A stretch of 64,000 nt of DNA, taken from Candidatus Nitrotoga sp. MKT. Lineage in GTDB: Bacteria > Pseudomonadota > Gammaproteobacteria > Burkholderiales > Gallionellaceae. The stretch lies in assembly GCA_003402345.1 (NCBI GenBank), contig QFXH01000001.1:310001-374000 (forward strand). The letters run 5' to 3'. Under the pieces are notes generated by a model. That model worked only from the letters and a program-made list of their open reading frames with translations, was not told the origin of the DNA and did no database searches. A program made the position numbers and the translations under genes. Shown here piece after piece: positions 1 to 64,000 of the stretch. The first letter of the stretch is position 1; each line of letters opens with the position of its first letter.

Positions 1-621
1 CTGGCTGCCGCAGAGTTGGCGCAACAGCAAATCGATGCTGCCCATCTTCATCTGGAACAGGCACTGGAAGCTAACCCTCAGTCAGTGCGCGCTACGATGA
101 TGTTAGGCGACATGGAAAATTCGGCGCAGCATTTTTCAAACGCCATTGAAATCTGGCAGCGTATCGAACAACAGAACCAGCAGTATCTACCCTTGGTGGC
201 TGAACGTCTGCTACAGGCATATCGTCAAACTGGACGTGTAGATGCAGGAATTAACAAATTACAGACCTATCTAAGTAAACATCCCTCATTGGATTTGATG
301 AACGTGCTATTTGATGCCATCCTGCAACGTGATGGGGCTGAAGCGGCATATAGGCTAGTTCGTGATGAATTGCGGCGCAATCCTATACTGCTTGGCCTAG
401 ATAAGCTGCTTGAAGCACGTTTGCTGGATGTATCAAACGAACACCGTGCTGATGTGGAGATGGTGAAAAATTTAGTGCACCAACGTACGCGAATGCTGGC
501 AATGTACCGGTGTGCTAATTGTGGTTTTAAGGCACGCCAGTTTTATTGGCATTGCCCGGCATGTCATGGCTGGGAAACCTATTCGCCACGCAGAAACGAA
601 GAAAATGGATTAAACATATGA
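1..621 (+). CDS. lapB: LapB (YciM) lipopolysaccharide assembly protein, C-terminal part
   Basis: The frame is open from base 1, so the gene begins before the window; about 206 C-terminal residues are visible. They show helical TPR-like repeats followed, in the last 40 residues, by a rubredoxin-like zinc ribbon with two cysteine pairs (CANC and CPAC). TPRs plus a C-terminal zinc ribbon is the signature of LapB/YciM, an inner-membrane-anchored cytoplasmic protein that tunes LPS synthesis through FtsH-mediated turnover of LpxC. The N-terminal membrane anchor is outside the window. The stop overlaps the pyrF start by an ATGA, a coupling also seen in the enterobacterial lapB-pyrF order. An envelope-glycan cluster follows directly. 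Confidence 0.9.
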
Positions 622-1319
622 GCGATCCCAAGATAATTATCGCACTTGATTACGCTGATACGCAGCCTGCACTGGAATTGGTGGCACGGCTGGAGCCCGC
701 AATGTGCCGTCTCAAGGTGGGACTGGAATTATTTACCACGGCAAAGTTTCAATTGATCGAACAACTAATGCAGCGTGGTTTTGAAATATTCCTTGATCTT
801 AAATTTCATGACATTCCTAATACAGCCGCACAAGCATGTAAAGCTGCCGCTGAATTAGGCGTGTGGATGGTCAACGTACATGCGCTAGGTGGACGCAAGA
901 TGATGGAAGCGGCGCGCGAAGCAATGAGCTTGTATACCCAACCACCTAAACTGATTGCCGTGACAGTGCTTACCAGTATGGCACAGGAAGATTTAGCCGA
1001 TCTGGGGATTGTAACGACTCCTGCCGAGACGGCGCTGCGTTTAGCTAAGCTTGCGCGCGATAGCGGGTTGGACGGTGTGGTATGTTCTGCACGGGAGGCT
1101 GCTTTGCTACGCCAGCACTGTGGAAGTGAATTCTGCTTAGTTACGCCGGGTATTCGCCTGGCCGATGCTGTTGCCGATGATCAATCACGCGTTATGACAC
1201 CGTGTGCCGCATTGGGTCAAGGCGCGGACTATCTGGTAATTGGCCGTCCCATCACCCGTGCCGCCGATCCGTTGCAGGTACTACAGGGTATTATTAAACA
1301 AATCGGCGAAGAGGCATGA
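618..1319 (+). CDS. pyrF: Orotidine 5'-phosphate decarboxylase
   Basis: A 233-residue TIM-barrel protein that decarboxylates OMP to UMP, the last step of de novo pyrimidine synthesis. The active-site signature [10 protein letters not shown] is intact, as is the phosphate-binding end ([13 protein letters not shown]). The frame is open further upstream, but the ATG at 618 is chosen because it overlaps the lapB stop (ATGA) and yields the normal N-terminus [12 protein letters not shown]. Length is normal for the bacterial type I enzyme. Expression is probably translationally coupled to lapB. Confidence 0.96.
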
Positions 1320-1414
1320 ACCCCTCTTTACCGTTATTTGATCGTGCGCCCATATTGACCGACGATATATTGCTCGATCATCGGCCATATCTGGTTGGAA
1401 ACACTGTTGTTTGA
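1316..1414 (+). CDS. Tiny ORF coupled to pyrF, unknown
   Basis: A 32-codon frame opening with [12 protein letters not shown] whose ATG overlaps the pyrF stop (ATGA) and which ends at TGA 1412-1414. The sequence is hydrophilic, with no signal peptide or motif I recognise. It could be a real small protein, a leader, or the preserved start of a deleted glycan-cluster gene. Two similar small frames sit in the gaps before the downstream glycosyltransferases. Confidence 0.25.
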
Positions 1415-1472
1415 GTAGCCTTAATCATGGCTTTATTACATTTGAAATTTAAATCTAAATAACCATGCAATT

Positions 1473-2672
1473 ATGAACCCTGCATTCCGGCGCGATTTAT
1501 TGCCCCAAACAATTCTATCTCTTTTGCCGCTGACGTTGTTTTTTCCAGTTGGTATAATATACACTGGCATCTTTCTGTTTCTATTTAGTTTATTGTACTC
1601 TGGAGATTATCGGTCGAAATGGTTGACCGTTAAAGAGAGTCCACTTTTTTGGCCTATTCTGGGTTTATCTGCAATAACATGCTGTGCCGCAATTTTATTG
1701 GAGCGGCCTCAAAATTCCTTCTGGTCAGGTTTTTTCCATTATCAAATTTATATTGTTTTGTTATTTTTTATTAGTGTCGGATCAGGAGATTGGCAAAAAC
1801 GGGCAGTCACAGCATTTTTTGTTGGGGCCCTCTATGCAGCAACGCTGTATTACCTCAATCTATTGCAGGTACTTCCAAACATAGAAATATTTGCGAATTA
1901 TCTGGTTTATCGGGGAAACAAGTCTATTTTGCTTGGTATTTTGCTGGCAATCGCTGCTGGATGGATGTTGTACGAAATGGCATCACTTACTGATCGCCGG
2001 TGGCTTTGGTTGAGGATTTCAGCATTTTTATATGTTGTAATCGCGTTGTTATTTCTTGCCAAGTCGCGCACTGCCAGTCTGATTTTTGTCTTGTTGTGTT
2101 TATTATTTTTTTTGAAATATCTCACAATGTCTTGGCGTAGCGTGCTCTGGATACTTGGATTCGTATTGTTGCTTACGGTTATCTGGCTATCTGCATCGAA
2201 TTTGCGTTTGCGCACCATCGGTACGATAGATGATATTAATGCCTTTTCACAAGGCCAACAAATAAGTGATGATGGCATTCGATTAGAAATGTATAGCGTT
2301 ACCTCCAAAATTATTGCTGAAAAACCATGGACGGGCCACGGAATAGCGACTTGGCCATCGCAGTATCAAAAACATGCCAAAGGTTTGCCCAGTGAAGGGA
2401 CACGTACCCCGCACAATGATTACCTGTTTTACGCTGCCGAAATTGGATTAATCGGATTGGCTGCCTTGCTATGGATATGGCTGACCCAATTGACCGTTGC
2501 ATGGAAAATTGGTGGCGCCCCTGGTATGTGGCTAGGTATGTTGGGGATAGCCATCATGGTTGGTGGCATGTTTAATGCTATCTTACGGGATGCTGTATTC
2601 GGCATGCCATTTATGGTTTTACTTGCCATTCCGCTGGCTGGTGTAACGCGTAATCACGTCCGAGCAGTATGA
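1473..2672 (+). CDS. O-antigen ligase/polymerase family membrane protein (Wzy_C)
   Basis: A 399-residue polytopic inner-membrane protein with about ten hydrophobic segments. Between segments, around residues 270-320, lies a large periplasmic loop with GHGIATWPSQY followed by a PHNDYLFYAAEIG motif. This matches the Wzy_C (PF04932) loop, whose histidine and arginines handle undecaprenyl-linked glycan. Members are WaaL O-antigen ligases or Wzy polymerases, and sequence alone does not separate them. The next gene starts inside the stop codon (ATGA at 2669-2672), and glycosyltransferases follow, so the locus builds LPS outer core, O-antigen or a related surface glycan. The DNA is AT-richer than the flanking housekeeping genes, as is common for O-antigen genes. 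Confidence 0.85.
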   Translation: MNPAFRRDLLPQTILSLLPLTLFFPVGIIYTGIFLFLFSLLYSGDYRSKWLTVKESPLFWPILGLSAITCCAAILLERPQNSFWSGFFHYQIYIVLLFFISVGSGDWQKRAVTAFFVGALYAATLYYLNLLQVLPNIEIFANYLVYRGNKSILLGILLAIAAGWMLYEMASLTDRRWLWLRISAFLYVVIALLFLAKSRTASLIFVLLCLLFFLKYLTMSWRSVLWILGFVLLLTVIWLSASNLRLRTIGTIDDINAFSQGQQISDDGIRLEMYSVTSKIIAEKPWTGHGIATWPSQYQKHAKGLPSEGTRTPHNDYLFYAAEIGLIGLAALLWIWLTQLTVAWKIGGAPGMWLGMLGIAIMVGGMFNAILRDAVFGMPFMVLLAIPLAGVTRNHVRAV

Positions 2673-3442
2673 CGCAAGAAACTGAAAAGTCAGTAACTAG
2701 GCCCCATGTCGGTACTGACGAGCGTGTCATTTTGTGTATGAAATGGGGCGTTAAGTACGGCCCGGAATACGTCAACAGACTATATGCGATGGTGACACGG
2801 CATCTGCGTGGGCCATTTCGTTTCGTCTGCTTAACTGACCGAAGCGAAGGTGTGCGCGCCGAAGTACAGTGCTTACCCATTCCTGATTTGGCTTTACCAG
2901 AAGGCATTCCTGAGCGCGGTTGGAAAAAACTGACTACCTTTGAGGCCAACCTACACGGATTACACGGCACCGCGCTGTTTCTCGATCTTGATGTAGTAAT
3001 CGTCGATGACATTGACTGCTTTTTCGAGCAACCGGGCGAGTTTCTGATCATCCACGATTGGAAGCGGCCTTGGCGCGTTACCGGCAATTCTTCAGTTTAC
3101 CGCTTTCGCCTTGGCGCGCATGCTGATTTATTAGCCGAATTTCGGGCCAAACAGGCTGATGTCCGGCGTAACTTCCGGCACGAGCAGGCATTTCTCTCTG
3201 ATTGGTTACATCGCCAGGGTAAAATGAGCTACTGGCCTGAGGCTTGGTGCCGTAGTTTCAAATATCACTGCATTCCCCGTTGGCCTTACAACTATTGGTC
3301 TGCCCCAATTATTCCAAAGAGTGCGCGCATCCTGATTTTTCATGGTGAAGTCAACCCACCCGATGCGCTGGTTGGACGGCGTAACCGAAGGTTCCGATAC
3401 GTGCAGGCCGCACCCTGGATAGCTAAGCATTGGACTGAATGA
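2669..3442 (+). CDS. Glycosyltransferase with DxD motif, LPS/surface-glycan type
   Basis: 257 residues, cytoplasmic. A GT-A-like core is suggested by the N-terminal FVCLTDRSEGV strand and by LFLDLDVVIVDD (about residues 104-115), which supplies the DxD motif that binds a metal and nucleotide sugar. A C-terminal FHGEVNPPDAL segment supplies a conserved His often found in GT8-like enzymes. The donor and acceptor cannot be told. It overlaps the stop of the O-antigen ligase-like gene by 4 nt, so the two are translated together. The next glycosyltransferase begins 78 nt downstream. Confidence 0.8.
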   Translation: MTQETEKSVTRPHVGTDERVILCMKWGVKYGPEYVNRLYAMVTRHLRGPFRFVCLTDRSEGVRAEVQCLPIPDLALPEGIPERGWKKLTTFEANLHGLHGTALFLDLDVVIVDDIDCFFEQPGEFLIIHDWKRPWRVTGNSSVYRFRLGAHADLLAEFRAKQADVRRNFRHEQAFLSDWLHRQGKMSYWPEAWCRSFKYHCIPRWPYNYWSAPIIPKSARILIFHGEVNPPDALVGRRNRRFRYVQAAPWIAKHWTE

Positions 3443-3449
3443 AATCCCT

Positions 3450-3524
3450 ATGAAGAAACGTATATGCATTTTCTTTGGCTTGCGAAACTGCGTCCATCAC
3501 GCTAATCGAATGGCGTTGATATGA
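3450..3524 (+). CDS. Tiny ORF in the gap before the GT2 gene, unknown
   Basis: A 24-codon frame starting MKKRICIFFGL and ending in an ATGA overlap with the next glycosyltransferase start at 3521. The first residues resemble the opening beta strand of a glycosyltransferase, so this may be a deletion remnant, or a leader that couples translation. A comparable 10-codon frame with a GTG start occupies 4433-4465 before the GT10 gene and also ends in an ATGA overlap. Confidence 0.25.
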   Translation: MKKRICIFFGLRNCVHHANRMALI

Positions 3525-4429
3525 GCAACCCGAGTGCAACACAACCCAGCATCGTGCGTACCGAAGTAATCGTTTCAACTTACAACAATCCAATGGCACT
3601 GAACTATGTGCTGCTAGCACTGGCCGGCCAGCGCAACGCTGACTTCAGCGTGTGTGTAGCGGACGATGGATCCGGCGAACCGACGCACGCGCTACTTGAA
3701 AGTTGGAGTCGCCGTCTCAGCCCGATTCCGCTGCGCCATATTTGGCAGCCAGATGACGGTTTTCGTAAAAACACTATCTTGAACAAAGCAATCAACTCGT
3801 CACAAGCGGATTACCTCATCTTCATCGATGGCGATTGTGTCGCCCGCCCTGACTTTATTGCCCGTCACATTGCGCGCCGCACCGAGGGTGTTTTTCTTTC
3901 CGGTGGAATGATTCGTCTGCCAGACAGATCGACTTTAGCACTATCAGAGCAAGTTATTGCCAGTGGCGAGATTTTCCGGCTGAACTGGATCGTCGCACAG
4001 ATAGGACTGCGAAAGCTCAGCGTGCTGCTCAAGGCAGCAGTATTGCCGATGGCTTTAGCGAACAAGCTTGAGTGGCTCACGCCAGTCAAGCGCACTTGGA
4101 ACGGCGCTAATAGTTCGGCTTGGCGTCGCGACTTGATTGCAGTTAACGGCTTCGATGAATCATTAAAATACGGCGCCGAAGATGTGGAGATGGGTGTGCG
4201 CCTGAATAACCACGGTGTTGTCGGGCAACATATTCGCTACAGTACTTGTCTGCTGCATATTGAACATTTACGTGGCTATGCCGACGCTAATATCGTGCGG
4301 CGTAATAAAGCATATGTACGTGAAGTAAGGAAGAGTGGCATCAACTGGACCGCTAATGGCATTGTCAAGCTTGCCGCACGTCCAGCAGCAGAAATTGAAT
4401 ATGACCAATTACTTTCTTCTGGGAGATAA
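3521..4429 (+). CDS. Glycosyltransferase family 2 protein
   Basis: 302 residues. The GT2 GT-A fold is clear: TEVIVSTYNNP opens the nucleotide-binding strand, VADDGS follows, IFIDGDCVARPDFI carries the DxD, and GAEDVEMGVRL gives the catalytic-base ED motif seen in polysaccharide synthases with a galactosyltransferase-like C-terminal part. A moderately hydrophobic stretch near residues 165-185 may contact the membrane. It probably adds a sugar to a lipid-linked or LPS-core acceptor in the cytoplasm. It sits in the same direction as its glycan-cluster neighbours, 32 nt before the fucosyltransferase-like gene. Confidence 0.88.
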   Translation: MSNPSATQPSIVRTEVIVSTYNNPMALNYVLLALAGQRNADFSVCVADDGSGEPTHALLESWSRRLSPIPLRHIWQPDDGFRKNTILNKAINSSQADYLIFIDGDCVARPDFIARHIARRTEGVFLSGGMIRLPDRSTLALSEQVIASGEIFRLNWIVAQIGLRKLSVLLKAAVLPMALANKLEWLTPVKRTWNGANSSAWRRDLIAVNGFDESLKYGAEDVEMGVRLNNHGVVGQHIRYSTCLLHIEHLRGYADANIVRRNKAYVREVRKSGINWTANGIVKLAARPAAEIEYDQLLSSGR

Positions 4430-4461
4430 GCTGTGCGTATCACTACAGAAATTAACAGCGC

Positions 4462-5475
4462 ATGAAGCACGCATCAATTGTAGTTGGCAGGCATAAGCGG
4501 AACGATATTTTTAAGCCTGGCGCTGGTCCTAATGGAGGCGAGTTTCATTTACCGTACCGTTTATTGCGTGAACTGTTTCTGGAAGCCGGGATCGAGCTTT
4601 CAACCGCCGATATGAACATGGGCCGTGAAGTAATATTTGAACTGCATATCAACGCGCGGCGTCGCTTGCCAAAATGTCCGGCCTACGCATATCTATATGA
4701 AGACCCGATTATTCGGCCACTCAACAGCGAGATGACGCAGTTACGTCGTTACCGTAAGGTATTTACATCGAATGAAACTTTAATCGATGGCAAACAAATC
4801 TTGTGCTTGGATTACCCCAACGATTTAAGTTTGCGGCCAGTGCCGAGTTTTATCGAGCGTGATTTGTTTTGCGTGATGATTGCATCAAACAAAGCGCTAC
4901 TACATCCCCATCCCCGTAGCTTGCATGATAATCGCATTGAAATTATTCGCTTTTTTGAAGCACAAGCTCCTGAGCTGTTTACGCTATATGGCAAGGGTTG
5001 GGACATCCCAGCGGTGCGCCCCGGCCGCACAGGACGTCTTATTAAGCGTATGAATGAATGGCGTGCCCGCATTGCCCCCAGCCGACCATTCCCGAGTTAT
5101 CGCGGGACAGTGTATACAAAATCAGAAGTTTTGGATCGCGCCAAATTCTCAATCTGTTACGAGAATTCACGTGGCAGCCCAGGCTATTTGACCGAGAAAA
5201 TTTTTGATTGCTTTACCAGCGGCTGCATACCGATTTATATCGGTAGCACGCGCAAAACAACGCTCATTCCAGAGGATTGTTACATCGATGGCGATCGTTT
5301 TAATAGCTCTGCGGAGATGTTGAAATTTTTACAATCAATCGATGCTGTCAGCCACGCGCGCTATCAAGCGGCAATCCAGCGCTTTCTGGCCGGACCAAAC
5401 AGTGTGCGTTTTACCAACGCGTATTTTTGCCAATCGCTAGTGAACGTTGTAGTGGCTGATTTAATGGCGGTATGA
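4462..5475 (+). CDS. Glycosyltransferase family 10 (fucosyltransferase-like)
   Basis: 337 residues. The C-terminal half holds the GT10 hallmark: FSICYENSRGSPGYLTEKIFD followed by CFTSGCIPIYIGS (about residues 228-265), the GDP-fucose-binding alpha-1,3/4-fucosyltransferase motif. The N-terminal half is divergent, as expected for the acceptor-binding domain. It predicts fucose, or a related 6-deoxyhexose, on the LPS or surface glycan. No GDP-fucose synthesis genes (gmd, fcl) are in the window, so the donor must come from elsewhere. This is the last gene of the glycan cluster. Confidence 0.85.
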   Translation: MKHASIVVGRHKRNDIFKPGAGPNGGEFHLPYRLLRELFLEAGIELSTADMNMGREVIFELHINARRRLPKCPAYAYLYEDPIIRPLNSEMTQLRRYRKVFTSNETLIDGKQILCLDYPNDLSLRPVPSFIERDLFCVMIASNKALLHPHPRSLHDNRIEIIRFFEAQAPELFTLYGKGWDIPAVRPGRTGRLIKRMNEWRARIAPSRPFPSYRGTVYTKSEVLDRAKFSICYENSRGSPGYLTEKIFDCFTSGCIPIYIGSTRKTTLIPEDCYIDGDRFNSSAEMLKFLQSIDAVSHARYQAAIQRFLAGPNSVRFTNAYFCQSLVNVVVADLMAV

Positions 5476-5599
5476 ATGCGAATTTCGCCGATAGACTGCA
5501 CGTTTATTAAGCGCTTGTAGTTTAGGTTACATAGAAAAACTTAGATTATTTTGGATACTTATCATCCAGGATATACGAAATCTCAGAGAGGAATGCATA

Positions 5600-6862
5600 A
5601 TGAAAAAAAACTTCTGTTTTGCTTTTGTAGTATGTTTATTTCCTTTCTATTCACAAGCTACCACCGTGCCTTTAGATCCCTATCTGGTGGTGTCTAATAC
5701 CCTCCCGCTAGATGTTAGTTATAAGTATTTTCCACCCTCTACGGCAGCAGATTACCCGGGATTTCGTAATAGGATAGGAAAGTTGCGCACAGCTGCAACT
5801 GGTTCAAACCCCACATTTTTTTTAAACCTTCTAGACAATGATGCAATAATCTCCAGATTCAGCAATGGTGGCAGTATTCCACTTGGAATTGCCATAACAC
5901 GTGACTATTTAGAACCTAGACATGATTCGTATTTCGCTGTTTCTTTACGAGATGGATTTCCTCCTACTTTCCAAAATGAAATTTGGGTAGACAAATGTGA
6001 TGTTCCATATATACCTTTAGGAAAGGTGGATAGTTTAGAGTTTCCCATTGAAATTACATTGACTTCTTTCTATGGTTGTATTGCAGGCTTGCCACCACCA
6101 CACCATGTACCTAACTTTGTGGCATCCTACAGCGCTCCATCAATTATGACTATCGCTGACGGAAATCAGATTGAAAGTGTAAAAATTTCGGTTACTGCAG
6201 ATAGCTTGCCTTGGGCAGAATTTCATTTCGGATACCGAATCGGACTTATCAAAATAGCAGAAGCACCTAAAACTATCCCTATTTTTTCAGTTACGGAGCT
6301 GAACGTTTTAACTCTACCGCCACCAGCCATTGAAGGAAGTGTTGTTGAATACAACAACATCATAGACTTCCCTTCGGCACCGGGCGGACATTTTTTTTAC
6401 ACCAGCGATGCAGCCGAGCAAAGCTATATCGATAGTGGACAGGCTGGCCATTTTCAACGCACAGGACGTAGTTTTAATACAGGTGGATATGTTCCGGTAT
6501 GCCGATTTTATGGTAGCCAAACGTCAGGACCCAACTCGCATTTTTTTAGTGCCGATCAAAATGAATGCACTGGTCTGAAAGCGTTGCAAAAATCACCCGT
6601 TCCCACCGATGTACCGCAATGGAACAGCGAAGGCAATGGCTTTTATGCAGTGGCTATTGTAGTCGACGCTAACGGCAATCGTACCTGCTTGAAAGGAACT
6701 GTGCCGGTATACAGAGCTTATAACAATGCTTATGCCCAAACGGGAAAACGCAACGCCTGGGATTCTAATCATCGTTTTTCGACCAGCCATGCCGAGATCG
6801 ATCAGATGGTTATCAACTATGGCTGGAGTGACGAAGGCATTGCGTTTTGCACACCCGGTTGA
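5600..6862 (+). CDS. Secreted protein with C-terminal DUF5648-like repeats
   Basis: 420 residues with a clear Sec signal peptide (Met-Lys-Lys, hydrophobic core, cut after SQATT). The N-terminal about 240 residues match no family I recognise. The C-terminal about 170 residues contain two aromatic repeats of the kind FFYTSDAAEQ / VPVCRFYG and VPVYRAYN / HRFSTSHAEID, resembling the DUF5648 repeat found in secreted or surface proteins. Four cysteines lie in the repeat region and could form disulfides. An AGAGAGG-like RBS precedes the ATG. It is monocistronic, 124 nt after the glycan cluster. Function unknown; cell-surface adhesion or glycan binding is only a guess. Confidence 0.75.
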   Translation: MKKNFCFAFVVCLFPFYSQATTVPLDPYLVVSNTLPLDVSYKYFPPSTAADYPGFRNRIGKLRTAATGSNPTFFLNLLDNDAIISRFSNGGSIPLGIAITRDYLEPRHDSYFAVSLRDGFPPTFQNEIWVDKCDVPYIPLGKVDSLEFPIEITLTSFYGCIAGLPPPHHVPNFVASYSAPSIMTIADGNQIESVKISVTADSLPWAEFHFGYRIGLIKIAEAPKTIPIFSVTELNVLTLPPPAIEGSVVEYNNIIDFPSAPGGHFFYTSDAAEQSYIDSGQAGHFQRTGRSFNTGGYVPVCRFYGSQTSGPNSHFFSADQNECTGLKALQKSPVPTDVPQWNSEGNGFYAVAIVVDANGNRTCLKGTVPVYRAYNNAYAQTGKRNAWDSNHRFSTSHAEIDQMVINYGWSDEGIAFCTPG

Positions 6863-6954
6863 ATCATTGAATTTCGTGCGTTGGTGAGGGTTTTGTCACA
6901 TTAAACCTGCTTCGGGTAGTGTGGCCACCCGTATATACGCGCGGTACTATGAAA

Positions 6955-7007
6955 CGTTCACCTGAAGCTTGTCGAAGGGTGTGGTTCTACAAGCTCACCA
7001 CGACGGG
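6955..7007. repeat. Short palindromic intergenic repeat, copy 1
   Basis: Two arms containing the core AAGCTTGTCGAA and, in reverse, TTCTACAAGCTCACC. The same core (GAGCTTGTCGAA / TTCGACAAGCTC) recurs at 53773-53842. The arms can form an imperfect hairpin in the gap between the DUF5648-like gene and the convergent DUF455 gene. It resembles the small dispersed palindromes common between genes in many proteobacteria. Confidence 0.55.
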
Positions 7008-7077
7008 TATGCCGCCACGAACGGTATATCACCATGAGTGGGGTTTAGATGCTTTATGTTCAAAAATCGAATCGCCA

Positions 7078-7893
7078 TCATTTAACAACCATCAAAGCCA
7101 TCAGCTCGCTTTCACTAAATCCCGCCGCCCGTCGTGCTTCAATATTAAAAGGCCCGCGCAGCGTCGGTGCCTTATAAATTTCTGCAAGTGAAGCGTAGGT
7201 CGCAACAGGTTCAAGGCCTCGTGTCTCGCAAATCCAGTTAAACCAGCGATTGCCAATCAATACGTGGCCAATCTCATCCGCAAGAATGATGTCGATAATT
7301 TCAGCTGCCGCAATATCGCCCGCTTGCGCAAGCTTAGCCCGCAGAGGCGGTGAGGCATCCAGGCCGCGCGCTTCCATAGTGCGCGGAACCAGTGCCATGC
7401 GGGCGAGGATATCATCCGTTGTTTTTTCGACCATATCCCAAAGTCCGTTATGCGCTGCAAAGTCGCCGTAGGCATAACCTTTCGTAACCAGATGGGCAGA
7501 AAGCAGAGAGAAATGTTGAGCTTCCTCGGCTGCGACCTTTAGCCAATCAATATAATATTCGCGCGGCATTTCCGGAAAACGCCAGATAGCATCCAAGGCC
7601 AGATTGATAGCATTAAATTCGATATGTGTCAGCGCATGAATCAGCGCAGCGCGGCCTTCTTCAGTGCGCATAGACCTGCGTGGCACAGACAGGTGTGAAA
7701 CCAGCTCTGGAAGCAGAGGACGACCGGGGATGGTTTGCAACGTTGCCAGGGAAGCATTGACCTCCAAGCCAATTTCGCCTTTCTTCCATGCTTGAGCCAA
7801 GACGATTACGCCAGCGGATTTCAGAACAGGATCCGGCTCTGCCAGCCAATGAAGCGCTGCCAAGCGAAGTTCTTTAGGAACATCAAGAAGCAT
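7078..7893 (-). CDS. DUF455 family ferritin-like protein
   Basis: 271 residues, no signal peptide. Metal-ligand motifs of the ferritin-like DUF455 family (PF04305) are present: THIEFNAINLALD, AAEEAQHFSLLSAHL and LADEIGHVLIGNRWF give paired Glu/His ligands for a di-iron centre in a four-helix bundle. The substrate is unknown; related ferritin-like oxygenases include the tRNA hydroxylase MiaE. The gene starts 3 nt after the rlmD stop, so the two are co-transcribed. It is convergent with the DUF5648-like gene. Confidence 0.85.
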   Translation of the reverse strand: MLLDVPKELRLAALHWLAEPDPVLKSAGVIVLAQAWKKGEIGLEVNASLATLQTIPGRPLLPELVSHLSVPRRSMRTEEGRAALIHALTHIEFNAINLALDAIWRFPEMPREYYIDWLKVAAEEAQHFSLLSAHLVTKGYAYGDFAAHNGLWDMVEKTTDDILARMALVPRTMEARGLDASPPLRAKLAQAGDIAAAEIIDIILADEIGHVLIGNRWFNWICETRGLEPVATYASLAEIYKAPTLRGPFNIEARRAAGFSESELMALMVVK

Positions 7894-7896
7894 ATG

Positions 7897-9228
7897 CTAT
7901 GCCTGCGTCTTTTCAAACAACGCGATGGACTCAACATGGGAGGTGTGCGGAAACATGTTCATCACGCCTGCGGCTTTTAGGTCATAACCCTTCTGATGCA
8001 CTAATATCTCGGCATCACGCGCCAGCGTTGCGGGGTTACATGAGACATACACGATGCGAACCGGCGCCGCCGCATCAGTACCCAGCGCCTTGACCAGTTC
8101 AAACGCGCCGTCACGTGGCGGGTCAATGAGCATTTTGTCGAAATGACCTAACTGCACCAATGCCGCTTCGTCTACCTCAAACAAATTCATCGCGCTAAAT
8201 TGGGTGTTGTTCTCCAAGCCGTTAAACGCGGCATTCTGCACGGCACGCTGCACCAGCGCCGCGCTGCCTTCGATGCCCACTACTTGAGCACCGCTGCGCG
8301 CTATGGGCAGTGTGAAGTTGCCCAGTCCGCAGAATAGATCAGCGATACGTTCATTCGGTTGAGGATTGAGTAAACGCATGGCACGACTTACCATAACGCG
8401 ATTCATATCCGCATTGACTTGGGTAAACTCAGTCGGCGCAAACGGCATGGTAATCCCGAACTCTGGCAGGCTGTATGTCAGCTGCGGTGCATCCAGCGGA
8501 TAAAACGGTACTGCCGTCTCCGGCCCTTTTGTTTGCAGCCAAAACTGTACCGCATGGGTATCGGCAAACTGTTTGATTGCTTCTTCGTCAGCCAGTGAAA
8601 GCGCCTGTAAAATGCGCAGCACCAACACATCCACATGTTCGCCGACTGCCACTTCGATTTGCGGCAATATATCGCGAGTGGTAAAGCTTTCATTCAACTG
8701 CCCCAACAGCGGCAATAACTTGGCAATTTTAGGTGTCAGGATTTCACAATGCTGCATGTCCGCCACATAGCCGCCACGCTTTTCGCGAAAGCCTACCAGC
8801 GTCTTGCCCTTCTTCAATACATGGCGCACTGAAAGCCGCGCCCGCTGTCGGTAGCCCCACGACTGCCCGTAGATCGGCAGCAAAATAGTCTGGGCCTTAA
8901 CCTTTCCGATGTGCCAAAGGTTATCTTCCAGAATGCGCTGCTTGGCGGCAACCTGTGCACGTGCATCCATATGCTGCATGGAACACCCTCCGCACACGCC
9001 GAAATGCTTGCATTTTGGCTGGACGCGCATAAAAGTTGGCTTAATAATTTGACCGAGCTGCGCGACCTCGAAACTGGATTTTTTACGATATGACGAATAG
9101 GTGACGCGCTCACCCGTTAGCGCACCTTCGATAAAAATTACTTTACCATCCGCATGCGCAATACCGCGCCCTTCGTAGTCAAGCGATTCAACAACAACGC
9201 TGTTTGCGTGTACGGATTTATTAGTCAT
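7897..9228 (-). CDS. rlmD: 23S rRNA (uracil-1939-C5)-methyltransferase RlmD
   Basis: 443 residues from the ATG at 9228, preceded by GGAGTGAG. The frame is open further upstream, but that part lies inside the VanZ-like gene. An N-terminal TRAM domain (about 1-60) is followed by an iron-sulfur cysteine set ([11 protein letters not shown] and HCEIL), then the SAM-binding [14 protein letters not shown]. The catalytic [10 protein letters not shown] loop near the C-terminus holds the nucleophilic cysteine. This is the standard RlmD/RumA layout. It is co-directional with DUF455 and the VanZ-like gene, with gaps of a few bases. Confidence 0.93.
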
Positions 9229-9229
9229 C

Positions 9230-9616
9230 TCACTCCGCAATTTTAAAAAATTTAGTTTCCAGCATGATCCCAATTTGTCCCAGGCCGATGCTTGCTAAAA
9301 TCATGCTTAATAGGACACCAGCACCATTTGCCAGCATGTCGGCATAATCAAAAACTCGGTAAACGGTCATGCGCTGCAAATACTCTATTCCGACACCCAA
9401 GGCAACCAGCAGACTCGCTACAAGAATACGGGGTGCCCGTTGTTGATAGACCTGACAAAACCATAGCATCAAAAAACTGTATGCCAGCGCATGCTCCAGC
9501 TTGTCAGCATTTAAAAAATGCATCGGTTCCGGTGGATGAGGTGTGAGTGAAAGATACATAACCGTGGCAACCCAACCCGCTCCCAGCACAAGCCAGATCC
9601 GACGAAGCTTGGACAT
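9230..9616 (-). CDS. VanZ-like family membrane protein
   Basis: 128 residues, mostly hydrophobic, with about four membrane segments. [12 protein letters not shown] after the first segment and [16 protein letters not shown] are the VanZ-like (PF04892) signature. The ATG at 9616 is preferred over an in-frame TTG at 9640 because it falls just after the upstream exonuclease stop (9619). Function in Gram-negatives is unknown. It shares a compact minus-strand operon with the exonuclease and rlmD. Confidence 0.8.
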
Positions 9617-9618
9617 AG

Positions 9619-10404
9619 TTATGGTTTTACGGTTGGCCAAGCAGCGAGATATTCCATCCAGTGCGGTTCGGGGGATTTACTCAACGTATTGCGCACCAAT
9701 TCACATTCCTGCTCATAACGAGCATGTGTGAATTGACCACGCATCAACTGAAAGCGCGCATAGACCAAATAAGTATTTACCACATCGGTCTCACAGTAAT
9801 TACGGATTTCATTCAGCTTGCCCTGCTGATAAGCACCCCACACCTTGCTACCGTCCATACCCAGTTTGCCGGGAAAACCAATTAACTTGGCCAGATCGTC
9901 CAACGGAGCGTTGGCACGGCCTGTATACAATGCAAGCAAATCCATCAAATCAAGATGCCTAGAATGATAACGGCTGATGTAGTTATTCCATTTAAAATCT
10001 TTGTCATCCTCTCCCATATCCCAATAGCATGAGCACTGAACACCGTGAATCAGGCCACGGTAGTGCAGCACCGGCAGGTCAAAGCCACCGCCATTCCATG
10101 ACACTAATTGCGGAGTATATTTGTCGATGCCGTCAAAGAAACGTTGAATGAGTGCGCCCTCGCTGTCTTCCAGCCCGCCCAATGACCACACGCGGAAATT
10201 ATCGCCCTCGCGCAATGCGCACGAAATGGCCACCACGCGATGCAGATGATGTTGCAAGAAATCACTGCCTGTCTTCTGGCGGCGCATCTGAAAGGCCATC
10301 TCCGCCACATCCCCATCGCTCACCTGTGCATCAAGTCCATACAGGGTACGAAGCCCGACAACGTCGGGAATAGTTTCGATATCAAAAACAAGAACAGGGG
10401 CCAT
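9619..10404 (-). CDS. Predicted 3'-5' exonuclease, PolB-related (PF10108)
   Basis: 261 residues. All DEDD-type exonuclease motifs are visible: VFDIETIP (Exo I), LVSWNGGGFDLP (Exo II) and YCETDVVNTYL (Exo III), with conserved Asp/Glu for two-metal catalysis. This is the free-standing exonuclease family related to the proofreading domain of family B DNA polymerases. ATG 10404 is chosen over an in-frame TTG at 10413 because MAPVLVFDIE is the usual N-terminus. The physiological substrate is not known. Confidence 0.87.
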   Translation of the reverse strand: MAPVLVFDIETIPDVVGLRTLYGLDAQVSDGDVAEMAFQMRRQKTGSDFLQHHLHRVVAISCALREGDNFRVWSLGGLEDSEGALIQRFFDGIDKYTPQLVSWNGGGFDLPVLHYRGLIHGVQCSCYWDMGEDDKDFKWNNYISRYHSRHLDLMDLLALYTGRANAPLDDLAKLIGFPGKLGMDGSKVWGAYQQGKLNEIRNYCETDVVNTYLVYARFQLMRGQFTHARYEQECELVRNTLSKSPEPHWMEYLAAWPTVKP

Positions 10405-10492
10405 TAACGCCAATAATATTGTAAAGTTGAAATGAATAAAAACATTAAAAAGCTCTCGGAATTATAAAATCAACTTCTCTAGCTCTGACCAG

Positions 10493-10909
10493 TCACTTTT
10501 TTGACCAACCGCCACCACTCTGTACCCACCAACCCGCTTGGGCACGTTGTACCCAGCGTTGCGCAAATGTATTGCGGATATCACCTTCCCACTCGGGATG
10601 TGCGTTAGCGCGCGCAATCTCGGCATATAACGACTTACGGTCTTGATTTTCCGCTGCAACCAGCCCATTGACCTTTTGGCGCGCGGCCAGTGGAACGGTA
10701 TTGGCATCGCGTAAGGCAACCATACCATCAGAAGTTAGCCCGATCGCGCCGTTGGCATAGAACTCTGCCAATTGTGCATGACGCGTCTGCATGGACTGTT
10801 TTAAAGCGGTAACACCAGGAGTATTAATTTCGATGTTTACCTGTGCCGATGCAGCCGCAGCAACGCACAGTACGAACAGCGCAAAACAAAATTTAATTAA
10901 GTTATTCAT
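10493..10909 (-). CDS. ydbL: YdbL family DUF1318 periplasmic protein
   Basis: 138 residues with an N-terminal signal peptide cut after AAAASA. The mature part contains the DUF1318 core: ALKQSM..R, GAIGLTSDGMVALRD, and AENQDRKSLYAEIA with a C-terminal WVQ. In E. coli ydbL forms an operon with ynbE and ydbH, and the same order ydbH-ynbE-ydbL is seen here with a 4-nt overlap to ynbE. It probably assists the YdbH/YnbE envelope lipid-transport bridge; its exact role is not established. Confidence 0.88.
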   Translation of the reverse strand: MNNLIKFCFALFVLCVAAAASAQVNIEINTPGVTALKQSMQTRHAQLAEFYANGAIGLTSDGMVALRDANTVPLAARQKVNGLVAAENQDRKSLYAEIARANAHPEWEGDIRNTFAQRWVQRAQAGWWVQSGGGWSKK

Positions 10910-11115
10910 ATCGCTTTCTCCTTTTTTGCATCAGGTGTAACGGGCAGGGACTTATCAGATTTCGGGCTTATAGCAGATTTATCGGTTTGCCAAACTTCGT
11001 CGATTATCTTGTCGGCTGCCTTTTCTGCTGCTGCGGCAGGAAAATAAATATTGATGGTAACGCAGGCGCTCAGTGCCATGCCCGCCAAAGGTAGTACGGT
11101 CCAAATTTTTTTCAT
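10906..11115 (-). CDS. ynbE: YnbE family lipoprotein
   Basis: 69 residues: a short signal peptide ending in the lipobox LSAC, then TINIYFPAAAAEKAADKII, the conserved YnbE core. It is a small outer-membrane lipoprotein partner of the AsmA-like protein YdbH in E. coli. The stop overlaps the ydbL start and the gene begins 12 nt after the ydbH stop, so all three are one transcription unit. The lysine-rich tail is longer than the core. Confidence 0.88.
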   Translation of the reverse strand: MKKIWTVLPLAGMALSACVTINIYFPAAAAEKAADKIIDEVWQTDKSAISPKSDKSLPVTPDAKKEKAI

Positions 11116-11127
11116 TGTGCCCCTCCT

Positions 11128-13161
11128 TTATTTGATCACTGCCTTATTGTCCTGCAATACCCGTTTCAAGCGGGTTATTAGTTCACTCCAATCTACTTTG
11201 CGATTGTAGCCCATCACAGTGATGGCGGGAATGCCACCACCTTTTACGATCGTATAAGCGCTGCCATTGTCTTCCGTCCCTGCCATCGTACATATGTCAT
11301 TGTGCAGCGCACAACTCAGCCCGATGCTTTCATAGCCGAAGTTCTCAAAGATGCGGAGGAAACTGCGCTGCAAGGCAGCAACTCCGCCTGCACCACCCAG
11401 CGAAGAAATGTTTTCTACTGCTTTTTGGCTGATTTTCTTGCGATATTTTCCGGGACTACTTGCCAGCTTGGCATCAAAACGCACCGGAAGCCAGTTCACC
11501 AGTTCGAGATTATTCACTCCCAAATCAATACGTCCCTGGATATTGCCGAAAGAAAACGTGCGCGTGAGTAGGTCAAGATCCAATTCACGCATGTCCAAAT
11601 CACCTGACAGACGAGGTGCGCGACCGAAGGGATCAAATAGCTCCAAGTGATTTGCCAGTACTGTGCCATCGAATACCCGAAACAGTAAGGTACCATCCAC
11701 CTTGAGTAATTTATCCTGGTAACTCACCTTGGGGATAGAGCCAGATAGCGAGCCGTGCATCTCAGGCCAATGCAATGCGGTGCTGAGCTTCTGCATGGAA
11801 ATCGATGTCAGCGTGCTGGAAAAATTCCACTGCCACGTGTCGTTCACATTATGCAGATGGAAATCGTTCACTTCTAACCTGCCGTCAAGTATGGGTAGTG
11901 TGGCTGTTGGCAGCATGAAATTATTCCCGCGCATCTGTATTGGCCATTGCGTTGCGCCCAGCGACAATCCCATCAATTCACCGTCGGCAAAAGCCACATG
12001 CGCCATACTCTGCACTTGTGCATGCCAAGGAATGTCCGCATTAATACCGTGTAAAGCAAATCGTTTCTCGCCATCCACTACAGCTACATCGCGCAGCTTA
12101 ATCAGCAATGCTTGGGTAGCCCCATCGCGGTATTGCCAGTCCACATCAACCAGCCCTTTCAGCTCTGTTGCTGATAAAGCGCTCTTTTCCAAAAATGGTT
12201 TGGCGTAATCAGCAAAGCCATTCGCCAGCGACAATTTTTCTCCAACCAAACGGCCTTCCAATAAATGACTTTTCTTAACGTCCCACAGTGCTTGCATCTC
12301 AACCTTGCCTACCTCCGGCAGATTAGCTACAGCCTGAGTTACTTTTAGTTGTGTGCCGTCCCACTGGCCAGAGGCCCGAAGCGTATGCCCGCCGCGCAAA
12401 TACAACGGTTGCCAGAACAGCTCACCACCCTGCCAATTGAGTGCGCCATGCCAATCCCATGTTTGGCCTGTGCGAGCAGCATCTACATGCAGCGTGCCTT
12501 GCAATTTTTCTGCGGCATGCAAACCGCTCGTATCGGCAACAGCTAAATCGGCCAACCGCAAATCAGCGTTAATCTGGCTTACCCCCGCTTTATCACCATG
12601 TACCACCAAGGTGCCATTCAGGGCACCCTGTGTAGGCAATGGCCCATTCGGTGGAAGCAAATTTGCCAGACGCTTACCTTGCGCGTTGCGCAATAGTACT
12701 GTGGCACGCCACGGCTGCGCGCGGAAATCAGCGTTTACCTGCCACAACTCATTAGCTTTAGCGGCAAGCCGCAATTCCAAGCGTTGCGAGGCAAATTCGT
12801 AACTAAATGTGAATGGCAAGTCTGGAATCGCATCCAGCTTACCTTTATGGCATGTCACGCGAGCTGAACTAAGCAAAAATTCCGAACAATGCACGTGTAC
12901 CTTACGCCATATTTTTTCCGCCACATGCAATTCGTCTATGCTAAATTCCGCCGAGTCCTCTTGCGCCAATACCACTTTAATTCCGCGTGCGGCAAAGCCC
13001 GATGCGGCAACATCTGCCACGTTTAATGTAATTTGCACGGCATAAAGCGGCGCAGACAAAAATAACGGACAAAAACTTAACAAGCCGAATAGGCAGCCAT
13101 TTAGCAGGCGGTTTATGATATAAATAATTATCTTATTAAACATATAGCAGCTCAATTCCAT
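11128..13161 (-). CDS. ydbH: YdbH, AsmA-like intermembrane phospholipid-transport protein
   Basis: 677 residues. A single N-terminal hydrophobic segment (about 8-40) anchors the protein. The rest is a long beta-rich region typical of AsmA-like/chorein-like proteins, ending with a conserved segment containing LGGAGGVAALQRSFLRIF and FGYESIGLSCALHNDIC (YdbH C-terminal domain). YdbH works redundantly with TamB and YhdP to move phospholipids from inner to outer membrane. Another in-frame ATG at 13143 (MFNKII) is possible as start, and neither has a strong RBS. It is divergent from the DUF192 gene and heads the ydbH-ynbE-ydbL operon. Confidence 0.88.
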   Translation of the reverse strand: MELSCYMFNKIIIYIINRLLNGCLFGLLSFCPLFLSAPLYAVQITLNVADVAASGFAARGIKVVLAQEDSAEFSIDELHVAEKIWRKVHVHCSEFLLSSARVTCHKGKLDAIPDLPFTFSYEFASQRLELRLAAKANELWQVNADFRAQPWRATVLLRNAQGKRLANLLPPNGPLPTQGALNGTLVVHGDKAGVSQINADLRLADLAVADTSGLHAAEKLQGTLHVDAARTGQTWDWHGALNWQGGELFWQPLYLRGGHTLRASGQWDGTQLKVTQAVANLPEVGKVEMQALWDVKKSHLLEGRLVGEKLSLANGFADYAKPFLEKSALSATELKGLVDVDWQYRDGATQALLIKLRDVAVVDGEKRFALHGINADIPWHAQVQSMAHVAFADGELMGLSLGATQWPIQMRGNNFMLPTATLPILDGRLEVNDFHLHNVNDTWQWNFSSTLTSISMQKLSTALHWPEMHGSLSGSIPKVSYQDKLLKVDGTLLFRVFDGTVLANHLELFDPFGRAPRLSGDLDMRELDLDLLTRTFSFGNIQGRIDLGVNNLELVNWLPVRFDAKLASSPGKYRKKISQKAVENISSLGGAGGVAALQRSFLRIFENFGYESIGLSCALHNDICTMAGTEDNGSAYTIVKGGGIPAITVMGYNRKVDWSELITRLKRVLQDNKAVIK

Positions 13162-13216
13162 GATACTAAACCATGCCTCACTTCCGCTAAACCGGTTTCA
13201 TCAACCATGATCTGAT

Positions 13217-13648
13217 ATGAGATTTTTTTCTGCGCTATCCCTGCTCTGCTTGTTTGTCCTACAACCCGCTTGGGGCGAAAATATTTCACTAAAGATTGGC
13301 AAACACAATATTCATGCTGAAATTGCTAATACCCCGCAAAGCCGCGAACAGGGGCTGATGCAACGCGGTCGCCTGTGCGCTAATTGCGGCATGTTGTTTA
13401 TTTTTGAAAGAGCTGACAGATATAGCTTTTGGATGAAAAATACGCCACTGCCACTAAGCATTGCCTTCATCGCCATCGATGGCACCATTCTCAATATTGA
13501 AGAAATGCAGCCTAACACTCTAGTTACGCACGATGCCCAAGGGGATGCATTGTATGCGTTAGAAATGAATAGTGGTTGGTTTACCCGGAATGGCATCAAG
13601 CGAGGAATAACGGTCCAAGGATTAAGGCAAGCTCCCATAGGGCATTAA
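13217..13648 (+). CDS. DUF192 family exported protein
   Basis: 143 residues: a signal peptide (cut near QPAWG), then the DUF192 core: ANTPQSREQGLMQR, GMLFIFE, SFWMKNTPLPLSIAFI, IEEMQP and ALEMNSGWFTRNGI. It forms a small beta-barrel, periplasmic in Gram-negatives, whose biochemical role is unknown. It reads convergently toward sodB, with a shared hairpin terminator between them. Confidence 0.88.
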   Translation: MRFFSALSLLCLFVLQPAWGENISLKIGKHNIHAEIANTPQSREQGLMQRGRLCANCGMLFIFERADRYSFWMKNTPLPLSIAFIAIDGTILNIEEMQPNTLVTHDAQGDALYALEMNSGWFTRNGIKRGITVQGLRQAPIGH

Positions 13649-13665
13649 CTTCTCTGAACTGCCAT

Positions 13666-13695
13666 AAAAAATCCCGGCAAAACCCGGGATTTTTT
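13666..13695. terminator. Bidirectional intrinsic terminator between DUF192 gene and sodB
   Basis: A 12-bp perfect stem: AAAAAATCCCGG at 13666-13677 pairs with CCGGGATTTTTT at 13684-13695 around a 6-nt loop. The A tract on one side becomes a U tract on the other strand, so it serves both convergent genes. Confidence 0.92.
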
Positions 13696-13716
13696 ATTTT
13701 GCGTAAACTTTAAAAA

Positions 13717-14295
13717 TTACGCGTAATTCTTTGCTACAAAATCCCAGTTAACCAAGCCCCAGAAGGTTTCGACATACTTGGCGCGGGCGTTGCGATAATC
13801 GATATAGTAGGCGTGTTCCCATACATCACAAGTCAACAAAGGTTTGTCTGCACCAGACAAAGGGGTTGCTGCATTGCTGGTATTAACGATATCCAGCGAG
13901 CCATCGGCTTTTTTCACTAACCATGTCCAGCCAGAACCGAAATTACCCACACAAGAAGCCGAAAATGCTTTTTTAAAGTCTTCGAAATTGCCCCATTTTT
14001 TGTTAATACCATCCGCCAGGGCTCCAGTCGGTACACCGCCACCGTTAGGCTTCATGCCATTCCAATAAAAGGTATGGTTCCACACTTGGGCGGCATTGTT
14101 GAAAATACCGCCGCTAGCTTTTCTGACAATCTCTTCCAGTGTTGCGTTCTCAAATTCAGTACCTTTAATCAGGTTATTGAGATTGGTCACATAGGTTTGA
14201 TGATGTTTTCCATAGTGGTATTCCAAAGTTTCTTTGGAAATGTGCGGCGCCAGTGCATCCATTGCATAAGGTAGTGCTGGTAAAGTATGTTCCAT
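13717..14295 (-). CDS. sodB: Superoxide dismutase [Fe]
   Basis: 192 residues. The four metal ligands are H27, H74, D157 and H161 (in HYGKHH, WNHTFYW and [11 protein letters not shown]). Gln70 in [11 protein letters not shown], in place of the glycine of Mn enzymes, marks the iron type, as does GNFGSGW. It is a cytoplasmic homodimer converting superoxide to oxygen and peroxide. A strong RBS (GAGGAGAAC) precedes the ATG. It is monocistronic, with its own upstream region of about 115 nt. Confidence 0.96.
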
Positions 14296-14412
14296 CTGGT
14301 TCTCCTCAATTTAAGTTTCAAGTAATTCAAAATTTCAGCCGAATAACAGTCCTTCTGGCTAAAAAACCGGCATCATTTAAAGACTAGTGCCACCCGTTCT
14401 TGCCAACAAAAC

Positions 14413-16077
14413 TCACCGACTAATCGGTTTGTATCGAATTCGCTTCGGCTTCGCGCCTTCCTCACCCAAACGCTTCTTTTTATCAGCCTCATATTCCTGA
14501 TAATTGCCATCGAAAAATGTGACCTGCGAGTTGCCTTCAAAGGCGAGGATATGAGTCGCTATACGATCCAGGAACCAACGATCATGCGAAATCACCAGCA
14601 CGCAACCGGCGAATTCCAGCAGCGCATCTTCAAGCGCACGCAAGGTTTCTACGTCGAGGTCATTGGAGGGTTCATCCAGCAACAGGACATTACCACCCGA
14701 AATAAGGGTTTTCGCCATGTGCAGCCGTCCGCGTTCGCCACCTGAAAGATTACCGACCAGCTTTTGCTGGTCTGCACCTTTGAAATTAAAGCGGCCAATA
14801 TAGGCGCGCGATGGCGTCTCGAATTTGCCCACGGTGAGAATGTCATTACCGCCGGAAATAACATCAAACACAGTCTTATCGCTCTCCAGCGCATCGCGCG
14901 ATTGATCTACATGCGAAATTTTAACTGTTGATCCGATTTTTATTTCGCCAGAATCCGGTTTTTCTGTCCCAGTTAACATGCGGAATAGCGTCGACTTACC
15001 CGCGCCGTTGGGACCAATAATGCCGACGATAGCACCGGGCGGAATTTTGAGGCTGAGATTGTCAATCAACAATCGGTCGCCATACGCTTTAGAAACATTA
15101 TTAAACTCTATAACTTCATTGCCCAACCTGTCTGCCACGGGAATAAAGATTTCCTGGGTCTCATTGCGCTTTTGATATTCCTGCGAATTCAATTCTTCGA
15201 AGCGGGCGATACGCGCTTTTGATTTTGCCTGCCGTCCTTTGGGATTCTGGCGCACCCATTCTAACTCCTTGCTTAGCGCCTTTTGGCGTGCGGACTCAGA
15301 GGATTCTTCTTGCTTGAGCCTTGCTCCTTTCTGTTCCAGCCAACTCGAATAGTTTCCTTTCCACGGAATGCCGTGGCCACGATCGAGTTCTAAAATCCAC
15401 TCGGCCGCATTGTCAAGGAAGTAGCGATCATGCGTCACCGCTACCACGGTGCCAGGAAAGCGCAAAAGAAATTGCTCCAGCCATTCTACCGATTCAGCAT
15501 CCAAGTGGTTGGTCGGCTCATCCAGCAGCAACATATCCGGCTTCGACAGCAACAACTTGCACAGCGCAACACGACGTTTTTCACCACCAGAAAGATTTTT
15601 AATCACGGCATCCCATTCGGGCAGACGTAATGCGTCGGCAGCAATTTCCATTTGTTGATCCGCATTTCCATCACTGGCAGCGATGATAGCTTCGAGTCGA
15701 GCCTGCTCGGCGGCCAGCGCATCAAAGTCGGCATCAGGATCAGCATAGGCGGCATACACCTCATCCAGTTTTTTCTGCGCACTGAACACCTCGCCCAACC
15801 CTTCCTGTACTGCTTCACGCACGGTCTGCTCCGGGTTAAGTTGTGGTTCTTGGGGTAGATAACCGATATTCAAGTTCGGCATCGGCATGGCTTCGCCTTC
15901 AAAATCCTTATCCACTCCAGCCATAATTTTCAGCACGGTGGACTTGCCTGAGCCATTTAGTCCAAGCAAGCCGATCTTGGCTCCAGGGAAAAAGCTAAGG
16001 GAAATATCCTTGAGAATTTGGCGTTTGGGCGGAACGATCTTGCCCACGCGGTTCATCGTAAAAACGTATTGAGCCAT
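14413..16077 (-). CDS. ettA: EttA, energy-dependent translational throttle ABC-F ATPase
   Basis: 554 residues with two ABC ATPase domains and no membrane segments. Walker A GLNGSGKST (about 37-45) and GPNGAGKST (about 350) are present, with two LSGGE signatures and two DEPTNHLD / DEPSNDLD Walker B regions. The charged linker between the domains and the ending KRIRYKPISR are typical of EttA. ABC-F EttA binds the ribosomal E site and gates the first peptide bond according to ATP/ADP ratio. The ATG at 16077 begins MAQYVFTMNRVGK, the usual EttA start. Confidence 0.95.
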   Translation of the reverse strand: MAQYVFTMNRVGKIVPPKRQILKDISLSFFPGAKIGLLGLNGSGKSTVLKIMAGVDKDFEGEAMPMPNLNIGYLPQEPQLNPEQTVREAVQEGLGEVFSAQKKLDEVYAAYADPDADFDALAAEQARLEAIIAASDGNADQQMEIAADALRLPEWDAVIKNLSGGEKRRVALCKLLLSKPDMLLLDEPTNHLDAESVEWLEQFLLRFPGTVVAVTHDRYFLDNAAEWILELDRGHGIPWKGNYSSWLEQKGARLKQEESSESARQKALSKELEWVRQNPKGRQAKSKARIARFEELNSQEYQKRNETQEIFIPVADRLGNEVIEFNNVSKAYGDRLLIDNLSLKIPPGAIVGIIGPNGAGKSTLFRMLTGTEKPDSGEIKIGSTVKISHVDQSRDALESDKTVFDVISGGNDILTVGKFETPSRAYIGRFNFKGADQQKLVGNLSGGERGRLHMAKTLISGGNVLLLDEPSNDLDVETLRALEDALLEFAGCVLVISHDRWFLDRIATHILAFEGNSQVTFFDGNYQEYEADKKKRLGEEGAKPKRIRYKPISR

Positions 16078-16932
16078 AGTGTCTATTGTTTATCGAATTA
16101 TCAATGAAATATGCAAGCTTACCCCAAGACCTTAAATTTTGGGAGTATGTTAAAGGGCGAAAAGAGAAAGACACATATTAAGTCCCATCGGCTTTTGTTT
16201 TTTATGGATACGGTACATGCTGCTAGCTGTTTACTATGCAGCAAAATAATTTAGCCCTTCAATACTGGGTTGACCATTTGTAAAGATCAATCGGTAGCAG
16301 TCGAACCGGATGGGTTATGCAACAAAAAATGACAGCCACTTGTTTGAATAAATCGCGAATTATCCTGATTGAGGCTATTTCGTGTTCGGTATATTTTACT
16401 TTATTCCTAGCTCAGCCAGCGACTTCTGGTTTTTGTTCATATCGTCCAACCCGCTACAGTAAGCTTTGTTAATCCAGTTATCGGCTCCCTCCCAGGAGGG
16501 GCAGCCACTTTGGGTATTAGCATGATTTGTGTGATACCTGAAAGATTGCTTAACGCTACCGGACTAAATTTTTACAAATATAAGCCGTTACTTAAGGTCA
16601 ATAAGTTGACGTCCGACATGTATAAAATCGACGTGGCATTGTTTAAGATCAATAAATGCACTAAATATATATGCAAATTGTATCCAGCCTATTGAAAATG
16701 CACTAAATATATATGCAAATTGTATCCAGCCTATTGAATAGGTACGTTATATAAATGTGTTGTGCAAGGGAAATGTTACTTCGAGCAATACCTGCGTTCA
16801 ATCTTTAAATTAGACCACTTAATACAGGCATCCAATAAATAATGAAGTCCTTAGTATGTTTATAAAATATATATCACTTACACAACAAATATTAAACCAG
16901 ATGGGTTTAAGGGTGGGAGTCGACGAGGGCTT
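16078..16932. other. 855-bp gene-poor gap with an orphan reading-frame remnant
   Basis: This gap between divergent ettA and the HD-GYP gene is AT-rich and has no convincing complete gene. On the minus strand a 55-codon frame, open from about 16563 and ending at TAA 16396-16398, reads like real protein (CPSWEGADNWINKAYCSG, then a Lys-rich LAELGIK end). It has no start codon or RBS, so it may be the C-terminal stub of a lost gene. A 42-bp tandem duplication lies at 16657-16740. Confidence 0.4.
16657..16740. repeat. 42-bp tandem direct duplication
   Basis: Two adjacent copies, 16657-16698 and 16699-16740, differ at only one position near the end. The unit starts TGCACTAAATATATATGC and ends CCAGCCTATTGAA. 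Near-identity implies a recent slippage or duplication event. It lies about 200 nt upstream of the HD-GYP gene and could alter promoter spacing there. Confidence 0.9.
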
Positions 16933-17976
16933 ATGCGTATTTTGATTATTGATGACGTACAGATCAACATTACGTTGTTACAGCATCTCATCAAGAAAAT
17001 TCCAGAGTGTGAATCTGTTGCGTTTACCGATCCTTGTATGGCAATGGATTGGTGTAAGGATAATGAGCCAGATCTTGTTGTGGTTGATTATATGATGCTG
17101 CAGATGGATGGCATTGAGTTTACCCGACAGTTTCGTAGTTTTAAGAACTACGAGGCAATTCCTGTCCTAATGGTCACGGCCAATCATGAGGTTAGTGTGC
17201 GGCACGATGCATTAAATAGTGGGGTAACCGATTTTCTTAACAAGCCATTAGACAATATCGAGTTTATGGCACGTACCAAAAACATGCTTGAATTACGGAA
17301 AATCCATAAACATATTACCGAGCGTGCTGAATGGTTAGCGGAGGGAATACGCAAGGCCACGTCCGAGATTGTAGCCCGTGAACGGGAAACTATTTTTTGT
17401 CTCGCCCGTGCAGCTGAGTACCGTGATCCAGAGACAGGAGCGCACATACTGCGTATGGCCCATTACTCGAAACATATTGCCCGGGCTCTCGGATTGCCTT
17501 TGGATCAACAGGAGTTACTACTGGAAGCCGCACCGATGCATGACATTGGCAAGGTTGGCACTCCTGATTCAATCCTGCTTAAGCCAGGCAAATTAACTGT
17601 TGAAGAATTCACCATCATGAAACAGCATGCGGTGATCGGTTATGAGGTACTCAACACCGGTAACTCACACATGCTCAAAGCTGCAGCGATCATCGCTCTT
17701 TCTCATCACGAAAAATTCGATGGTAGTGGTTATCCGCACGGTCTGTCAGGCAATGATATTCCATTGTTCGGGCGCATTGTGGCAGTCGCAGACGTTTTCG
17801 ATGCATTAACCTCTGAACGTCCCTATAAAGAAGCTTGGAGTATCGAACGGGCAACACAAATGATTCGTGATTGTGCAGGACAACATTTTGATGTGAACTG
17901 CGTCAATGCTTTCTTCACCGATTTTGATGAAATACTGAAGATCAAGAATACATTTGTAGATGACAAATACAATTGA
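16933..17976 (+). CDS. Response regulator with HD-GYP c-di-GMP phosphodiesterase domain
   Basis: 347 residues. An N-terminal CheY-like receiver (1-120) has acidic IIDD residues, phospho-acceptor D52 (VVVDYMM), a Thr (MVTAN) and Lys (NKPLD). A helical linker leads to the HD-GYP domain (about 150-335) with H203-D204 in MHDIGK, then HHEKFDGSGYP and VADVFDALTS. Such RpfG-like proteins hydrolyse c-di-GMP when phosphorylated. It lies 66 nt upstream of two FIST sensors and a hybrid kinase in the same direction, so that kinase is a plausible phosphodonor (inference). RBS GAGGGC lies near the ATG. Confidence 0.93.
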   Translation: MRILIIDDVQINITLLQHLIKKIPECESVAFTDPCMAMDWCKDNEPDLVVVDYMMLQMDGIEFTRQFRSFKNYEAIPVLMVTANHEVSVRHDALNSGVTDFLNKPLDNIEFMARTKNMLELRKIHKHITERAEWLAEGIRKATSEIVARERETIFCLARAAEYRDPETGAHILRMAHYSKHIARALGLPLDQQELLLEAAPMHDIGKVGTPDSILLKPGKLTVEEFTIMKQHAVIGYEVLNTGNSHMLKAAAIIALSHHEKFDGSGYPHGLSGNDIPLFGRIVAVADVFDALTSERPYKEAWSIERATQMIRDCAGQHFDVNCVNAFFTDFDEILKIKNTFVDDKYN

Positions 17977-18042
17977 ATTTAAAAGTTCCACTTTAGCCTG
18001 ATGGGCTTAGTTTTAATATGGTGATAGTAGGGAGTATGTGAT

Positions 18043-19164
18043 ATGAAAATCAGTCAAATCCGTTGGTCTGAGAAAGCTGGATGGGAGAAAACTCCAGGAG
18101 TCTTAGTGAACGCTGATATGGTATTAGTTTTTGCTGACAATGCTTTTTTTCAAACTGAAGCTTGCTATGCCCAGCTACATGAAATGTTCCCCGAAGCTCA
18201 TATTGTTGGCTGTTCGTCTGCCGGTAATGTGTTGGGTGTAGAAATCAGTGATGGGGATATAGTAGCGACAGCAATCAAACTAAAACATTCCAAAGTTTTA
18301 CTTACATCAGTTGATGTAGAACCTAGCCAAAATGCGCAGGAGATGGGAGTGCGCTTGATGGCTAAGCTAGGTGATCCTGAATTACGCCATGTGATCATTC
18401 TTTCTGATGGCCTGCTAGTAAATAACAACGAACTGACTAAGGGACTAAATCAAGCAAGCGTATCGGTCACCGGCGGTCTGGCAAGCGATAGTGAACGGTT
18501 CGGAAAGACTTGGGTGATGGCGGATGCACCTGCCAAAACTGGGCGTATTGCTGCCTTAGGCTTTTATGGCAACGTTACCATCAAAAGTGGATGTTTTGCT
18601 GGCTGTGAAGCATTATGTGCCGAACGAATCATCACTAGGTCGGAAGGAAATGTGTTGTATGAGATCGAAGGAAAACCAGCGTTAGGTCTTTATAAACAAT
18701 GCCTGGGCGAACAGGCTAATGAACTTCCTGCCAGTGGCTTGCGATTCCCTTTAAGCATTCAAGCGACCAAAGCGGATAAGCCTGTGATACGCAAATTATT
18801 AGCAGTGGACGATGTGGCGCAAAGTTTAATTTTTGCTGGAGACATGCCTCAAGGCCATCTATGTAAACTGATGCACGCCAATTTGGATAACACGCTAAAC
18901 AGTGCCATATTGGCAGCTGAAGCGGCACAATCTGCCGATCGTAAAGCTGCTGGATTGTGTTTGTTGGTGAGTTGCCTCGGAAGACGTTTGGTGATGGAGA
19001 AAATGGCTGAAGATGAATTGGATGTCGTACAAGAAAAACTGGGCGCTGAAACTTATATCACCGGTTTTTACTCTTACGGCGAACTGGCCCCGTTCAATAA
19101 TGCCATGCGGTGCCAACTACACAACCAGACAATAGCTCTAACCACTATTTACGAAAATGGTTGA
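18043..19164 (+). CDS. FIST-domain sensory protein, copy 1
   Basis: 373 residues, soluble. FIST_N (about 25-215) shows VLVFADNAFF, IVGCSSAGNV and VTGGLASDSERF; FIST_C (about 220-355) ends with ETYITGFYSYGELAPF. FIST proteins are sensory modules without catalytic activity. Several that neighbour hybrid histidine kinases (NosP family) bind heme and nitric oxide and regulate the kinase. Here two FIST genes precede a hybrid kinase, which fits that arrangement; heme binding cannot be judged from sequence. Copy 2 downstream is a close paralog, most alike in the central MADAPAKT..RIAALGFYG segment. Confidence 0.9.
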   Translation: MKISQIRWSEKAGWEKTPGVLVNADMVLVFADNAFFQTEACYAQLHEMFPEAHIVGCSSAGNVLGVEISDGDIVATAIKLKHSKVLLTSVDVEPSQNAQEMGVRLMAKLGDPELRHVIILSDGLLVNNNELTKGLNQASVSVTGGLASDSERFGKTWVMADAPAKTGRIAALGFYGNVTIKSGCFAGCEALCAERIITRSEGNVLYEIEGKPALGLYKQCLGEQANELPASGLRFPLSIQATKADKPVIRKLLAVDDVAQSLIFAGDMPQGHLCKLMHANLDNTLNSAILAAEAAQSADRKAAGLCLLVSCLGRRLVMEKMAEDELDVVQEKLGAETYITGFYSYGELAPFNNAMRCQLHNQTIALTTIYENG

Positions 19165-19223
19165 AAAAACGAGTATATTTTTTGTAATACACTGTAATAA
19201 TGAGATGAAATAAAATAAAACAT

Positions 19224-19241
19224 ATCCTAAGTGGGATTTTT
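19224..19241 (+). terminator. Weak hairpin with U tract between the FIST genes
   Basis: ATCC (19224-19227) and GGAT (19234-19237) can pair, with TTTTT following. The stem is only 4 bp, so it may be a partial terminator that lowers read-through from FIST copy 1 into copy 2, or nothing at all. Confidence 0.25.
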
Positions 19242-19383
19242 ATACAGGAATTTCGTAAGCAAGTAGTGCACTTACGTGAAGTGACAATACTTGAAATGAG
19301 CAGTTTGCGTTGGATGTAGTAATTAGCGTTGAATTGATTGTGAATATAGTTTTGATGTTCCTTTTAAATTAAAGAGATATTTT

Positions 19384-20499
19384 ATGAAAGTCAGTCAAAT
19401 TCGCTGGTCTGAAAAAACTGGATGGGAGCGGACCTCAAATTTTTTTGCAGATGCCGATTTAGTGTTGGTATTTGCTGATAATGATTATTTTCAAACTGAT
19501 AACTGCTATATTCAATTACAAAAAATGTTCTTACAAGCTCATATTATCGGGTGCTCTACTTCGGGTAACGTGATGGGCGTAACCATCAGCGATGGGGATG
19601 TGGTTGCCACTGTAGTCAAGCTGGAACGATCCAATATCAAAATGGCATTGATTGATTTAGATTCAGGTACAGAAACGAAGGAACTAGGAGTGTCCCTGAT
19701 GGCCAAGTTGGTTGATTCTGACTTGCGTCATGTGATCGTTCTTTCAGATGGCCAAAAAGTCAATGGTAGCGATCTGGCAAGAGGATTAAACCAAGCGGGG
19801 ATACCGGTCACCGGCGGTTTGGCAGGCGATGGTGAACGGTTTGGGGAAACCTGGGTGATGGCGGATGCCCCTGCCAAGACTAAGCGCATTGCTGCCTTAG
19901 GCTTTTATGGCGACGTTACCATCAAAAGTGGATGTTTTGCCGGCTGTGAAGAATTCGGTGCCAAGCGGACCATCACTAAGTCTAAAGAAAATGTGATTTA
20001 TGAAATTGATGGTGAGCCAGCACTGGATCTCTATAAAAAATATTTGGGTGAACAGGCTAAAGAGCTTCCCGCCAGTGGTTTGCGATTTCCCTTAAGCATT
20101 CAGGCGAGTACAGGGGACAAGGCTGTGATACGCACTTTATTGGCGGTAGACGAAGTTTCACATAGCTTGACTTTTGCTGGTGATACGCCTCAAGGCCATC
20201 TTTGCAAACTGATGCGTACCAATCTAGATAGCTTAATCGAGAGCGCTGGCTTGGCTGCTACTGAAGCGCAGCCAGCCAGCCAGATTGCAACTGGCTTATG
20301 TCTACTGGTAAGTTGTGTCGGAAGGCGTTTGGTAATGGGGCAGATGACTGAAGATGAGTTAGATATCGTACAAGAAAAACTGGGTACTGAAACTTTCATC
20401 ACCGGTTTTTATTCTTACGGCGAACTGGCTCCGTTTAGTGATGTCATGCAGTGTCAATTGCATAACCAGACTATGACGTTGACTACTATTTACGAATAA
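19384..20499 (+). CDS. FIST-domain sensory protein, copy 2
   Basis: 371 residues, with FIST_N and FIST_C aligned nearly end to end with copy 1. Shared blocks include MKxSQIRWSEKxGWE at the start, VTGGLAGDGERFGETWVMADAPAKT and GFYSYGELAPF at the end; many positions in the first half differ. This is tandem duplication followed by divergence. It is separated from copy 1 by 219 AT-rich nt but lies only 9 nt before the hybrid kinase, so copy 2 is the likelier direct partner of the kinase. The two copies may respond to different ligands or tune one another (inference). Confidence 0.9.
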   Translation: MKVSQIRWSEKTGWERTSNFFADADLVLVFADNDYFQTDNCYIQLQKMFLQAHIIGCSTSGNVMGVTISDGDVVATVVKLERSNIKMALIDLDSGTETKELGVSLMAKLVDSDLRHVIVLSDGQKVNGSDLARGLNQAGIPVTGGLAGDGERFGETWVMADAPAKTKRIAALGFYGDVTIKSGCFAGCEEFGAKRTITKSKENVIYEIDGEPALDLYKKYLGEQAKELPASGLRFPLSIQASTGDKAVIRTLLAVDEVSHSLTFAGDTPQGHLCKLMRTNLDSLIESAGLAATEAQPASQIATGLCLLVSCVGRRLVMGQMTEDELDIVQEKLGTETFITGFYSYGELAPFSDVMQCQLHNQTMTLTTIYE

Positions 20500-20508
20500 A
20501 CTCATTCC

Positions 20509-23500
20509 ATGCATCGTTTACTTAAACGTCAGTTACAGCGCCATTTAGGAAAGGATTTTCAGCCTGATGAGACAATGGGGGCATTTTTAAAGATCATCGA
20601 TAGCTATTATCAAGAGGTGGAGAGAGAGCAGCGCTTGCTGCAGAACGTCCTACTTATAAATACCGCCGAACTCAATGCGGTGAATGAGCATATGCGTATT
20701 CAGAACGCTGAAATAACGCGCACTTTGCTTAATACTTTGAGTGATGGTGTGTACGCTACCGATATGCAGGGGAAAGTTACATTCATGAATGTTGCTGCCG
20801 AAAAAATAATTGGTAGGAGTGAGCAAGAGCTCATCGGACACCCAATTCATGAAATCGTACAACATCATCTCCCGGATGGATCAGTATTCCCCGCTGAACG
20901 TTGTCCACAATTTGTAGTGATTCGGCGCGGTGAATCAATTAATGGTAGTGGTCATTTTATAGGACGTGATGGCAGTTTTATTCCGGTGGAATATTTATCG
21001 CGTCCAATCATGGTAGGAGGTAAATTTATTGGTGCGCTAGTATCGTTTCAAGATATTAGTTTACGCCAGAAAACGGAAAATAATTTACGAATAGCCTATG
21101 ACAGCTTAAGAGAAACACTGAGTGAGCTGGAATTTCAAAAATATGCTCTGGATCAGCATGCTATCGTAAGCATGGCCGATCCGAGCGGAAAAATTACCTA
21201 TGCCAACAGTAAATTCTGCGCCCTTAGTCTATATGATCGCGAGGAATTGTTGGGACAAGATCATCGTATCTTGAATTCAGGCCACCACCCACACGCATTC
21301 TTCGAGGAAATGTGGAAAGTCATCAGTCATGGCCAAATTTGGCATGGAGAGGTGAGAAACCGTCGCAAAGATGGCATCTACTACTGGGTAGACTCCACAA
21401 TCATTCCATTATTGAATGACCAAGGAAGGCCATTACGATATATCTCTATCCGTACAGACATTACTGCACGTAAGGCAATAGAGATTCAAATAGAAGAGCA
21501 GCGAGCTTTTTACGAGCAAATAAGCGAAACACTGGATGAGGGTTTGCTTGTGCAGGATGTAAATGGGCGATGCATCTACATGAATTCAGAAGCTGAACGT
21601 TTACTAGGATGGTCGCGTGCAGAATTCATAAATAAGCCTGTGCATGACACAATTCACAAACAGACCGCAGACGGACATCCGTTATTAGAGTGCGATTGCC
21701 CAATCATATTGGGGGCGAAAGTAAAAGGAGGTGTGAGCCTCGACGATCAGGTCTTTTTACACAAAAATGGTACAGTGTTTCCAGTGGAAGTATCTTCCCG
21801 GGTGTTTATGCGTAAAGGTGTAATTGATTCTGTTGTGGTGGCATTTCAGGATATTTCGGAGCGAAAAAAAAGTGAATTTTGTATTCAGCGGACTCAAGAG
21901 CGGCTTAATCTTGCTTTGGAGGGTTCCAATTTAGCATTGTGGGACATAGATATTGCAAGTAATCGCATTTACTTCAGTAGTAAATGGGCGGAAATGTTGG
22001 GTGGAGTGTCAGAAGAAACCTTGATGACGGCGGAGAGCCTGCTCAATGATATTCATCCAGAAGATCGCGAACAAGTACAACGATTGTGGATCCCTATTTT
22101 GAAAGGGCTGGTACCTCATTATTCGGTTGAATGCCGAATAAAATGTCGAAATGGCGAGTGGTTGTGGGTATACACACGAGGTAAAGTAGTAGAGCGTGAT
22201 ACGGCAGGGCGCGCGGTGCGTCTGACCGGTACCTGTGCTAATGTCACTGAGAAAAAGCGGGCGGAAGAGGCATTATATAAGTCCGAGACCAAGCTGCGCA
22301 CATTGTACGATTCAACTAGTGACGCGGTGATGCTACTAGACGAAAAGGGATTTTTCGATTGCAATTTGGCGACATTGCAGATGTTTGGATGCGTATCACG
22401 GGAATACTTTTGTTCACAGCATCCGGCAGATTTATCGCCCGAGAAGCAACCTGGCGGCCTAGATTCAATGATATTAGCGAACAAGCAGATTGCAATAGCA
22501 ATGAAGGAAGGAAGTAACCGTTTCGAATGGGTGCATAAACGCGCGGACAATGGTAATACTTTTGATGCGGATGTTTTACTCAATGTCATGACGCTAGACG
22601 ACAGGCCAGTTCTACAAGCGACTGTGCGTGACGTTACTCAACGCAAGCAGGTAGAAAATGCATTACGGCAATCAAAAACGATCGCGGAACAGGCAAGCAA
22701 GATCAAGAGCGATTTTTTGGCCAATATGAGTCACGAGATACGTACCCCGATGAACGGCATTATTGGTATGACCGGATTGGCGCTCGATACTGAATTAACC
22801 CCAGAGCAACGCGAGTATTTGGATTTGGTAAAAATTTCCGCTGACTCTTTACTCCATATTGTTAACGATATTTTAGATTTCTCTAAGATCGAATCGGGCA
22901 AGATGGAAATTGAGACGGTGGAGTTTTCATTGGAGCATATGTTGCGCGATACGATAAAGCTGTTAGCAGTACGCGCGCACCAGAAAAATTTAGAGCTGAT
23001 ACTGAATATTGCCACCGATGTGCCGGATCGTGTATTTGGAGATCCTGGCCGTTTGCGCCAGGTTATTGTTAATTTAGTCAATAATGCCATTAAATTCACG
23101 GAATTTGGCGAAGTTGAAGTGTCAGTTCGCCTTGCCGATGATGTGCAGAAAATGAGCGCCAAGTTGAATTTTAGTGTACGTGACACTGGCATCGGTATAC
23201 CTCAAGAAAAATTCCAAACTATTTTTAATTCATTCTCGCAGGCAGACACTTCAACTACCCGTAAATATGGTGGAACCGGTCTGGGTCTAACCATTTCAGC
23301 CCAGATCATTGGATTGATGGGGGGGCAGATTGAATTGGATAGCGAGGTGGGAAGGGGTAGTACATTCCGTTTCACAATTGACTTGCCAGTAAATCTCGGA
23401 GCTGCCCATAGCCAATATCAATGTTTCGGACGAATTACCGGTATGCATATTTTGGTAGTGGATGACAACGCCACCAACCGTAAATTGATGTTCAAGATAT

Positions 23501-24612
23501 TGAGTAACTGGAAGATGTTACCGACTGTAGTAAGCAGTGGTGAAGAAGCGTTGGCCGAAATGCAGCGTGCAACAGCTTCTGGGCAGCCTTATTCACTTGC
23601 GATACTTGATTTACAAATGCCGGATATGGATGGTTTTGAGCTGGCCGACCGCATTCGCCGACACCCACAATATGTTAAAGCAATAGTGATGATGTTAACG
23701 TCGGAAGGGCAACACGGGTATACGGCGAAATGTCAAGAATTGGGCATTAGCAGCTATTTAACGAAACCTATATCGCAATCTGAATTGCTCAATGCCATCA
23801 TGATTGCGTTAGGCGAGCCGAAGCCACAAATGGCGCAACTCATCACACGTCATTCACTGCAAGAATCGCGACGTAAACTAAAGTTGCTATTGGCAGAAGA
23901 CAATGCGGTGAATCAAATACTGGCGATCCGGTTACTGGAAAAATCGGGACATACTGTAACCGTGGCAAATAATGGCTTCGAGGCCGTGCAATACTGGCAG
24001 AATGAACAATTTGATGCAATTCTGATGGATATTGATATGCCAGAGATGAATGGATATGAGGCGACCCAGCGTATCCGCGAACAGGAACAAGAAAACGGTA
24101 CGCATATTCCCATTGTCGCAATGACCGCTCATGCGATGGTGGGAGTACGTGATGAATGTTTAAGTCATGGCATGGATGGTTATCTGTCCAAACCTATTGA
24201 TATGGTAGCATTGTGGTGCGAACTAGATAAGGTGATGCAAAATATTAAGGATGAAGCTAGCACACAAGCTCTGTCTTCTGTGCAGTTGCCTGTAGCAGAC
24301 TTTAAAAAAATACGACAAACGGTGGATAATAATCGTGAGTTGTTCGATGAGATCGTAAATATATTTCTAGCTGATGCGCCTCCCTATGTACAACGTATCA
24401 AAACAGCAGTTAATGAAGGAGATGTCACGACAGTGCGCCACAGCGCCCACGCGCTTAAAGGCATGGTTGGCGCATTTGCTGCTGGGCGTACCATGCATGC
24501 TATTAATTTGGTTGAGCACGGAATCGGGCAATCCGAATTAATTGATGCGGTGGCTGAGCTTGAAGCGTCACTGTTCGAATTGCAAGCTAGTCTTCGTTCT
24601 TACAAATGGTGA
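20509..24612 (+). CDS. Hybrid histidine kinase: five PAS, HisKA, HATPase, two receivers, HPt
   Basis: 1367 residues with no membrane segments, so cytoplasmic. A coiled N-terminal region beginning MHRLLKRQLQRHLG is followed by five PAS/PAC units (about 70-185, 205-325, 335-455, 465-590, 600-715). HisKA has H742 in NMSHEIRTP. HATPase_c has N, G1 (DTGIGIP) and G2 (GGTGLGLTI) boxes. Receiver 1 has D1034, receiver 2 D1174, and the C-terminal HPt has H1314 (HSAHALKG). All four phospho-relay residues are present, a full H-D-D-H chain. It lies 9 nt after FIST copy 2 and is probably controlled by it. Candidate outputs are the upstream HD-GYP regulator or an unlinked regulator. Confidence 0.93.
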   Translation: MHRLLKRQLQRHLGKDFQPDETMGAFLKIIDSYYQEVEREQRLLQNVLLINTAELNAVNEHMRIQNAEITRTLLNTLSDGVYATDMQGKVTFMNVAAEKIIGRSEQELIGHPIHEIVQHHLPDGSVFPAERCPQFVVIRRGESINGSGHFIGRDGSFIPVEYLSRPIMVGGKFIGALVSFQDISLRQKTENNLRIAYDSLRETLSELEFQKYALDQHAIVSMADPSGKITYANSKFCALSLYDREELLGQDHRILNSGHHPHAFFEEMWKVISHGQIWHGEVRNRRKDGIYYWVDSTIIPLLNDQGRPLRYISIRTDITARKAIEIQIEEQRAFYEQISETLDEGLLVQDVNGRCIYMNSEAERLLGWSRAEFINKPVHDTIHKQTADGHPLLECDCPIILGAKVKGGVSLDDQVFLHKNGTVFPVEVSSRVFMRKGVIDSVVVAFQDISERKKSEFCIQRTQERLNLALEGSNLALWDIDIASNRIYFSSKWAEMLGGVSEETLMTAESLLNDIHPEDREQVQRLWIPILKGLVPHYSVECRIKCRNGEWLWVYTRGKVVERDTAGRAVRLTGTCANVTEKKRAEEALYKSETKLRTLYDSTSDAVMLLDEKGFFDCNLATLQMFGCVSREYFCSQHPADLSPEKQPGGLDSMILANKQIAIAMKEGSNRFEWVHKRADNGNTFDADVLLNVMTLDDRPVLQATVRDVTQRKQVENALRQSKTIAEQASKIKSDFLANMSHEIRTPMNGIIGMTGLALDTELTPEQREYLDLVKISADSLLHIVNDILDFSKIESGKMEIETVEFSLEHMLRDTIKLLAVRAHQKNLELILNIATDVPDRVFGDPGRLRQVIVNLVNNAIKFTEFGEVEVSVRLADDVQKMSAKLNFSVRDTGIGIPQEKFQTIFNSFSQADTSTTRKYGGTGLGLTISAQIIGLMGGQIELDSEVGRGSTFRFTIDLPVNLGAAHSQYQCFGRITGMHILVVDDNATNRKLMFKILSNWKMLPTVVSSGEEALAEMQRATASGQPYSLAILDLQMPDMDGFELADRIRRHPQYVKAIVMMLTSEGQHGYTAKCQELGISSYLTKPISQSELLNAIMIALGEPKPQMAQLITRHSLQESRRKLKLLLAEDNAVNQILAIRLLEKSGHTVTVANNGFEAVQYWQNEQFDAILMDIDMPEMNGYEATQRIREQEQENGTHIPIVAMTAHAMVGVRDECLSHGMDGYLSKPIDMVALWCELDKVMQNIKDEASTQALSSVQLPVADFKKIRQTVDNNRELFDEIVNIFLADAPPYVQRIKTAVNEGDVTTVRHSAHALKGMVGAFAAGRTMHAINLVEHGIGQSELIDAVAELEASLFELQASLRSYKW

Positions 24613-24693
24613 TTAGTGTTATTGGGTAATTTTGGAAGTTTGCCGGGCGCTGCCTGTAATCAATAGGTTTATTTGTAGTAATCGCGACATCAT

Positions 24694-24729
24694 CTGACAG
24701 TTACCCGATTTGATCGAAGTGACTGTCAG
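24694..24729. repeat. Inverted repeat between convergent signalling genes
   Basis: Perfect 8-bp arms CTGACAGT (24694-24701) and ACTGTCAG (24722-24729) surround a 20-nt loop in the 215-nt gap between the hybrid kinase and the GGDEF-EAL gene. There is no U tract, so it is not a standard intrinsic terminator. It could be a protein site or an RNA structure that ends both transcripts. Confidence 0.45.
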
Positions 24730-24827
24730 TTCAGATTCAGCTATTCAATGTGGTGATTTTATCGTGCCACGCCTCCTTTCCGTCACACAAGTTTGCATCG
24801 GTGTACGCCCACTACACCCTCTTTCCT

Positions 24828-26585
24828 TTATTTCGATTGGTATGACCACTGACCATCTACCTCATAGCCAGACGCCAGCAGACTGTTAATTTTTTCGGGT
24901 GGCATCGGCTTGCTAAAGTAATAACCTTGTATCTCGTCACACTCTTGATCTTTCAGAAAAGAGAGCTGCTCGGCTGTTTCCACTCCTTCAGCGATTACTT
25001 TCAGCTTAAGTGTGCGCGCCATATTAATGATCGTACTAACAATCACGGCATCGTCCGAATCAACTGTTATATCGCGCACAAATGATTGGTCGATCTTAAG
25101 CTTATCAATGGGGAAACGCTTGAGGAAACTTAAGCTGGAATAGCCAGTACCAAAGTCGTCCACTGCGAGTTTTAATCCCATTGCCTTTAATTCCAATAAC
25201 AGCGCAATCGACACTTCAGCATTGTGCATGACAGCACTTTCGGTAATTTCCAGCTCAAGACCCGAGGGATCGAGTTCATATTCACGTAAAATTTCCTTAA
25301 TCATTTCGCCAAAATTATTTTGGCGAAACTGTACTGCCGATAGGTTCACCGCTACAGTAATCTTCGGTAAACCTAACATACGCCACTCGCTATTCTGCCG
25401 ACAAGCCTCACGTAAGACCCATTCACCAATTGGAATAATCAAACCAGCCTCTTCTGCAATTGGAATAAAATATTCTGGCGGAACCATTCCAATCTCAGGA
25501 TTATTCCATCGCAATAATGCTTCTACACCAATGATGCGGCCGCTACGCAAATTCATCTGAGGCTGATAATGTAAACAAAACCCTTGTTGTTCTATTGCAT
25601 GGCACAGTTTCCGTTCGATCGACATTCGCTCAAGCGCAAGCTGATTCATTTCATTAGTGAAGAACTGGTAGTTATTGCGTCCATTTTTTTTAGCATGGTA
25701 CATTGCAGCATCAGCATACTTAATCAAACTGTCTCCATCGCATCCATCTTCTGGAAAAATGCTGATGCCAATACTAGTGGTTATTTTTATTTCATTGCCA
25801 TCTATGATGCACAGGCCAGAGATGGCATCTATCAATTTAACCGCAATATCGGTAGCATCATCCACAGTTCCCAAATCCGGCAACATAATGACAAACTCGT
25901 CGCCACCCCGCCTGCTTACTGTATCGCTAGCGCGGCTCACACTGCTAATTCGTTTAGCGACCTCCTGCAATAATTTATCACCAACAAGATGACCCAGCAT
26001 GTCATTAATAGCTTTAAAATGATCAAGATCTAGGCACATGACTGCCACTTTGTGTTTTTCACGGCTAGCATGGGAAATAGCCTGAGCTAAGCGATCTTGT
26101 AATAACAGGCCATTAGGCAGATTGGTGAGAAAGTCATGCAGCACGACATAAGCCATACGTTCTTCTGCCGCTTTACGCTCGCTGATATCGGAAAAAACGC
26201 CGATATAGTAGTTGATCTCGCCGCGGTCGTTTTTCATTGTGCTGATGCTCAAACACTCGGCGTAACTTTCATCATTTTTTCGTCGGCTGATCACCTCACC
26301 CTGCCAGTATCCGGTCTCGTTAATGCTGCACCATGTATCATCATGGTTGAACGCGTCATTCATCAAGCCAAGGTGTAGCAGATTCAGGTTCTTACCTATT
26401 AAATCATTCGCACTGTAACCGGTAATGGTAGAAAAAGCCGGGTTAATAAACAACATGTTTTTATCGGCATCCGTAACAATTATGCCTTCATGTACGTTAT
26501 TGAATATATGCGCGAATAGCCTAAGTTGCTTCTCCTTTTGACGTACGCTATCGCTCTCTTGTCCCGAACTAGATAAGTCCTGCAT
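24828..26585 (-). CDS. PAS-GGDEF-EAL c-di-GMP turnover protein
   Basis: 585 residues, no membrane segments. PAS/PAC (about 20-135), GGDEF (about 145-305, with intact RRGGDEF) and EAL (about 320-570, with GVEALLRW, ITESA, VDDFGTGYSSL and VIAEGVET) suggest both diguanylate cyclase and phosphodiesterase activity could exist. Which dominates cannot be told. ATG 26585 is preferred; an in-frame GTG at 26594 lacks an RBS. It lies 117 nt downstream of the receiver-like gene that overlaps luxI, all on the minus strand, so it may belong to the quorum-sensing transcript. It is convergent with the hybrid kinase. Confidence 0.92.
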   Translation of the reverse strand: MQDLSSSGQESDSVRQKEKQLRLFAHIFNNVHEGIIVTDADKNMLFINPAFSTITGYSANDLIGKNLNLLHLGLMNDAFNHDDTWCSINETGYWQGEVISRRKNDESYAECLSISTMKNDRGEINYYIGVFSDISERKAAEERMAYVVLHDFLTNLPNGLLLQDRLAQAISHASREKHKVAVMCLDLDHFKAINDMLGHLVGDKLLQEVAKRISSVSRASDTVSRRGGDEFVIMLPDLGTVDDATDIAVKLIDAISGLCIIDGNEIKITTSIGISIFPEDGCDGDSLIKYADAAMYHAKKNGRNNYQFFTNEMNQLALERMSIERKLCHAIEQQGFCLHYQPQMNLRSGRIIGVEALLRWNNPEIGMVPPEYFIPIAEEAGLIIPIGEWVLREACRQNSEWRMLGLPKITVAVNLSAVQFRQNNFGEMIKEILREYELDPSGLELEITESAVMHNAEVSIALLLELKAMGLKLAVDDFGTGYSSLSFLKRFPIDKLKIDQSFVRDITVDSDDAVIVSTIINMARTLKLKVIAEGVETAEQLSFLKDQECDEIQGYYFSKPMPPEKINSLLASGYEVDGQWSYQSK

Positions 26586-26702
26586 TAATATCACTCATTA
26601 TCTTGGTTAATCAAGTTAGGCATCAGGTCGAAGGAAGCTCGAGATCTGTGATTCCAATTAGACTGACGAAAAACTCTGCGTACTATAACTGCCGTCTTCA
26701 TA

Positions 26703-27152
26703 TCAACTTTGTCCCGAGTATTCAAAAATAATGGGCTCCAGAGGCTGATGCTCGCATGCATCACGCAATAGAGCGGCCGTTTCACTCAAGGCAAGTTCCT
26801 TTAAACGGCAGCGCATGCGCCAAACTCCGTCATCAGATTCGGAAACGCCACAGGAATGGTTGGCCATGCTGCACTCTGCACTTTCCGCCGCTACAGGAGT
26901 ACCCACGTAATTTAATGCGGCTACCGGCAGATTCGGAAAGAGGCGTCTGGCCTCACGCACCCATTCCAGCAAACGCGCTTGCTGGGAGCAATCGCAAACA
27001 TTACCATCTACCAGCACCATGTCGTATTGCTCCAAATCTGGCTCAGGCATATCCGCCCATGCTTGCTGGACTAACTGATGCCTGGATTTTTCCAACATCT
27101 GATTCAAGATGCGACGGGTGCCTGATGCTTCTCCGAGTAACAAAATATTCAT
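26703..27152 (-). CDS. Receiver-like small protein coupled to luxI, unknown
   Basis: 149 residues. The first 65 residues look like a decayed CheY fold: MNILLLGEASGTRRILNQML, then EQYDMVLVDGN where a receiver has its phospho-Asp strand, then AARRLFPNLPVAAL-like strands. The acidic pair after strand 1 and the conserved Lys are not evident, so phosphorylation is doubtful. The C-terminal half has several cysteines and a WRMRCRLKELALSETAALL helix. The start overlaps the luxI stop (ATGA at 27149-27152), so it is translationally coupled to AHL synthase. I do not recognise a named family; the receiver resemblance is by eye only. Confidence 0.65.
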   Translation of the reverse strand: MNILLLGEASGTRRILNQMLEKSRHQLVQQAWADMPEPDLEQYDMVLVDGNVCDCSQQARLLEWVREARRLFPNLPVAALNYVGTPVAAESAECSMANHSCGVSESDDGVWRMRCRLKELALSETAALLRDACEHQPLEPIIFEYSGQS

Positions 27153-27763
27153 GCGGCTAACCTCAGTGCATGCTCGGGCAAAGTACCAAACAGGGCAAAC
27201 TCTGTAATCTCGTCAATTTCTAACGTGCAGGCTACTGTTAAAACTTTACCTATTTTTATCGGGGCGCCTAACCTAGTTATGCTTAGCCCCAGCTTGCGAA
27301 ACATCCGCTCAACTGCCACACTCGTAACTGAAACATATCGCTCTATTCCGTTTTTTTGAGCAAACCTCACAGCTGCCTGAATCATCTGGATAGGAATGTT
27401 ACTCAGCCCAAAACCACTACTGCCCAATTTGTCACTTGATATTGCAAATCGGCTTAATTCCCACACGGCAGTTTGTTGCGGTGCTGGCTGTCCGTGCAAG
27501 AGCTGAGGAAAGGTATCTTTCAACATGTTGGGACCGGTAGTAGGCAATAATCGCCAACAACCCTGCACCTCATTCTCTTCGCTTTTTGCCAATACATATA
27601 CGGGGTTAGCCTCATCAAACTCATCATGCTCCATGCCGTTATCACTATTAACATCCCATCCCAAACGGTCATGAAAAACTTCGTGCCTAAGACGGTACAT
27701 TCCCAGCGCTGCCTGATGATCTAGGGATCCATCTCCATGTTGCGCAAGCATTATTTGTCTCAT
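27149..27763 (-). CDS. LuxI family acyl-homoserine-lactone synthase
   Basis: 204 residues with the autoinducer synthase signature: YRLRHEVFHDRLGWDV, EHDEFDEANPVYVLA, WRLLPTTGPNML and WELSRFAI. These contain the conserved Arg, Phe, Trp, Glu, Asp and Arg residues of LuxI enzymes. It makes AHLs from S-adenosylmethionine and an acyl carrier. The RBS GAGGGAAG lies 5 nt before the ATG. A lux box is centred about 75 bp upstream. The cognate LuxR-type gene is 289 nt upstream in the same direction. The acyl chain made cannot be predicted safely. Confidence 0.94.
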   Translation of the reverse strand: MRQIMLAQHGDGSLDHQAALGMYRLRHEVFHDRLGWDVNSDNGMEHDEFDEANPVYVLAKSEENEVQGCWRLLPTTGPNMLKDTFPQLLHGQPAPQQTAVWELSRFAISSDKLGSSGFGLSNIPIQMIQAAVRFAQKNGIERYVSVTSVAVERMFRKLGLSITRLGAPIKIGKVLTVACTLEIDEITEFALFGTLPEHALRLAA

Positions 27764-27817
27764 TTTTCTTCCCTCTGTCGTTAGTTGATGACAGGAGCAA
27801 TGAGACTACGTATCTGA

Positions 27818-27847
27818 ACAGCTAGCTAGCTGTAAGATCTGACAGGG
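27818..27847 (-). promoter_or_regulatory. lux box and overlapping perfect palindrome upstream of luxI
   Basis: CTGTAAGATCTGACAG (27830-27845) fits the CTG-N10-CAG lux-box rule, with 7 of 8 arm positions complementary. Overlapping it is a perfect 16-bp palindrome ACAGCTAGCTAGCTGT at 27818-27833. The box centre lies about 74.5 bp before the luxI ATG, consistent with a class-II position near -42 of a promoter whose transcript starts roughly 30-40 nt before the gene. It is the likely binding site of the adjacent LuxR protein, giving positive feedback. Confidence 0.75.
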
Positions 27848-28052
27848 TTAAATAACAATTAATGGCTATAAACCATCGTTGCACAAGACACTAGGGTTAA
27901 GCGGGGAGTGTTACTTTGAAATAAATATGGGGAGAGTTTGCCTTTCACGGCATCTCGTAGATTTTATAATCTGCTGCACACATTAATCGTGTAATTCTGC
28001 GGGACTCAAATATGGCAATGACCAACCACTATATCGATCCGTCATACAAAAC

Positions 28053-28781
28053 TCAGGGAGCTATAAGGCCCATCGAAAGAGCGCGGGCAATCGCATGTTG
28101 ACGGTTGGATGCTCCCATTTTGTTACCTGCATTTTGCAGGTGAAAAGTTACGGTACGTTCCGTAATTTGAAGTATGTCAGCTATCTCACCTCCAGTTTTT
28201 CCTTCAGCCGCCCACAGAAGACACTCTTTTTCCCGAAGCGTAAGCTCCATTTTTGTCAACAGAAGCGGCCCCTTACTCAGTACAATGCGCTGAATCGCCT
28301 CATGTAAATAACATGCCAGTAATTGAGACTTCCCTATAATGGAAAGGATGTCCTGTTGAGCTCTATAGGAATCTTGAGAAGAAGCAAGACTCAACATCGC
28401 GGCTTCACCATGTCCACCGTGGACAGCAAAGCTTGCGCCACACAACAAACCAAACTCTCTTGACTCGTTTCTCATTTTAGCTTCTTTGCTACCCTTAAAC
28501 ACGCGACTATCCCAAATAACGGGAATAGTCTGCCTTTTAGTTATACAGTGATAATAGGTAGGATCAATCTTTTGATAATTATGTTCAACGTAACGAGCAC
28601 GCCATTCCTTAGGATATCCATTCAGAATGAATTGATAAGGTCGAGTAAGAGAGGTGTTTACCTGCACTCCATAAATGAAATGGTCAAAGCCTAACTGGCC
28701 GGCGATGCTGGCAGTCGTAGCATGCAAGGCTTCGACTGTGCCACAACTTAGCAATGATTCAAACAAATCCAAATCAGACAT
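28053..28781 (-). CDS. LuxR family AHL-responsive transcriptional regulator
   Basis: 242 residues. The autoinducer-binding domain (about 1-165) keeps the TraR/LuxR set W60, Y64, D73, P74 and W90. The C-terminal HTH_LuxR domain (about 175-240) reads LTLREKECLLWAAEGKTGGEIADIL...TVTFHLQNAGNKMGASNR. RBS GAGGAGAAAA lies before the ATG. It sits upstream of luxI on the same strand with its own promoter region (28782-28917). It most likely binds the AHL made by the neighbouring synthase and acts at the lux box before luxI. Confidence 0.94.
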   Translation of the reverse strand: MSDLDLFESLLSCGTVEALHATTASIAGQLGFDHFIYGVQVNTSLTRPYQFILNGYPKEWRARYVEHNYQKIDPTYYHCITKRQTIPVIWDSRVFKGSKEAKMRNESREFGLLCGASFAVHGGHGEAAMLSLASSQDSYRAQQDILSIIGKSQLLACYLHEAIQRIVLSKGPLLLTKMELTLREKECLLWAAEGKTGGEIADILQITERTVTFHLQNAGNKMGASNRQHAIARALSMGLIAP

Positions 28782-28917
28782 GGCTTTTCTCCTCGCTCAT
28801 ATTTCGTGGGTGCAGATTTTTTACTAATTTAATCCGCCAGTACAGCATATCACCATTAAACATAGTTGCAATTCAATATCTTATACAAAATTATCACTAT
28901 ACCCTAATAAAACGCAA

Positions 28918-29967
28918 CTAAACAAACGGTAATTCTGCGGTGCCTGAGCCTATAGTTGCAATTTCATGCAGCGCCTTCATGAATCCTGCTTGCTCATGCA
29001 ATTGCACCAACGTATCTGGATGACAGCGGCCACGCATCTGCACGAGGCGCGCTTTGCTGGCCGCTGGCATGTCCCACTTTAATCCAACTAACAATTCATC
29101 TGCCAAGGACGGTTGGTTACATACCAGCACCATATCACAACCAGCCTGCAACGCAGCTTCCGCACGTTGCAGGATGCCACCCGCTACCGTGGCACCTTCC
29201 ATGCTAAGGTCGTCACTAAAGATACATCCATTGAAACCGAGTTCACCGCGCAGAATATCTTTTAACCATATTTTTGAAAAACCTGCTGGATGTTTGTCCA
29301 CCTTTGGGTAAATCACGTGCGCAGGCATAACTGCAGTCAGACCATAATTAACCATCTGACGAAACGGAATCAGGTCACAAAACTCAATATCGGTATAGCT
29401 GCGTTCATCTATCGGAATTGCCAGGTGTGAATCGGCGTGTACGTAGCCGTGCCCAGGAAAATGCTTGCCCACAGTAGGCATCCCACCCTGTTTGAGCCCC
29501 AACAACAAGCTATGCGCCAGTTCGGCTATGGCCTGTGGCTCAGAATGAAAGGCACGGTCACCAATCACTTTGCTGATGCCGAAATCTATGTCTAGTACCG
29601 GGGTAAAGCTGAAATCCACGCCGCAAGCACGCAATTCTGCGGCCAGCACGTAGCCTACCTGCTGCGCCAGATGCTTGGCGCGGCGCGGGTTTTCATCCCA
29701 AATATTGCCCAGCTCGCGCATCGCCGGGATGCGCGTGAAACCATCGGTAAAACGCTGTACCCGTCCCCCCTCATGATCCACAGCGATCAATAACGGCGGA
29801 GTACGTAGGGCATGAATGCTAGCTGTCAATTGGGCAAGCTGGCGGGGAGATTCATAATTACGCGCAAACAGAATCACGCCCCCCACTAACTCATGACGTA
29901 AACGGGCTTCATCCTCCGCAGTAAGGGCAGTTCCTGCAATATCTAGCATGCATGGGCCGATTCCCAT
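28918..29967 (-). CDS. nagZ: Beta-N-acetylhexosaminidase NagZ
   Basis: 349 residues, glycoside hydrolase family 3, cytoplasmic. [26 protein letters not shown] (catalytic His loop) and [11 protein letters not shown] (nucleophile Asp) are all present. It removes GlcNAc from anhydromuropeptides in peptidoglycan recycling. A good GGAG RBS lies 7 nt before ATG 29967. It is the last gene of the lepA-to-nagZ series, 66 nt after acpS. Confidence 0.95.
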
Positions 29968-30033
29968 TCAGTTTCTCCTAATGATCTTCACTTATTTCAT
30001 GACATCAGGGTATTTGTCTTCACAATTGAATCT

Positions 30034-30417
30034 TTAATCAGCTTTTTCCAAAATGACGAATGCCACGGCGACATCATGGTCATCACTAATGCTTAGATGG
30101 TGGTGTGTTAACCCTAATTGCACTAGGTGCGCAGCTAATTCCGCATCAAATTCAAAAGTGGGTTTGCCAAACACATCATGTGTCACGCTAATTTTCTGCA
30201 AGCTTACGGGATAGCGCAGGCCGCTTCCTATCGCCTTTGCCAGTGCTTCCTTGGCGGCAAAGCGTTTCATCAACAGGCGCACGGGATAGGTATGGACTCG
30301 GTACTCCGTTACTTCTTGCTGGCTCAAAATACGCTGGGCGAAACGCTCGCCATAATTAGCATGCACTGCCTCAATGCGTGCATAAGCGACAATGTCAGTA
30401 CCGATACCCAAAATCAT
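30034..30417 (-). CDS. acpS: Holo-[acyl-carrier-protein] synthase
   Basis: 127 residues. The Mg-binding D8 in GIGTDIV and the Glu in FAAKEALAKAIG are present. It transfers 4'-phosphopantetheine from CoA to ACP. The size is normal. It lies 21 nt after the pdxJ stop, in the classic pdxJ-acpS pair. Confidence 0.95.
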   Translation of the reverse strand: MILGIGTDIVAYARIEAVHANYGERFAQRILSQQEVTEYRVHTYPVRLLMKRFAAKEALAKAIGSGLRYPVSLQKISVTHDVFGKPTFEFDAELAAHLVQLGLTHHHLSISDDHDVAVAFVILEKAD

Positions 30418-30438
30418 GGTAGCTGAGCTCCAATACTT

Positions 30439-31164
30439 TTATGGATAAATGCCAATTAGCAGCGCTTTCATTTTTTTCACAGCTTGCTCCAGGCCAATAA
30501 AAAGCGCCTCGGCGATTATGGCATGACCGATATTGAGTTCACAGATATTGGGAATAGCAACGATAGGCTGTACGTTGTGATAGTTTAGGCCGTGTCCGGC
30601 ATTCACTTGCAAACCGAGCGCATGGGCATGCACCACTGTGCGCTGAATGCGCGCTAATTCTTGCGTCTGATGCGGCACACTGGCCGCATCAGCATATTTT
30701 CCCGTATGTATTTCTACTACCGGAGCGCCTGCAGACCGCGCCGCATCCATTTGTTTTTCATCCGCATCCACAAACAATGACACACGTATGCCCGCCGCCG
30801 CACAGCATTCACAGGCGTGCTTCACACTATCAAAATTCCCCACCACATCCAACCCTCCCTCGGTGGTCAATTCTTCGCGCCGTTCCGGCACGAAGCACAC
30901 ATCGTGCGGCTTAATGCGCAAAGCAATGGCCAACATTTCGTCGGTAATGGCGCTTTCAAGATTCATGCGCGTTTGCAACATATCGCGCAGAATTTCCACG
31001 TCCCGATCCTGGATGTGGCGGCGGTCTTCGCGTAAATGCAGTGTAATAACGTCCGCACCGGCCGCCTCACCGATTAACGCTGCCTGAATCACATTGGGGT
31101 AACGCGTACCCCGAACTTGCCGCAATGTGGCAACGTGGTCAATATTAAGTCCAAGTTTGATCAT
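30439..31164 (-). CDS. pdxJ: Pyridoxine 5'-phosphate synthase PdxJ
   Basis: 241 residues. The TIM barrel begins [13 protein letters not shown], and [24 protein letters not shown] and [11 protein letters not shown] are family signatures. It condenses 1-deoxyxylulose 5-phosphate with 3-amino-2-oxopropyl phosphate in vitamin B6 synthesis. The start overlaps the recO stop by 4 nt (31161-31164). Confidence 0.96.
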
Positions 31165-31904
31165 ATTTTTTGTAAATCCCTTATCAATTCGCGCGTATGC
31201 AATGTTTTGCCCGCAAGATAGTGGTTTAGTAACATGCGCATCAACTGCTTGCTCTGCTGCGCGCTAACTGCATCGCGGTAATCATCAGCAGCCATATCTT
31301 GCAAGGTTTTGCCCAACATCAACAAGCCTTCTGATACTCCTGATATGTCTGAGCCATTGGGTGTAACACGCACTGCACCCCGTTCAAGCACGTAACGATA
31401 GGGCACGACAGAATTAATCGGCTCACCGCTGTCCGCTTCCTGTAGCAATAAAAGCGCATAACCCAACTCTTGCAGCAAATGTTTTTCAAAACTACGCAAA
31501 ATGGCAGCATAGTCCGCTTCATTTGCTAACCGTTGTAGGGTGTGCTGGTAATAATCGAACAGTTGCTCGTGCGGATCATCACGCACCATCAGGTTAAGCA
31601 GCAATTCATTCAAATAGAAACCACACAGCAATGCCGTTCCCTGTAATTGCGGCTGCCCACCCCGCCACTCGGCACGATGCAAGGTGCGCAATTCATGTTT
31701 GCCGAACCAGCTTAATAGCAATGGTTGGAAACCCATTAATAAACCACGCAATGCCGATCTTGGACGCCGTGCACCGCGCGCCACCAATGCTACGCGACCG
31801 TGCTGCCGACTGAGCACTTCCAGCACCAGGCTGGTTTCACGATATGGATAACTGTGTAAGACAAAAGCGGGTTCGTCTTCTAATCTGTGTTTGTGCGACT
31901 GCAA
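31161..31904 (-). CDS. recO: DNA repair protein RecO
   Basis: 247 residues: an N-terminal OB fold ([34 protein letters not shown]) and a helical C-terminal domain with [20 protein letters not shown]. It loads RecA with RecR in RecF-pathway repair. The start is a TTG at 31904, supported by a strong GGGAGGA RBS just upstream and no nearby ATG. 143 nt separate it from era, a larger gap than elsewhere in the operon, so it may have an extra promoter. Confidence 0.92.
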
Positions 31905-32047
31905 TCTAGTCCTCCCAGCTTCTCCTTGTCACCGAGGAACAAACGAGGGAAGCAAAGCCGACCACTGAGCTATAGAAGGGTCGCTGCGTAGCAATGGAAG
32001 CGAATCCCTTGCTGGTGAAAAAAAACAAGGAGGGCTTAAGGTTAAAA

Positions 32048-32938
32048 TTATTCATAACCCAAACTTTTCAACACCTGTGCATTGTCTGCCCAACCACTTC
32101 GCACTTTAATCCACACTTCGAGATAGACTTTTCCATCGAATAGTGCCTCCATATCTAACCGCGCTTGGGTGGCAATTTCTTTAAGCTTCTCACCATTTTT
32201 ACCGATCAGCATTACCTTATGCGCATCCTTATCTACAAGAACCGCAGCGTGGATACGACGCAACTTTCCTTCTATTTTGAACTGTTCAATCACGACACTT
32301 ACTGAATAGGGTAGCTCTTCACCGGTAAAGCGAAAGATTTTTTCACGTACCAATTCGGCCGCGAGAAAGCGTTCATTACGATCGGTGATTTCATCTTCAG
32401 GATAAATTTTTTCACCCTCGAGCAGATAGGGTCGAACCGCATTTAACAAGGTGTCGAGCTGCTTATTCTGTTTTGCGCTCACTGGCACGATAGCAGTGAA
32501 TTCACGCTCCCTGGCTATCTCCTGAATAAAGGGCAGTAATTCTGATTTATTCTCCATGTTGTCTACCTTGTTGATAACAAGCAGCACTGGCATATTTTTT
32601 GGTAGCAAATTCATTACTTGGCGATCACGCTCGTCAAAATTCCGAGCTTCAATCACGAACAACACCACATTCACGTTACGCAAGCTACTCGTCACCACAC
32701 GATTCAAACCGCGATTCAGGGTATTAAGATGTTTCGTCTGAAATCCCGGGGTATCTACAAATACAAATTGCGTGTGCTCTTCAGTCAATATTCCGGTAAT
32801 ACGGTGGCGTGTGGTCTGTGCCTTGCGTGAAGTAATGCTAATTTTTTGGCCGACCAGATGATTAAGTAAAGTGGATTTACCCACATTCGGACGGCCGACA
32901 ATGGCAATAAAGCCGCTGTGGAAATTGCTTGCATTCAT
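32048..32938 (-). CDS. era: GTPase Era
   Basis: 296 residues. The GTPase domain has GRPNVGKST (G1), DTPGF (G3) and NKVD (G4), followed by a C-terminal KH domain with the IGKNGEKLK GxxG loop that binds the 3' end of 16S rRNA. It acts in 30S subunit maturation. The start overlaps the rnc stop (ATGA, 32935-32938), the common rnc-era coupling. Confidence 0.96.
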
Positions 32939-33609
32939 GACTGGCTTTCGATTTTTCGGTAAGCGGCTTCTGCTGCTACCTGCTCTGCGGTGCGGCGGCT
33001 GCTGCCCTCACCACACGTGAATAGTTTCAATTGTTCGATTTGGCATTCAACTTTAAATAGCTGTGCGTGTGCTTCGCCCTGAGTAGCAATCACAGTATAT
33101 TTGGGTAATGCCAGACGCTTGCCTTGCAAATATTCCTGCAACAAGGTTTTGAAATCTTTACCCAACGTCTGCGCGTCTGCTTGCGCGATAAAGGGCACAT
33201 ACAGCCGGAGCACAACTTGCTCTGCGGCTGCAAAACCAGCATCCAAAAATACTGCGCCAAACAATGCTTCCATTGTATCGGCAAGGATAGACGGGCGACG
33301 AAAACCGGCACTTTTACGCTCACCTTCGCCCAACAATAATAATTCGCCCAAATGTAATTGTTGCGCTAAAACAACCAAAGTTTGCTGGTTAACCAGATTA
33401 GAACGCAGACGGGACAAATCACCTTCCGGCAAACCGGGATAAATATCATATAGATGTTTGGCAATGACACAATTGAGTACGCTATCACCCAAAAATTCCA
33501 AACGTTCGTTGTGGGCCGGACTATAACTGCGATGCGTCAAAGCACGCTGCAATAATTGCGGTTGCGTAAAAACGTGACCAATCCGATTGCACAGCACATC
33601 ACGATTCAT
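32935..33609 (-). CDS. rnc: Ribonuclease III
   Basis: 224 residues. The RNase III signature [13 protein letters not shown] (metal-binding Glu/Asp) and [15 protein letters not shown] are present, with a C-terminal dsRNA-binding domain (about 155-222). It cleaves double-stranded RNA, including rRNA precursors. It starts 3 nt after the DUF4845 stop and overlaps era. Confidence 0.96.
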
Positions 33610-33612
33610 CGG

Positions 33613-33987
33613 CTATTTCTTAAAACTACTTGGATTAAATTCGAGTAACAGGCTAGCATTGCCGACTAGTGGTATTTTTACTTGATAGCTAATGCTCAGT
33701 GATAAACCACGCGCATCCTTGACTATCTCAATATCATTTGCAGTGACAACATTGATGTTGTTCATCATGGCGCGTTTACTGAACGACTCGCGAATATCCT
33801 TAGATTGAACCCCTTGCATTTCGGGATCATTTGCAATGGTGGAAAGAATGCTTCTAATTTCGGCATCTTGAACATACGCCGGAATAACCTTCATGCCGCC
33901 AATCGCCGCTAGTATCAATAGGACTGACCAGACCAAAAGACCAGACAAGCTTACGCCACGCTGCCTGTTTGCTATTGTTTTAATCAT
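33613..33987 (-). CDS. DUF4845 family membrane protein
   Basis: 124 residues with one N-terminal transmembrane helix after a basic start, with a pilin-like RGVSLSGLLVWSVLLILAAIG. A small periplasmic domain follows. DUF4845 proteins occur between lepB and rnc in many betaproteobacteria; the function is unknown. Its position, 21 nt after lepB and 3 nt before rnc, confirms the assignment. Confidence 0.85.
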   Translation of the reverse strand: MIKTIANRQRGVSLSGLLVWSVLLILAAIGGMKVIPAYVQDAEIRSILSTIANDPEMQGVQSKDIRESFSKRAMMNNINVVTANDIEIVKDARGLSLSISYQVKIPLVGNASLLLEFNPSSFKK

Positions 33988-34008
33988 GCTCCTCCTTCGT
34001 TTGCAACT

Positions 34009-34812
34009 TCAATCAATAGACAAGCCTATACGTTTCAAATCACTAAAATTCATCCAGATCATAAACGCCTTACCAACTATCATGTTATCCGGCACGAAAC
34101 CCCAATAACGACTATCCCGGCTGTTATCGCGATTATCACCCAGCATAAAGTAATGTCCCGCCGGCACTGTACAGCGCACCTCTTTTTCACTGTAGGCACA
34201 ATTCTCCCGATGTGGAAATTCTGCCACCGCACCAAGGTGTATATTGGGCACTTCTGGATTTACCAGCATTGCATGGATATGCCCAGTCAAATTTTCTTTA
34301 TAACGCTCGGTATGCACGAAGTTTAGAGCAGTTTCCACATAGTTGTAGTCTCCGTCCGGCTGCTGTTCTTGCATCACATCATTTACAAATACTTTCTTAT
34401 TGCGATATGTAATTTGGTCGCCAGGCAATCCAACCACCCGCTTAATATAATCTAGCGATGGATTTTCCGGATAGTGGAATACCATCACATCGCCTCGGCT
34501 AGGGGAGTTTATTTCTACCAGTTTCTTGCTGATGATGGGCAAACGAATGCCATAAGTAAACTTGTTAACCAAGATAAAATCGCCTACCTGTAAAGTAGGA
34601 ATCATCGACCCAGACGGTATTTTGAACGGCTCAACCAGAAATGAACGCAGCAAAAATACCACCAAGATAACAGGAAAGAAACTCTTGGAATATTCCACCC
34701 ACCAAGGTTCTTTTGTGGACGCTATGCGTTTCGATTGCAACACAAAGCGATCCAGTAACCATACGCTACCGGTGATCAGCAACAATACAAACATGATTAA
34801 AGCAAAGTCCAT
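34009..34812 (-). CDS. lepB: Signal peptidase I
   Basis: 267 residues. Two N-terminal membrane segments are followed by the catalytic S69 in PSGSMIPTL and the general-base Lys in DYIKRVVGLPGD. GDNRDNSRDSRYWGFV closes the active site. It removes Sec and Tat signal peptides at the outer face of the inner membrane. It lies 19 nt after lepA, the classic lepA-lepB pair. Confidence 0.96.
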   Translation of the reverse strand: MDFALIMFVLLLITGSVWLLDRFVLQSKRIASTKEPWWVEYSKSFFPVILVVFLLRSFLVEPFKIPSGSMIPTLQVGDFILVNKFTYGIRLPIISKKLVEINSPSRGDVMVFHYPENPSLDYIKRVVGLPGDQITYRNKKVFVNDVMQEQQPDGDYNYVETALNFVHTERYKENLTGHIHAMLVNPEVPNIHLGAVAEFPHRENCAYSEKEVRCTVPAGHYFMLGDNRDNSRDSRYWGFVPDNMIVGKAFMIWMNFSDLKRIGLSID

Positions 34813-34831
34813 CTCGATTCCCGTCTTTACG

Positions 34832-36625
34832 TTATTTTTCGCCTACCTGCAAGATGGCCAAAAAAGCCTCCTGCGGAATTTCCACATTACCTACCTGCTT
34901 CATACGTTTTTTTCCGGCCTTCTGTTTTTCCAGCAATTTACGCTTGCGTGAAATATCGCCACCATAACATTTGGCTAATACATTTTTTCGTAAAGCTTTA
35001 ACATTCTCACGCGAGATTATGTTTGAACCAACAGCAGCCTGGATCGCCACATCGAACATCTGACGCGGAATCAACTCACGCATCTTAGCCGCCACTTCAC
35101 GGCCACGGAACTGGCTGTTGCTGCGGTGTAGGATAATCGCCAGCGCATCTACCTTTTCGCCATTGATCAGCATATCCACCTTAACCACGTCAGCCGGACG
35201 GTATTCCTTAAACTCGTAATCCATTGAAGCATAGCCGCGCGAAATCGATTTCAGCCTGTCAAAGAAATCAAGTACGATTTCTGCCATAGGTATCTCATAT
35301 ATCAGCAACACTTGCTTACCGTGATAACTCATGTCGAGCTGTACACCGCGCTTTTGCGTACACAACGTAATCACCGCACCAACGTATTCCTGCGGCATAT
35401 ACAAGTTGACTGTCACAATAGGTTCACGGATTTCCTCGATCTTGGACGGGTCTGGCATTTTGGATGGATTATCCACTACGAGCACCGTCCCGTCGCGCTG
35501 CACCACCTCGTAAATAACGGTAGGTGCAGTGGTAATCAAATCCATATCGAACTCGCGCTCCAGCCGTTCCTGCACAATTTCCATATGCAGTAATCCCAAA
35601 AATCCGCAACGAAAACCAAAACCCAATGCCTGTGATACTTCCGGTTCATACTGCAATGAAGCGTCATTAAGCTTGAGTTTTTCCAGTGAATCACGCAGCG
35701 ACTCATACTGATTAGATTCTACTGGGAATAATCCGGCAAATACTTGTGGCTGCACTTCCTTAAACCCTGGCAAGGCTGTAGGTGTAGGCCGGTTTGCCAG
35801 CGTAATGGTGTCACCAACCTTGGCCGCCTTCAGCTCCTTGATACCCGCAATGACAAAGCCGACCTGGCCGGCAGCCAATACTTCACGCGGTTGCGACTTT
35901 GGCGTAAATACACCGATGTGCTCAGTCAAATGCTGCGCGCCAGTAGCCATCAACAAAATTTTATCTTTGGGTTTTAAAGTGCCATTAAAAATCCGCACCA
36001 GCATTACTACGCCAACATAATTATCGAACCAGGCATCTATAATCAGCGCGCACAATGGCGCAGCTGGATCGCCTTTAGGTGCCGGGACTTTAGCGATTAA
36101 AGCTTCCAGCACGTCCTGCACACCCTCACCCGTCTTGGCTGAGCAGCGTGTCGCGTCATGCGCATCAATACCGATTACTTCCTCGATTTCTTCAATGGCG
36201 TTTTCCGGATTAGCAGACGGCAAGTCAATCTTATTCAACACCGGCACTACTTCCACCCCTAGATCAAGCGCGGTGTAGCAATTAGCAACTGTCTGCGCTT
36301 CCACTCCCTGAGATGCATCAACGACTAGCAGCGCGCCTTCGCAGGCAGATAATGAGCGTGATACTTCATAAGAAAAATCCACGTGTCCCGGCGTGTCAAT
36401 CAGGTTGAGATTGTATATCTGGCCATCACGGGCCTTGTATTGCAGCGCGGCTGTCTGAGCTTTAATGGTGATGCCGCGTTCACGTTCCAAGTCCATGGAA
36501 TCGAGCACTTGCGCTTCCATTTCGCGGTCAGAAAGCCCTCCGCATAACTGAATAATTCGATCGGCCAAAGTAGATTTGCCGTGATCAATATGGGCAATAA
36601 TGGAAAAATTACGGATGTGTTGCAT
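34832..36625 (-). CDS. lepA: Elongation factor 4 (LepA)
   Basis: 597 residues, normal length. The G domain has [29 protein letters not shown] and NKIDLPSA; the EF-G-like II, III and V domains are followed by the LepA-specific C-terminal domain with [24 protein letters not shown]-type sequence. It is a ribosome-binding GTPase affecting translation initiation and 30S assembly. First gene of the nine-gene minus-strand series; its promoter must lie in the region above 36626. Confidence 0.97.
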
Positions 36626-37162
36626 TATTTTTACAATCTCGGATTATTTAATTTGATGTTCCATGTATCACAAAATACACATGTTTCTTAAGGTTGGTAG
36701 CTTTGGGGCTAATTTCACTAGCATGTTGCAATTATTTTTATCTTAACTTACACACGGGGCGGCAATTATACCTTGAAGACACACCATCCTGCGGAAAACG
36801 CTAGCTCTCGCTTTGGCATAACGATTCAGTTATTAAATAGCTTCAAGCGACATATTTACGCATGGATCTTAAAAGCAAAAAGCGACGTGTCTTAAGGTTG
36901 CCCTACAGCATCGTCATAGGATCGTGAACAATGGGTACACAATTTCTCCCACGTAACGCATCTGCACTTTCAACCCGATAGCCTGCTTCAGGTCTGAGTC
37001 CAACCGTTCTTCCTTATTTATTTAATTCAGTACTATAGCTGAGCAAGTCGAAGTTTGCCTGCGATATTCATCGCAATGTTTCATCTTGGTTTAAGTTATT
37101 TAATAGCGAGACTCATAGACATAATTTCAACCAAGCATTTTTATTGTAAATGACAAATTCCT

Positions 37163-37211
37163 CGCACCTGATTGGTGCGGCATACATTTTAAGATGCGTA
37201 CCGTTGGTGCA
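37163..37211 (+). promoter_or_regulatory. Pair of NtrC-type enhancer sites
   Basis: Site 1 (37163-37179) is CGCACC-N5-GGTGCG, a perfect inverted repeat matching the NtrC consensus TGCACC-N5-GGTGCA apart from the outermost bases. Site 2 (37195-37211) is TGC at one end and GGTGCA at the other, one strong half and one weak. Their centres are 32 bp apart, about three helical turns, and lie near -129 and -97 relative to the predicted sigma-54 start. This spacing mirrors the two strong NtrC sites of the enterobacterial glnA promoter. Confidence 0.82.
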
Positions 37212-37273
37212 TAAAAATCTTCTTCCATATCTTACATATTACGCAAGATATTGTTTATTTTTATAAATAATAG

Positions 37274-37288
37274 TGGCATTTAAATTGC
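37274..37288 (+). promoter_or_regulatory. Sigma-54 promoter of the porin gene
   Basis: TGGCAT-TTAAA-TTGC matches the -24/-12 consensus TGGCAC-N5-TTGC with one change and the exact GG-N10-GC spacing. Transcription should start near 37300, about 44 nt before the porin ATG. With the two upstream NtrC sites this predicts induction under nitrogen limitation. Confidence 0.85.
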
Positions 37289-37343
37289 TTATGGCTGATT
37301 GGGCGCTTCTTAAATTTTGCTCTCAATCTTAGAAAGAACTGTT

Positions 37344-38645
37344 ATGTACAAAACTAAATTATTCATTATCGCTTTAGGTACTTCATTCATACTTCCCGCA
37401 GCAGCGGCCAACGGATTTTCTTCACTATTTAAAGATAACGGCATTGAAGTTGGAGGTTGGATCAATGCGGGAATAACCTATAACGCGAATAATCCCACTG
37501 ATCGATTTAACGGCCCTGTTACTTTCGCTGATCGTTCCAAGGAGTTTCAATTAAATCAGCTTAATATATTTATACAGCGCGCCGTAGCGACAGAAGGTAA
37601 AGAATGGAATTTTGGGGGTAGATTCGATTTAATGTTTGGTACTGACGCTATTTTTGCCCAAGCATACGGTATCCCAGCGTTCGATGTAAATACCGGCCAA
37701 CCTTTGAAAAGAAATAGTTGGGATCTAAATTTATGCTGTTCTTCTAGCCGCTTCTACAATATGGCATTACCACAAGCTTATATGGAAGCCTATGTGCCAG
37801 TTGGAAACGGCCTAAATCTTAAAATCGGTCATTTTTACTCACCAACCGGTTATGAAACGGTTCCGGCACCTGACAACTTTTTTTATACACGTTCATACAC
37901 CTTTAGTAATGGTGAGCCATTTACTCATACCGGCTTGGTAGGCAACTACACAGTCAACAAAAATTGGGCGTTTATGGGCGGCGCAATCACTGGCAGCGCA
38001 ACTGGCGGTTGGGATGGTGGTTGGGATAAGGAATTAAGCAATTGGGGCGGCTTAGCCGGAGCCACGTGGACCAGCGATGACAAAAAAAGTTCAGCTAATC
38101 TAACCGGTTCTTACAGTCAGACCTCTAAACGAAGTAATGAGCCTTGGGGTTTTTACAGCCTTGTTTTGCAACACAAAATCACCCCGAAAACACTCCTAGT
38201 TTTACACCATACTAGCGGTTTTGCGGGCGGGGTTTTTGTGCCTGATGGCCATAAAGATATCACATGGCACGGCGTCGACATGCAATTACAGCATAACCTC
38301 AGGGAAGATTTGTCGGTGGGCATCCGTGGTGAATGGTTCCGTGATAAAGACGGCTTCCGTGTCTGCTCACCAGTCCGGGTAGCTCAAGCAACTAACAGTG
38401 TACACATTAGCTTTGCAGCTGACTTTTTGGCTACCTGCCAACCTGCCGATTATTATGGTGTCACCTTAGGCATGAATTGGAAACCAGCTAAACAGTTAGG
38501 GATTGATTCAGAAGCCATGCAAAAATTAAATATTCGTCCCAATATCCGCTACGACAGAGTGGATGGAATTGGTCAGGCGTATCGGCCTTTTGACAATAAA
38601 AAAGACCAATTATTAATTTCGGTCGATGCGACGATCCCATTCTGA
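37344..38645 (+). CDS. Outer-membrane beta-barrel porin (BBP2/OmpL-like)
   Basis: 433 residues from ATG 37344 (an in-frame TTG 27 nt earlier is less likely). The signal peptide is cut after LPAAAA. The mature protein alternates aromatic and polar residues in many strands and ends in the terminal phenylalanine of outer-membrane proteins (VDATIPF). VGGWINAGITYN, AYMEAYVPVGNGLNLKIGHFYSP and a C-terminal DQLLISVDATIPF fit the putative beta-barrel porin-2 family (PF07642). Four cysteines in predicted loops may pair. The NtrC/sigma-54 promoter suggests uptake of a nitrogen compound; the substrate is unknown. PII follows 129 nt downstream. Confidence 0.85.
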   Translation: MYKTKLFIIALGTSFILPAAAANGFSSLFKDNGIEVGGWINAGITYNANNPTDRFNGPVTFADRSKEFQLNQLNIFIQRAVATEGKEWNFGGRFDLMFGTDAIFAQAYGIPAFDVNTGQPLKRNSWDLNLCCSSSRFYNMALPQAYMEAYVPVGNGLNLKIGHFYSPTGYETVPAPDNFFYTRSYTFSNGEPFTHTGLVGNYTVNKNWAFMGGAITGSATGGWDGGWDKELSNWGGLAGATWTSDDKKSSANLTGSYSQTSKRSNEPWGFYSLVLQHKITPKTLLVLHHTSGFAGGVFVPDGHKDITWHGVDMQLQHNLREDLSVGIRGEWFRDKDGFRVCSPVRVAQATNSVHISFAADFLATCQPADYYGVTLGMNWKPAKQLGIDSEAMQKLNIRPNIRYDRVDGIGQAYRPFDNKKDQLLISVDATIPF

Positions 38646-38759
38646 TTAAGCAATTTTTGGATAAGCCGAACTCTGCCTTCCAGAATACACTCACAGTGAA
38701 ATAATGGTATTTATTTTTGAGAAAGCGTTATCAGGCTGTTTACGCTCTAATGCACCTGA

Positions 38760-39113
<354 letters not shown>

Positions 39114-39241
39114 TGGCATACATCAATCTGGACGCATCAAATTTCCGCATCACAATTGAATATTTACCCGAAAAAAGACCGGTTTTATTGTGTAGGATTA
39201 TGTAGGGGATAGCGTTGTGCAATTGCTACAACTACTGAAAA

Positions 39242-39265
39242 GCCCCGATTTCTCGGGGCAGCAAA
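39242..39265 (-). terminator. Intrinsic terminator after flgN
   Basis: GCCCCGA (39242-39248) pairs with TCGGGGC (39253-39259) around a 4-nt loop. On the minus strand the stem is followed by TTTT. It lies 21 nt after the flgN stop. Confidence 0.75.
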
Positions 39266-39279
39266 CGACATTAAGTTAA

Positions 39280-39768
39280 TTAGACACTATTCAAGATACG
39301 GCCTGATACGGGCAAGCTAGGCTGTCCATCAGGACCATACAATCCATTTGCACTATGTGTAGCATTATGCAACATAATTAGTGTTTGCTGGTTATGACGC
39401 ATTTTTACTTGAATTAACTCACCATTAGTGTGGTTCATGTGCTGCGCATGGATAGCCAACTGCCGGATTTCATGCCACGCTGGTAAATTAATTGCAGTGT
39501 GGGTTTTCAACCAAGTTTCCATGCTGCCCGGTTCAATTTTTATGCCCCGAGTAAGCATATCATTCCTCCGTACATCCACCAGCTTGGCCAACTCTTGTAC
39601 TATTTTGGTCTTGTCATCAGCCAGCGTTTGTATTTGTTCGGTCTGTTCGTTGAGTAAGGCTTGTTGTTCAATTTCGAGCAAGTGTATGAAAGCACGTAAT
39701 GCAGTGCGCTCTGCATGCAGAGCGGAGATAAATTCTGCCGTCGTAGCGGCAGGTGTGTCATTAACCAT
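39280..39768 (-). CDS. flgN: Flagellar chaperone FlgN
   Basis: 162 residues, mostly helical. The C-terminal LYGPDGQ motif is the FlgN signature, and the N-terminal half is a coiled helix (EIEQQALLNEQTEQIQTLADDK). FlgN escorts hook-filament junction proteins FlgK and FlgL to the export gate. It starts 6 nt after the flgM stop, the usual flgM-flgN pair. No other flagellar genes are in the window. Confidence 0.9.
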   Translation of the reverse strand: MVNDTPAATTAEFISALHAERTALRAFIHLLEIEQQALLNEQTEQIQTLADDKTKIVQELAKLVDVRRNDMLTRGIKIEPGSMETWLKTHTAINLPAWHEIRQLAIHAQHMNHTNGELIQVKMRHNQQTLIMLHNATHSANGLYGPDGQPSLPVSGRILNSV

Positions 39769-39774
39769 ATTGCG

Positions 39775-40080
39775 TCAGATTTTGTGCGAACTAATCAAAT
39801 CCTTCACCGTTTGGATCAAGCCATCTGCCACAGCGCTTGAGTTGACCTGGAAACGGCCTTCACTGATGGCTTGCTTAATATCTTCGACCTTAGCTGCATT
39901 CACTAGCGGTGTGTTTGCCATACTGCTTTCCATTTTTTGAAGTTGTGCGGAAGTTGCACCCAGATGTACGCTGGTGGCAGTAGATTGTGTGCTACCCGCA
40001 GAGCTAGCAGCGGGCGCACGCGCTCGCTCTTCACCCGACGTAACAGTAGGCAACGGTTTACTATTTTTTTCGATTTTCAT
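39775..40080 (-). CDS. flgM: Anti-sigma-28 factor FlgM
   Basis: 101 residues from ATG 40080 (an in-frame upstream ATG would add six residues). The N-terminal half is Ala/Ser/Thr-rich and disordered; the C-terminal helices (VEDIKQAISEGRFQVNSSAVADGLIQTVKDLI) bind FliA. FlgM holds back late flagellar genes until the hook is complete. In the same operon as flgN. Confidence 0.9.
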   Translation of the reverse strand: MKIEKNSKPLPTVTSGEERARAPAASSAGSTQSTATSVHLGATSAQLQKMESSMANTPLVNAAKVEDIKQAISEGRFQVNSSAVADGLIQTVKDLISSHKI

Positions 40081-40680
40081 GATAACCTCTTTGTCCAACG
40101 CGGATAAAATTTACTATCGACTGCCAAATGCAAAACTTTAGAACATAGCTTTGATATATGCACCAACAAAACTTATTGCACAATGGTATGCGAATTATCT
40201 ACAGGTAGGGCCGGTTGTCAATGTAAAGGGTAGAAACGGGGTCATGTTGCCAATTTTTTCGTAAAGCTGGCATACAAATGCAGTAGAGACGATGAGAGAG
40301 TAATTAATTTTAAGTAGGTGATCAGTGGACAGAAAACTACTGGCATACATGAGTAGCAACGACAAAATCGAAAATAACAAACAAATTAAGCTTGCTCCCA
40401 AACTAATAACCCTAGCCGATGCCGTGTACTGACCAACCGCCAGAATCTCAAAGATCTAACAAATTTTAACTGCCTAACGGCATTTTTTATTTTTACCCTG
40501 CTTCTTCAGGGCAATTACTATGAGCTAAAGCAGGGGGGTTCCTGACAATTGTACAGCTTAATTTCTGCTACCATTAGCCATGCGTTGCACCACAAGATAA
40601 TTTCATTAGTTTTATATCAAAAACAACATCAATTCCATAACGCAAAACAAGTATCAACATAATTTATTAAAGGAAGCATC
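40081..40680. other. 600-bp gap upstream of flgM and ilvD
   Basis: Divergent region that must hold the flgM and ilvD promoters. A short hairpin TGCC-TAAC-GGCA at 40471-40482 is followed by TTTTTT, and CCCTG/CAGGG arms lie at 40496-40511. These could form a weak attenuator in an ilvD leader, but no leader peptide was found. A 68-codon minus-strand frame (40195-40401) has no RBS or family and is not called. Confidence 0.35.
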
Positions 40681-42357
40681 ATGCCCAGCAACATCAATAG
40701 TAAAACCATCACACAAGGTGTACAGCGTTCGCCTAATCGCGCCATGTTGCGCGCTGTAGGTTTCGGCGATGGTGATTTCAACAAGCCTATTATAGGTATC
40801 GCCAATGCGTATAGCACTATCACACCCTGTAATGCGGGATTGGGTACATTAGCGACACGGGCTGAGCACGCGGCACACGCCGCTGGTGCGATGCCGCAAA
40901 TGTTCGGCACGATCACGATTTCTGACGGCATCTCAATGGGTACCGAAGGCATGAAATGCTCGCTGGTAAGCCGCGAGGTGATTGCTGATTCAATTGAAAC
41001 CGTCTGTCGAGGTCAAAGCATGGACGGCATACTCGCCATCGGTGGCTGCGATAAAAACATGCCGGGCGCCATGATTGCCTTCGCACGTTTGAACATTCCT
41101 GCTATTTTTGTTTATGGTGGCACCATCAAACCAGGACATCTTCACGGACGTGATTTGACCATAGTCAGCAGTTTCGAGGCAGTGGGCCAATTTATCGCGC
41201 ATAAAATTGATGCAACAGAGCTTCTGGCCGTCGAGCGCAAAGCCTGTCCCGGTGTTGGTTCCTGCGGTGGAATGTATACAGCTAATACCATGTCATCAGT
41301 CTTCGAAGTGATGGGCATAAGCTTGCCGTATTCATCCACCATGGCGGCTGAAGATGCGGAAAAATCCGACAGCGCGGCACGATCAGCAGAGGTTCTGGTA
41401 CAAGCCATCCAGAAGCAAATATTACCCTCGCAAATTCTAACGAAAAAAGCTTTCGAGAACGCAATTTCCGTAGTTATGGCGGTGGGTGGCACGACTAATG
41501 CAGTTTTGCATTTATTGGCAATCGCACATGCAATGGGCGTTGACCTAAGCATTGATGATTTTGAAACGATCAAAGAACGTGTCCCTGTGTTTGCCGATAT
41601 GAAACCATCCGGGCGCTACGTGGTAACCGACCTTCACAAAGCGGGCGGCATTCCGCAGATCATGAAAATGCTTTTGGTGCATGGCTTGCTGCACGGCGAC
41701 TGTTTGACGATCACCGGCGAAACTATCGCTGAAATACTTAAAGATGTACCCGCAGAACCACGTTCTGATCAAGACGTGATCCGCGCTTGGGATAATCCAA
41801 TTTATCCGCAAGGACATTTAGCGATTCTTAAAGGCAATCTGGCGCCGGAAGGTTCAGTGGCCAAAATCAGTGGCATTAAAAATCCCAAAATCACTGGCTC
41901 CGCGCGCGTTTTTGATTCAGAAGAATCTTGCATGGAAGCGATTCTTGCAGAAAAAATTAATCCCGGGGAAGTGCTTGTAATCCGTTATGAAGGTCCCAAA
42001 GGTGGGCCGGGAATGCGTGAAATGCTATCCCCCACTGCAGCCCTGGTTGGCGCCGGAATGGGCGAAAGCGTCGCGCTTATTACCGACGGCCGCTTTTCTG
42101 GCGGTACTTATGGCTTTGTAGTGGGACACGTTGCACCCGAAGCGGCAGTAGGTGGCACCATAGCACTGGTCGAAGAAGGGGATTCCATTACCATTGATGC
42201 TGAAGCTCGTTTGATACAGTTGAATGTCAGCGACCAAGAACTTGCGCGGCGCCGTGCCTTATGGCAACCTCCGGCACCACATTATAAACGCGGCGTATTA
42301 GCAAAATATGCCCGACTGGTGTCTAGCGCAAGCTTGGGCGCGGTGACAGACGCATAA
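40681..42357 (+). CDS. ilvD: Dihydroxy-acid dehydratase
   Basis: 558 residues, the short [2Fe-2S]-type length. Conserved cysteines occur in [19 protein letters not shown] and [17 protein letters not shown], and [22 protein letters not shown] is the C-terminal signature. It dehydrates 2,3-dihydroxy-acids in valine, leucine and isoleucine synthesis. It stands alone, with a strong terminator 56 nt downstream. Confidence 0.96.
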
Positions 42358-42412
42358 ACGCGGACACACGTTAATCCAATTTTCATTCAATCGTTGAAGA
42401 TTGTTTGATAGG

Positions 42413-42448
42413 CGTGATGTGCGATTTATGCACCGCACATCACGTTTT
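42413..42448 (+). terminator. Intrinsic terminator after ilvD
   Basis: An 11-bp perfect stem CGTGATGTGCG (42413-42423) and CGCACATCACG (42434-42444) with a 10-nt loop, followed by TTTT. It lies between convergent ilvD and tldD. Confidence 0.9.
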
Positions 42449-42456
42449 GAAGATAA

Positions 42457-43914
42457 CTACGCAGTACCACCCACTGTCAGCCCATCTATCCTTACCGTTG
42501 GCTGACCCACGCCTACCGGCACGCTCTGACCTTCCTTGCCACAAACACCAACACCCGGATCGAGCGCCATGTCATTACCTATCATTGAAATACGGGTTAA
42601 TGCCTCAGGGCCATTGCCGATCAACGTTGCTCCCTTCACAGGGTAGGTGATTTTACCGTCTTCAATCATATATGCTTCAGAAGTAGAAAAAACAAACTTG
42701 CCGCTGGTAATATCCACCTGCCCCCCGCCAAAGTTGGCGGCATACAGCCCACGTTTGACTGAAGCAATAATATCCTGTGGGTCTTTGTCACCATTCAACA
42801 TATAGGTGTTGGTCATACGAGGCATGGGCAGATGCGCAAATGATTCGCGCCGGGCATTACCAGTAATTGGTACGCCCATCAGACGCGCATTTAAAGTGTC
42901 CTGCAAATATCCCTTAAGAATGCCGTCCTCAATTAAAACCGTGCATTGCGTAGGATTGCCCTCATCATCCATTTGCAGCGATCCACGCCTGTTAGCAATC
43001 GTGCCGTCATCCACAACCGTCACACCCTCGGCTGCAACCCGTTCACCGATGCGGCCAGAAAAAGTGGAGCTACCCTTGCGGTTGAAATCACCTTCGAGAC
43101 CGTGACCAACGGCCTCATGCAGCAGAATACCAGGCCAACCGGAACCGAGCACCACAGTCATATTTCCAGCCGGCGCGGGCTTTGCATCCAAATTAATTAC
43201 AGCCTGATGTACCGCCTTGGCAGCGTAATCAGATAGCACTTCGTCCGTAAAATAAGCATAGTCGAAACGCCCACCGCCTCCAGATGAACCTTGCTCGCGC
43301 TTGCCATTGCTTTCTACAATAACTTGCACCGACAGACGCACCAGTGGGCGGATGTCAGCATTCATCAAACCATCGCTACGCGCCACAAAAACCACATCAT
43401 ATTCGCCTGCCAACCCAGCTATTACTTGAGTAACACGCGGATCCATGGCACGCGCATAACGCTCCAGGCGTTCCAACATCGCAACCTTGTCCACGGCTTT
43501 CAAACTAGCGATGGGGTCATGTGGCAAATAGAAATGTTTGTTACTGTTGGCACGTAACAGCGGCACGGTTTGCGTCCCGCCCTGCCGCGCAATCGCACGC
43601 GTGGCCAATGCCGCACTTTCCAAGGCTGCCAAACTAATGTCATCAGAATACGCGAAAGCGGTCTTCTCACCACTCACCGCCCGTACACCGACACCCTGCT
43701 CAATACCAAAACTGCCAGACTTGACGATACTTTCTTCAAGCGACCAGCTTTCAGCCCGACTGTATTGAAAATACAAATCAGCGTAATCCACTTTATTCGC
43801 CAACATTTTGGAAAACATTTGCTCCAGATGGCGGGTTTCAAGCGCATGCGGTGCAAGCAGTGATTGCTGTGCAAGGGCAAATACAGTATCGTTATTTTGC
43901 ATTGTCAAACCCAT
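42457..43914 (-). CDS. tldD: Metalloprotease TldD
   Basis: 485 residues. The zinc motif [12 protein letters not shown] (HExxxH) lies near residue 260, and the C-terminal VGGTA end is conserved. TldD forms a heterodimeric protease with TldE/PmbA, acting in peptide maturation and CcdA degradation. The partner is not in the window. A second in-frame ATG at 43902 is possible; neither has a clear RBS. Same strand and order as yhdP-nitrilase-tldD in other proteobacteria. Confidence 0.94.
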
Positions 43915-44114
43915 AGAAATTTAAAAAATCGTTACAAAAAATTCAGCTCGTTTTATTAAAGCGCGTATTTAAAACCATAAAAAAACACCCCTATTTTTAT
44001 ACATCAAGCTACACAAGGCCGCATTAAATAGCCCTAATACTTTTCAATAAGACTGGCTTTACATAAGATTGTTCCTCACCGCACCCAACAGCTAGGCACT
44101 TCAATGCCCTACAC

Positions 44115-44975
44115 CTAACATGAAGTAAGCGTTCGGTGGGACAGTGCCGGCAAGCTGGCGCGCAAGCTGGCATGATAGGATGGATTGATTTCCTCGACCA
44201 CGACCCCTGAGCCACGTGGCAACCGATCCAATACCCTCCCCCACGGATCAACGATCATACTGTTACCGTGTGTTTCACGGCCATTGACGTGATAACCACC
44301 CTGCCCTGCGGCCACTACATAAGCCAGATTTTCGATGGCGCGCGCACGGACCAATATCTCCCAATGCATTTTCCCAGTGGTCTCAGTAAAGGCAGAAGGC
44401 AGCACAATGATATTTACATCGCGCATAGCGCGAAACAACTCAGGAAAACGCAAATCGTAACAAATCGCCAAACCAATACGGCCGAACGGGCTATCCACCA
44501 CCACGACCTGATTACCTGCCTCAATAATGCGCCCTTCATGGTAATGCTCATTGCCTAATTCAAGACTGAACAAATGAATTTTGTCGTATCGCGCTACCTG
44601 CTCTCCGTTATCATCGTACACCAAGCAGGCATTACGCATTTTGTCCGGTGCATCCGCCACCAACGGAATGGAACCGCCGACCAACCAGATTTTATGCGCA
44701 CGTGCAGTCTCACTCAAAAAAGACTGGATCATGCCGCTACCCGCTTGTTCGCGCACCGCCAATTTATCCGTATCATTCAGTCCCATGATAGGAAAGTATT
44801 CCGGTAATACAATCAGGCGCGCGCCCTGGTCCACGGCTTTTTCGATCAGGCGGCGCGCCTCGCTCAAGTTCCCCAAAACATTTGGCCCCGAAGCCATTTG
44901 CACAGCAGCAACCTTGAAAGTTTTAGTTTGCGCATGGGCAGTAGCATTTCGTTGGGTGACAGTTTTATCTTGCAT
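44115..44975 (-). CDS. Carbon-nitrogen hydrolase, Nit family
   Basis: 286 residues. The catalytic Glu (VLPEYFP), Lys (YDKIHLF) and Cys (GLAICYDLRFPELFR) are all present. The Nit1/Nit2 subgroup includes deaminated-glutathione amidase and omega-amidase; this member is flanked by yhdP and tldD, the usual bacterial Nit1-like context. Most likely it repairs deaminated glutathione, which remains inference. It is 26 nt after yhdP, in the same transcript. Confidence 0.9.
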   Translation of the reverse strand: MQDKTVTQRNATAHAQTKTFKVAAVQMASGPNVLGNLSEARRLIEKAVDQGARLIVLPEYFPIMGLNDTDKLAVREQAGSGMIQSFLSETARAHKIWLVGGSIPLVADAPDKMRNACLVYDDNGEQVARYDKIHLFSLELGNEHYHEGRIIEAGNQVVVVDSPFGRIGLAICYDLRFPELFRAMRDVNIIVLPSAFTETTGKMHWEILVRARAIENLAYVVAAGQGGYHVNGRETHGNSMIVDPWGRVLDRLPRGSGVVVEEINPSYHASLRASLPALSHRTLTSC

Positions 44976-45001
44976 ACCTTCAATTCTTTCGTATATTACT
45001 T

Positions 45002-48000
45002 CTATGGTGGCGAAACAGACTTGCTTACACTTACCTTCTCTACATTCGGGTTAGCCCATGCGCCCGTAATATTGTATTCAAATGACATCAACTTATCGAG
45101 CGGTTCACGCAGTATCTTATTGGCAATAAAAACCCCAATACCCACTGCCGGGCCAGCGGCGAACGCGCTCAGTAGGGATGCCGTATTCCCTACAGTAGGT
45201 AGAATGCGCACACGCAAGTTTTGCGTTTCATGGTTTAGGTCCACCTGCCCTCTCATCGTCACTTTGGCGGCCGAGCCTTCAATTTTAAAATCATCGGTGA
45301 ACAGAACTCCCTTCTTAACTTGCGCCACTCCGTTGATGCTATCAAATTTAAAACCTGTGCTAAATACATCGGTAAAATCCAGCGCAATGCGCTTAGGCAG
45401 CGCTTGCAAGCTCAAAATACTGAGCAGCTTACCGATACCCGGTTCGATTTGCAGAAACTGTCCTTTACCAGTGTTCAGATTGAGTGTGCCATCCAGCGTG
45501 GCATAGCTAAATTCAGCTGGCGCGCCAAGCCAGGAAAATGTTCCTTCTAATTTTCCGCTGCCATCCTTTACGCTATTCGGGTAGCCGGAACGACCAAGAA
45601 TTTTCCCCGCATCGCTGATTTCCAACTTGAGATTAACTTGAGTCCGCTCCCCACTAGGGGCCATTTGCCATTTGCCATCCGCAGTCAACTCACCATCTGG
45701 GTTAGTGATAATTAATCTCTCCAAAAGCCAATCTCGCTCATGCTGTTGTGCCAACAATTCCAACTTGCCCAGATTCTTGCCATTAAGTGTGACACTACCC
45801 ACTGCCACGTCAAGCGCAGGATGTTTTGCATTAGCAATATTTTTTTTAGTTACATTAGATTGAGCTACAGCATTTCTCTTTTTGCCGTTTTCATCCCGGT
45901 CCAGTTCCAGAGACAAGTTTTTCAAGCGAGCGCCAAACTTACCATTACCCCGTGGCTGCCAGTTCACTTCACCATTAATTGATTTAGCTGCCAGTAGCGC
46001 AACCACCGTGCCATTAATATTACGTGCGTTAATACGTACATCATCTACCATATAGCCATACCCGCTTATTTTCTGGATCAGCAAATCAGCACCTGCGATA
46101 CTGACCGGTGTCAAGCCCTCAGACGCACTAGCCAAGGCTCCCCAACCTTCCAACGATAACTGCGGCATGGTGCCAGCTAGCCACACGCCATCTTTTTCCA
46201 CCCACTTGCCAGCATTGCCAAAGTTTACCGTGCCGCGCTTGACAACCCGATCACCACCCTCATCCCAACGTAAAAATTTCGCACTGAATAGCTTGCCATA
46301 TTGCACCGACAACATATCCTGTTGCGGAGTCGTGCTATTCATCTCGAAACGCAGTGGGCTAATCTCGTTAGCGCGCTTTGCAAAGGGCGAGGGTAAATCA
46401 GACGCCAACCCAACCAAATTGGAAGTAAATTGCAAACTGACCTGTTTCTTTAACACCGTAATTTCCGATTCCCAATCGCTGCTACCATGCAGATAATTGA
46501 GCAATGGATGTGGCTCTAAATCACGCAGGACATCCATATTTGCGCAACCGACCACCTTGGCGTTAACAGCACTACCTTTATTGCTCTGCACTGTCAGGTT
46601 GGCTGGTCCTCCAAGAACTTGCATCGTAACGCCCTGCGTGCGTACCGATGATTCGCTGAACAATAGATCGCCATTAACTTTATGTAAAATTGGCACACCC
46701 TTGCCCAAGCTCACTTCATTGTCGTTAAAATGATACCGGCCAGAAACTATTGCCGGCTTACTACCGCGCAATGGAATATCCACCTGTAGATTCAGATTGC
46801 CATTACCGCCCGAAGTAATGTTATCGGTAAGGCCATCAATATATCCGCGCACCGGGCTTTGCTGAATAAAATTCAGACCGTTCTTTGTTTCACCCACCGA
46901 CTCGCCACGCACTTGCAATGATAGACCAAGGTTTTTAATATCCGGCAGAACCACACTAATATCATTCAAGGCCGCGCCTACAGTCATCGCAGTCGGAGCA
47001 GTCACCTCGAGCCGTTTGCCCTGAATCACCAATTTCGCAGCCGCGTTTTCCACGCGAGGCCATCCTTTCGCGTACTCCACTCCCACTCCCGTTGCACGCG
47101 CCCGGATTTGAAATAAACCATTACGGTTTCCATCGAATGGAAAGTCCTTCAAATTACCCTTCAGGCGCAGGTTAAAATCATCCGATTGCCCATCAACCAG
47201 GGCATTTCGTATCCAGTTGTGGGCTTCGCTATTTAAAGCAACCAATGGAATATAACGGGCAGTATGACGCACTGCGGCACGCGTCAAATGGACAGTCAAA
47301 TCAATCGAGCCAGGGCTTTGTGGTAGCAGCTGATAGCTACCAAAAAAATTCCCGGCAAGGTCGGCATTGGATATGGCAACTTTATTAAACTTGATCTCCA
47401 TCCCACGGTCATATTTTTGCCAACTAAATTGTGCAATAAACGAATCAAATGTCAAAGGCTCTGGCATGATCAGTGGCGCATCCACCACAGAATTGCGCAT
47501 GTTCAGCGACAACGTGCCATTGACGTCGTTACCGTCCAACTGTCCGCTCAACCGAGTAAACCCCGGGATATTGCCTGAACGCTGTATGGATAGTCCGTCA
47601 AAGCGCGCCTTAATCTCGTAATTCAATAGCTTGTCAAAATCACCCTGCCATTTTGCTTGTACATTGGAAATCCGCCCTTGGGGCGCGAATGTAGCCAGCT
47701 GCCGCTTCAAGCTAGACGTCAACGGCAGAAAATGTATCAGACTGGTAAAACTGCCCATATCCAACGTATTGACACGCACCTCACCACTAGCTGACTGTTT
47801 ACCTGTAACATCTGCAAAATGTAGATATAGGTCAATTGGCTGCAACACTAGGTCATTATTCGTCTGCAATGATAGTTTTCGCGTGGAAATCTCAAAACCC
47901 CGAACCACATCGTGCCATTCAACACGACCGCGCAGCTTGATCACATCGAGAAGCGGCAAATCATCGGCTAATTGTGTCTGCACATCAGCGAGCGCCATAT

Positions 48001-48880
48001 CCGCAGTAAACTGATTAATCTTGCCTTTCTCAACACTCAGCCAACCGCGTAACGCACCGCTGCCGCGTTTGGGCGCAATGGGCAGCGATACCCATTTATT
48101 CCATGCGGCAACATCGACATAGTCAAGCTGGGTATACAACTCTCCGCGCCAAGCATTAAAGTTATCAAAGCTGGTACCAAAAAAATCACCGCGCAAATCC
48201 AATTGCGCAGACAATTCCGCTGGAGGCTCCGCCCGCAAGGAAAAACTATGACGGCGCCCCCTGTTTTCAATGAGCATATTCACTTGGTTTAATATCAACG
48301 GAGGCGCAGCACGCCGCTCGTCCTGCCAAGTAATGCGCGCGTCACGTACCACAATATGTTTTTGGTGTAGTAACCAATCCGCCAGCCCGTGATCCGCAGG
48401 CTGGCCGGGGATATTGCTCGACATCCTCATGCCAGCGATATGCAACAAGCCTTGCGCGTCCCGCTTGATCAATAGATCTGGCTGGTTAATCTCCAGGCTA
48501 TATAGCCGTACCTGCCCCGTCAGGGCTGTCATCCACGACACCACATTGTCCACCCGCTGCAACGCGAGCAAAGTTTGCCCCTGTTTATCCAGAATAAGCA
48601 CATCAGTAAACAAGAGATGCGGGCGAATGCCCTGCCAATCTGCCTCAATCTTGCCGATAGTCACTGGCTGACCGACAACGTGACTGACCATAGCGCTAAT
48701 GTTATCGTGATAGCGTTCGATATCCGGCAATATCCAGTAACGCAATGTCAGCACCAATCCCCCGCCAACAAACAACAACAGCATTGCACTGAACAGCACA
48801 AATCGTGTTAATTGATTGCAGCAACGCAAACAAAAACTCGCACAAGCCCTCAGCATATAAAGGGGTAACCAAGTAACCAT
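45002..48880 (-). CDS. yhdP: YhdP family AsmA-like envelope transport protein
   Basis: 1292 residues. One N-terminal transmembrane helix (about 25-50) is followed by a very long periplasmic beta-rich region with the YhdP/DUF3971 start (WQGIRPHLLFTDVLIL) and the AsmA-like C-terminal domain (SLLSAFAAGPAVGIGVFIANKIL). YhdP forms a groove bridging the membranes for phospholipid export to the outer membrane, with a preference for saturated chains in E. coli. It is divergent from glnE (80 nt apart) and leads the nitrilase gene. It is the second AsmA-like transporter in the window after YdbH. Confidence 0.93.
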   Translation of the reverse strand: MVTWLPLYMLRACASFCLRCCNQLTRFVLFSAMLLLFVGGGLVLTLRYWILPDIERYHDNISAMVSHVVGQPVTIGKIEADWQGIRPHLLFTDVLILDKQGQTLLALQRVDNVVSWMTALTGQVRLYSLEINQPDLLIKRDAQGLLHIAGMRMSSNIPGQPADHGLADWLLHQKHIVVRDARITWQDERRAAPPLILNQVNMLIENRGRRHSFSLRAEPPAELSAQLDLRGDFFGTSFDNFNAWRGELYTQLDYVDVAAWNKWVSLPIAPKRGSGALRGWLSVEKGKINQFTADMALADVQTQLADDLPLLDVIKLRGRVEWHDVVRGFEISTRKLSLQTNNDLVLQPIDLYLHFADVTGKQSASGEVRVNTLDMGSFTSLIHFLPLTSSLKRQLATFAPQGRISNVQAKWQGDFDKLLNYEIKARFDGLSIQRSGNIPGFTRLSGQLDGNDVNGTLSLNMRNSVVDAPLIMPEPLTFDSFIAQFSWQKYDRGMEIKFNKVAISNADLAGNFFGSYQLLPQSPGSIDLTVHLTRAAVRHTARYIPLVALNSEAHNWIRNALVDGQSDDFNLRLKGNLKDFPFDGNRNGLFQIRARATGVGVEYAKGWPRVENAAAKLVIQGKRLEVTAPTAMTVGAALNDISVVLPDIKNLGLSLQVRGESVGETKNGLNFIQQSPVRGYIDGLTDNITSGGNGNLNLQVDIPLRGSKPAIVSGRYHFNDNEVSLGKGVPILHKVNGDLLFSESSVRTQGVTMQVLGGPANLTVQSNKGSAVNAKVVGCANMDVLRDLEPHPLLNYLHGSSDWESEITVLKKQVSLQFTSNLVGLASDLPSPFAKRANEISPLRFEMNSTTPQQDMLSVQYGKLFSAKFLRWDEGGDRVVKRGTVNFGNAGKWVEKDGVWLAGTMPQLSLEGWGALASASEGLTPVSIAGADLLIQKISGYGYMVDDVRINARNINGTVVALLAAKSINGEVNWQPRGNGKFGARLKNLSLELDRDENGKKRNAVAQSNVTKKNIANAKHPALDVAVGSVTLNGKNLGKLELLAQQHERDWLLERLIITNPDGELTADGKWQMAPSGERTQVNLKLEISDAGKILGRSGYPNSVKDGSGKLEGTFSWLGAPAEFSYATLDGTLNLNTGKGQFLQIEPGIGKLLSILSLQALPKRIALDFTDVFSTGFKFDSINGVAQVKKGVLFTDDFKIEGSAAKVTMRGQVDLNHETQNLRVRILPTVGNTASLLSAFAAGPAVGIGVFIANKILREPLDKLMSFEYNITGAWANPNVEKVSVSKSVSPP

Positions 48881-48960
48881 GAAAACAAATAAGCCAAGGC
48901 ACGCATAGCAGATTTATAATGAACCGCAAAGTATGAACAGTTTAACCCTAAGACCCCTCT

Positions 48961-51669
48961 ATGAATACCGTCATCACGCCTCTCCCCGCTAATTTTGACA
49001 TTGCTTTACAGCGCGCCGTGCGCTGCAGCAGATATGCGCAGCGCCTACTTGACAGCGAAAGCGAATTGCTGCCTTGGCTGCGCGCGCACTATGCCCAACC
49101 TTGCAATATGGACGAAATGACGGCATGGCTCACCACCATACCCATTACGGATGAAGAGTCACTATCGCGCGCGATACGCCGTTTGCGCAAGCGCGTCATG
49201 CTCAAGCTACTAACGCGCGATTTGGGCGGACTAGCCAATCTGGAGGAAGTAATGACCTGCATGTCTGCACTGGCAGAACTGGTCGTACAGCGCACGCAAT
49301 CCTTCATTATGGAAACCCTGGTTCAACAATATGGCCAACCGATAGGCGCACTGAGCGGCACGCCGCAACAATTGCTGGTAGTTGGCATGGGCAAACTGGG
49401 CGGCATGGAACTCAATGTTTCCTCTGACATTGATCTTATTTTTGTTTATCCGGAAGACGGTAACAGCAATGGTTCCCGCAGTATAAGTAACCACGATTTT
49501 TTTACCCGCCTAGGCCGTCGCCTCATTAACCTGATTAACGAACTAACCCAGGAAGGCTACGTATTCCGCGTGGACATGCGCTTACGGCCTTATGGTGACA
49601 GCGGACCACTGGTGATGAGTTTCGCAGCGGTGGAAGAATATCTGGTAGAACAGGGTCGAGAATGGGAACGTTACGCCTGGATTAAAGCCCGGGTAATCTC
49701 TCCGGCAGATTATCCCGCTACGCAAGAACTCATGCAGCTCGTACAACCCTTCATATTCCGCAAATATCTCGACTTCGGCGCATTCGAATCCATGCGCAAA
49801 TTGCACGCACAAATTAGCCAGGAAGTGCAGCGCCGCGATCGAATTAATAACATCAAATTAGGGCCAGGTGGCATCCGCGAAATTGAGTTCATAGCCCAGG
49901 TTTTTCAACTGATACGGGGTGGACGCGATGCCGGCCTGCGTATCCGTCCCACCCTGCAAGTATTGCAACTTCTGCGCGAAAACGGCCAACTTACACCAGA
50001 CACCGTAATCGGGTTAAGCGCAGCTTACGTGTTTTTACGTAATCTGGAGCATCGCCTGCAATATCTGGAAGACCAGCAAACTCAGGATTTACCTAAAAAC
50101 ATTGCAGATCAGGCGTTACTAGCCGAAGGCATGGGCTATCCCGATTATCTTGCCATGCTGGAACAGTTAGATCACCACCGCTCATTGGTAAGCGAACAGT
50201 TTGCCCAAATTTTCAGCACGCAAAAAGATAACACGGCAGCAAGCGCGCTTTGGTGCGAAAACCTAAACACAGATGAGTTGCAAAATGACCTTGGCAAATT
50301 AGGTTATACAGACACAACACTCCTGGCTGAACGGCTGTTGAATATCCGTGACAGTGGCCGTTACCGCCAACTGCCGGACACAAGCCGCCAACGCATGGAT
50401 AAACTGATTCCGCAGTTCATCACGCTATGCGCTGTGCCGAACAACCGTAACCAAACCCTGCCGCGCATACTAAATCTGCTGGAAAGCATTAGCCGACGCG
50501 CCTCCTATCTGGCGTTTCTGGCCGAATATCCTAAGGTTTTGCCACGTTTGGTCGGACTTGCCAGCGCCAGTGAGTGGGCATGCGAATACTTAATTAAGCA
50601 TCCCATTCTGCTGGATGAATTGCTCGATGCGCGTGAAATCTACCGTGCACCCGATTGGCTTGCCCTTAATGCTGAGCTGCTGACTCAGTTGGATCACTGC
50701 AATACGGACACCGAACGCCAGATGGATGTGCTTCGTCAATTTCAGCATGTCCAAACATTCCATTTGTTGGCAATGGATTTGCAAGGGCTGTTGCCGTTGG
50801 AAACTCTCAGCGATCACCTCAGCAACTTGGCCGACCTGATTTTGCGCCACGTGTTGCAACTATGCTGGCGTGATGCGCGCAAAAAGCATCAACAGCAAGC
50901 GCAATTTGCCATTATTGCCTACGGCAAACTGGGTGGTCGCGAACTCGGCTATGCTGCCGATCTCGACCTGATTTTTTTGTACGACGACCAGCATCCCGAC
51001 GCAACAGAAATCTATGCCCGGCTCGCTCAACGCATTAATACCTTGTTAAGCAGCTATACCTCTGCGGGCCGTTTGTACGAAATAGATTTGCGCCTGCGCC
51101 CGAATGGCGCTAGCGGCCTGTTGGTCAGCTCCATTCCCGCATTCGCTGAATACCAGCAGCATCACGCTTGGGTGTGGGAACACCAAGCGCTGACGCGAGC
51201 GCGCTTCTGTGCCGGGGATGCGCAAGTGGGTAAGCAATTTGAAATTATTCGGAACAACGTATTGTGCAAACCGCGTGATCTGAATGTGCTGCGCCAGGAG
51301 ATCGTGGCAATGCGGCAGAAAATGCTGGACACCCATCCCAATGACAGCGATTTGTTCGATATCAAACATGACCGCGGCGGCATGGTGGATATCGAATTCA
51401 TAGTGCAATTTTTGATACTGGCACATGCCCACACCGAGCCAAAATTGACTGCCAACAGCGGCAACTTGGCACTACTCATGCTCGCCGGTGAATTAGGATT
51501 AATAAAAGTGGAATTAGCGGAGGCGGCCAGCAACTGCTACCGCACCCTGCGCGCACTGCAACACAAGATGCGCCTGAATAACCAATCACCCTGTCGAATT
51601 GACAGGAAAAAAATCGACACCACATCGGTGATTACGTTATGGGAAGAACTCTTGGGATCGCATTGTTAA
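48961..51669 (+). CDS. glnE: Bifunctional glutamine synthetase adenylyltransferase/removase GlnE
   Basis: 902 residues with two nucleotidyltransferase domains: GKLGGMELNVSSDIDLIF (about 145-160, adenylyl-removing) and GKLGGRELGYAADLDLIF (about 655-675, adenylylating), separated by a helical regulatory region. It sets glutamine synthetase activity according to PII uridylylation and glutamine. This ties to the PII gene 10 kb away. It is followed directly by the accessory region, with a tRNA-Arg 3' half 108 nt downstream. Confidence 0.96.
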   Translation: MNTVITPLPANFDIALQRAVRCSRYAQRLLDSESELLPWLRAHYAQPCNMDEMTAWLTTIPITDEESLSRAIRRLRKRVMLKLLTRDLGGLANLEEVMTCMSALAELVVQRTQSFIMETLVQQYGQPIGALSGTPQQLLVVGMGKLGGMELNVSSDIDLIFVYPEDGNSNGSRSISNHDFFTRLGRRLINLINELTQEGYVFRVDMRLRPYGDSGPLVMSFAAVEEYLVEQGREWERYAWIKARVISPADYPATQELMQLVQPFIFRKYLDFGAFESMRKLHAQISQEVQRRDRINNIKLGPGGIREIEFIAQVFQLIRGGRDAGLRIRPTLQVLQLLRENGQLTPDTVIGLSAAYVFLRNLEHRLQYLEDQQTQDLPKNIADQALLAEGMGYPDYLAMLEQLDHHRSLVSEQFAQIFSTQKDNTAASALWCENLNTDELQNDLGKLGYTDTTLLAERLLNIRDSGRYRQLPDTSRQRMDKLIPQFITLCAVPNNRNQTLPRILNLLESISRRASYLAFLAEYPKVLPRLVGLASASEWACEYLIKHPILLDELLDAREIYRAPDWLALNAELLTQLDHCNTDTERQMDVLRQFQHVQTFHLLAMDLQGLLPLETLSDHLSNLADLILRHVLQLCWRDARKKHQQQAQFAIIAYGKLGGRELGYAADLDLIFLYDDQHPDATEIYARLAQRINTLLSSYTSAGRLYEIDLRLRPNGASGLLVSSIPAFAEYQQHHAWVWEHQALTRARFCAGDAQVGKQFEIIRNNVLCKPRDLNVLRQEIVAMRQKMLDTHPNDSDLFDIKHDRGGMVDIEFIVQFLILAHAHTEPKLTANSGNLALLMLAGELGLIKVELAEAASNCYRTLRALQHKMRLNNQSPCRIDRKKIDTTSVITLWEELLGSHC

Positions 51670-51776
51670 AAGGAACAATAGCGTTTGTCTGATAGAAATC
51701 AAACACGGCGACAACCCAACTCCACCTTGGTTTTTCGAGATTGGCGACACTCACGCGATCTGCTTGCAAAATGTTT

Positions 51777-51821
51777 CTACGAACCAAGGGGACGGGCGTT
51801 TGAATCGCTCCGGCCACACCA
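51777..51821 (+). other. Orphan tRNA-Arg(ACG) 3' half, probable attachment-site scar
   Basis: 45 nt that fold exactly as the 3' half of a tRNA: anticodon loop CTACGAA (ACG), 3' anticodon stem CCAAG, variable GGGAC, T stem GGGCG/CGCTC around loop TTTGAAT, acceptor CGGCCAC, discriminator A, then CCA. Upstream bases do not complete the anticodon stem and no D arm or 5' acceptor is present, so it is not a functional gene. One T-loop change (TTTGAAT instead of TTCGAAT) suggests decay. Tyrosine recombinases often use this exact segment as att site. Confidence 0.82.
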
Positions 51822-51988
51822 GTCCGTCAAAAGCCGGGCTCTTAATTATCTAGGTCGCCCATATATATTTTCTGCTTCATAGCCACCCAAGCCATCAATG
51901 TTTTACTGTTATTTTGAATAATTGATGTATATATCCCCCCCCATGTTACCCTTTTGTTTATGATGTAATTTATCCAAAAGGGCAAAGC

Positions 51989-53584
51989 ATGAACATTCAA
52001 ATTACAGTAAAAAATTATCGAAGCTTTAATGACGCCAATCCTTTACGAATCGATATTTGCAATGGTTTTATTGCACTAGTAGGGCCAAATAATTCGGGCA
52101 AATCTTCATGCCTAAAGTTTTTCTATGAATTACGCAATTTGTGGAGAGAGTTTTCAGGAGATACACTCGTAAACTTTTCAAATGGATCGTCGATTGTTAC
52201 TTGCCCTCACTACCTTGCTGTGGAGGATCCTGAGGAGATTTTCTGTGATGCAAATAATAGAGCGATCACCATAGAAATAAAAATTGAAAACTCAGGTATT
52301 GCCATGTCAGGATTATCTAGTATTAACCTCGTTCGTGTTTCATGTAGTCGAGATAATATGACTTCTTGGAAGTTTGAGTTTTTTCATGGAAAGGCACAAG
52401 AAATTCTCAACATACTTCCGAATAAAAATAAAGTTGATTTAATTTCAAATGGGGTTTTAAGGGTAGATAACGAACAATTTGATTTCACAGATTTAACGGA
52501 GGTGATGAGTGATCTGACTAACATGCTCTACATCGGGCCTTTCAGAAACGCAATTAATGAAGGGGCTGGAACGTATTTTGATCTTGCTATTGGGTCAGCC
52601 TTTATTTCAACATGGAATCAATGGAAGACTGGAGGCGTCAAGGCTCACAGTCGAGCCATTGAATCAATTACAGCCAATATAAGACAAATTTTCGAGTACG
52701 AAAGCCTTGAAATAAATGCTTCTGTACAGCTAAATACTCTTGCTACCTCGATCAATGGGAAGCCCTATAGGCTATCGGAATTGGGGGCCGGTTTATCACA
52801 ATTTATTATCGTGTTAGGAAATGCCGCAATAGCAAAACCATCATATATCTTAGTTGATGAACCGGAACTTCACTTGCATCCTTCTTTACAGATAGATTTT
52901 CTTACCTCTTTAGCTAGCTATGCAAGAAAAGGTGTAATTTATGCGACGCACTCAATCGGACTAGCAAGGACCACATCAGAAAAAATATATTCTTTCCAGA
53001 AAAAAGATGGATACTCGATAGTTAAAAATTTTGACCAAACGCCTAGCTATGCAGAGTTCTTAGGTGAGTTAAGCTTTTCTGCATTCAAAGAAATGGGGTG
53101 TGATCAAATTCTTTTGGTCGAGGGTATTACTGACGTAAAAGTCATCCAGCAGTTTCTTCGAAAGATGAAGAAAGATCATCGCATTGTGATACTCCCCCTA
53201 GGTGGGAATCAATTGGCCAAAGGAGGAGTTGAGCAAGAGTTAGGAGAGCTTCTGCGTCTGAGTCCCCATATTTCGGCAGTTGTAGATAGCGAGCGAAAAT
53301 CCCATAATGCAGAACCAATACAGGAGCGAACTAATTTCCAAATCACATGTAATAAATTAGGAATAGACGCATTGCTAACGGAACGACGCGCAATAGAAAA
53401 CTATCTGACAGATACGGCAATTAAATCTGTCTTTGGAAAAAAATACAAAGCACTGGAATACTACGAATCATTGAGGGATAGCGTGCTCGGGTGGAGCAAA
53501 AATGATAATTGGAAAATTGCGGGCCAAATGACATTGGCTGAAATTGAAGATACCGACTTGGGTAAATTTCTAGCGAAATTATAA
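51989..53584 (+). CDS. OLD-like AAA ATPase with C-terminal TOPRIM-like domain, candidate phage defence
   Basis: 531 residues. The N-terminal ABC-type ATPase has Walker A GPNNSGKSS (32-40), signature LGAGLSQF and Walker B ILVDEPELHLHP (D290, E291) with a downstream ATHS switch His. From about 370, ILLVEGITDVKV (E378) and AVVDSER (D433) resemble the TOPRIM Glu and Asp of OLD nucleases and DUF4435 proteins. The order ATPase then TOPRIM in one chain recalls class 1 OLD nucleases and fused AriA-AriB of PARIS. Codon use is AT-rich compared with glnE. It stands alone beside a tRNA 3' half, consistent with a transferred defence gene; activity is inferred, not shown. Confidence 0.8.
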   Translation: MNIQITVKNYRSFNDANPLRIDICNGFIALVGPNNSGKSSCLKFFYELRNLWREFSGDTLVNFSNGSSIVTCPHYLAVEDPEEIFCDANNRAITIEIKIENSGIAMSGLSSINLVRVSCSRDNMTSWKFEFFHGKAQEILNILPNKNKVDLISNGVLRVDNEQFDFTDLTEVMSDLTNMLYIGPFRNAINEGAGTYFDLAIGSAFISTWNQWKTGGVKAHSRAIESITANIRQIFEYESLEINASVQLNTLATSINGKPYRLSELGAGLSQFIIVLGNAAIAKPSYILVDEPELHLHPSLQIDFLTSLASYARKGVIYATHSIGLARTTSEKIYSFQKKDGYSIVKNFDQTPSYAEFLGELSFSAFKEMGCDQILLVEGITDVKVIQQFLRKMKKDHRIVILPLGGNQLAKGGVEQELGELLRLSPHISAVVDSERKSHNAEPIQERTNFQITCNKLGIDALLTERRAIENYLTDTAIKSVFGKKYKALEYYESLRDSVLGWSKNDNWKIAGQMTLAEIEDTDLGKFLAKL

Positions 53585-54057
53585 ACTGCTACAGCTCGGT
53601 AGGTTATGCTGAATGAAATGAAGCCCAACATCACAGGCTTTGGATGAATACATGCGTTACCGACGTGCCGATGTAGCGGGAGACGCATTAACTTTTTTTG
53701 ACCTTGAAGACACATGCTATCTGAGAATGTTTTGTCAATTGACCGCACCTGACTCAATACTTATTCACTTAACCGTTCATGGTGAGCTTGTCGAACCACC
53801 AGCCACTCACCCAGAACCATTCGACAAGCTCAGGGCGAACGGAATTTCATTAACCAAACAGTATTGGCATTTGATTACAGTCAACGCAATCTGTTTCAGT
53901 CAATTTTTAAGCTTTACAGTTAATGCGACAGCTTCCAATGGCGCCTTGACTACTTGACGGCATCTATTCACATAGACGATCAAGCAATCTTTTTTTAAAT
54001 CGATCAATCGAACCATAATTCAGATCGAATGGCAGGTTTTTCAAGGGGCTTGATGTA
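53585..54057. other. Gap after the OLD-like gene
   Basis: 473 nt with no supported gene. A plus-strand frame at 53640-53957 runs through the palindromic repeat at 53773-53842 and shows no protein-like features, so it is not called. Confidence 0.5.
53773..53842. repeat. Palindromic intergenic repeat, copy 2
   Basis: Arms of about 26 nt: CCGTTCATGGTGAGCTTG... and its near-complement ...CAAGCTCAGGGCGAACGG, with cores GAGCTTGTCGAA and TTCGACAAGCTC, around a loop of roughly 18 nt. The core is shared with copy 1 at 6955-7007. The long stem could form a hairpin in RNA or DNA. Confidence 0.7.
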
Positions 54058-54384
54058 TTAGTCTATATCATCAATTTTCTTACCCTCGGCATCATCTGTC
54101 TTTTTGTGCCAAGCATCGTCCATCTTCTTGTGTCCGGCCTTCATTTCATCTAGGGTAATTTGGCCGTTTCCATTGACATCCAGCTCCTTAAATTTCTTTG
54201 CATGGAAAGCATTGAATTCGTCTGTAGTGACCATTCCATCTGAATTTGCATCCAACGCTTTGAACATTTTTTCTTGCATTTTCCCATCCATTTTTCCATG
54301 AGATGCATCAGTATCAGCGTGGGCTAAAGTGGTAACCAATATAAAACAGGACGTAATTGCGAGGTAACTAAAAGTTTTTTTCAT
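54058..54384 (-). CDS. Exported EF-hand protein
   Basis: 108 residues from ATG 54384 (GGAG RBS 6 nt upstream). A signal peptide is cut near LAHADT. Two EF-hand loops are visible: DANSDGMVTTDEF and DVNGNGQITLDEM, each with Asp/Asn ligands and a terminal Glu. A Lys/Asp-rich tail follows. It is probably a periplasmic calcium-binding protein. It stands alone on the minus strand, between the OLD-like gene and the small-gene cassette. Confidence 0.85.
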   Translation of the reverse strand: MKKTFSYLAITSCFILVTTLAHADTDASHGKMDGKMQEKMFKALDANSDGMVTTDEFNAFHAKKFKELDVNGNGQITLDEMKAGHKKMDDAWHKKTDDAEGKKIDDID

Positions 54385-55241
54385 GTGTAACTCCATTTAT
54401 AAATTTGCGAAACATTATTTAACAGACATGATGTCATGTCACTCTTAAGCGTTTTACCAAGACCATATTATTTGGCTAACTCTCAGGTTAAGAATAAAAA
54501 AGCATCTTGGATATGGTCTGTGCGATATGGCACATAGTCGGTAATAAATATCGGAGCCTATATCAGTGCCAGTGCGTAAAATCAAAAAAACACTACGGCC
54601 ACACAATCCATATAACTCCTGATGAAAATAATATCTTGCTATAGAGCCACGTAGTAGCCGATACATCAATACATAACAGCCAGATGTTTCACGAACTGCT
54701 GAAACAGCTATTAATGCCAATGAAAATAACGCCTAATTTATACCATCTCTACCCATAGGCCTTGAAGAAGGGCTGCTACTGACGTTTTAAAAAGCAAAAT
54801 CCGAAAGAGCCAAATATTCGCACATAGCATGTCATAAGCGACTATTTTGTACACACCATTGGTATGGCATGTGCGACAGTCAAGATCGGCATGCATAATT
54901 TGGCCTCAGACGAAAAAAACCCCCAAATACTTACAGCACAATAGATCAAGTAATTCTGTCAGAAGAAACACTCTTGTTAACGACGAGTAGATATTTAGCT
55001 CTATGTGCGATGACGCACAGACGACCTTCATCATTAGCGTGATACTTCTAACCATAGGCATTACGATGACTGCCGAAGTTGATGGTAGTTGTTACCTAGC
55101 CTTACACAGGAGCGTCTCGAAGAAGCAACTGTTGAAACAAGATTTCTCACTATTTCAACGTGCCGATGAAAGCGCCATTGTCGTGCTGCGATACCTTCCT
55201 CAGGCGTTACGCTGCCACGATTTATTATTAGGAGATATGAA
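54385..55241. other. 857-bp gap before the small envelope/stress gene run
   Basis: No convincing gene. Frames at 54454-54720 (minus) and 55003-55251 (plus) have no RBS, motif or family; the second runs into the DUF3309 gene. A TGTGCG-ATGA-CGCACA inverted repeat lies at 55004-55019. The promoter of the downstream cassette is probably in the last 200 nt, but I cannot place it. Confidence 0.4.
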
Positions 55242-55400
55242 ATGTCATTAGGAACAATTCTGCTGATCATTTTGGTCTTGCTACTGATTGGCGCAATCCC
55301 AAGCTGGCCCCACAGCCGGAATTGGGGTTATGGACCGAGCGGTGGTCTTGGATTGGTGTTGGTGATCCTGATCATCCTGTTGCTGATGGGCAAGATATAG
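55242..55400 (+). CDS. DUF3309 family small membrane protein
   Basis: 52 residues. MSLGTILLIILVLLLIGAIP, then WPHSRNWGYGPSGGLG and a second hydrophobic stretch make two helices around a short aromatic/Gly linker, the DUF3309 pattern. RBS GGAG lies 7 nt before the ATG. Members appear next to BON, CsbD and DUF883 genes in stress loci; the role is unknown. First gene of the cassette. Confidence 0.85.
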   Translation: MSLGTILLIILVLLLIGAIPSWPHSRNWGYGPSGGLGLVLVILIILLLMGKI

Positions 55401-55563
55401 CGCGTTGCTCTGATTTCATCTTACGGCGATCACTCAACGGACAGCGAAATCTGAGTTTCTGTTTTACAACGCAACGAAGGTTGCGGACACGAGCCTCTTG
55501 ATTCTGTTCTAGTTCAAGCATCGAGAGGCAATTTAGCTTCATCATTTATCTGGAGGTATTACC

Positions 55564-55875
55564 ATGACACAATTTAAACGTTTTTCCACTTTTTTCCTGA
55601 TTGCCTTATTTGCTTTTTTGGTGGGTTGCGCATCTACGCCAAAGCAGGAAGGGACCGGTGAATATATTGACGATAGCCTCCTGACCACGAAGGTCAAGGC
55701 AGCAATTTTCAATGAGCCTTCCCTGAAATCCGCCGAAATCAACGTCGAAACCTTCAAGGGCGTAGTGCAACTGAGCGGCTTTGTTAACTCTCAAACTGAT
55801 ATCAATAAGGCGGCCGAGGTTGCACGTGATGTCACGGGCGTGAAATCGGTCAAGAATGATATGCGGCTCAAGTAA
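55564..55875 (+). CDS. BON-domain lipoprotein
   Basis: 103 residues: signal peptide with lipobox LVGC, then one BON domain (about 35-103) with DDSLLTTKVKAAIFNEPSLKSAEINVETFKGVVQLSGFV. BON domains bind membrane phospholipid surfaces (OsmY, DolP). RBS TGGAGG lies upstream. A likely periplasmic-face lipoprotein of the stress cassette, close in sequence to the double-BON protein at 56763. Confidence 0.9.
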   Translation: MTQFKRFSTFFLIALFAFLVGCASTPKQEGTGEYIDDSLLTTKVKAAIFNEPSLKSAEINVETFKGVVQLSGFVNSQTDINKAAEVARDVTGVKSVKNDMRLK

Positions 55876-55939
55876 CGATGGAGGTCGGTCTTCAGGCATA
55901 ACCGTGCCCGATTAACCGGCCCTAAACGAAAGGAAAAAT

Positions 55940-56104
55940 ATGCTGAACTATACCGTTGTATTTTTAGTCATCGCGCTTGTTGCTGCGCTACTCGGTTTTA
56001 CGGGTATTGCGGCTGGCGCTGCTGAGATCGCCAAGATCCTTTTCTTTATCTTTCTTATCTTGTTTGCCATCTCGCTAATTATGGGACTGATGCGTCGCAA
56101 ATAA
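55940..56104 (+). CDS. DUF1328 (YtjA) family small membrane protein
   Basis: 54 residues: [39 protein letters not shown] and RRK at the end are the DUF1328/YtjA signature, two membrane helices. AAAGGAAAAAT gives an RBS. The function is unknown; family members are often induced by osmotic or envelope stress. Confidence 0.88.
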
Positions 56105-56191
56105 TTCTGTTTATACCGCGAGGTATTTTGCTGAATTCAGCTGGAGTGATGGATTTAAGCATCTAGTTTTTAATTATTAATGGAGTACGTC

Positions 56192-56506
56192 ATGACCCAA
56201 TTTTCAAGCCAAACAATAAAAAATGATTTGCTAAAAGATTTCAATGCCGTTGTACACGAAGGCGAGCAATTGTTGAAATCTGTGGTCGATGAAGGTGGTG
56301 ATAAAGCTAACGCTTTACGCACTAAGATCGAATCAAATTTGAAGGTAGCTAAAACTAGGCTGCGCCAAATCGAAGAAAGTGCAATTGAAACTACCAAAAC
56401 GGCAGCTCGAGCCACTGACAATTATGTTCATGAAAATCCTTGGCCTGTTATCGGTGTATCTGCTGGTATTGGTGTCATGATTGGGCTGCTGCTAAACCGT
56501 CATTGA
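56192..56506 (+). CDS. DUF883 (ElaB/YqjD) family protein
   Basis: 104 residues from ATG 56192 (GGAG RBS 6 nt upstream; an in-frame ATG 12 nt earlier is weaker). A helical N-terminal region is followed by the C-terminal YVHENPWPVIGVSAGIGVMIGLLLNR anchor, the ElaB/YqjD hallmark. C-tail-anchored inner-membrane protein; E. coli relatives bind ribosomes in stationary phase. Confidence 0.88.
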   Translation: MTQFSSQTIKNDLLKDFNAVVHEGEQLLKSVVDEGGDKANALRTKIESNLKVAKTRLRQIEESAIETTKTAARATDNYVHENPWPVIGVSAGIGVMIGLLLNRH

Positions 56507-56762
56507 TCCACAACAATTCTGGCATTGGATAGCCCGGTGTTTATAACGACAGAAATTTTGTGGGAAAAGTCGAGTACCCCTCAAAGTCTTTATGTTTAAA
56601 CCCTAATGTATTTTTTACTACCTCGTCGCACTTCGAATAGTTTTAGGAAAGATGGAAATTATTCCAATGAGTTAAGAGTCGATGAGAATTTATTAGCATA
56701 AGTTAATTGAAGATCTATCAATTTAAACTCTGTTTCAAGTTAAATTTTATTGGGGAAGAATC

Positions 56763-57338
56763 ATGAATATTTACTATAAGTTGCTTGTTCTGGCAGTGTC
56801 AGTTACAGGCGTTTTGTCATTCACCGGTTGCAACAAAACTCAAGAAGATGCGAATAAGTCCGCCACAGGCACTACAGTAGGAACAGAGATTGACGACAGT
56901 ATTATTACCACCAAAGTGAAATCCAAGTTGTTGGCTGATCAGGACATTAAGGGGTTTGATTTAAAAGTTGAGACGCATAAGGGAGATGTTCTGTTAAGTG
57001 GCTTTGTGGATAATCAAGCTCAGATTGATCATGCAATTATGGTCACGCGTTCAGTAGAAGGTGTTAAGAATGTGGACAATAAAGTGAGCTTAAAAAGTAA
57101 TGCTGCGACGACCATAGGCGTCAAAGTTGATGACAGCATAGTCACCTCAAAAGTTAAGTCATCGTTACTTGCTGATCCCGACATTAAGAGCCTCGACATT
57201 GCAGTGGTCACAAATAATGGCGAAGTTCAGCTCAGCGGTTTTGTTAACAATCAAACTCAAATTGACCATGCAATGGATGTCGCACGCAGAACTGAGGGTG
57301 TGCATAATGTTATCAATGAGCTGCGCGTCAAAAAATAA
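56763..57338 (+). CDS. Double BON-domain lipoprotein (OsmY-like)
   Basis: 191 residues: lipobox FTGC, then two BON domains (about 40-115 and 118-190), each with DDSIxTxKVKSxLLAD and GxVxLSGFVxNQxQIDHA. OsmY, a periplasmic envelope-stress protein, has the same two-BON layout but no lipid anchor. Intragenic repetition is visible and the sequence resembles the single-BON neighbour, pointing to local duplication. CsbD follows 38 nt later. Confidence 0.9.
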   Translation: MNIYYKLLVLAVSVTGVLSFTGCNKTQEDANKSATGTTVGTEIDDSIITTKVKSKLLADQDIKGFDLKVETHKGDVLLSGFVDNQAQIDHAIMVTRSVEGVKNVDNKVSLKSNAATTIGVKVDDSIVTSKVKSSLLADPDIKSLDIAVVTNNGEVQLSGFVNNQTQIDHAMDVARRTEGVHNVINELRVKK

Positions 57339-57376
57339 AGTTATGTTAATCAATCAATATTTAAAAGGAGAACAAG

Positions 57377-57577
57377 ATGAACTGGGATAAAGTTGAAGGC
57401 AACTGGAAACAATTAAAGGGCAATGTTAAGGAGCAATGGGGGAAACTTACCGATGATCATCTTGACGTAATAGCGGGCAAACGTGATCAGCTTGCAGGCA
57501 AAATCCAAGAAGCTTATGGAATCACTAAAGAAAAAGCGGAAGAGGAAATTGCTAAATGGGAAAAAAGTCAGAAATAA
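57377..57577 (+). CDS. CsbD family stress protein
   Basis: 66 residues: MNWDKVEGNWKQLKGNVKEQWGKLTDDHLDVIAGKRDQLAGKIQ is the CsbD signature with WxxLKG and D-GKRDQL. A small soluble helical protein, sigma-B or RpoS induced in relatives. RBS AAGGAG lies upstream. It is placed between BON and exported-protein genes of the cassette. Confidence 0.92.
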   Translation: MNWDKVEGNWKQLKGNVKEQWGKLTDDHLDVIAGKRDQLAGKIQEAYGITKEKAEEEIAKWEKSQK

Positions 57578-57654
57578 ATAAACCGTTTGTGATTTGAGCT
57601 GCGCCTCAAAGAGAAATGTATTTCAACTTTCATTCAAAAAACAAAGGAAATCCC

Positions 57655-58077
57655 ATGAATAAATTCAATTTCAGCATGATAACCATTGGCCTCGCCATCA
57701 GTTTCAGCGCGATGGCGGAAGAATCCATGACAAAAGAGGTATATAAATCTGAAAAGGAACGTATTGAACTGGAATATAAATCAGACAAAGCCAAATGCCA
57801 ATCACTAGTCGATAATGCTAAAGATATATGCAAAGCTGAAGCCAAGGGTAAGGAGGAAGTTGCAGAGGCCGAACTAGATGCCAAATATAAACCATCCAAG
57901 AAATCCCAATACAAGGCTCACGTCGCTAAGGCAAAAGCGGATTACAAAATAGCCAAGGAAAAATGCGATGATTTAACGGGTAAACCCAATGAGGTTTGCC
58001 AAGCAGACGCTAAAGCTGCAATGATTGCTGCAAAAGCTGATGCGAAGACGCAGATGAAAACTCCGAACGGAAAATAA
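57655..58077 (+). CDS. Exported lysine-rich helical protein, unknown
   Basis: 140 residues from ATG 57655 (RBS AAAGGAAA). Signal peptide cut near SAMA. The mature protein is rich in Lys, Ala, Glu and Asp with regular heptad-like YKSEK / YKSDK / AKADYK units, and four cysteines in KCQSLVDNAKDICKAEAKG and KCDDLTGKPNEVCQADAKA. The pair of repeated C-x(10-11)-C blocks suggests internal duplication and two disulfides. I do not recognise a named family. Confidence 0.7.
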   Translation: MNKFNFSMITIGLAISFSAMAEESMTKEVYKSEKERIELEYKSDKAKCQSLVDNAKDICKAEAKGKEEVAEAELDAKYKPSKKSQYKAHVAKAKADYKIAKEKCDDLTGKPNEVCQADAKAAMIAAKADAKTQMKTPNGK

Positions 58078-58132
58078 GTATGCTGAATGTTGATGGCCAC
58101 GATTGATTTTATATAACTAAAAAGGGACTAAC

Positions 58133-58348
58133 ATGAAAACGAAACATACAGTTTCGGTAAACACATTAATCGTAGCTATGTTTCTTGGTTTAGGTGGATG
58201 TTCCGGCATGTCAACACAGGATAAAAATACAGCTATCGGTGCCGGGGTAGGTGCAATTGGCGGTGCGGTACTTACAGGAGGCAGCGCTGTTGGAACGGTT
58301 GGCGGTGCCGCAGTTGGGGGAGTTGTCGGTCACAAAATCAGTAAGTAG
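58133..58348 (+). CDS. Glycine-zipper lipoprotein (OsmB-like)
   Basis: 71 residues: signal peptide with lipobox LGGC, then a Gly/Ala zipper (AIGAGVGAIGGAVLTGG...GTVGGAAVGGVVGHKI). It matches small osmotically inducible outer-membrane lipoproteins such as OsmB. RBS AAAGGGAC lies upstream. Part of the stress cassette. Confidence 0.85.
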   Translation: MKTKHTVSVNTLIVAMFLGLGGCSGMSTQDKNTAIGAGVGAIGGAVLTGGSAVGTVGGAAVGGVVGHKISK

Positions 58349-58441
58349 AAAATACATTACCGATTCAATGCATTGATCACTAACTGAATGCGAAAATACA
58401 TCGTTTACCAGATATACAATTTATTCAGGGAGTTTATATAA

Positions 58442-58639
58442 ATGATGAAATTTAAAAAACGCACTGCTGCGGCGTTAGCGGTAAGCGCCCTAATGTTGGC
58501 ATTATTGGGTTGCCAGAAACATGAAGGTCCTGCAGAGAGTGCTGGTAAGGAGGTTGACAAGGCAGTCCAAAAAACCGGAGAGCAAATTGAAAAGACAGGA
58601 GATAAAATTCAAGACGCGGCTAACGGCGAAAAAAAATAA
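58442..58639 (+). CDS. Small charged lipoprotein, unknown
   Basis: 65 residues: signal peptide with lipobox LLGC, then a short amphipathic helix built on repeated (V/I)-(D/E)-K-x-x-x-K-T-G-(E/D) units (VDKAVQKTGEQIEKTGDKIQ). The two adjacent Met codons (58442 and 58445) leave the start uncertain by one residue. Function unknown; an envelope-associated stress protein is likely from context. Confidence 0.75.
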   Translation: MMKFKKRTAAALAVSALMLALLGCQKHEGPAESAGKEVDKAVQKTGEQIEKTGDKIQDAANGEKK

Positions 58640-58774
58640 TAGCGTGAATTTGCCGTAAATATATGTCGGACGTGCTCTCTATTTTCTGTAATTTAGTGAA
58701 TGATTTGGTTTTTTCTGAAGTTTTATAATTCAATTTTTAAAATGCGGTTAGGCTGGCTTACTTAGGGGCACCAA

Positions 58775-59254
58775 ATGAAATCAATGCAAATTATTTTAAT
58801 AAGTGCTATGGCAGTTGCGACGTTATTGGGAGGCTGTGCCAACAGTAACAACCCTGCCGCACCGACCAATACATCTCCAGGACCATCCACCTCATCATCC
58901 TCCAGTTTTATTGGCTATGGCGTGGTTGAAGATATAGAGACTATTCAAGTTTCCGATGATGGTAAAAATATTACTGGAGCCGTAATTGGCGGAGTGGTGG
59001 GTGGTCTGTTGGGGCATCAAGTTGGTAGCGGGAAAGGTCAGACAACAGCCACAGTTGCTGGTGTGGTCGGAGGTGCGATGGCTGGTCGTGAAATTGAAAA
59101 GCGATCACAAGCCGCCAATCAAGAGAAGTATCGTGTCCGTGTTCGGTTAAGTAACGGTACTACTCAGACAGTCACTCAAAGTAGCGTTAGTGATATAAAA
59201 ACTGGTGATCGGGTACGTATGGACAATGATCGCGTGTCACATGCTGAGCAATGA
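58775..59254 (+). CDS. Glycine-zipper 2TM lipoprotein (SlyB/PcpY-like)
   Basis: 159 residues: lipobox LGGC, a Pro/Ser/Thr linker, then GYGVVEDIETI and a glycine-zipper 2TM motif (GAVIGGVVGGLLGHQVGSGKGQTTATVAGVVGGAMAGREIEK). The C-terminal YRVRVRLSNGTTQTVTQ-GDRVRMDNDRV forms a small beta domain. This is the SlyB/PcpY outer-membrane lipoprotein layout, linked to envelope stress. Last gene of the cassette. Confidence 0.88.
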   Translation: MKSMQIILISAMAVATLLGGCANSNNPAAPTNTSPGPSTSSSSSFIGYGVVEDIETIQVSDDGKNITGAVIGGVVGGLLGHQVGSGKGQTTATVAGVVGGAMAGREIEKRSQAANQEKYRVRVRLSNGTTQTVTQSSVSDIKTGDRVRMDNDRVSHAEQ

Positions 59255-59726
59255 TGCCGTGTGTGCGGATTCCAATAAATGGCTAATAAGCTGTATAACT
59301 CAGCTACGCACATTTGGCATATTTAATGACATAGCAAAATAAAGGACATACCATTTTGTATACTCATGTGCGTTTTTTAGTAAAAACACGCTGTCCACTT
59401 GATAATAGAGTGACAAGCAGCATTTAATCTTCTTGCCTGAATTGTACCTACCTTGTTGCAACACACGCTCCACTAAATTTACTCAAAATATCCAGCCAAT
59501 GTTGATGCCGACTATCCATTACATTGCTTGCTCATCAAGGCTCGTTTCTGCAAAAGACGGGCATATTATTCATACAAACCACTAAACCAAGCGTGAGCGC
59601 AGCATCTAGCAACGGTGGTATTGGGAACATTGCATCCGGGATAATGCAATACAATGTATTGACAATAGATACGACAGATAGCTATGCCTCGTATATTTAT
59701 TGTGTATGTATCAAGAAGAAAATTCC
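59255..59726. other. Gap between stress cassette and decayed toxin-antitoxin pair
   Basis: 472 nt. The right end holds the presumed toxin-antitoxin promoter/operator. The rest shows no gene; a frame at 59524-59778 has no support. Confidence 0.4.
59647..59688 (+). promoter_or_regulatory. Presumed promoter and operator of the DUF1778-GNAT pair
   Basis: An inverted repeat CAATAC-AAT-GTATTG (59647-59661) overlaps a -35 TTGACA (59659-59664); TATGCC at 59683-59688 can serve as a weak -10 with 18-bp spacing. Autoregulation by an RHH antitoxin binding such a palindrome is typical for this toxin-antitoxin type. Confidence 0.5.
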
Positions 59727-59989
59727 ATGCGTGACGCCGCCATCAACCTACGGGTATTACCCGAGCAACGAAATTTAATTGACCACGCTGCAACTCTGCT
59801 AGGCAAGAACCCGTTCGGACTTCATGCTCGAGGCTGCCTGCTCAGCCGCGCAGGCGGTAATACTAGACCAGTTTTTTTACCGACAAGTTTCAGCAATTCT
59901 CGGCAATGCTCGACACTCCGCCCAGCCCCAATCCAGGGCTTGAGCGCCTCATGGCCGTGACAGCTCCTTGGGCCGCAGTCAAGGCATGA
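59727..59989 (+). pseudogene. Frameshifted DUF1778 (TacA-type) antitoxin
   Basis: It starts MRDAAINLRVLPEQRNLIDHAATLLGKN, the RHH DNA-binding part of DUF1778 antitoxins. After that codon one extra base shifts the frame; RSDFMLEAAC and AQAVILDQFFYR appear in the next frame, then DKFQQFSAMLDTPPSPNPGLERLMAV after a second shift. The last frame ends at TGA 59987-59989 overlapping the toxin ATG (ATGA). At least two frameshifts mean no full antitoxin is made. Confidence 0.85.
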
Positions 59990-60480
59990 GTTTGCAACTC
60001 AACATACCTCAGCCACTTGCGACCACCCACATTCTAGATCGATTTGAGTACGGCAAGGGCGTTCTCGACGAGTGGCTTAGACGCCGCGCGATGGTCAACC
60101 AAGTGAGTGGAGCCAGCCGCACGTTTGTAGTGGCGAATCAGGACAGTCGTGTTTACGGCTAATATGCCATGGCTGCGGGCGCTGTCTCGCACCAGATAGC
60201 TACTAGTTCTATGCGCCGGAACATGCACGGTCCCGTTCCGGTGATGGTTCTGGCTCGGCTCGCGGTTGACCACCATGCCCAAGGCATTAAGCTTGGCGCA
60301 TCCTTACTGCAAGACGCCGCCAGCCGGGCTGTGGCGGTTTCTCAGAACACGGGTATCCGAGCTCTGCTGGTGCATGCACTTCACGACCGTGCCAAGGAAT
60401 TCTACGAACACTATGGTTTCCAGTCGTCGCCGTTGCATCCGATGACGTTAATGCTGAAATTGAATATCGGCAAGTCATGA
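59986..60480 (+). pseudogene. GNAT (TacT-type) toxin broken by a nonsense codon
   Basis: The reading frame MSLQLNIPQPLATTHILDRF ... SQNTGIRALLVHALHDRAKEFYEHYGFQSSPLHP is a GNAT acetyltransferase toxin, which in relatives acetylates aminoacyl-tRNA. It is interrupted by TAA at 60160-60162 (after DSRVYG, where relatives have Tyr); the same frame then continues to TGA at 60478-60480. The acetyl-CoA loop ARLAVDHHAQGIKLGASLL is still readable. With both partners damaged, the module is probably dead. Confidence 0.85.
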
Positions 60481-60504
60481 ACAAATGAATTCAGTACTTC
60501 TTCC

Positions 60505-60899
60505 ATGACGCACAAACTGCCATCAAGAAACCGCTACCGTAGCACCAATCGATCGAACGCCAGCCTGGGCTATTCATCAATTACCATTCAACTTTCGACC
60601 CGCAAAGTATTTCTGATATTGGACAGCTTAAAAGTGCATCACAACAAACCCGTAAAGGCTTGGGCTGCCAAGAACGTACAGAAAGTCGAGCTATTCTATT
60701 TATCCAACTACAGCCCTGAACTCAACCCCAAAAAAAGACTAAATACAAATCTCAAGCACATCATCACTCCAAAGATGCCAGTGCGCACCAAGATGAAACT
60801 CAAAGCTACTGCATAGATCACATAACCATGCTTGAGCAAAACCCCAAACGCGTACGCCGTTATTTCGGCGATCTAAAAGTTGCCTATACGGCTTTATGA
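60505..60899 (+). pseudogene. IS630-family transposase remnant
   Basis: LILDSLKVHHNKPVKAW and VELFYLSNYSPELNPKKRLN match the DDE C-terminal half of IS630 transposases (VFLILDNLRVHHSK, YLPSYSPELNP). After TAG at about 60814 the tail continues in another frame as MLEQNPKRVRRYFGDLKVAYTAL, ending TGA 60897-60899. The N-terminal half is missing and replaced by unrelated sequence. No terminal inverted repeats found. Confidence 0.82.
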
Positions 60900-61567
60900 A
60901 TAATTCGTGTCGAATCGATAGTCAAATTGCACAGTGATGGCATCTCTCACTTTAAACCTCATTTGATCGTATCAATAAGCCATTTATTTTCAGAGTAGTA
61001 CATAAACATCTGACTCTATTTTTTCAGCCTACCTCACATTACCCTCAACTAAACATCAAAGATGCCGATAGGATTAACAAACGGAATCATCAATACGTTC
61101 GCCAACACAGTGTTCAACTTATATCGAATAGTGACCAAAAAATCCTAAATTGTCTCTACACACAAACCAATGACTTAGATAATAAAACAATTCTGCACCG
61201 CTACAAGGCTCTATATCTGGCTCCTCAACTTAGGCTTGAACCAAGGACCTGCGGATTAACAAAAATAGCCATCCTGAAAGCTATGTATCCAAAGTAAATT
61301 GCACTACTGTACTGTAACACTTAAAAAACAATAAGCTATGCATGGTTTACCCCGATCTGGGATCGAAAGAGCACCGTGAATTTTGCCGGTCAAGTGGAAC
61401 CATCCAGAGTAGTAAGTGCCCATAGAAAGCCCGGAGCAATTCGCTCAGGGCAGCGGATAGCTTGATGGGTGAAGAATGACTTAATGGTTGCATACAGCAT
61501 AAATTTATGGGATAGGTTGTGGAATTAAATTCCACGTAGATAATCGCCACGCATATATTGAGGAAAC
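60900..61567. other. Gap with tRNA-Asn 3' half
   Basis: 668 nt between the IS630 remnant and the PEP-CTERM gene. Apart from the tRNA-Asn 3' half (61218-61262) I see no gene. A minus-strand frame at 61347-61607 is unsupported. Confidence 0.4.
61218..61262 (-). other. Orphan tRNA-Asn(GTT) 3' half, probable attachment-site scar
   Basis: Read on the minus strand: anticodon loop TTGTTAA (GTT), stem TCCGC, variable AGGTC, T stem CTTGG/CTAAG around loop TTCAAGC, acceptor TTGAGGA, discriminator G, CCA. All segment lengths are exact (45 nt), but the 5' half is absent (no 5' acceptor TCCTCAA or D arm adjacent). The same anticodon-loop-to-CCA segment is the usual crossover region of tRNA-targeting integrases. 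Confidence 0.85.
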
Positions 61568-61570
61568 ATG

Positions 61571-62032
61571 ATGAAAAAAGTAATACGTTTATTTGTATCA
61601 ATTGCATTAATCCTATCGGTAACTGTAGCTAATGCAACTGTCATCAATCATAGCGCCTCAAATGAGGAAAATAAATCCAAAGAAGATACATACAAGAAAT
61701 ATAAGCTCAGAGAGGATCCCTACAAAAAACATAAATCCAAAGAAGAAGATAAGTCAAAAGAAAATAAGTCTGAATATGGCTTAGTGAGCTGTCCATCTTC
61801 GGAAAGTTGTGGGCTAGATATTCCAAAAGGAATAGATGAGCTAGGTGCCCCCCCCAAGTATGAGGACATTAAGTCAGATAATCACTGTAATGAGAAATCT
61901 CCAAATCTTTGTCAAATAAATCATGTTGATAAACTGAGCTCAATTCCAGAGCCATCGACATACGCCTTGTTTTCGATCGGAATAGTTGGCCTGATATATT
62001 TTGCAAGACGTCAAGCAAAAGTGAGAAATTGA
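61571..62032 (+). CDS. PEP-CTERM sorting-signal protein
   Basis: 153 residues from ATG 61571 (ATG 61568 is also possible; GAGGAAAC RBS). Signal peptide cut near VANA. The mature part is dominated by Lys/Glu/Ser/Tyr repeats (KSKEDTYKKYKLREDPYKKHKSKEE), then a Cys-containing middle, and ends SSIPEPSTYALFSIGIVGLIYFARRQAK: the PEP motif, hydrophobic helix and basic tail of exosortase substrates. It is probably exported to the cell surface or EPS. Exosortase itself is not in the window. Confidence 0.9.
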   Translation: MKKVIRLFVSIALILSVTVANATVINHSASNEENKSKEDTYKKYKLREDPYKKHKSKEEDKSKENKSEYGLVSCPSSESCGLDIPKGIDELGAPPKYEDIKSDNHCNEKSPNLCQINHVDKLSSIPEPSTYALFSIGIVGLIYFARRQAKVRN

Positions 62033-62108
62033 AAGAACATTTATTCAAGGCATCGGTTAGCGTGACCTTAATTAAGTTCACGCTAAATCTAAACCGCTTG
62101 AAATTGCT

Positions 62109-62117
62109 CTATTAACT
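62109..62117. repeat. Left 9-bp target-site duplication of the IS4 element
   Basis: CTATTAACT, repeated exactly at 63138-63146 on the far side of the element. Confidence 0.85.
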
Positions 62118-63137
62118 CAATAGTATCCGGTTAATTAACAAATTTAAGAGCAAAGGCTGAGTATTGGCGCGTGTTGCAGAGCAATTTATTTTGGTGCCGA
62201 TTTGAAATCAGTTTACCCATATTCCGGTTCGAGTAACTTCCAGAGATTAAACTCATCTGGAGATGAACGATGAACTTGGGCAAGACACTGTTCACGCAAC
62301 TCATGGAGTTTGTGCCGTGGATCAGCTTTGCGCGGATCGTAGATCACTATGGCGGCGATTTCAGAGTGCGCAGCTTGAGTTGCCCCGAGCAATTTCGCGC
62401 CATGGCCCTCGCGCAATTGACTTATCGCGAGAGTCTGCGCGACATCGAAACCTGTTTGCTGGCAAATCAAACGAAACTGTACAGCATGGGCTTTAATTCG
62501 CCGATCAGACGGTCAACACTGGCCGATGCCAACGAAGGGCGCGACTGGCGTATTTAGGTGAACTTGGCCGCCTTGCTCACCCGGCGTGTGCGTAAAACGT
62601 ACTGGATATGTTGCCTATCGAAGCCATGGATGCGCACAGGGTGTATTCGATGCTAACCGACCGGAACACCGGCATCATCTGCGATCAGCGCATCGCGATG
62701 AACGGTTTCTACATCTCGCAGGATTATCCCGAGCAGTTGTGACGCATCCGTTTCAAAGACCTGGAATCCGGCAAGACATGATGTTCCTGACCAACAACAC
62801 CGCCTTGCCCGCATTGACCATTGCCGCACTGTACAAAAGCCGCTGGCAAGTCGAGTTGTTCTCAAACAGCATCTGCGCATCAAGCGTTTCATCGGCAACA
62901 GGGAAAATGCGATGAAAACGCAAATCTGGTGCGCTGTCGCTGCTTACGTGCTGATTGCCATTATCAAAAAGGAGCTTCAACTTGATGCCTCTCTCTATTC
63001 TTTGCTACAGATTTTATCGGTGTCTGTTTTTGAGAAAGTCCAGCTATCTCAAGCCTTCGCAGGCAGTGGGCAGCTCCAAAATCAAACGGATTTTTATAAC
63101 CAACTAAATTTGTTCGACTTTTAACCGGACACTACTG
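62118..63137. mobile_element. IS4-family element, internally deleted
   Basis: 1020 bp bounded by inverted ends: left CAATAGTATCCGGTTAA (62118-62134) and right, read inward, CAGTAGTGTCCGGTTAA, 15 of 17 identical. A perfect 9-bp duplication CTATTAACT flanks both ends (62109-62117, 63138-63146), showing it arrived by transposition. The transposase inside is broken and shorter than the usual roughly 1.1-kb gene, so it is a dead copy unless helped in trans. Confidence 0.88.
62270..63124 (+). pseudogene. IS4-family transposase, frameshifted and internally deleted
   Basis: N-terminal part 62270-62557: MNLGKTLFTQLMEFVPWISFARIV ... FRAMALAQLTYRESLRDIETC, ending in TAG after GRDWRI. Middle fragments in shifting frames include NGFYISQDYPEQL and VFLTNNTALPALTIAALYKSRWQVELF. 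The C-terminal LRIKRFIGNRENAMKTQIWCAVAAYVLIAI ... LNLFDF ends at TAA 63122-63124. Several frame changes and a missing central DDE stretch. Confidence 0.88.
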
Positions 63138-63146
63138 CTATTAACT
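63138..63146. repeat. Right 9-bp target-site duplication of the IS4 element
   Basis: CTATTAACT, identical to 62109-62117. Confidence 0.85.
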
Positions 63147-63506
63147 ATATGTTTATAATTATTTATAGTTAATAGATACTTTCGATAATTTTATCAAGAT
63201 TGATACTGAACGCCACACATAAGTTTGACACCGGTGTAGCAGCGAAACCATGGGAGTCTCCATACAGTCTCAGAATGATCCAGAACAATCCGTAGGTGGC
63301 GGTATATGCACACCCGACCACGCTTGGAATAATAGCTTTGCAAGGTAGAATAGTTTTCACCTGCATCTTCCCAGAACAACTTCTGCAAACCTGCACTATC
63401 TACAGGAATAAAACACGCTAGCAATGCATGCGTAGCCTACCTAATTTTATTTTTTACAGTTAAACGTCCCCCGGCAAAACCAGAGGTAATTTAACTGCTT
63501 TTAAAT
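63147..63506. other. Gap after IS4 element, no gene seen
   Basis: 360 nt. Two overlapping minus-strand frames (63169-63396, 63194-63424) lack an RBS and any recognisable motif. I see nothing else. Confidence 0.4.
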
Positions 63507-64000
63507 TTACTTTCCCTGTTTTCGAAGCGAGAATGGTTTACGGGGGACTGTTTTACAGTTTTCAAATTCCTTAACTATAGTGGTAGCGGCAATTTCGGCA
63601 AGCTTAGTGGCAACACCTTTTAAAGCAACGTTAGACTTTTTGTTTGTGGTTTGCCCAGAGAGGCGAATAAGGACGTGCGCAAGTTCAGCCATTTCGGCAG
63701 CGAGAACAGGCTTCCAAGGTAATGGATCAGGCTCAGAGCCAAAATTTTCAATCCACGATCTAGGGTGGGGAAACGGCCAGAGCCATGGTGGGCACAATTC
63801 GTCACCGGGTTCCCAAGAGGCAGAGAGAGCGGTGCTAGCTTGCTTGGCCATGCCCTTAGAAATATCCATCACTTCCCGGGATAGCGCTTTATTAGTGATA
63901 GCAACAGTAACCGATTTAACCGCGTCGGCCACCATTAAGTCGACATGTGCATTAGAAAAAACAAACGGGGTATGGGGGTTGACAGCATCCCAAGCTTTTG
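63507..64000 (-). CDS. Unidentified protein, C-terminal part, runs off window
   Basis: The frame is open through base 64000 to a stop at 63507 (QGK end), so at least 164 C-terminal residues are present and the start lies outside. The visible part reads DAVNPHTPFVFSNAHVDL near the edge, then ALSREVMDISKGMAKQASTAL, a Trp/Pro-rich segment (SWEPGDELCPPWLWPFPHPRSW) and helices ending with basic residues. The Trp/Pro run is unusual, but I do not recognise the family and cannot infer a function. Confidence 0.6.
   Translation of the reverse strand, partial: KAWDAVNPHTPFVFSNAHVDLMVADAVKSVTVAITNKALSREVMDISKGMAKQASTALSASWEPGDELCPPWLWPFPHPRSWIENFGSEPDPLPWKPVLAAEMAELAHVLIRLSGQTTNKKSNVALKGVATKLAEIAATTIVKEFENCKTVPRKPFSLRKQGK

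Follow-up and report, generated by a model that had tools for sequence, protein, structure and literature searches.

The window analysed here is a 64-kb stretch (positions 310001-374000 of contig C1) of an unordered 23-contig draft genome of 2.7 Mb (G000). The nearest named records of its glnE were a Nitrosomonadales MAG (93%) and Candidatus Nitrotoga sp. BS (90%), records of the genome itself possibly having been omitted, and by this gene the organism groups with Candidatus Nitrotoga, very likely as a nitrite oxidiser of that type. The minus strand carries, at 61218-61262 and 3.5 kb downstream of nuoN, a tRNA-Asn(GTT) 3' half that runs from the anticodon loop to CCA. Downstream of the half, DNA of the kind that follows tRNA-Asn genes is kept (61029-61217, minus strand), and beyond it stands the remnant of an IS630-type (DDE_3) transposase (60505-60920, plus strand; Pfam), which ends in TA at 60919-60920. 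Upstream of the half is what we term the class I arm (61263-61445, minus strand), made up of an outer 34 nt, a gap of ~100 nt relative to the relatives G006, G008, and G010, and an inner part. The arm is adjoined by a gene for a PEP-CTERM protein (61568-62032, plus strand; Pfam E = 3.7e-5, over its cut-off), followed by a broken transposase remnant with DUF4372 and DDE_Tnp_1 pieces (62270-62915, plus strand; Pfam), which we take to be of IS4 type. The first-pass annotation, made from the sequence without database searches, had set the half between an IS630 remnant and a PEP-CTERM gene, and Pfam agrees on both neighbours.

Half, PEP-CTERM gene, and IS4-type remnant together occupy a 2.5-kb segment (60921-63420) with TA at both ends, which is absent at the corresponding joint in the relative G003. 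A second copy of the arm, weak and partial, was found by profile search at the 3' end of the PEP-CTERM gene (62015-62110, plus strand; E = 0.0088 and 9.9e-5 with the two arm profiles described below), and weak arm matches, on which nothing is based here, were seen at 63180-63296 with the first of the two profiles only (E = 2e-4).

On the minus strand, the GTT of the half begins at 61260 and the last A of its CCA falls at 61218. Over these 43 nt the half agrees with the intact tRNA-Asn of the same genome at 36 positions, and every one of the seven differences is a transition. It had been described as an exact 45-nt segment; place and strand were right, the exactness was not. Taken with its downstream DNA, the half matches the intact tRNA-Asn at E = 2.6e-13 over 81 nt and is therefore not a chance resemblance. 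From 61078, half included, 66% identity to the DNA after the intact tRNA-Asn extends over 187 columns, and an extra 42-column piece (61029-61070) reaches 79%; similar copies of this downstream DNA occur at other sites in the genus. ARAGORN reported zero tRNAs within the 64-kb window and Rfam zero matches at 60900-61600, even at E 10, both of which fit a decayed fragment.

The intact tRNA-Asn(GTT) gene stands at C4:192226-192301, with a second orphan tRNA-Asn half 5.6 kb downstream of it at C4:197931. When the window half was searched with its flanks against its own genome, exactly two other places were matched (E 0.001), both on C4: the upstream arm is common to the C4:197931 half, and the downstream DNA is common to the intact tRNA-Asn. 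Beyond these two places, no partner end for the window half was found in the genome at E 0.001. The 5.6-kb stretch on C4 carries a broken rve-type transposase, an SBF-family transporter, and an EF-hand gene, and no tyrosine integrase was found between the intact gene and the C4:197931 half. PF00589 integrases were detected at eight places in the genome (E 0.001), with zero on C1 or C4, so the C4 stretch is island-like DNA at tRNA-Asn without a recognised integrase. As to the features expected of an island end, the cognate full tRNA-Asn(gtt) is present on C4, and the window half is a displaced 3' fragment from anticodon loop to CCA. An order and orientation with the island lying between the two is seen for C4:197931 and not for the window half, which is on C1 while the tRNA is on C4; a tyrosine integrase within the element was likewise not seen. 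The first-pass annotation had proposed finding an intact tRNA-Asn gene, which C4 supplies together with a 3' half for comparison (36/43), and looking beyond 64 kb for an integrase and a second copy at the other border; neither turned up, at E 0.001 in the genome for the copy or as PF00589 on C1 for the integrase.

Across the genus, the tRNA-Asn half as a query matched 31 of 41 genomes (own genome included), many of the matches being plain tRNA-Asn genes. G001, given as 99% complete, gave no match to the half at E 0.001, perhaps through an assembly gap or divergence. Layouts were compared at 28 sites in nine genomes (G015:C138 left out, G006:1999198 added), which divide into eight intact tRNA-Asn genes, seven halves with the class I arm, ten halves with other upstream DNA, and three sites with downstream DNA only. 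The class I arm is thus joined to a half at a quarter of the sites (7/28) and in 6/9 genomes (G003, G006, G008, G010, G018, and twice in G000). The outer 34 nt of the window arm share 22-25 positions with each of the six other class I arms, against a maximum of 14 for the arms at the other 21 sites; when the window arm was shuffled 10,000 times, the best score over the 27 arms in fixed register was 22 once and 23 never. An arm profile built without the window recovered its inner arm (61294-61445) at E = 2.1e-9, and a second profile, from which G018 and G015 had also been removed, did so at 1.2e-7; G010:C40, of doubtful orientation, was excluded from both. As a single query at E 0.001, the G010 arm did not recover the window arm, its sole match in G000 being on C4, and it located arm sequence in 8 of 19 genus genomes. 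The element-side flank is hence conserved at the same junction elsewhere, and the arm also occurs without a half.

Eight of the ten halves with other upstream DNA also start with GTTAAT, as is expected of repeated integration at one point. To judge from these layouts, tRNA-Asn has served repeatedly as an island site within the genus. What is less ordinary here is that several types of upstream DNA are found at one tRNA-Asn, one of them linked to PEP-CTERM gene ends, and that the class I stretches inspected are without a recognised integrase. In G008, an integrase gene (1123902-1124363) does stand beside the intact tRNA-Asn (1123686-1123761); for the class I island of that genome, a Pfam scan of 10 of the 17 listed frames (>=110 aa) gave no site-specific recombinase, only an IS1595-type transposase. 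Separately, G006 has a pair of tRNA-Asn halves in inverted orientation 7 kb apart (C1:1985020 and 1992017), both preceded by identical DNA of a non-class-I kind, within a 40-kb stretch with several halves.

The sequence of the arm points to PEP-CTERM genes. Read away from the half, its outer motif encodes an LKNRKK-kind tail at eight places, six of them beside a half and two not (G006:2068710 and G009:C21), and in G018:C15 and G015:C204 this motif forms the end of the open frame of a PEP-CTERM-like gene. These make 10 places in all for a pattern drawn from one arm, against an expectation of 0.06 that assumes equal base composition and is therefore a rough guide. The two genes were recognised by their translated PEP-CTERM motif and by DNA similarity to the window gene rather than by Pfam, and in both genomes (G018, C15; G015, C204) the PEP-CTERM segment lies beside the arm but without a tRNA half. 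The window arm is without the LKNRKK-kind motif, whose position falls inside the ~100-nt gap. Arm sequence without a half was seen at G006:2068555, G009:C21, G010:C40, G018:C15, and G015:C204. By eye, the G009 arm precedes the right flank known from the C4 half, and so a half has probably been lost there. Because the arm is tied to PEP-CTERM gene ends also away from halves, a simple reading of the arm as an element end is weakened; despite these cases, a fixed arm-half junction stands at seven sites.

We take the window half to be a displaced, decayed mobile-element end of tRNA-Asn type rather than a plain tRNA pseudogene, with a probability of roughly 0.8. A mobile element would have recombined with the tRNA-Asn(GTT) gene at the anticodon loop, presumably by means of a tyrosine recombinase, and the gene's own 3' half, with its downstream DNA, would have been displaced to the distal end of the element, remaining joined there to the class I arm as the element's terminus. 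The element itself would since have gone, and a rearrangement or an IS-mediated move would have parted its end from the tRNA gene. The enzyme is assumed, since no integrase was found on C1 or C4 and no site-specific recombinase in the scanned frames of the G008 island. Whether the half should be written as attP, with element DNA on both sides, was also considered; on these sequences it is indistinguishable from attR, because the downstream DNA is common to intact genes and to halves with several kinds of upstream DNA. A gene for a PD-(D/E)XK nuclease, which follows the C4 half in G000 and a class I half in G003:C36 (the tRNA-Asn of that genome being on C35), was considered as a fixed far flank of the tRNA-Asn site and rejected, being far from tRNA-Asn in G006 and G008.

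An improbable origin is a tRNA-Asn gene formerly present at this place whose 5' half was deleted without any mobile element being involved. Such a deletion in place would account for the downstream DNA retained with the half, and the seven differences, as transitions throughout, look like slow decay; however, the 5' half has been replaced by the class I arm found at six other sites with the same anticodon-loop joint, and independent deletions would not yield the same arm at the same joint. Direct insertion of an element at this place through a secondary attachment site is a somewhat poorer candidate still. Half and arm are both present, and sites of the tRNA-Asn family do occur in the own genome, but an insertion of this kind would not bring tRNA-Asn-type downstream DNA on the chromosome side, and there is neither a matching copy at another border nor an integrase on the contig. 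That the half serves as part of a split tRNA or as a small RNA is very improbable, for although pairing in its T stem, as read from the sequences, could be retained through a C-G to T-A exchange, an intact tRNA-Asn exists, where a split tRNA would have two halves in trans and no intact gene, and ARAGORN and Rfam gave zero matches at the half.

For the displaced element end, a rearrangement around tRNA-Asn and nuoN is a likelier route to its present place than IS-mediated arrival, and we put it at a little short of even odds. In four of the five relatives with both genes on one contig, tRNA-Asn lies downstream of nuoN in the same orientation, at a distance of 21 kb in G006, 17 kb in both G007 and G008, and 36 kb in G018; in the fifth, G005, the tRNA-Asn match is 31 kb from nuoN on the other side and in opposite orientation. 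The window half stands downstream of nuoN in the same orientation as in the first four. In these same four, a 10.6-kb block (compared by matches of >=150 nt) ends in tRNA-Asn, and that block sits on C4 in the own genome. A half near nuoN and the 10.6-kb block on C4 together fit a rearrangement that removed the tRNA and left the island end behind.

Alternatively, the half may have been the passenger of an IS-mediated event (60921-63420) that copied it from a tRNA-Asn island elsewhere, in which case it would be no sign of an old tRNA-Asn locus here, a route that we hold to be quite possible though short of probable. It is precisely 60921-63420 that is missing at the G003 joint, where the TA of the IS630-type remnant joins directly to the sequence after the TA at window 63419-63420, with TA at both joints. 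IS630-type remnants moreover recur close to tRNA-Asn halves, or to the DNA downstream of these, at several places in G006 and also in G003:C59. In G009, glnE and nuoN are 6 kb apart with no half in between, which, along with the G003 joint, suggests that the half may be a late arrival. On the other hand, visual inspection of the segment's ends showed no terminal inverted repeats, and G003 would look identical had it undergone a deletion starting at the IS end; the absence of the 2.5 kb in G003 may thus be a deletion there or a late arrival in the own genome. Nor is G003 a simple empty site: its glnE lies ~48 kb away, on the opposite side of nuoN, so more than one kind of reshuffling has taken place in the region. 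The position of the IS630-type remnant with respect to the half is not the same in G006, which counts against the IS-mediated route and led us to reject the more particular idea of an IS630-type remnant travelling with the half.

A wider reading of the displaced end would have integrase-less elements at tRNA-Asn genus-wide, with an end derived from the 3' end of a PEP-CTERM gene, and the halves acting as repeats that rearrange the part of the chromosome between nuoN, tRNA-Asn, and glnE. Such repeats would be the tRNA halves present in several copies and in both orientations, and this reading is offered as speculative and rather unlikely.

A second scar, the 3' half of a tRNA-Arg(ACG) gene, lies beside glnE at 51777-51821 (plus strand). 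On C3, tRNA-Arg(ACG) is represented by an intact gene at 141677, an integrase at 141878, and a further half at 150432. The window tRNA-Arg half has a counterpart next to glnE in G010 and is therefore probably older than the own genome. As both tRNAs have an intact gene and a downstream half elsewhere in the genome, on C4 and C3, at least two separate events are called for, and by these comparisons the two scars are independent and not the borders of one block. That the halves derive from different tRNAs and record at least two integrations had been claimed from the start and is borne out. The accompanying proposal of an integration hotspot or of nested islands at this place did not hold up: no partner was found at E 0.001, no PF00589 integrase lies on C1 or C4, and more than half of the block also lies by glnE in some relatives. 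The hotspot is the tRNA-Asn gene, from which the window half is displaced.

Genes for EF-hand, BON, CsbD, and glycine-zipper proteins fill 54.1-59.3 kb, more than half of the block between the scars, and this part stands beside glnE in three of the six checkable relatives (G003; G009, to 58.1 kb; G018, in part) and not in G007, G008, or G010. G006 is outside this count, as just 1.4 kb after glnE was compared. A single island bounded by the two halves (51.8-61.3 kb) was accordingly rejected, given that more than half of the block is beside glnE in G003 and G009 and partly so in G018; the block varies among species and is unbounded by the two halves. Within it, a gene for an AAA_15/AAA_21 ATPase, which we take to be OLD/AbiEii-like, lies in DNA of lower GC at 51989-53584 and had no match among the compared stretches of relatives. 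On the far side of the block, at 59968-60480, is a small gene pair with a GNAT acetyltransferase, possibly a toxin-antitoxin system, as we presume from resemblance; the pair is found beside glnE in G003, G009, and G018, with two copies in G003.

Cis-mobilizable elements (CIMEs) are segments with recognisable att-like ends and no integrase. The C4 island is alike in having att-like ends and no integrase found; unlike the case of CIMEs, a helper element bearing class I ends did not come to light. Among the titles and abstract openings listed for Nitrotoga, for islands and tRNA in Nitrosomonas, and for tRNA fragments and CIMEs, none concerned tRNA-Asn islands in this genus. Island ends marked by displaced 3' tRNA fragments are a standard finding in the account given of Islander (PMC4383910). 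Like the window half, the tDNA fragments outlined there are 3' tRNA pieces cut in the anticodon loop, with a flank on the element side and a cognate full tRNA in the genome, whereas here the fragment and its tRNA are on different contigs, neither of which has an integrase; the Islander filters, as outlined there, would probably reject it. In the Arg-TCT case of Thermococcus kodakarensis, as summarised in PMC9897764, a partial tRNA copy was parted from the full gene by an inversion, at ~179 kb. That case is alike in presenting an attR-type fragment away from its tRNA after rearrangement, but there, on the same summary, a prophage and a relative show the step, whereas the route proposed here is drawn from neighbours in mostly draft genomes.

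The displaced end belongs to an already known kind of scar and mainly hints at a rearranged region; it places one more displaced island end and is otherwise ordinary. Leftover tRNA-Asn halves of this sort can mislead island callers and tRNA annotation, and two nearby orphan halves need not border one island. Elsewhere in the genome, at G000:C6:137709-164946, two weak 20-nt tRNA-like matches are separated by 27 kb and have an integrase gene immediately within; they perhaps mark another tRNA island.
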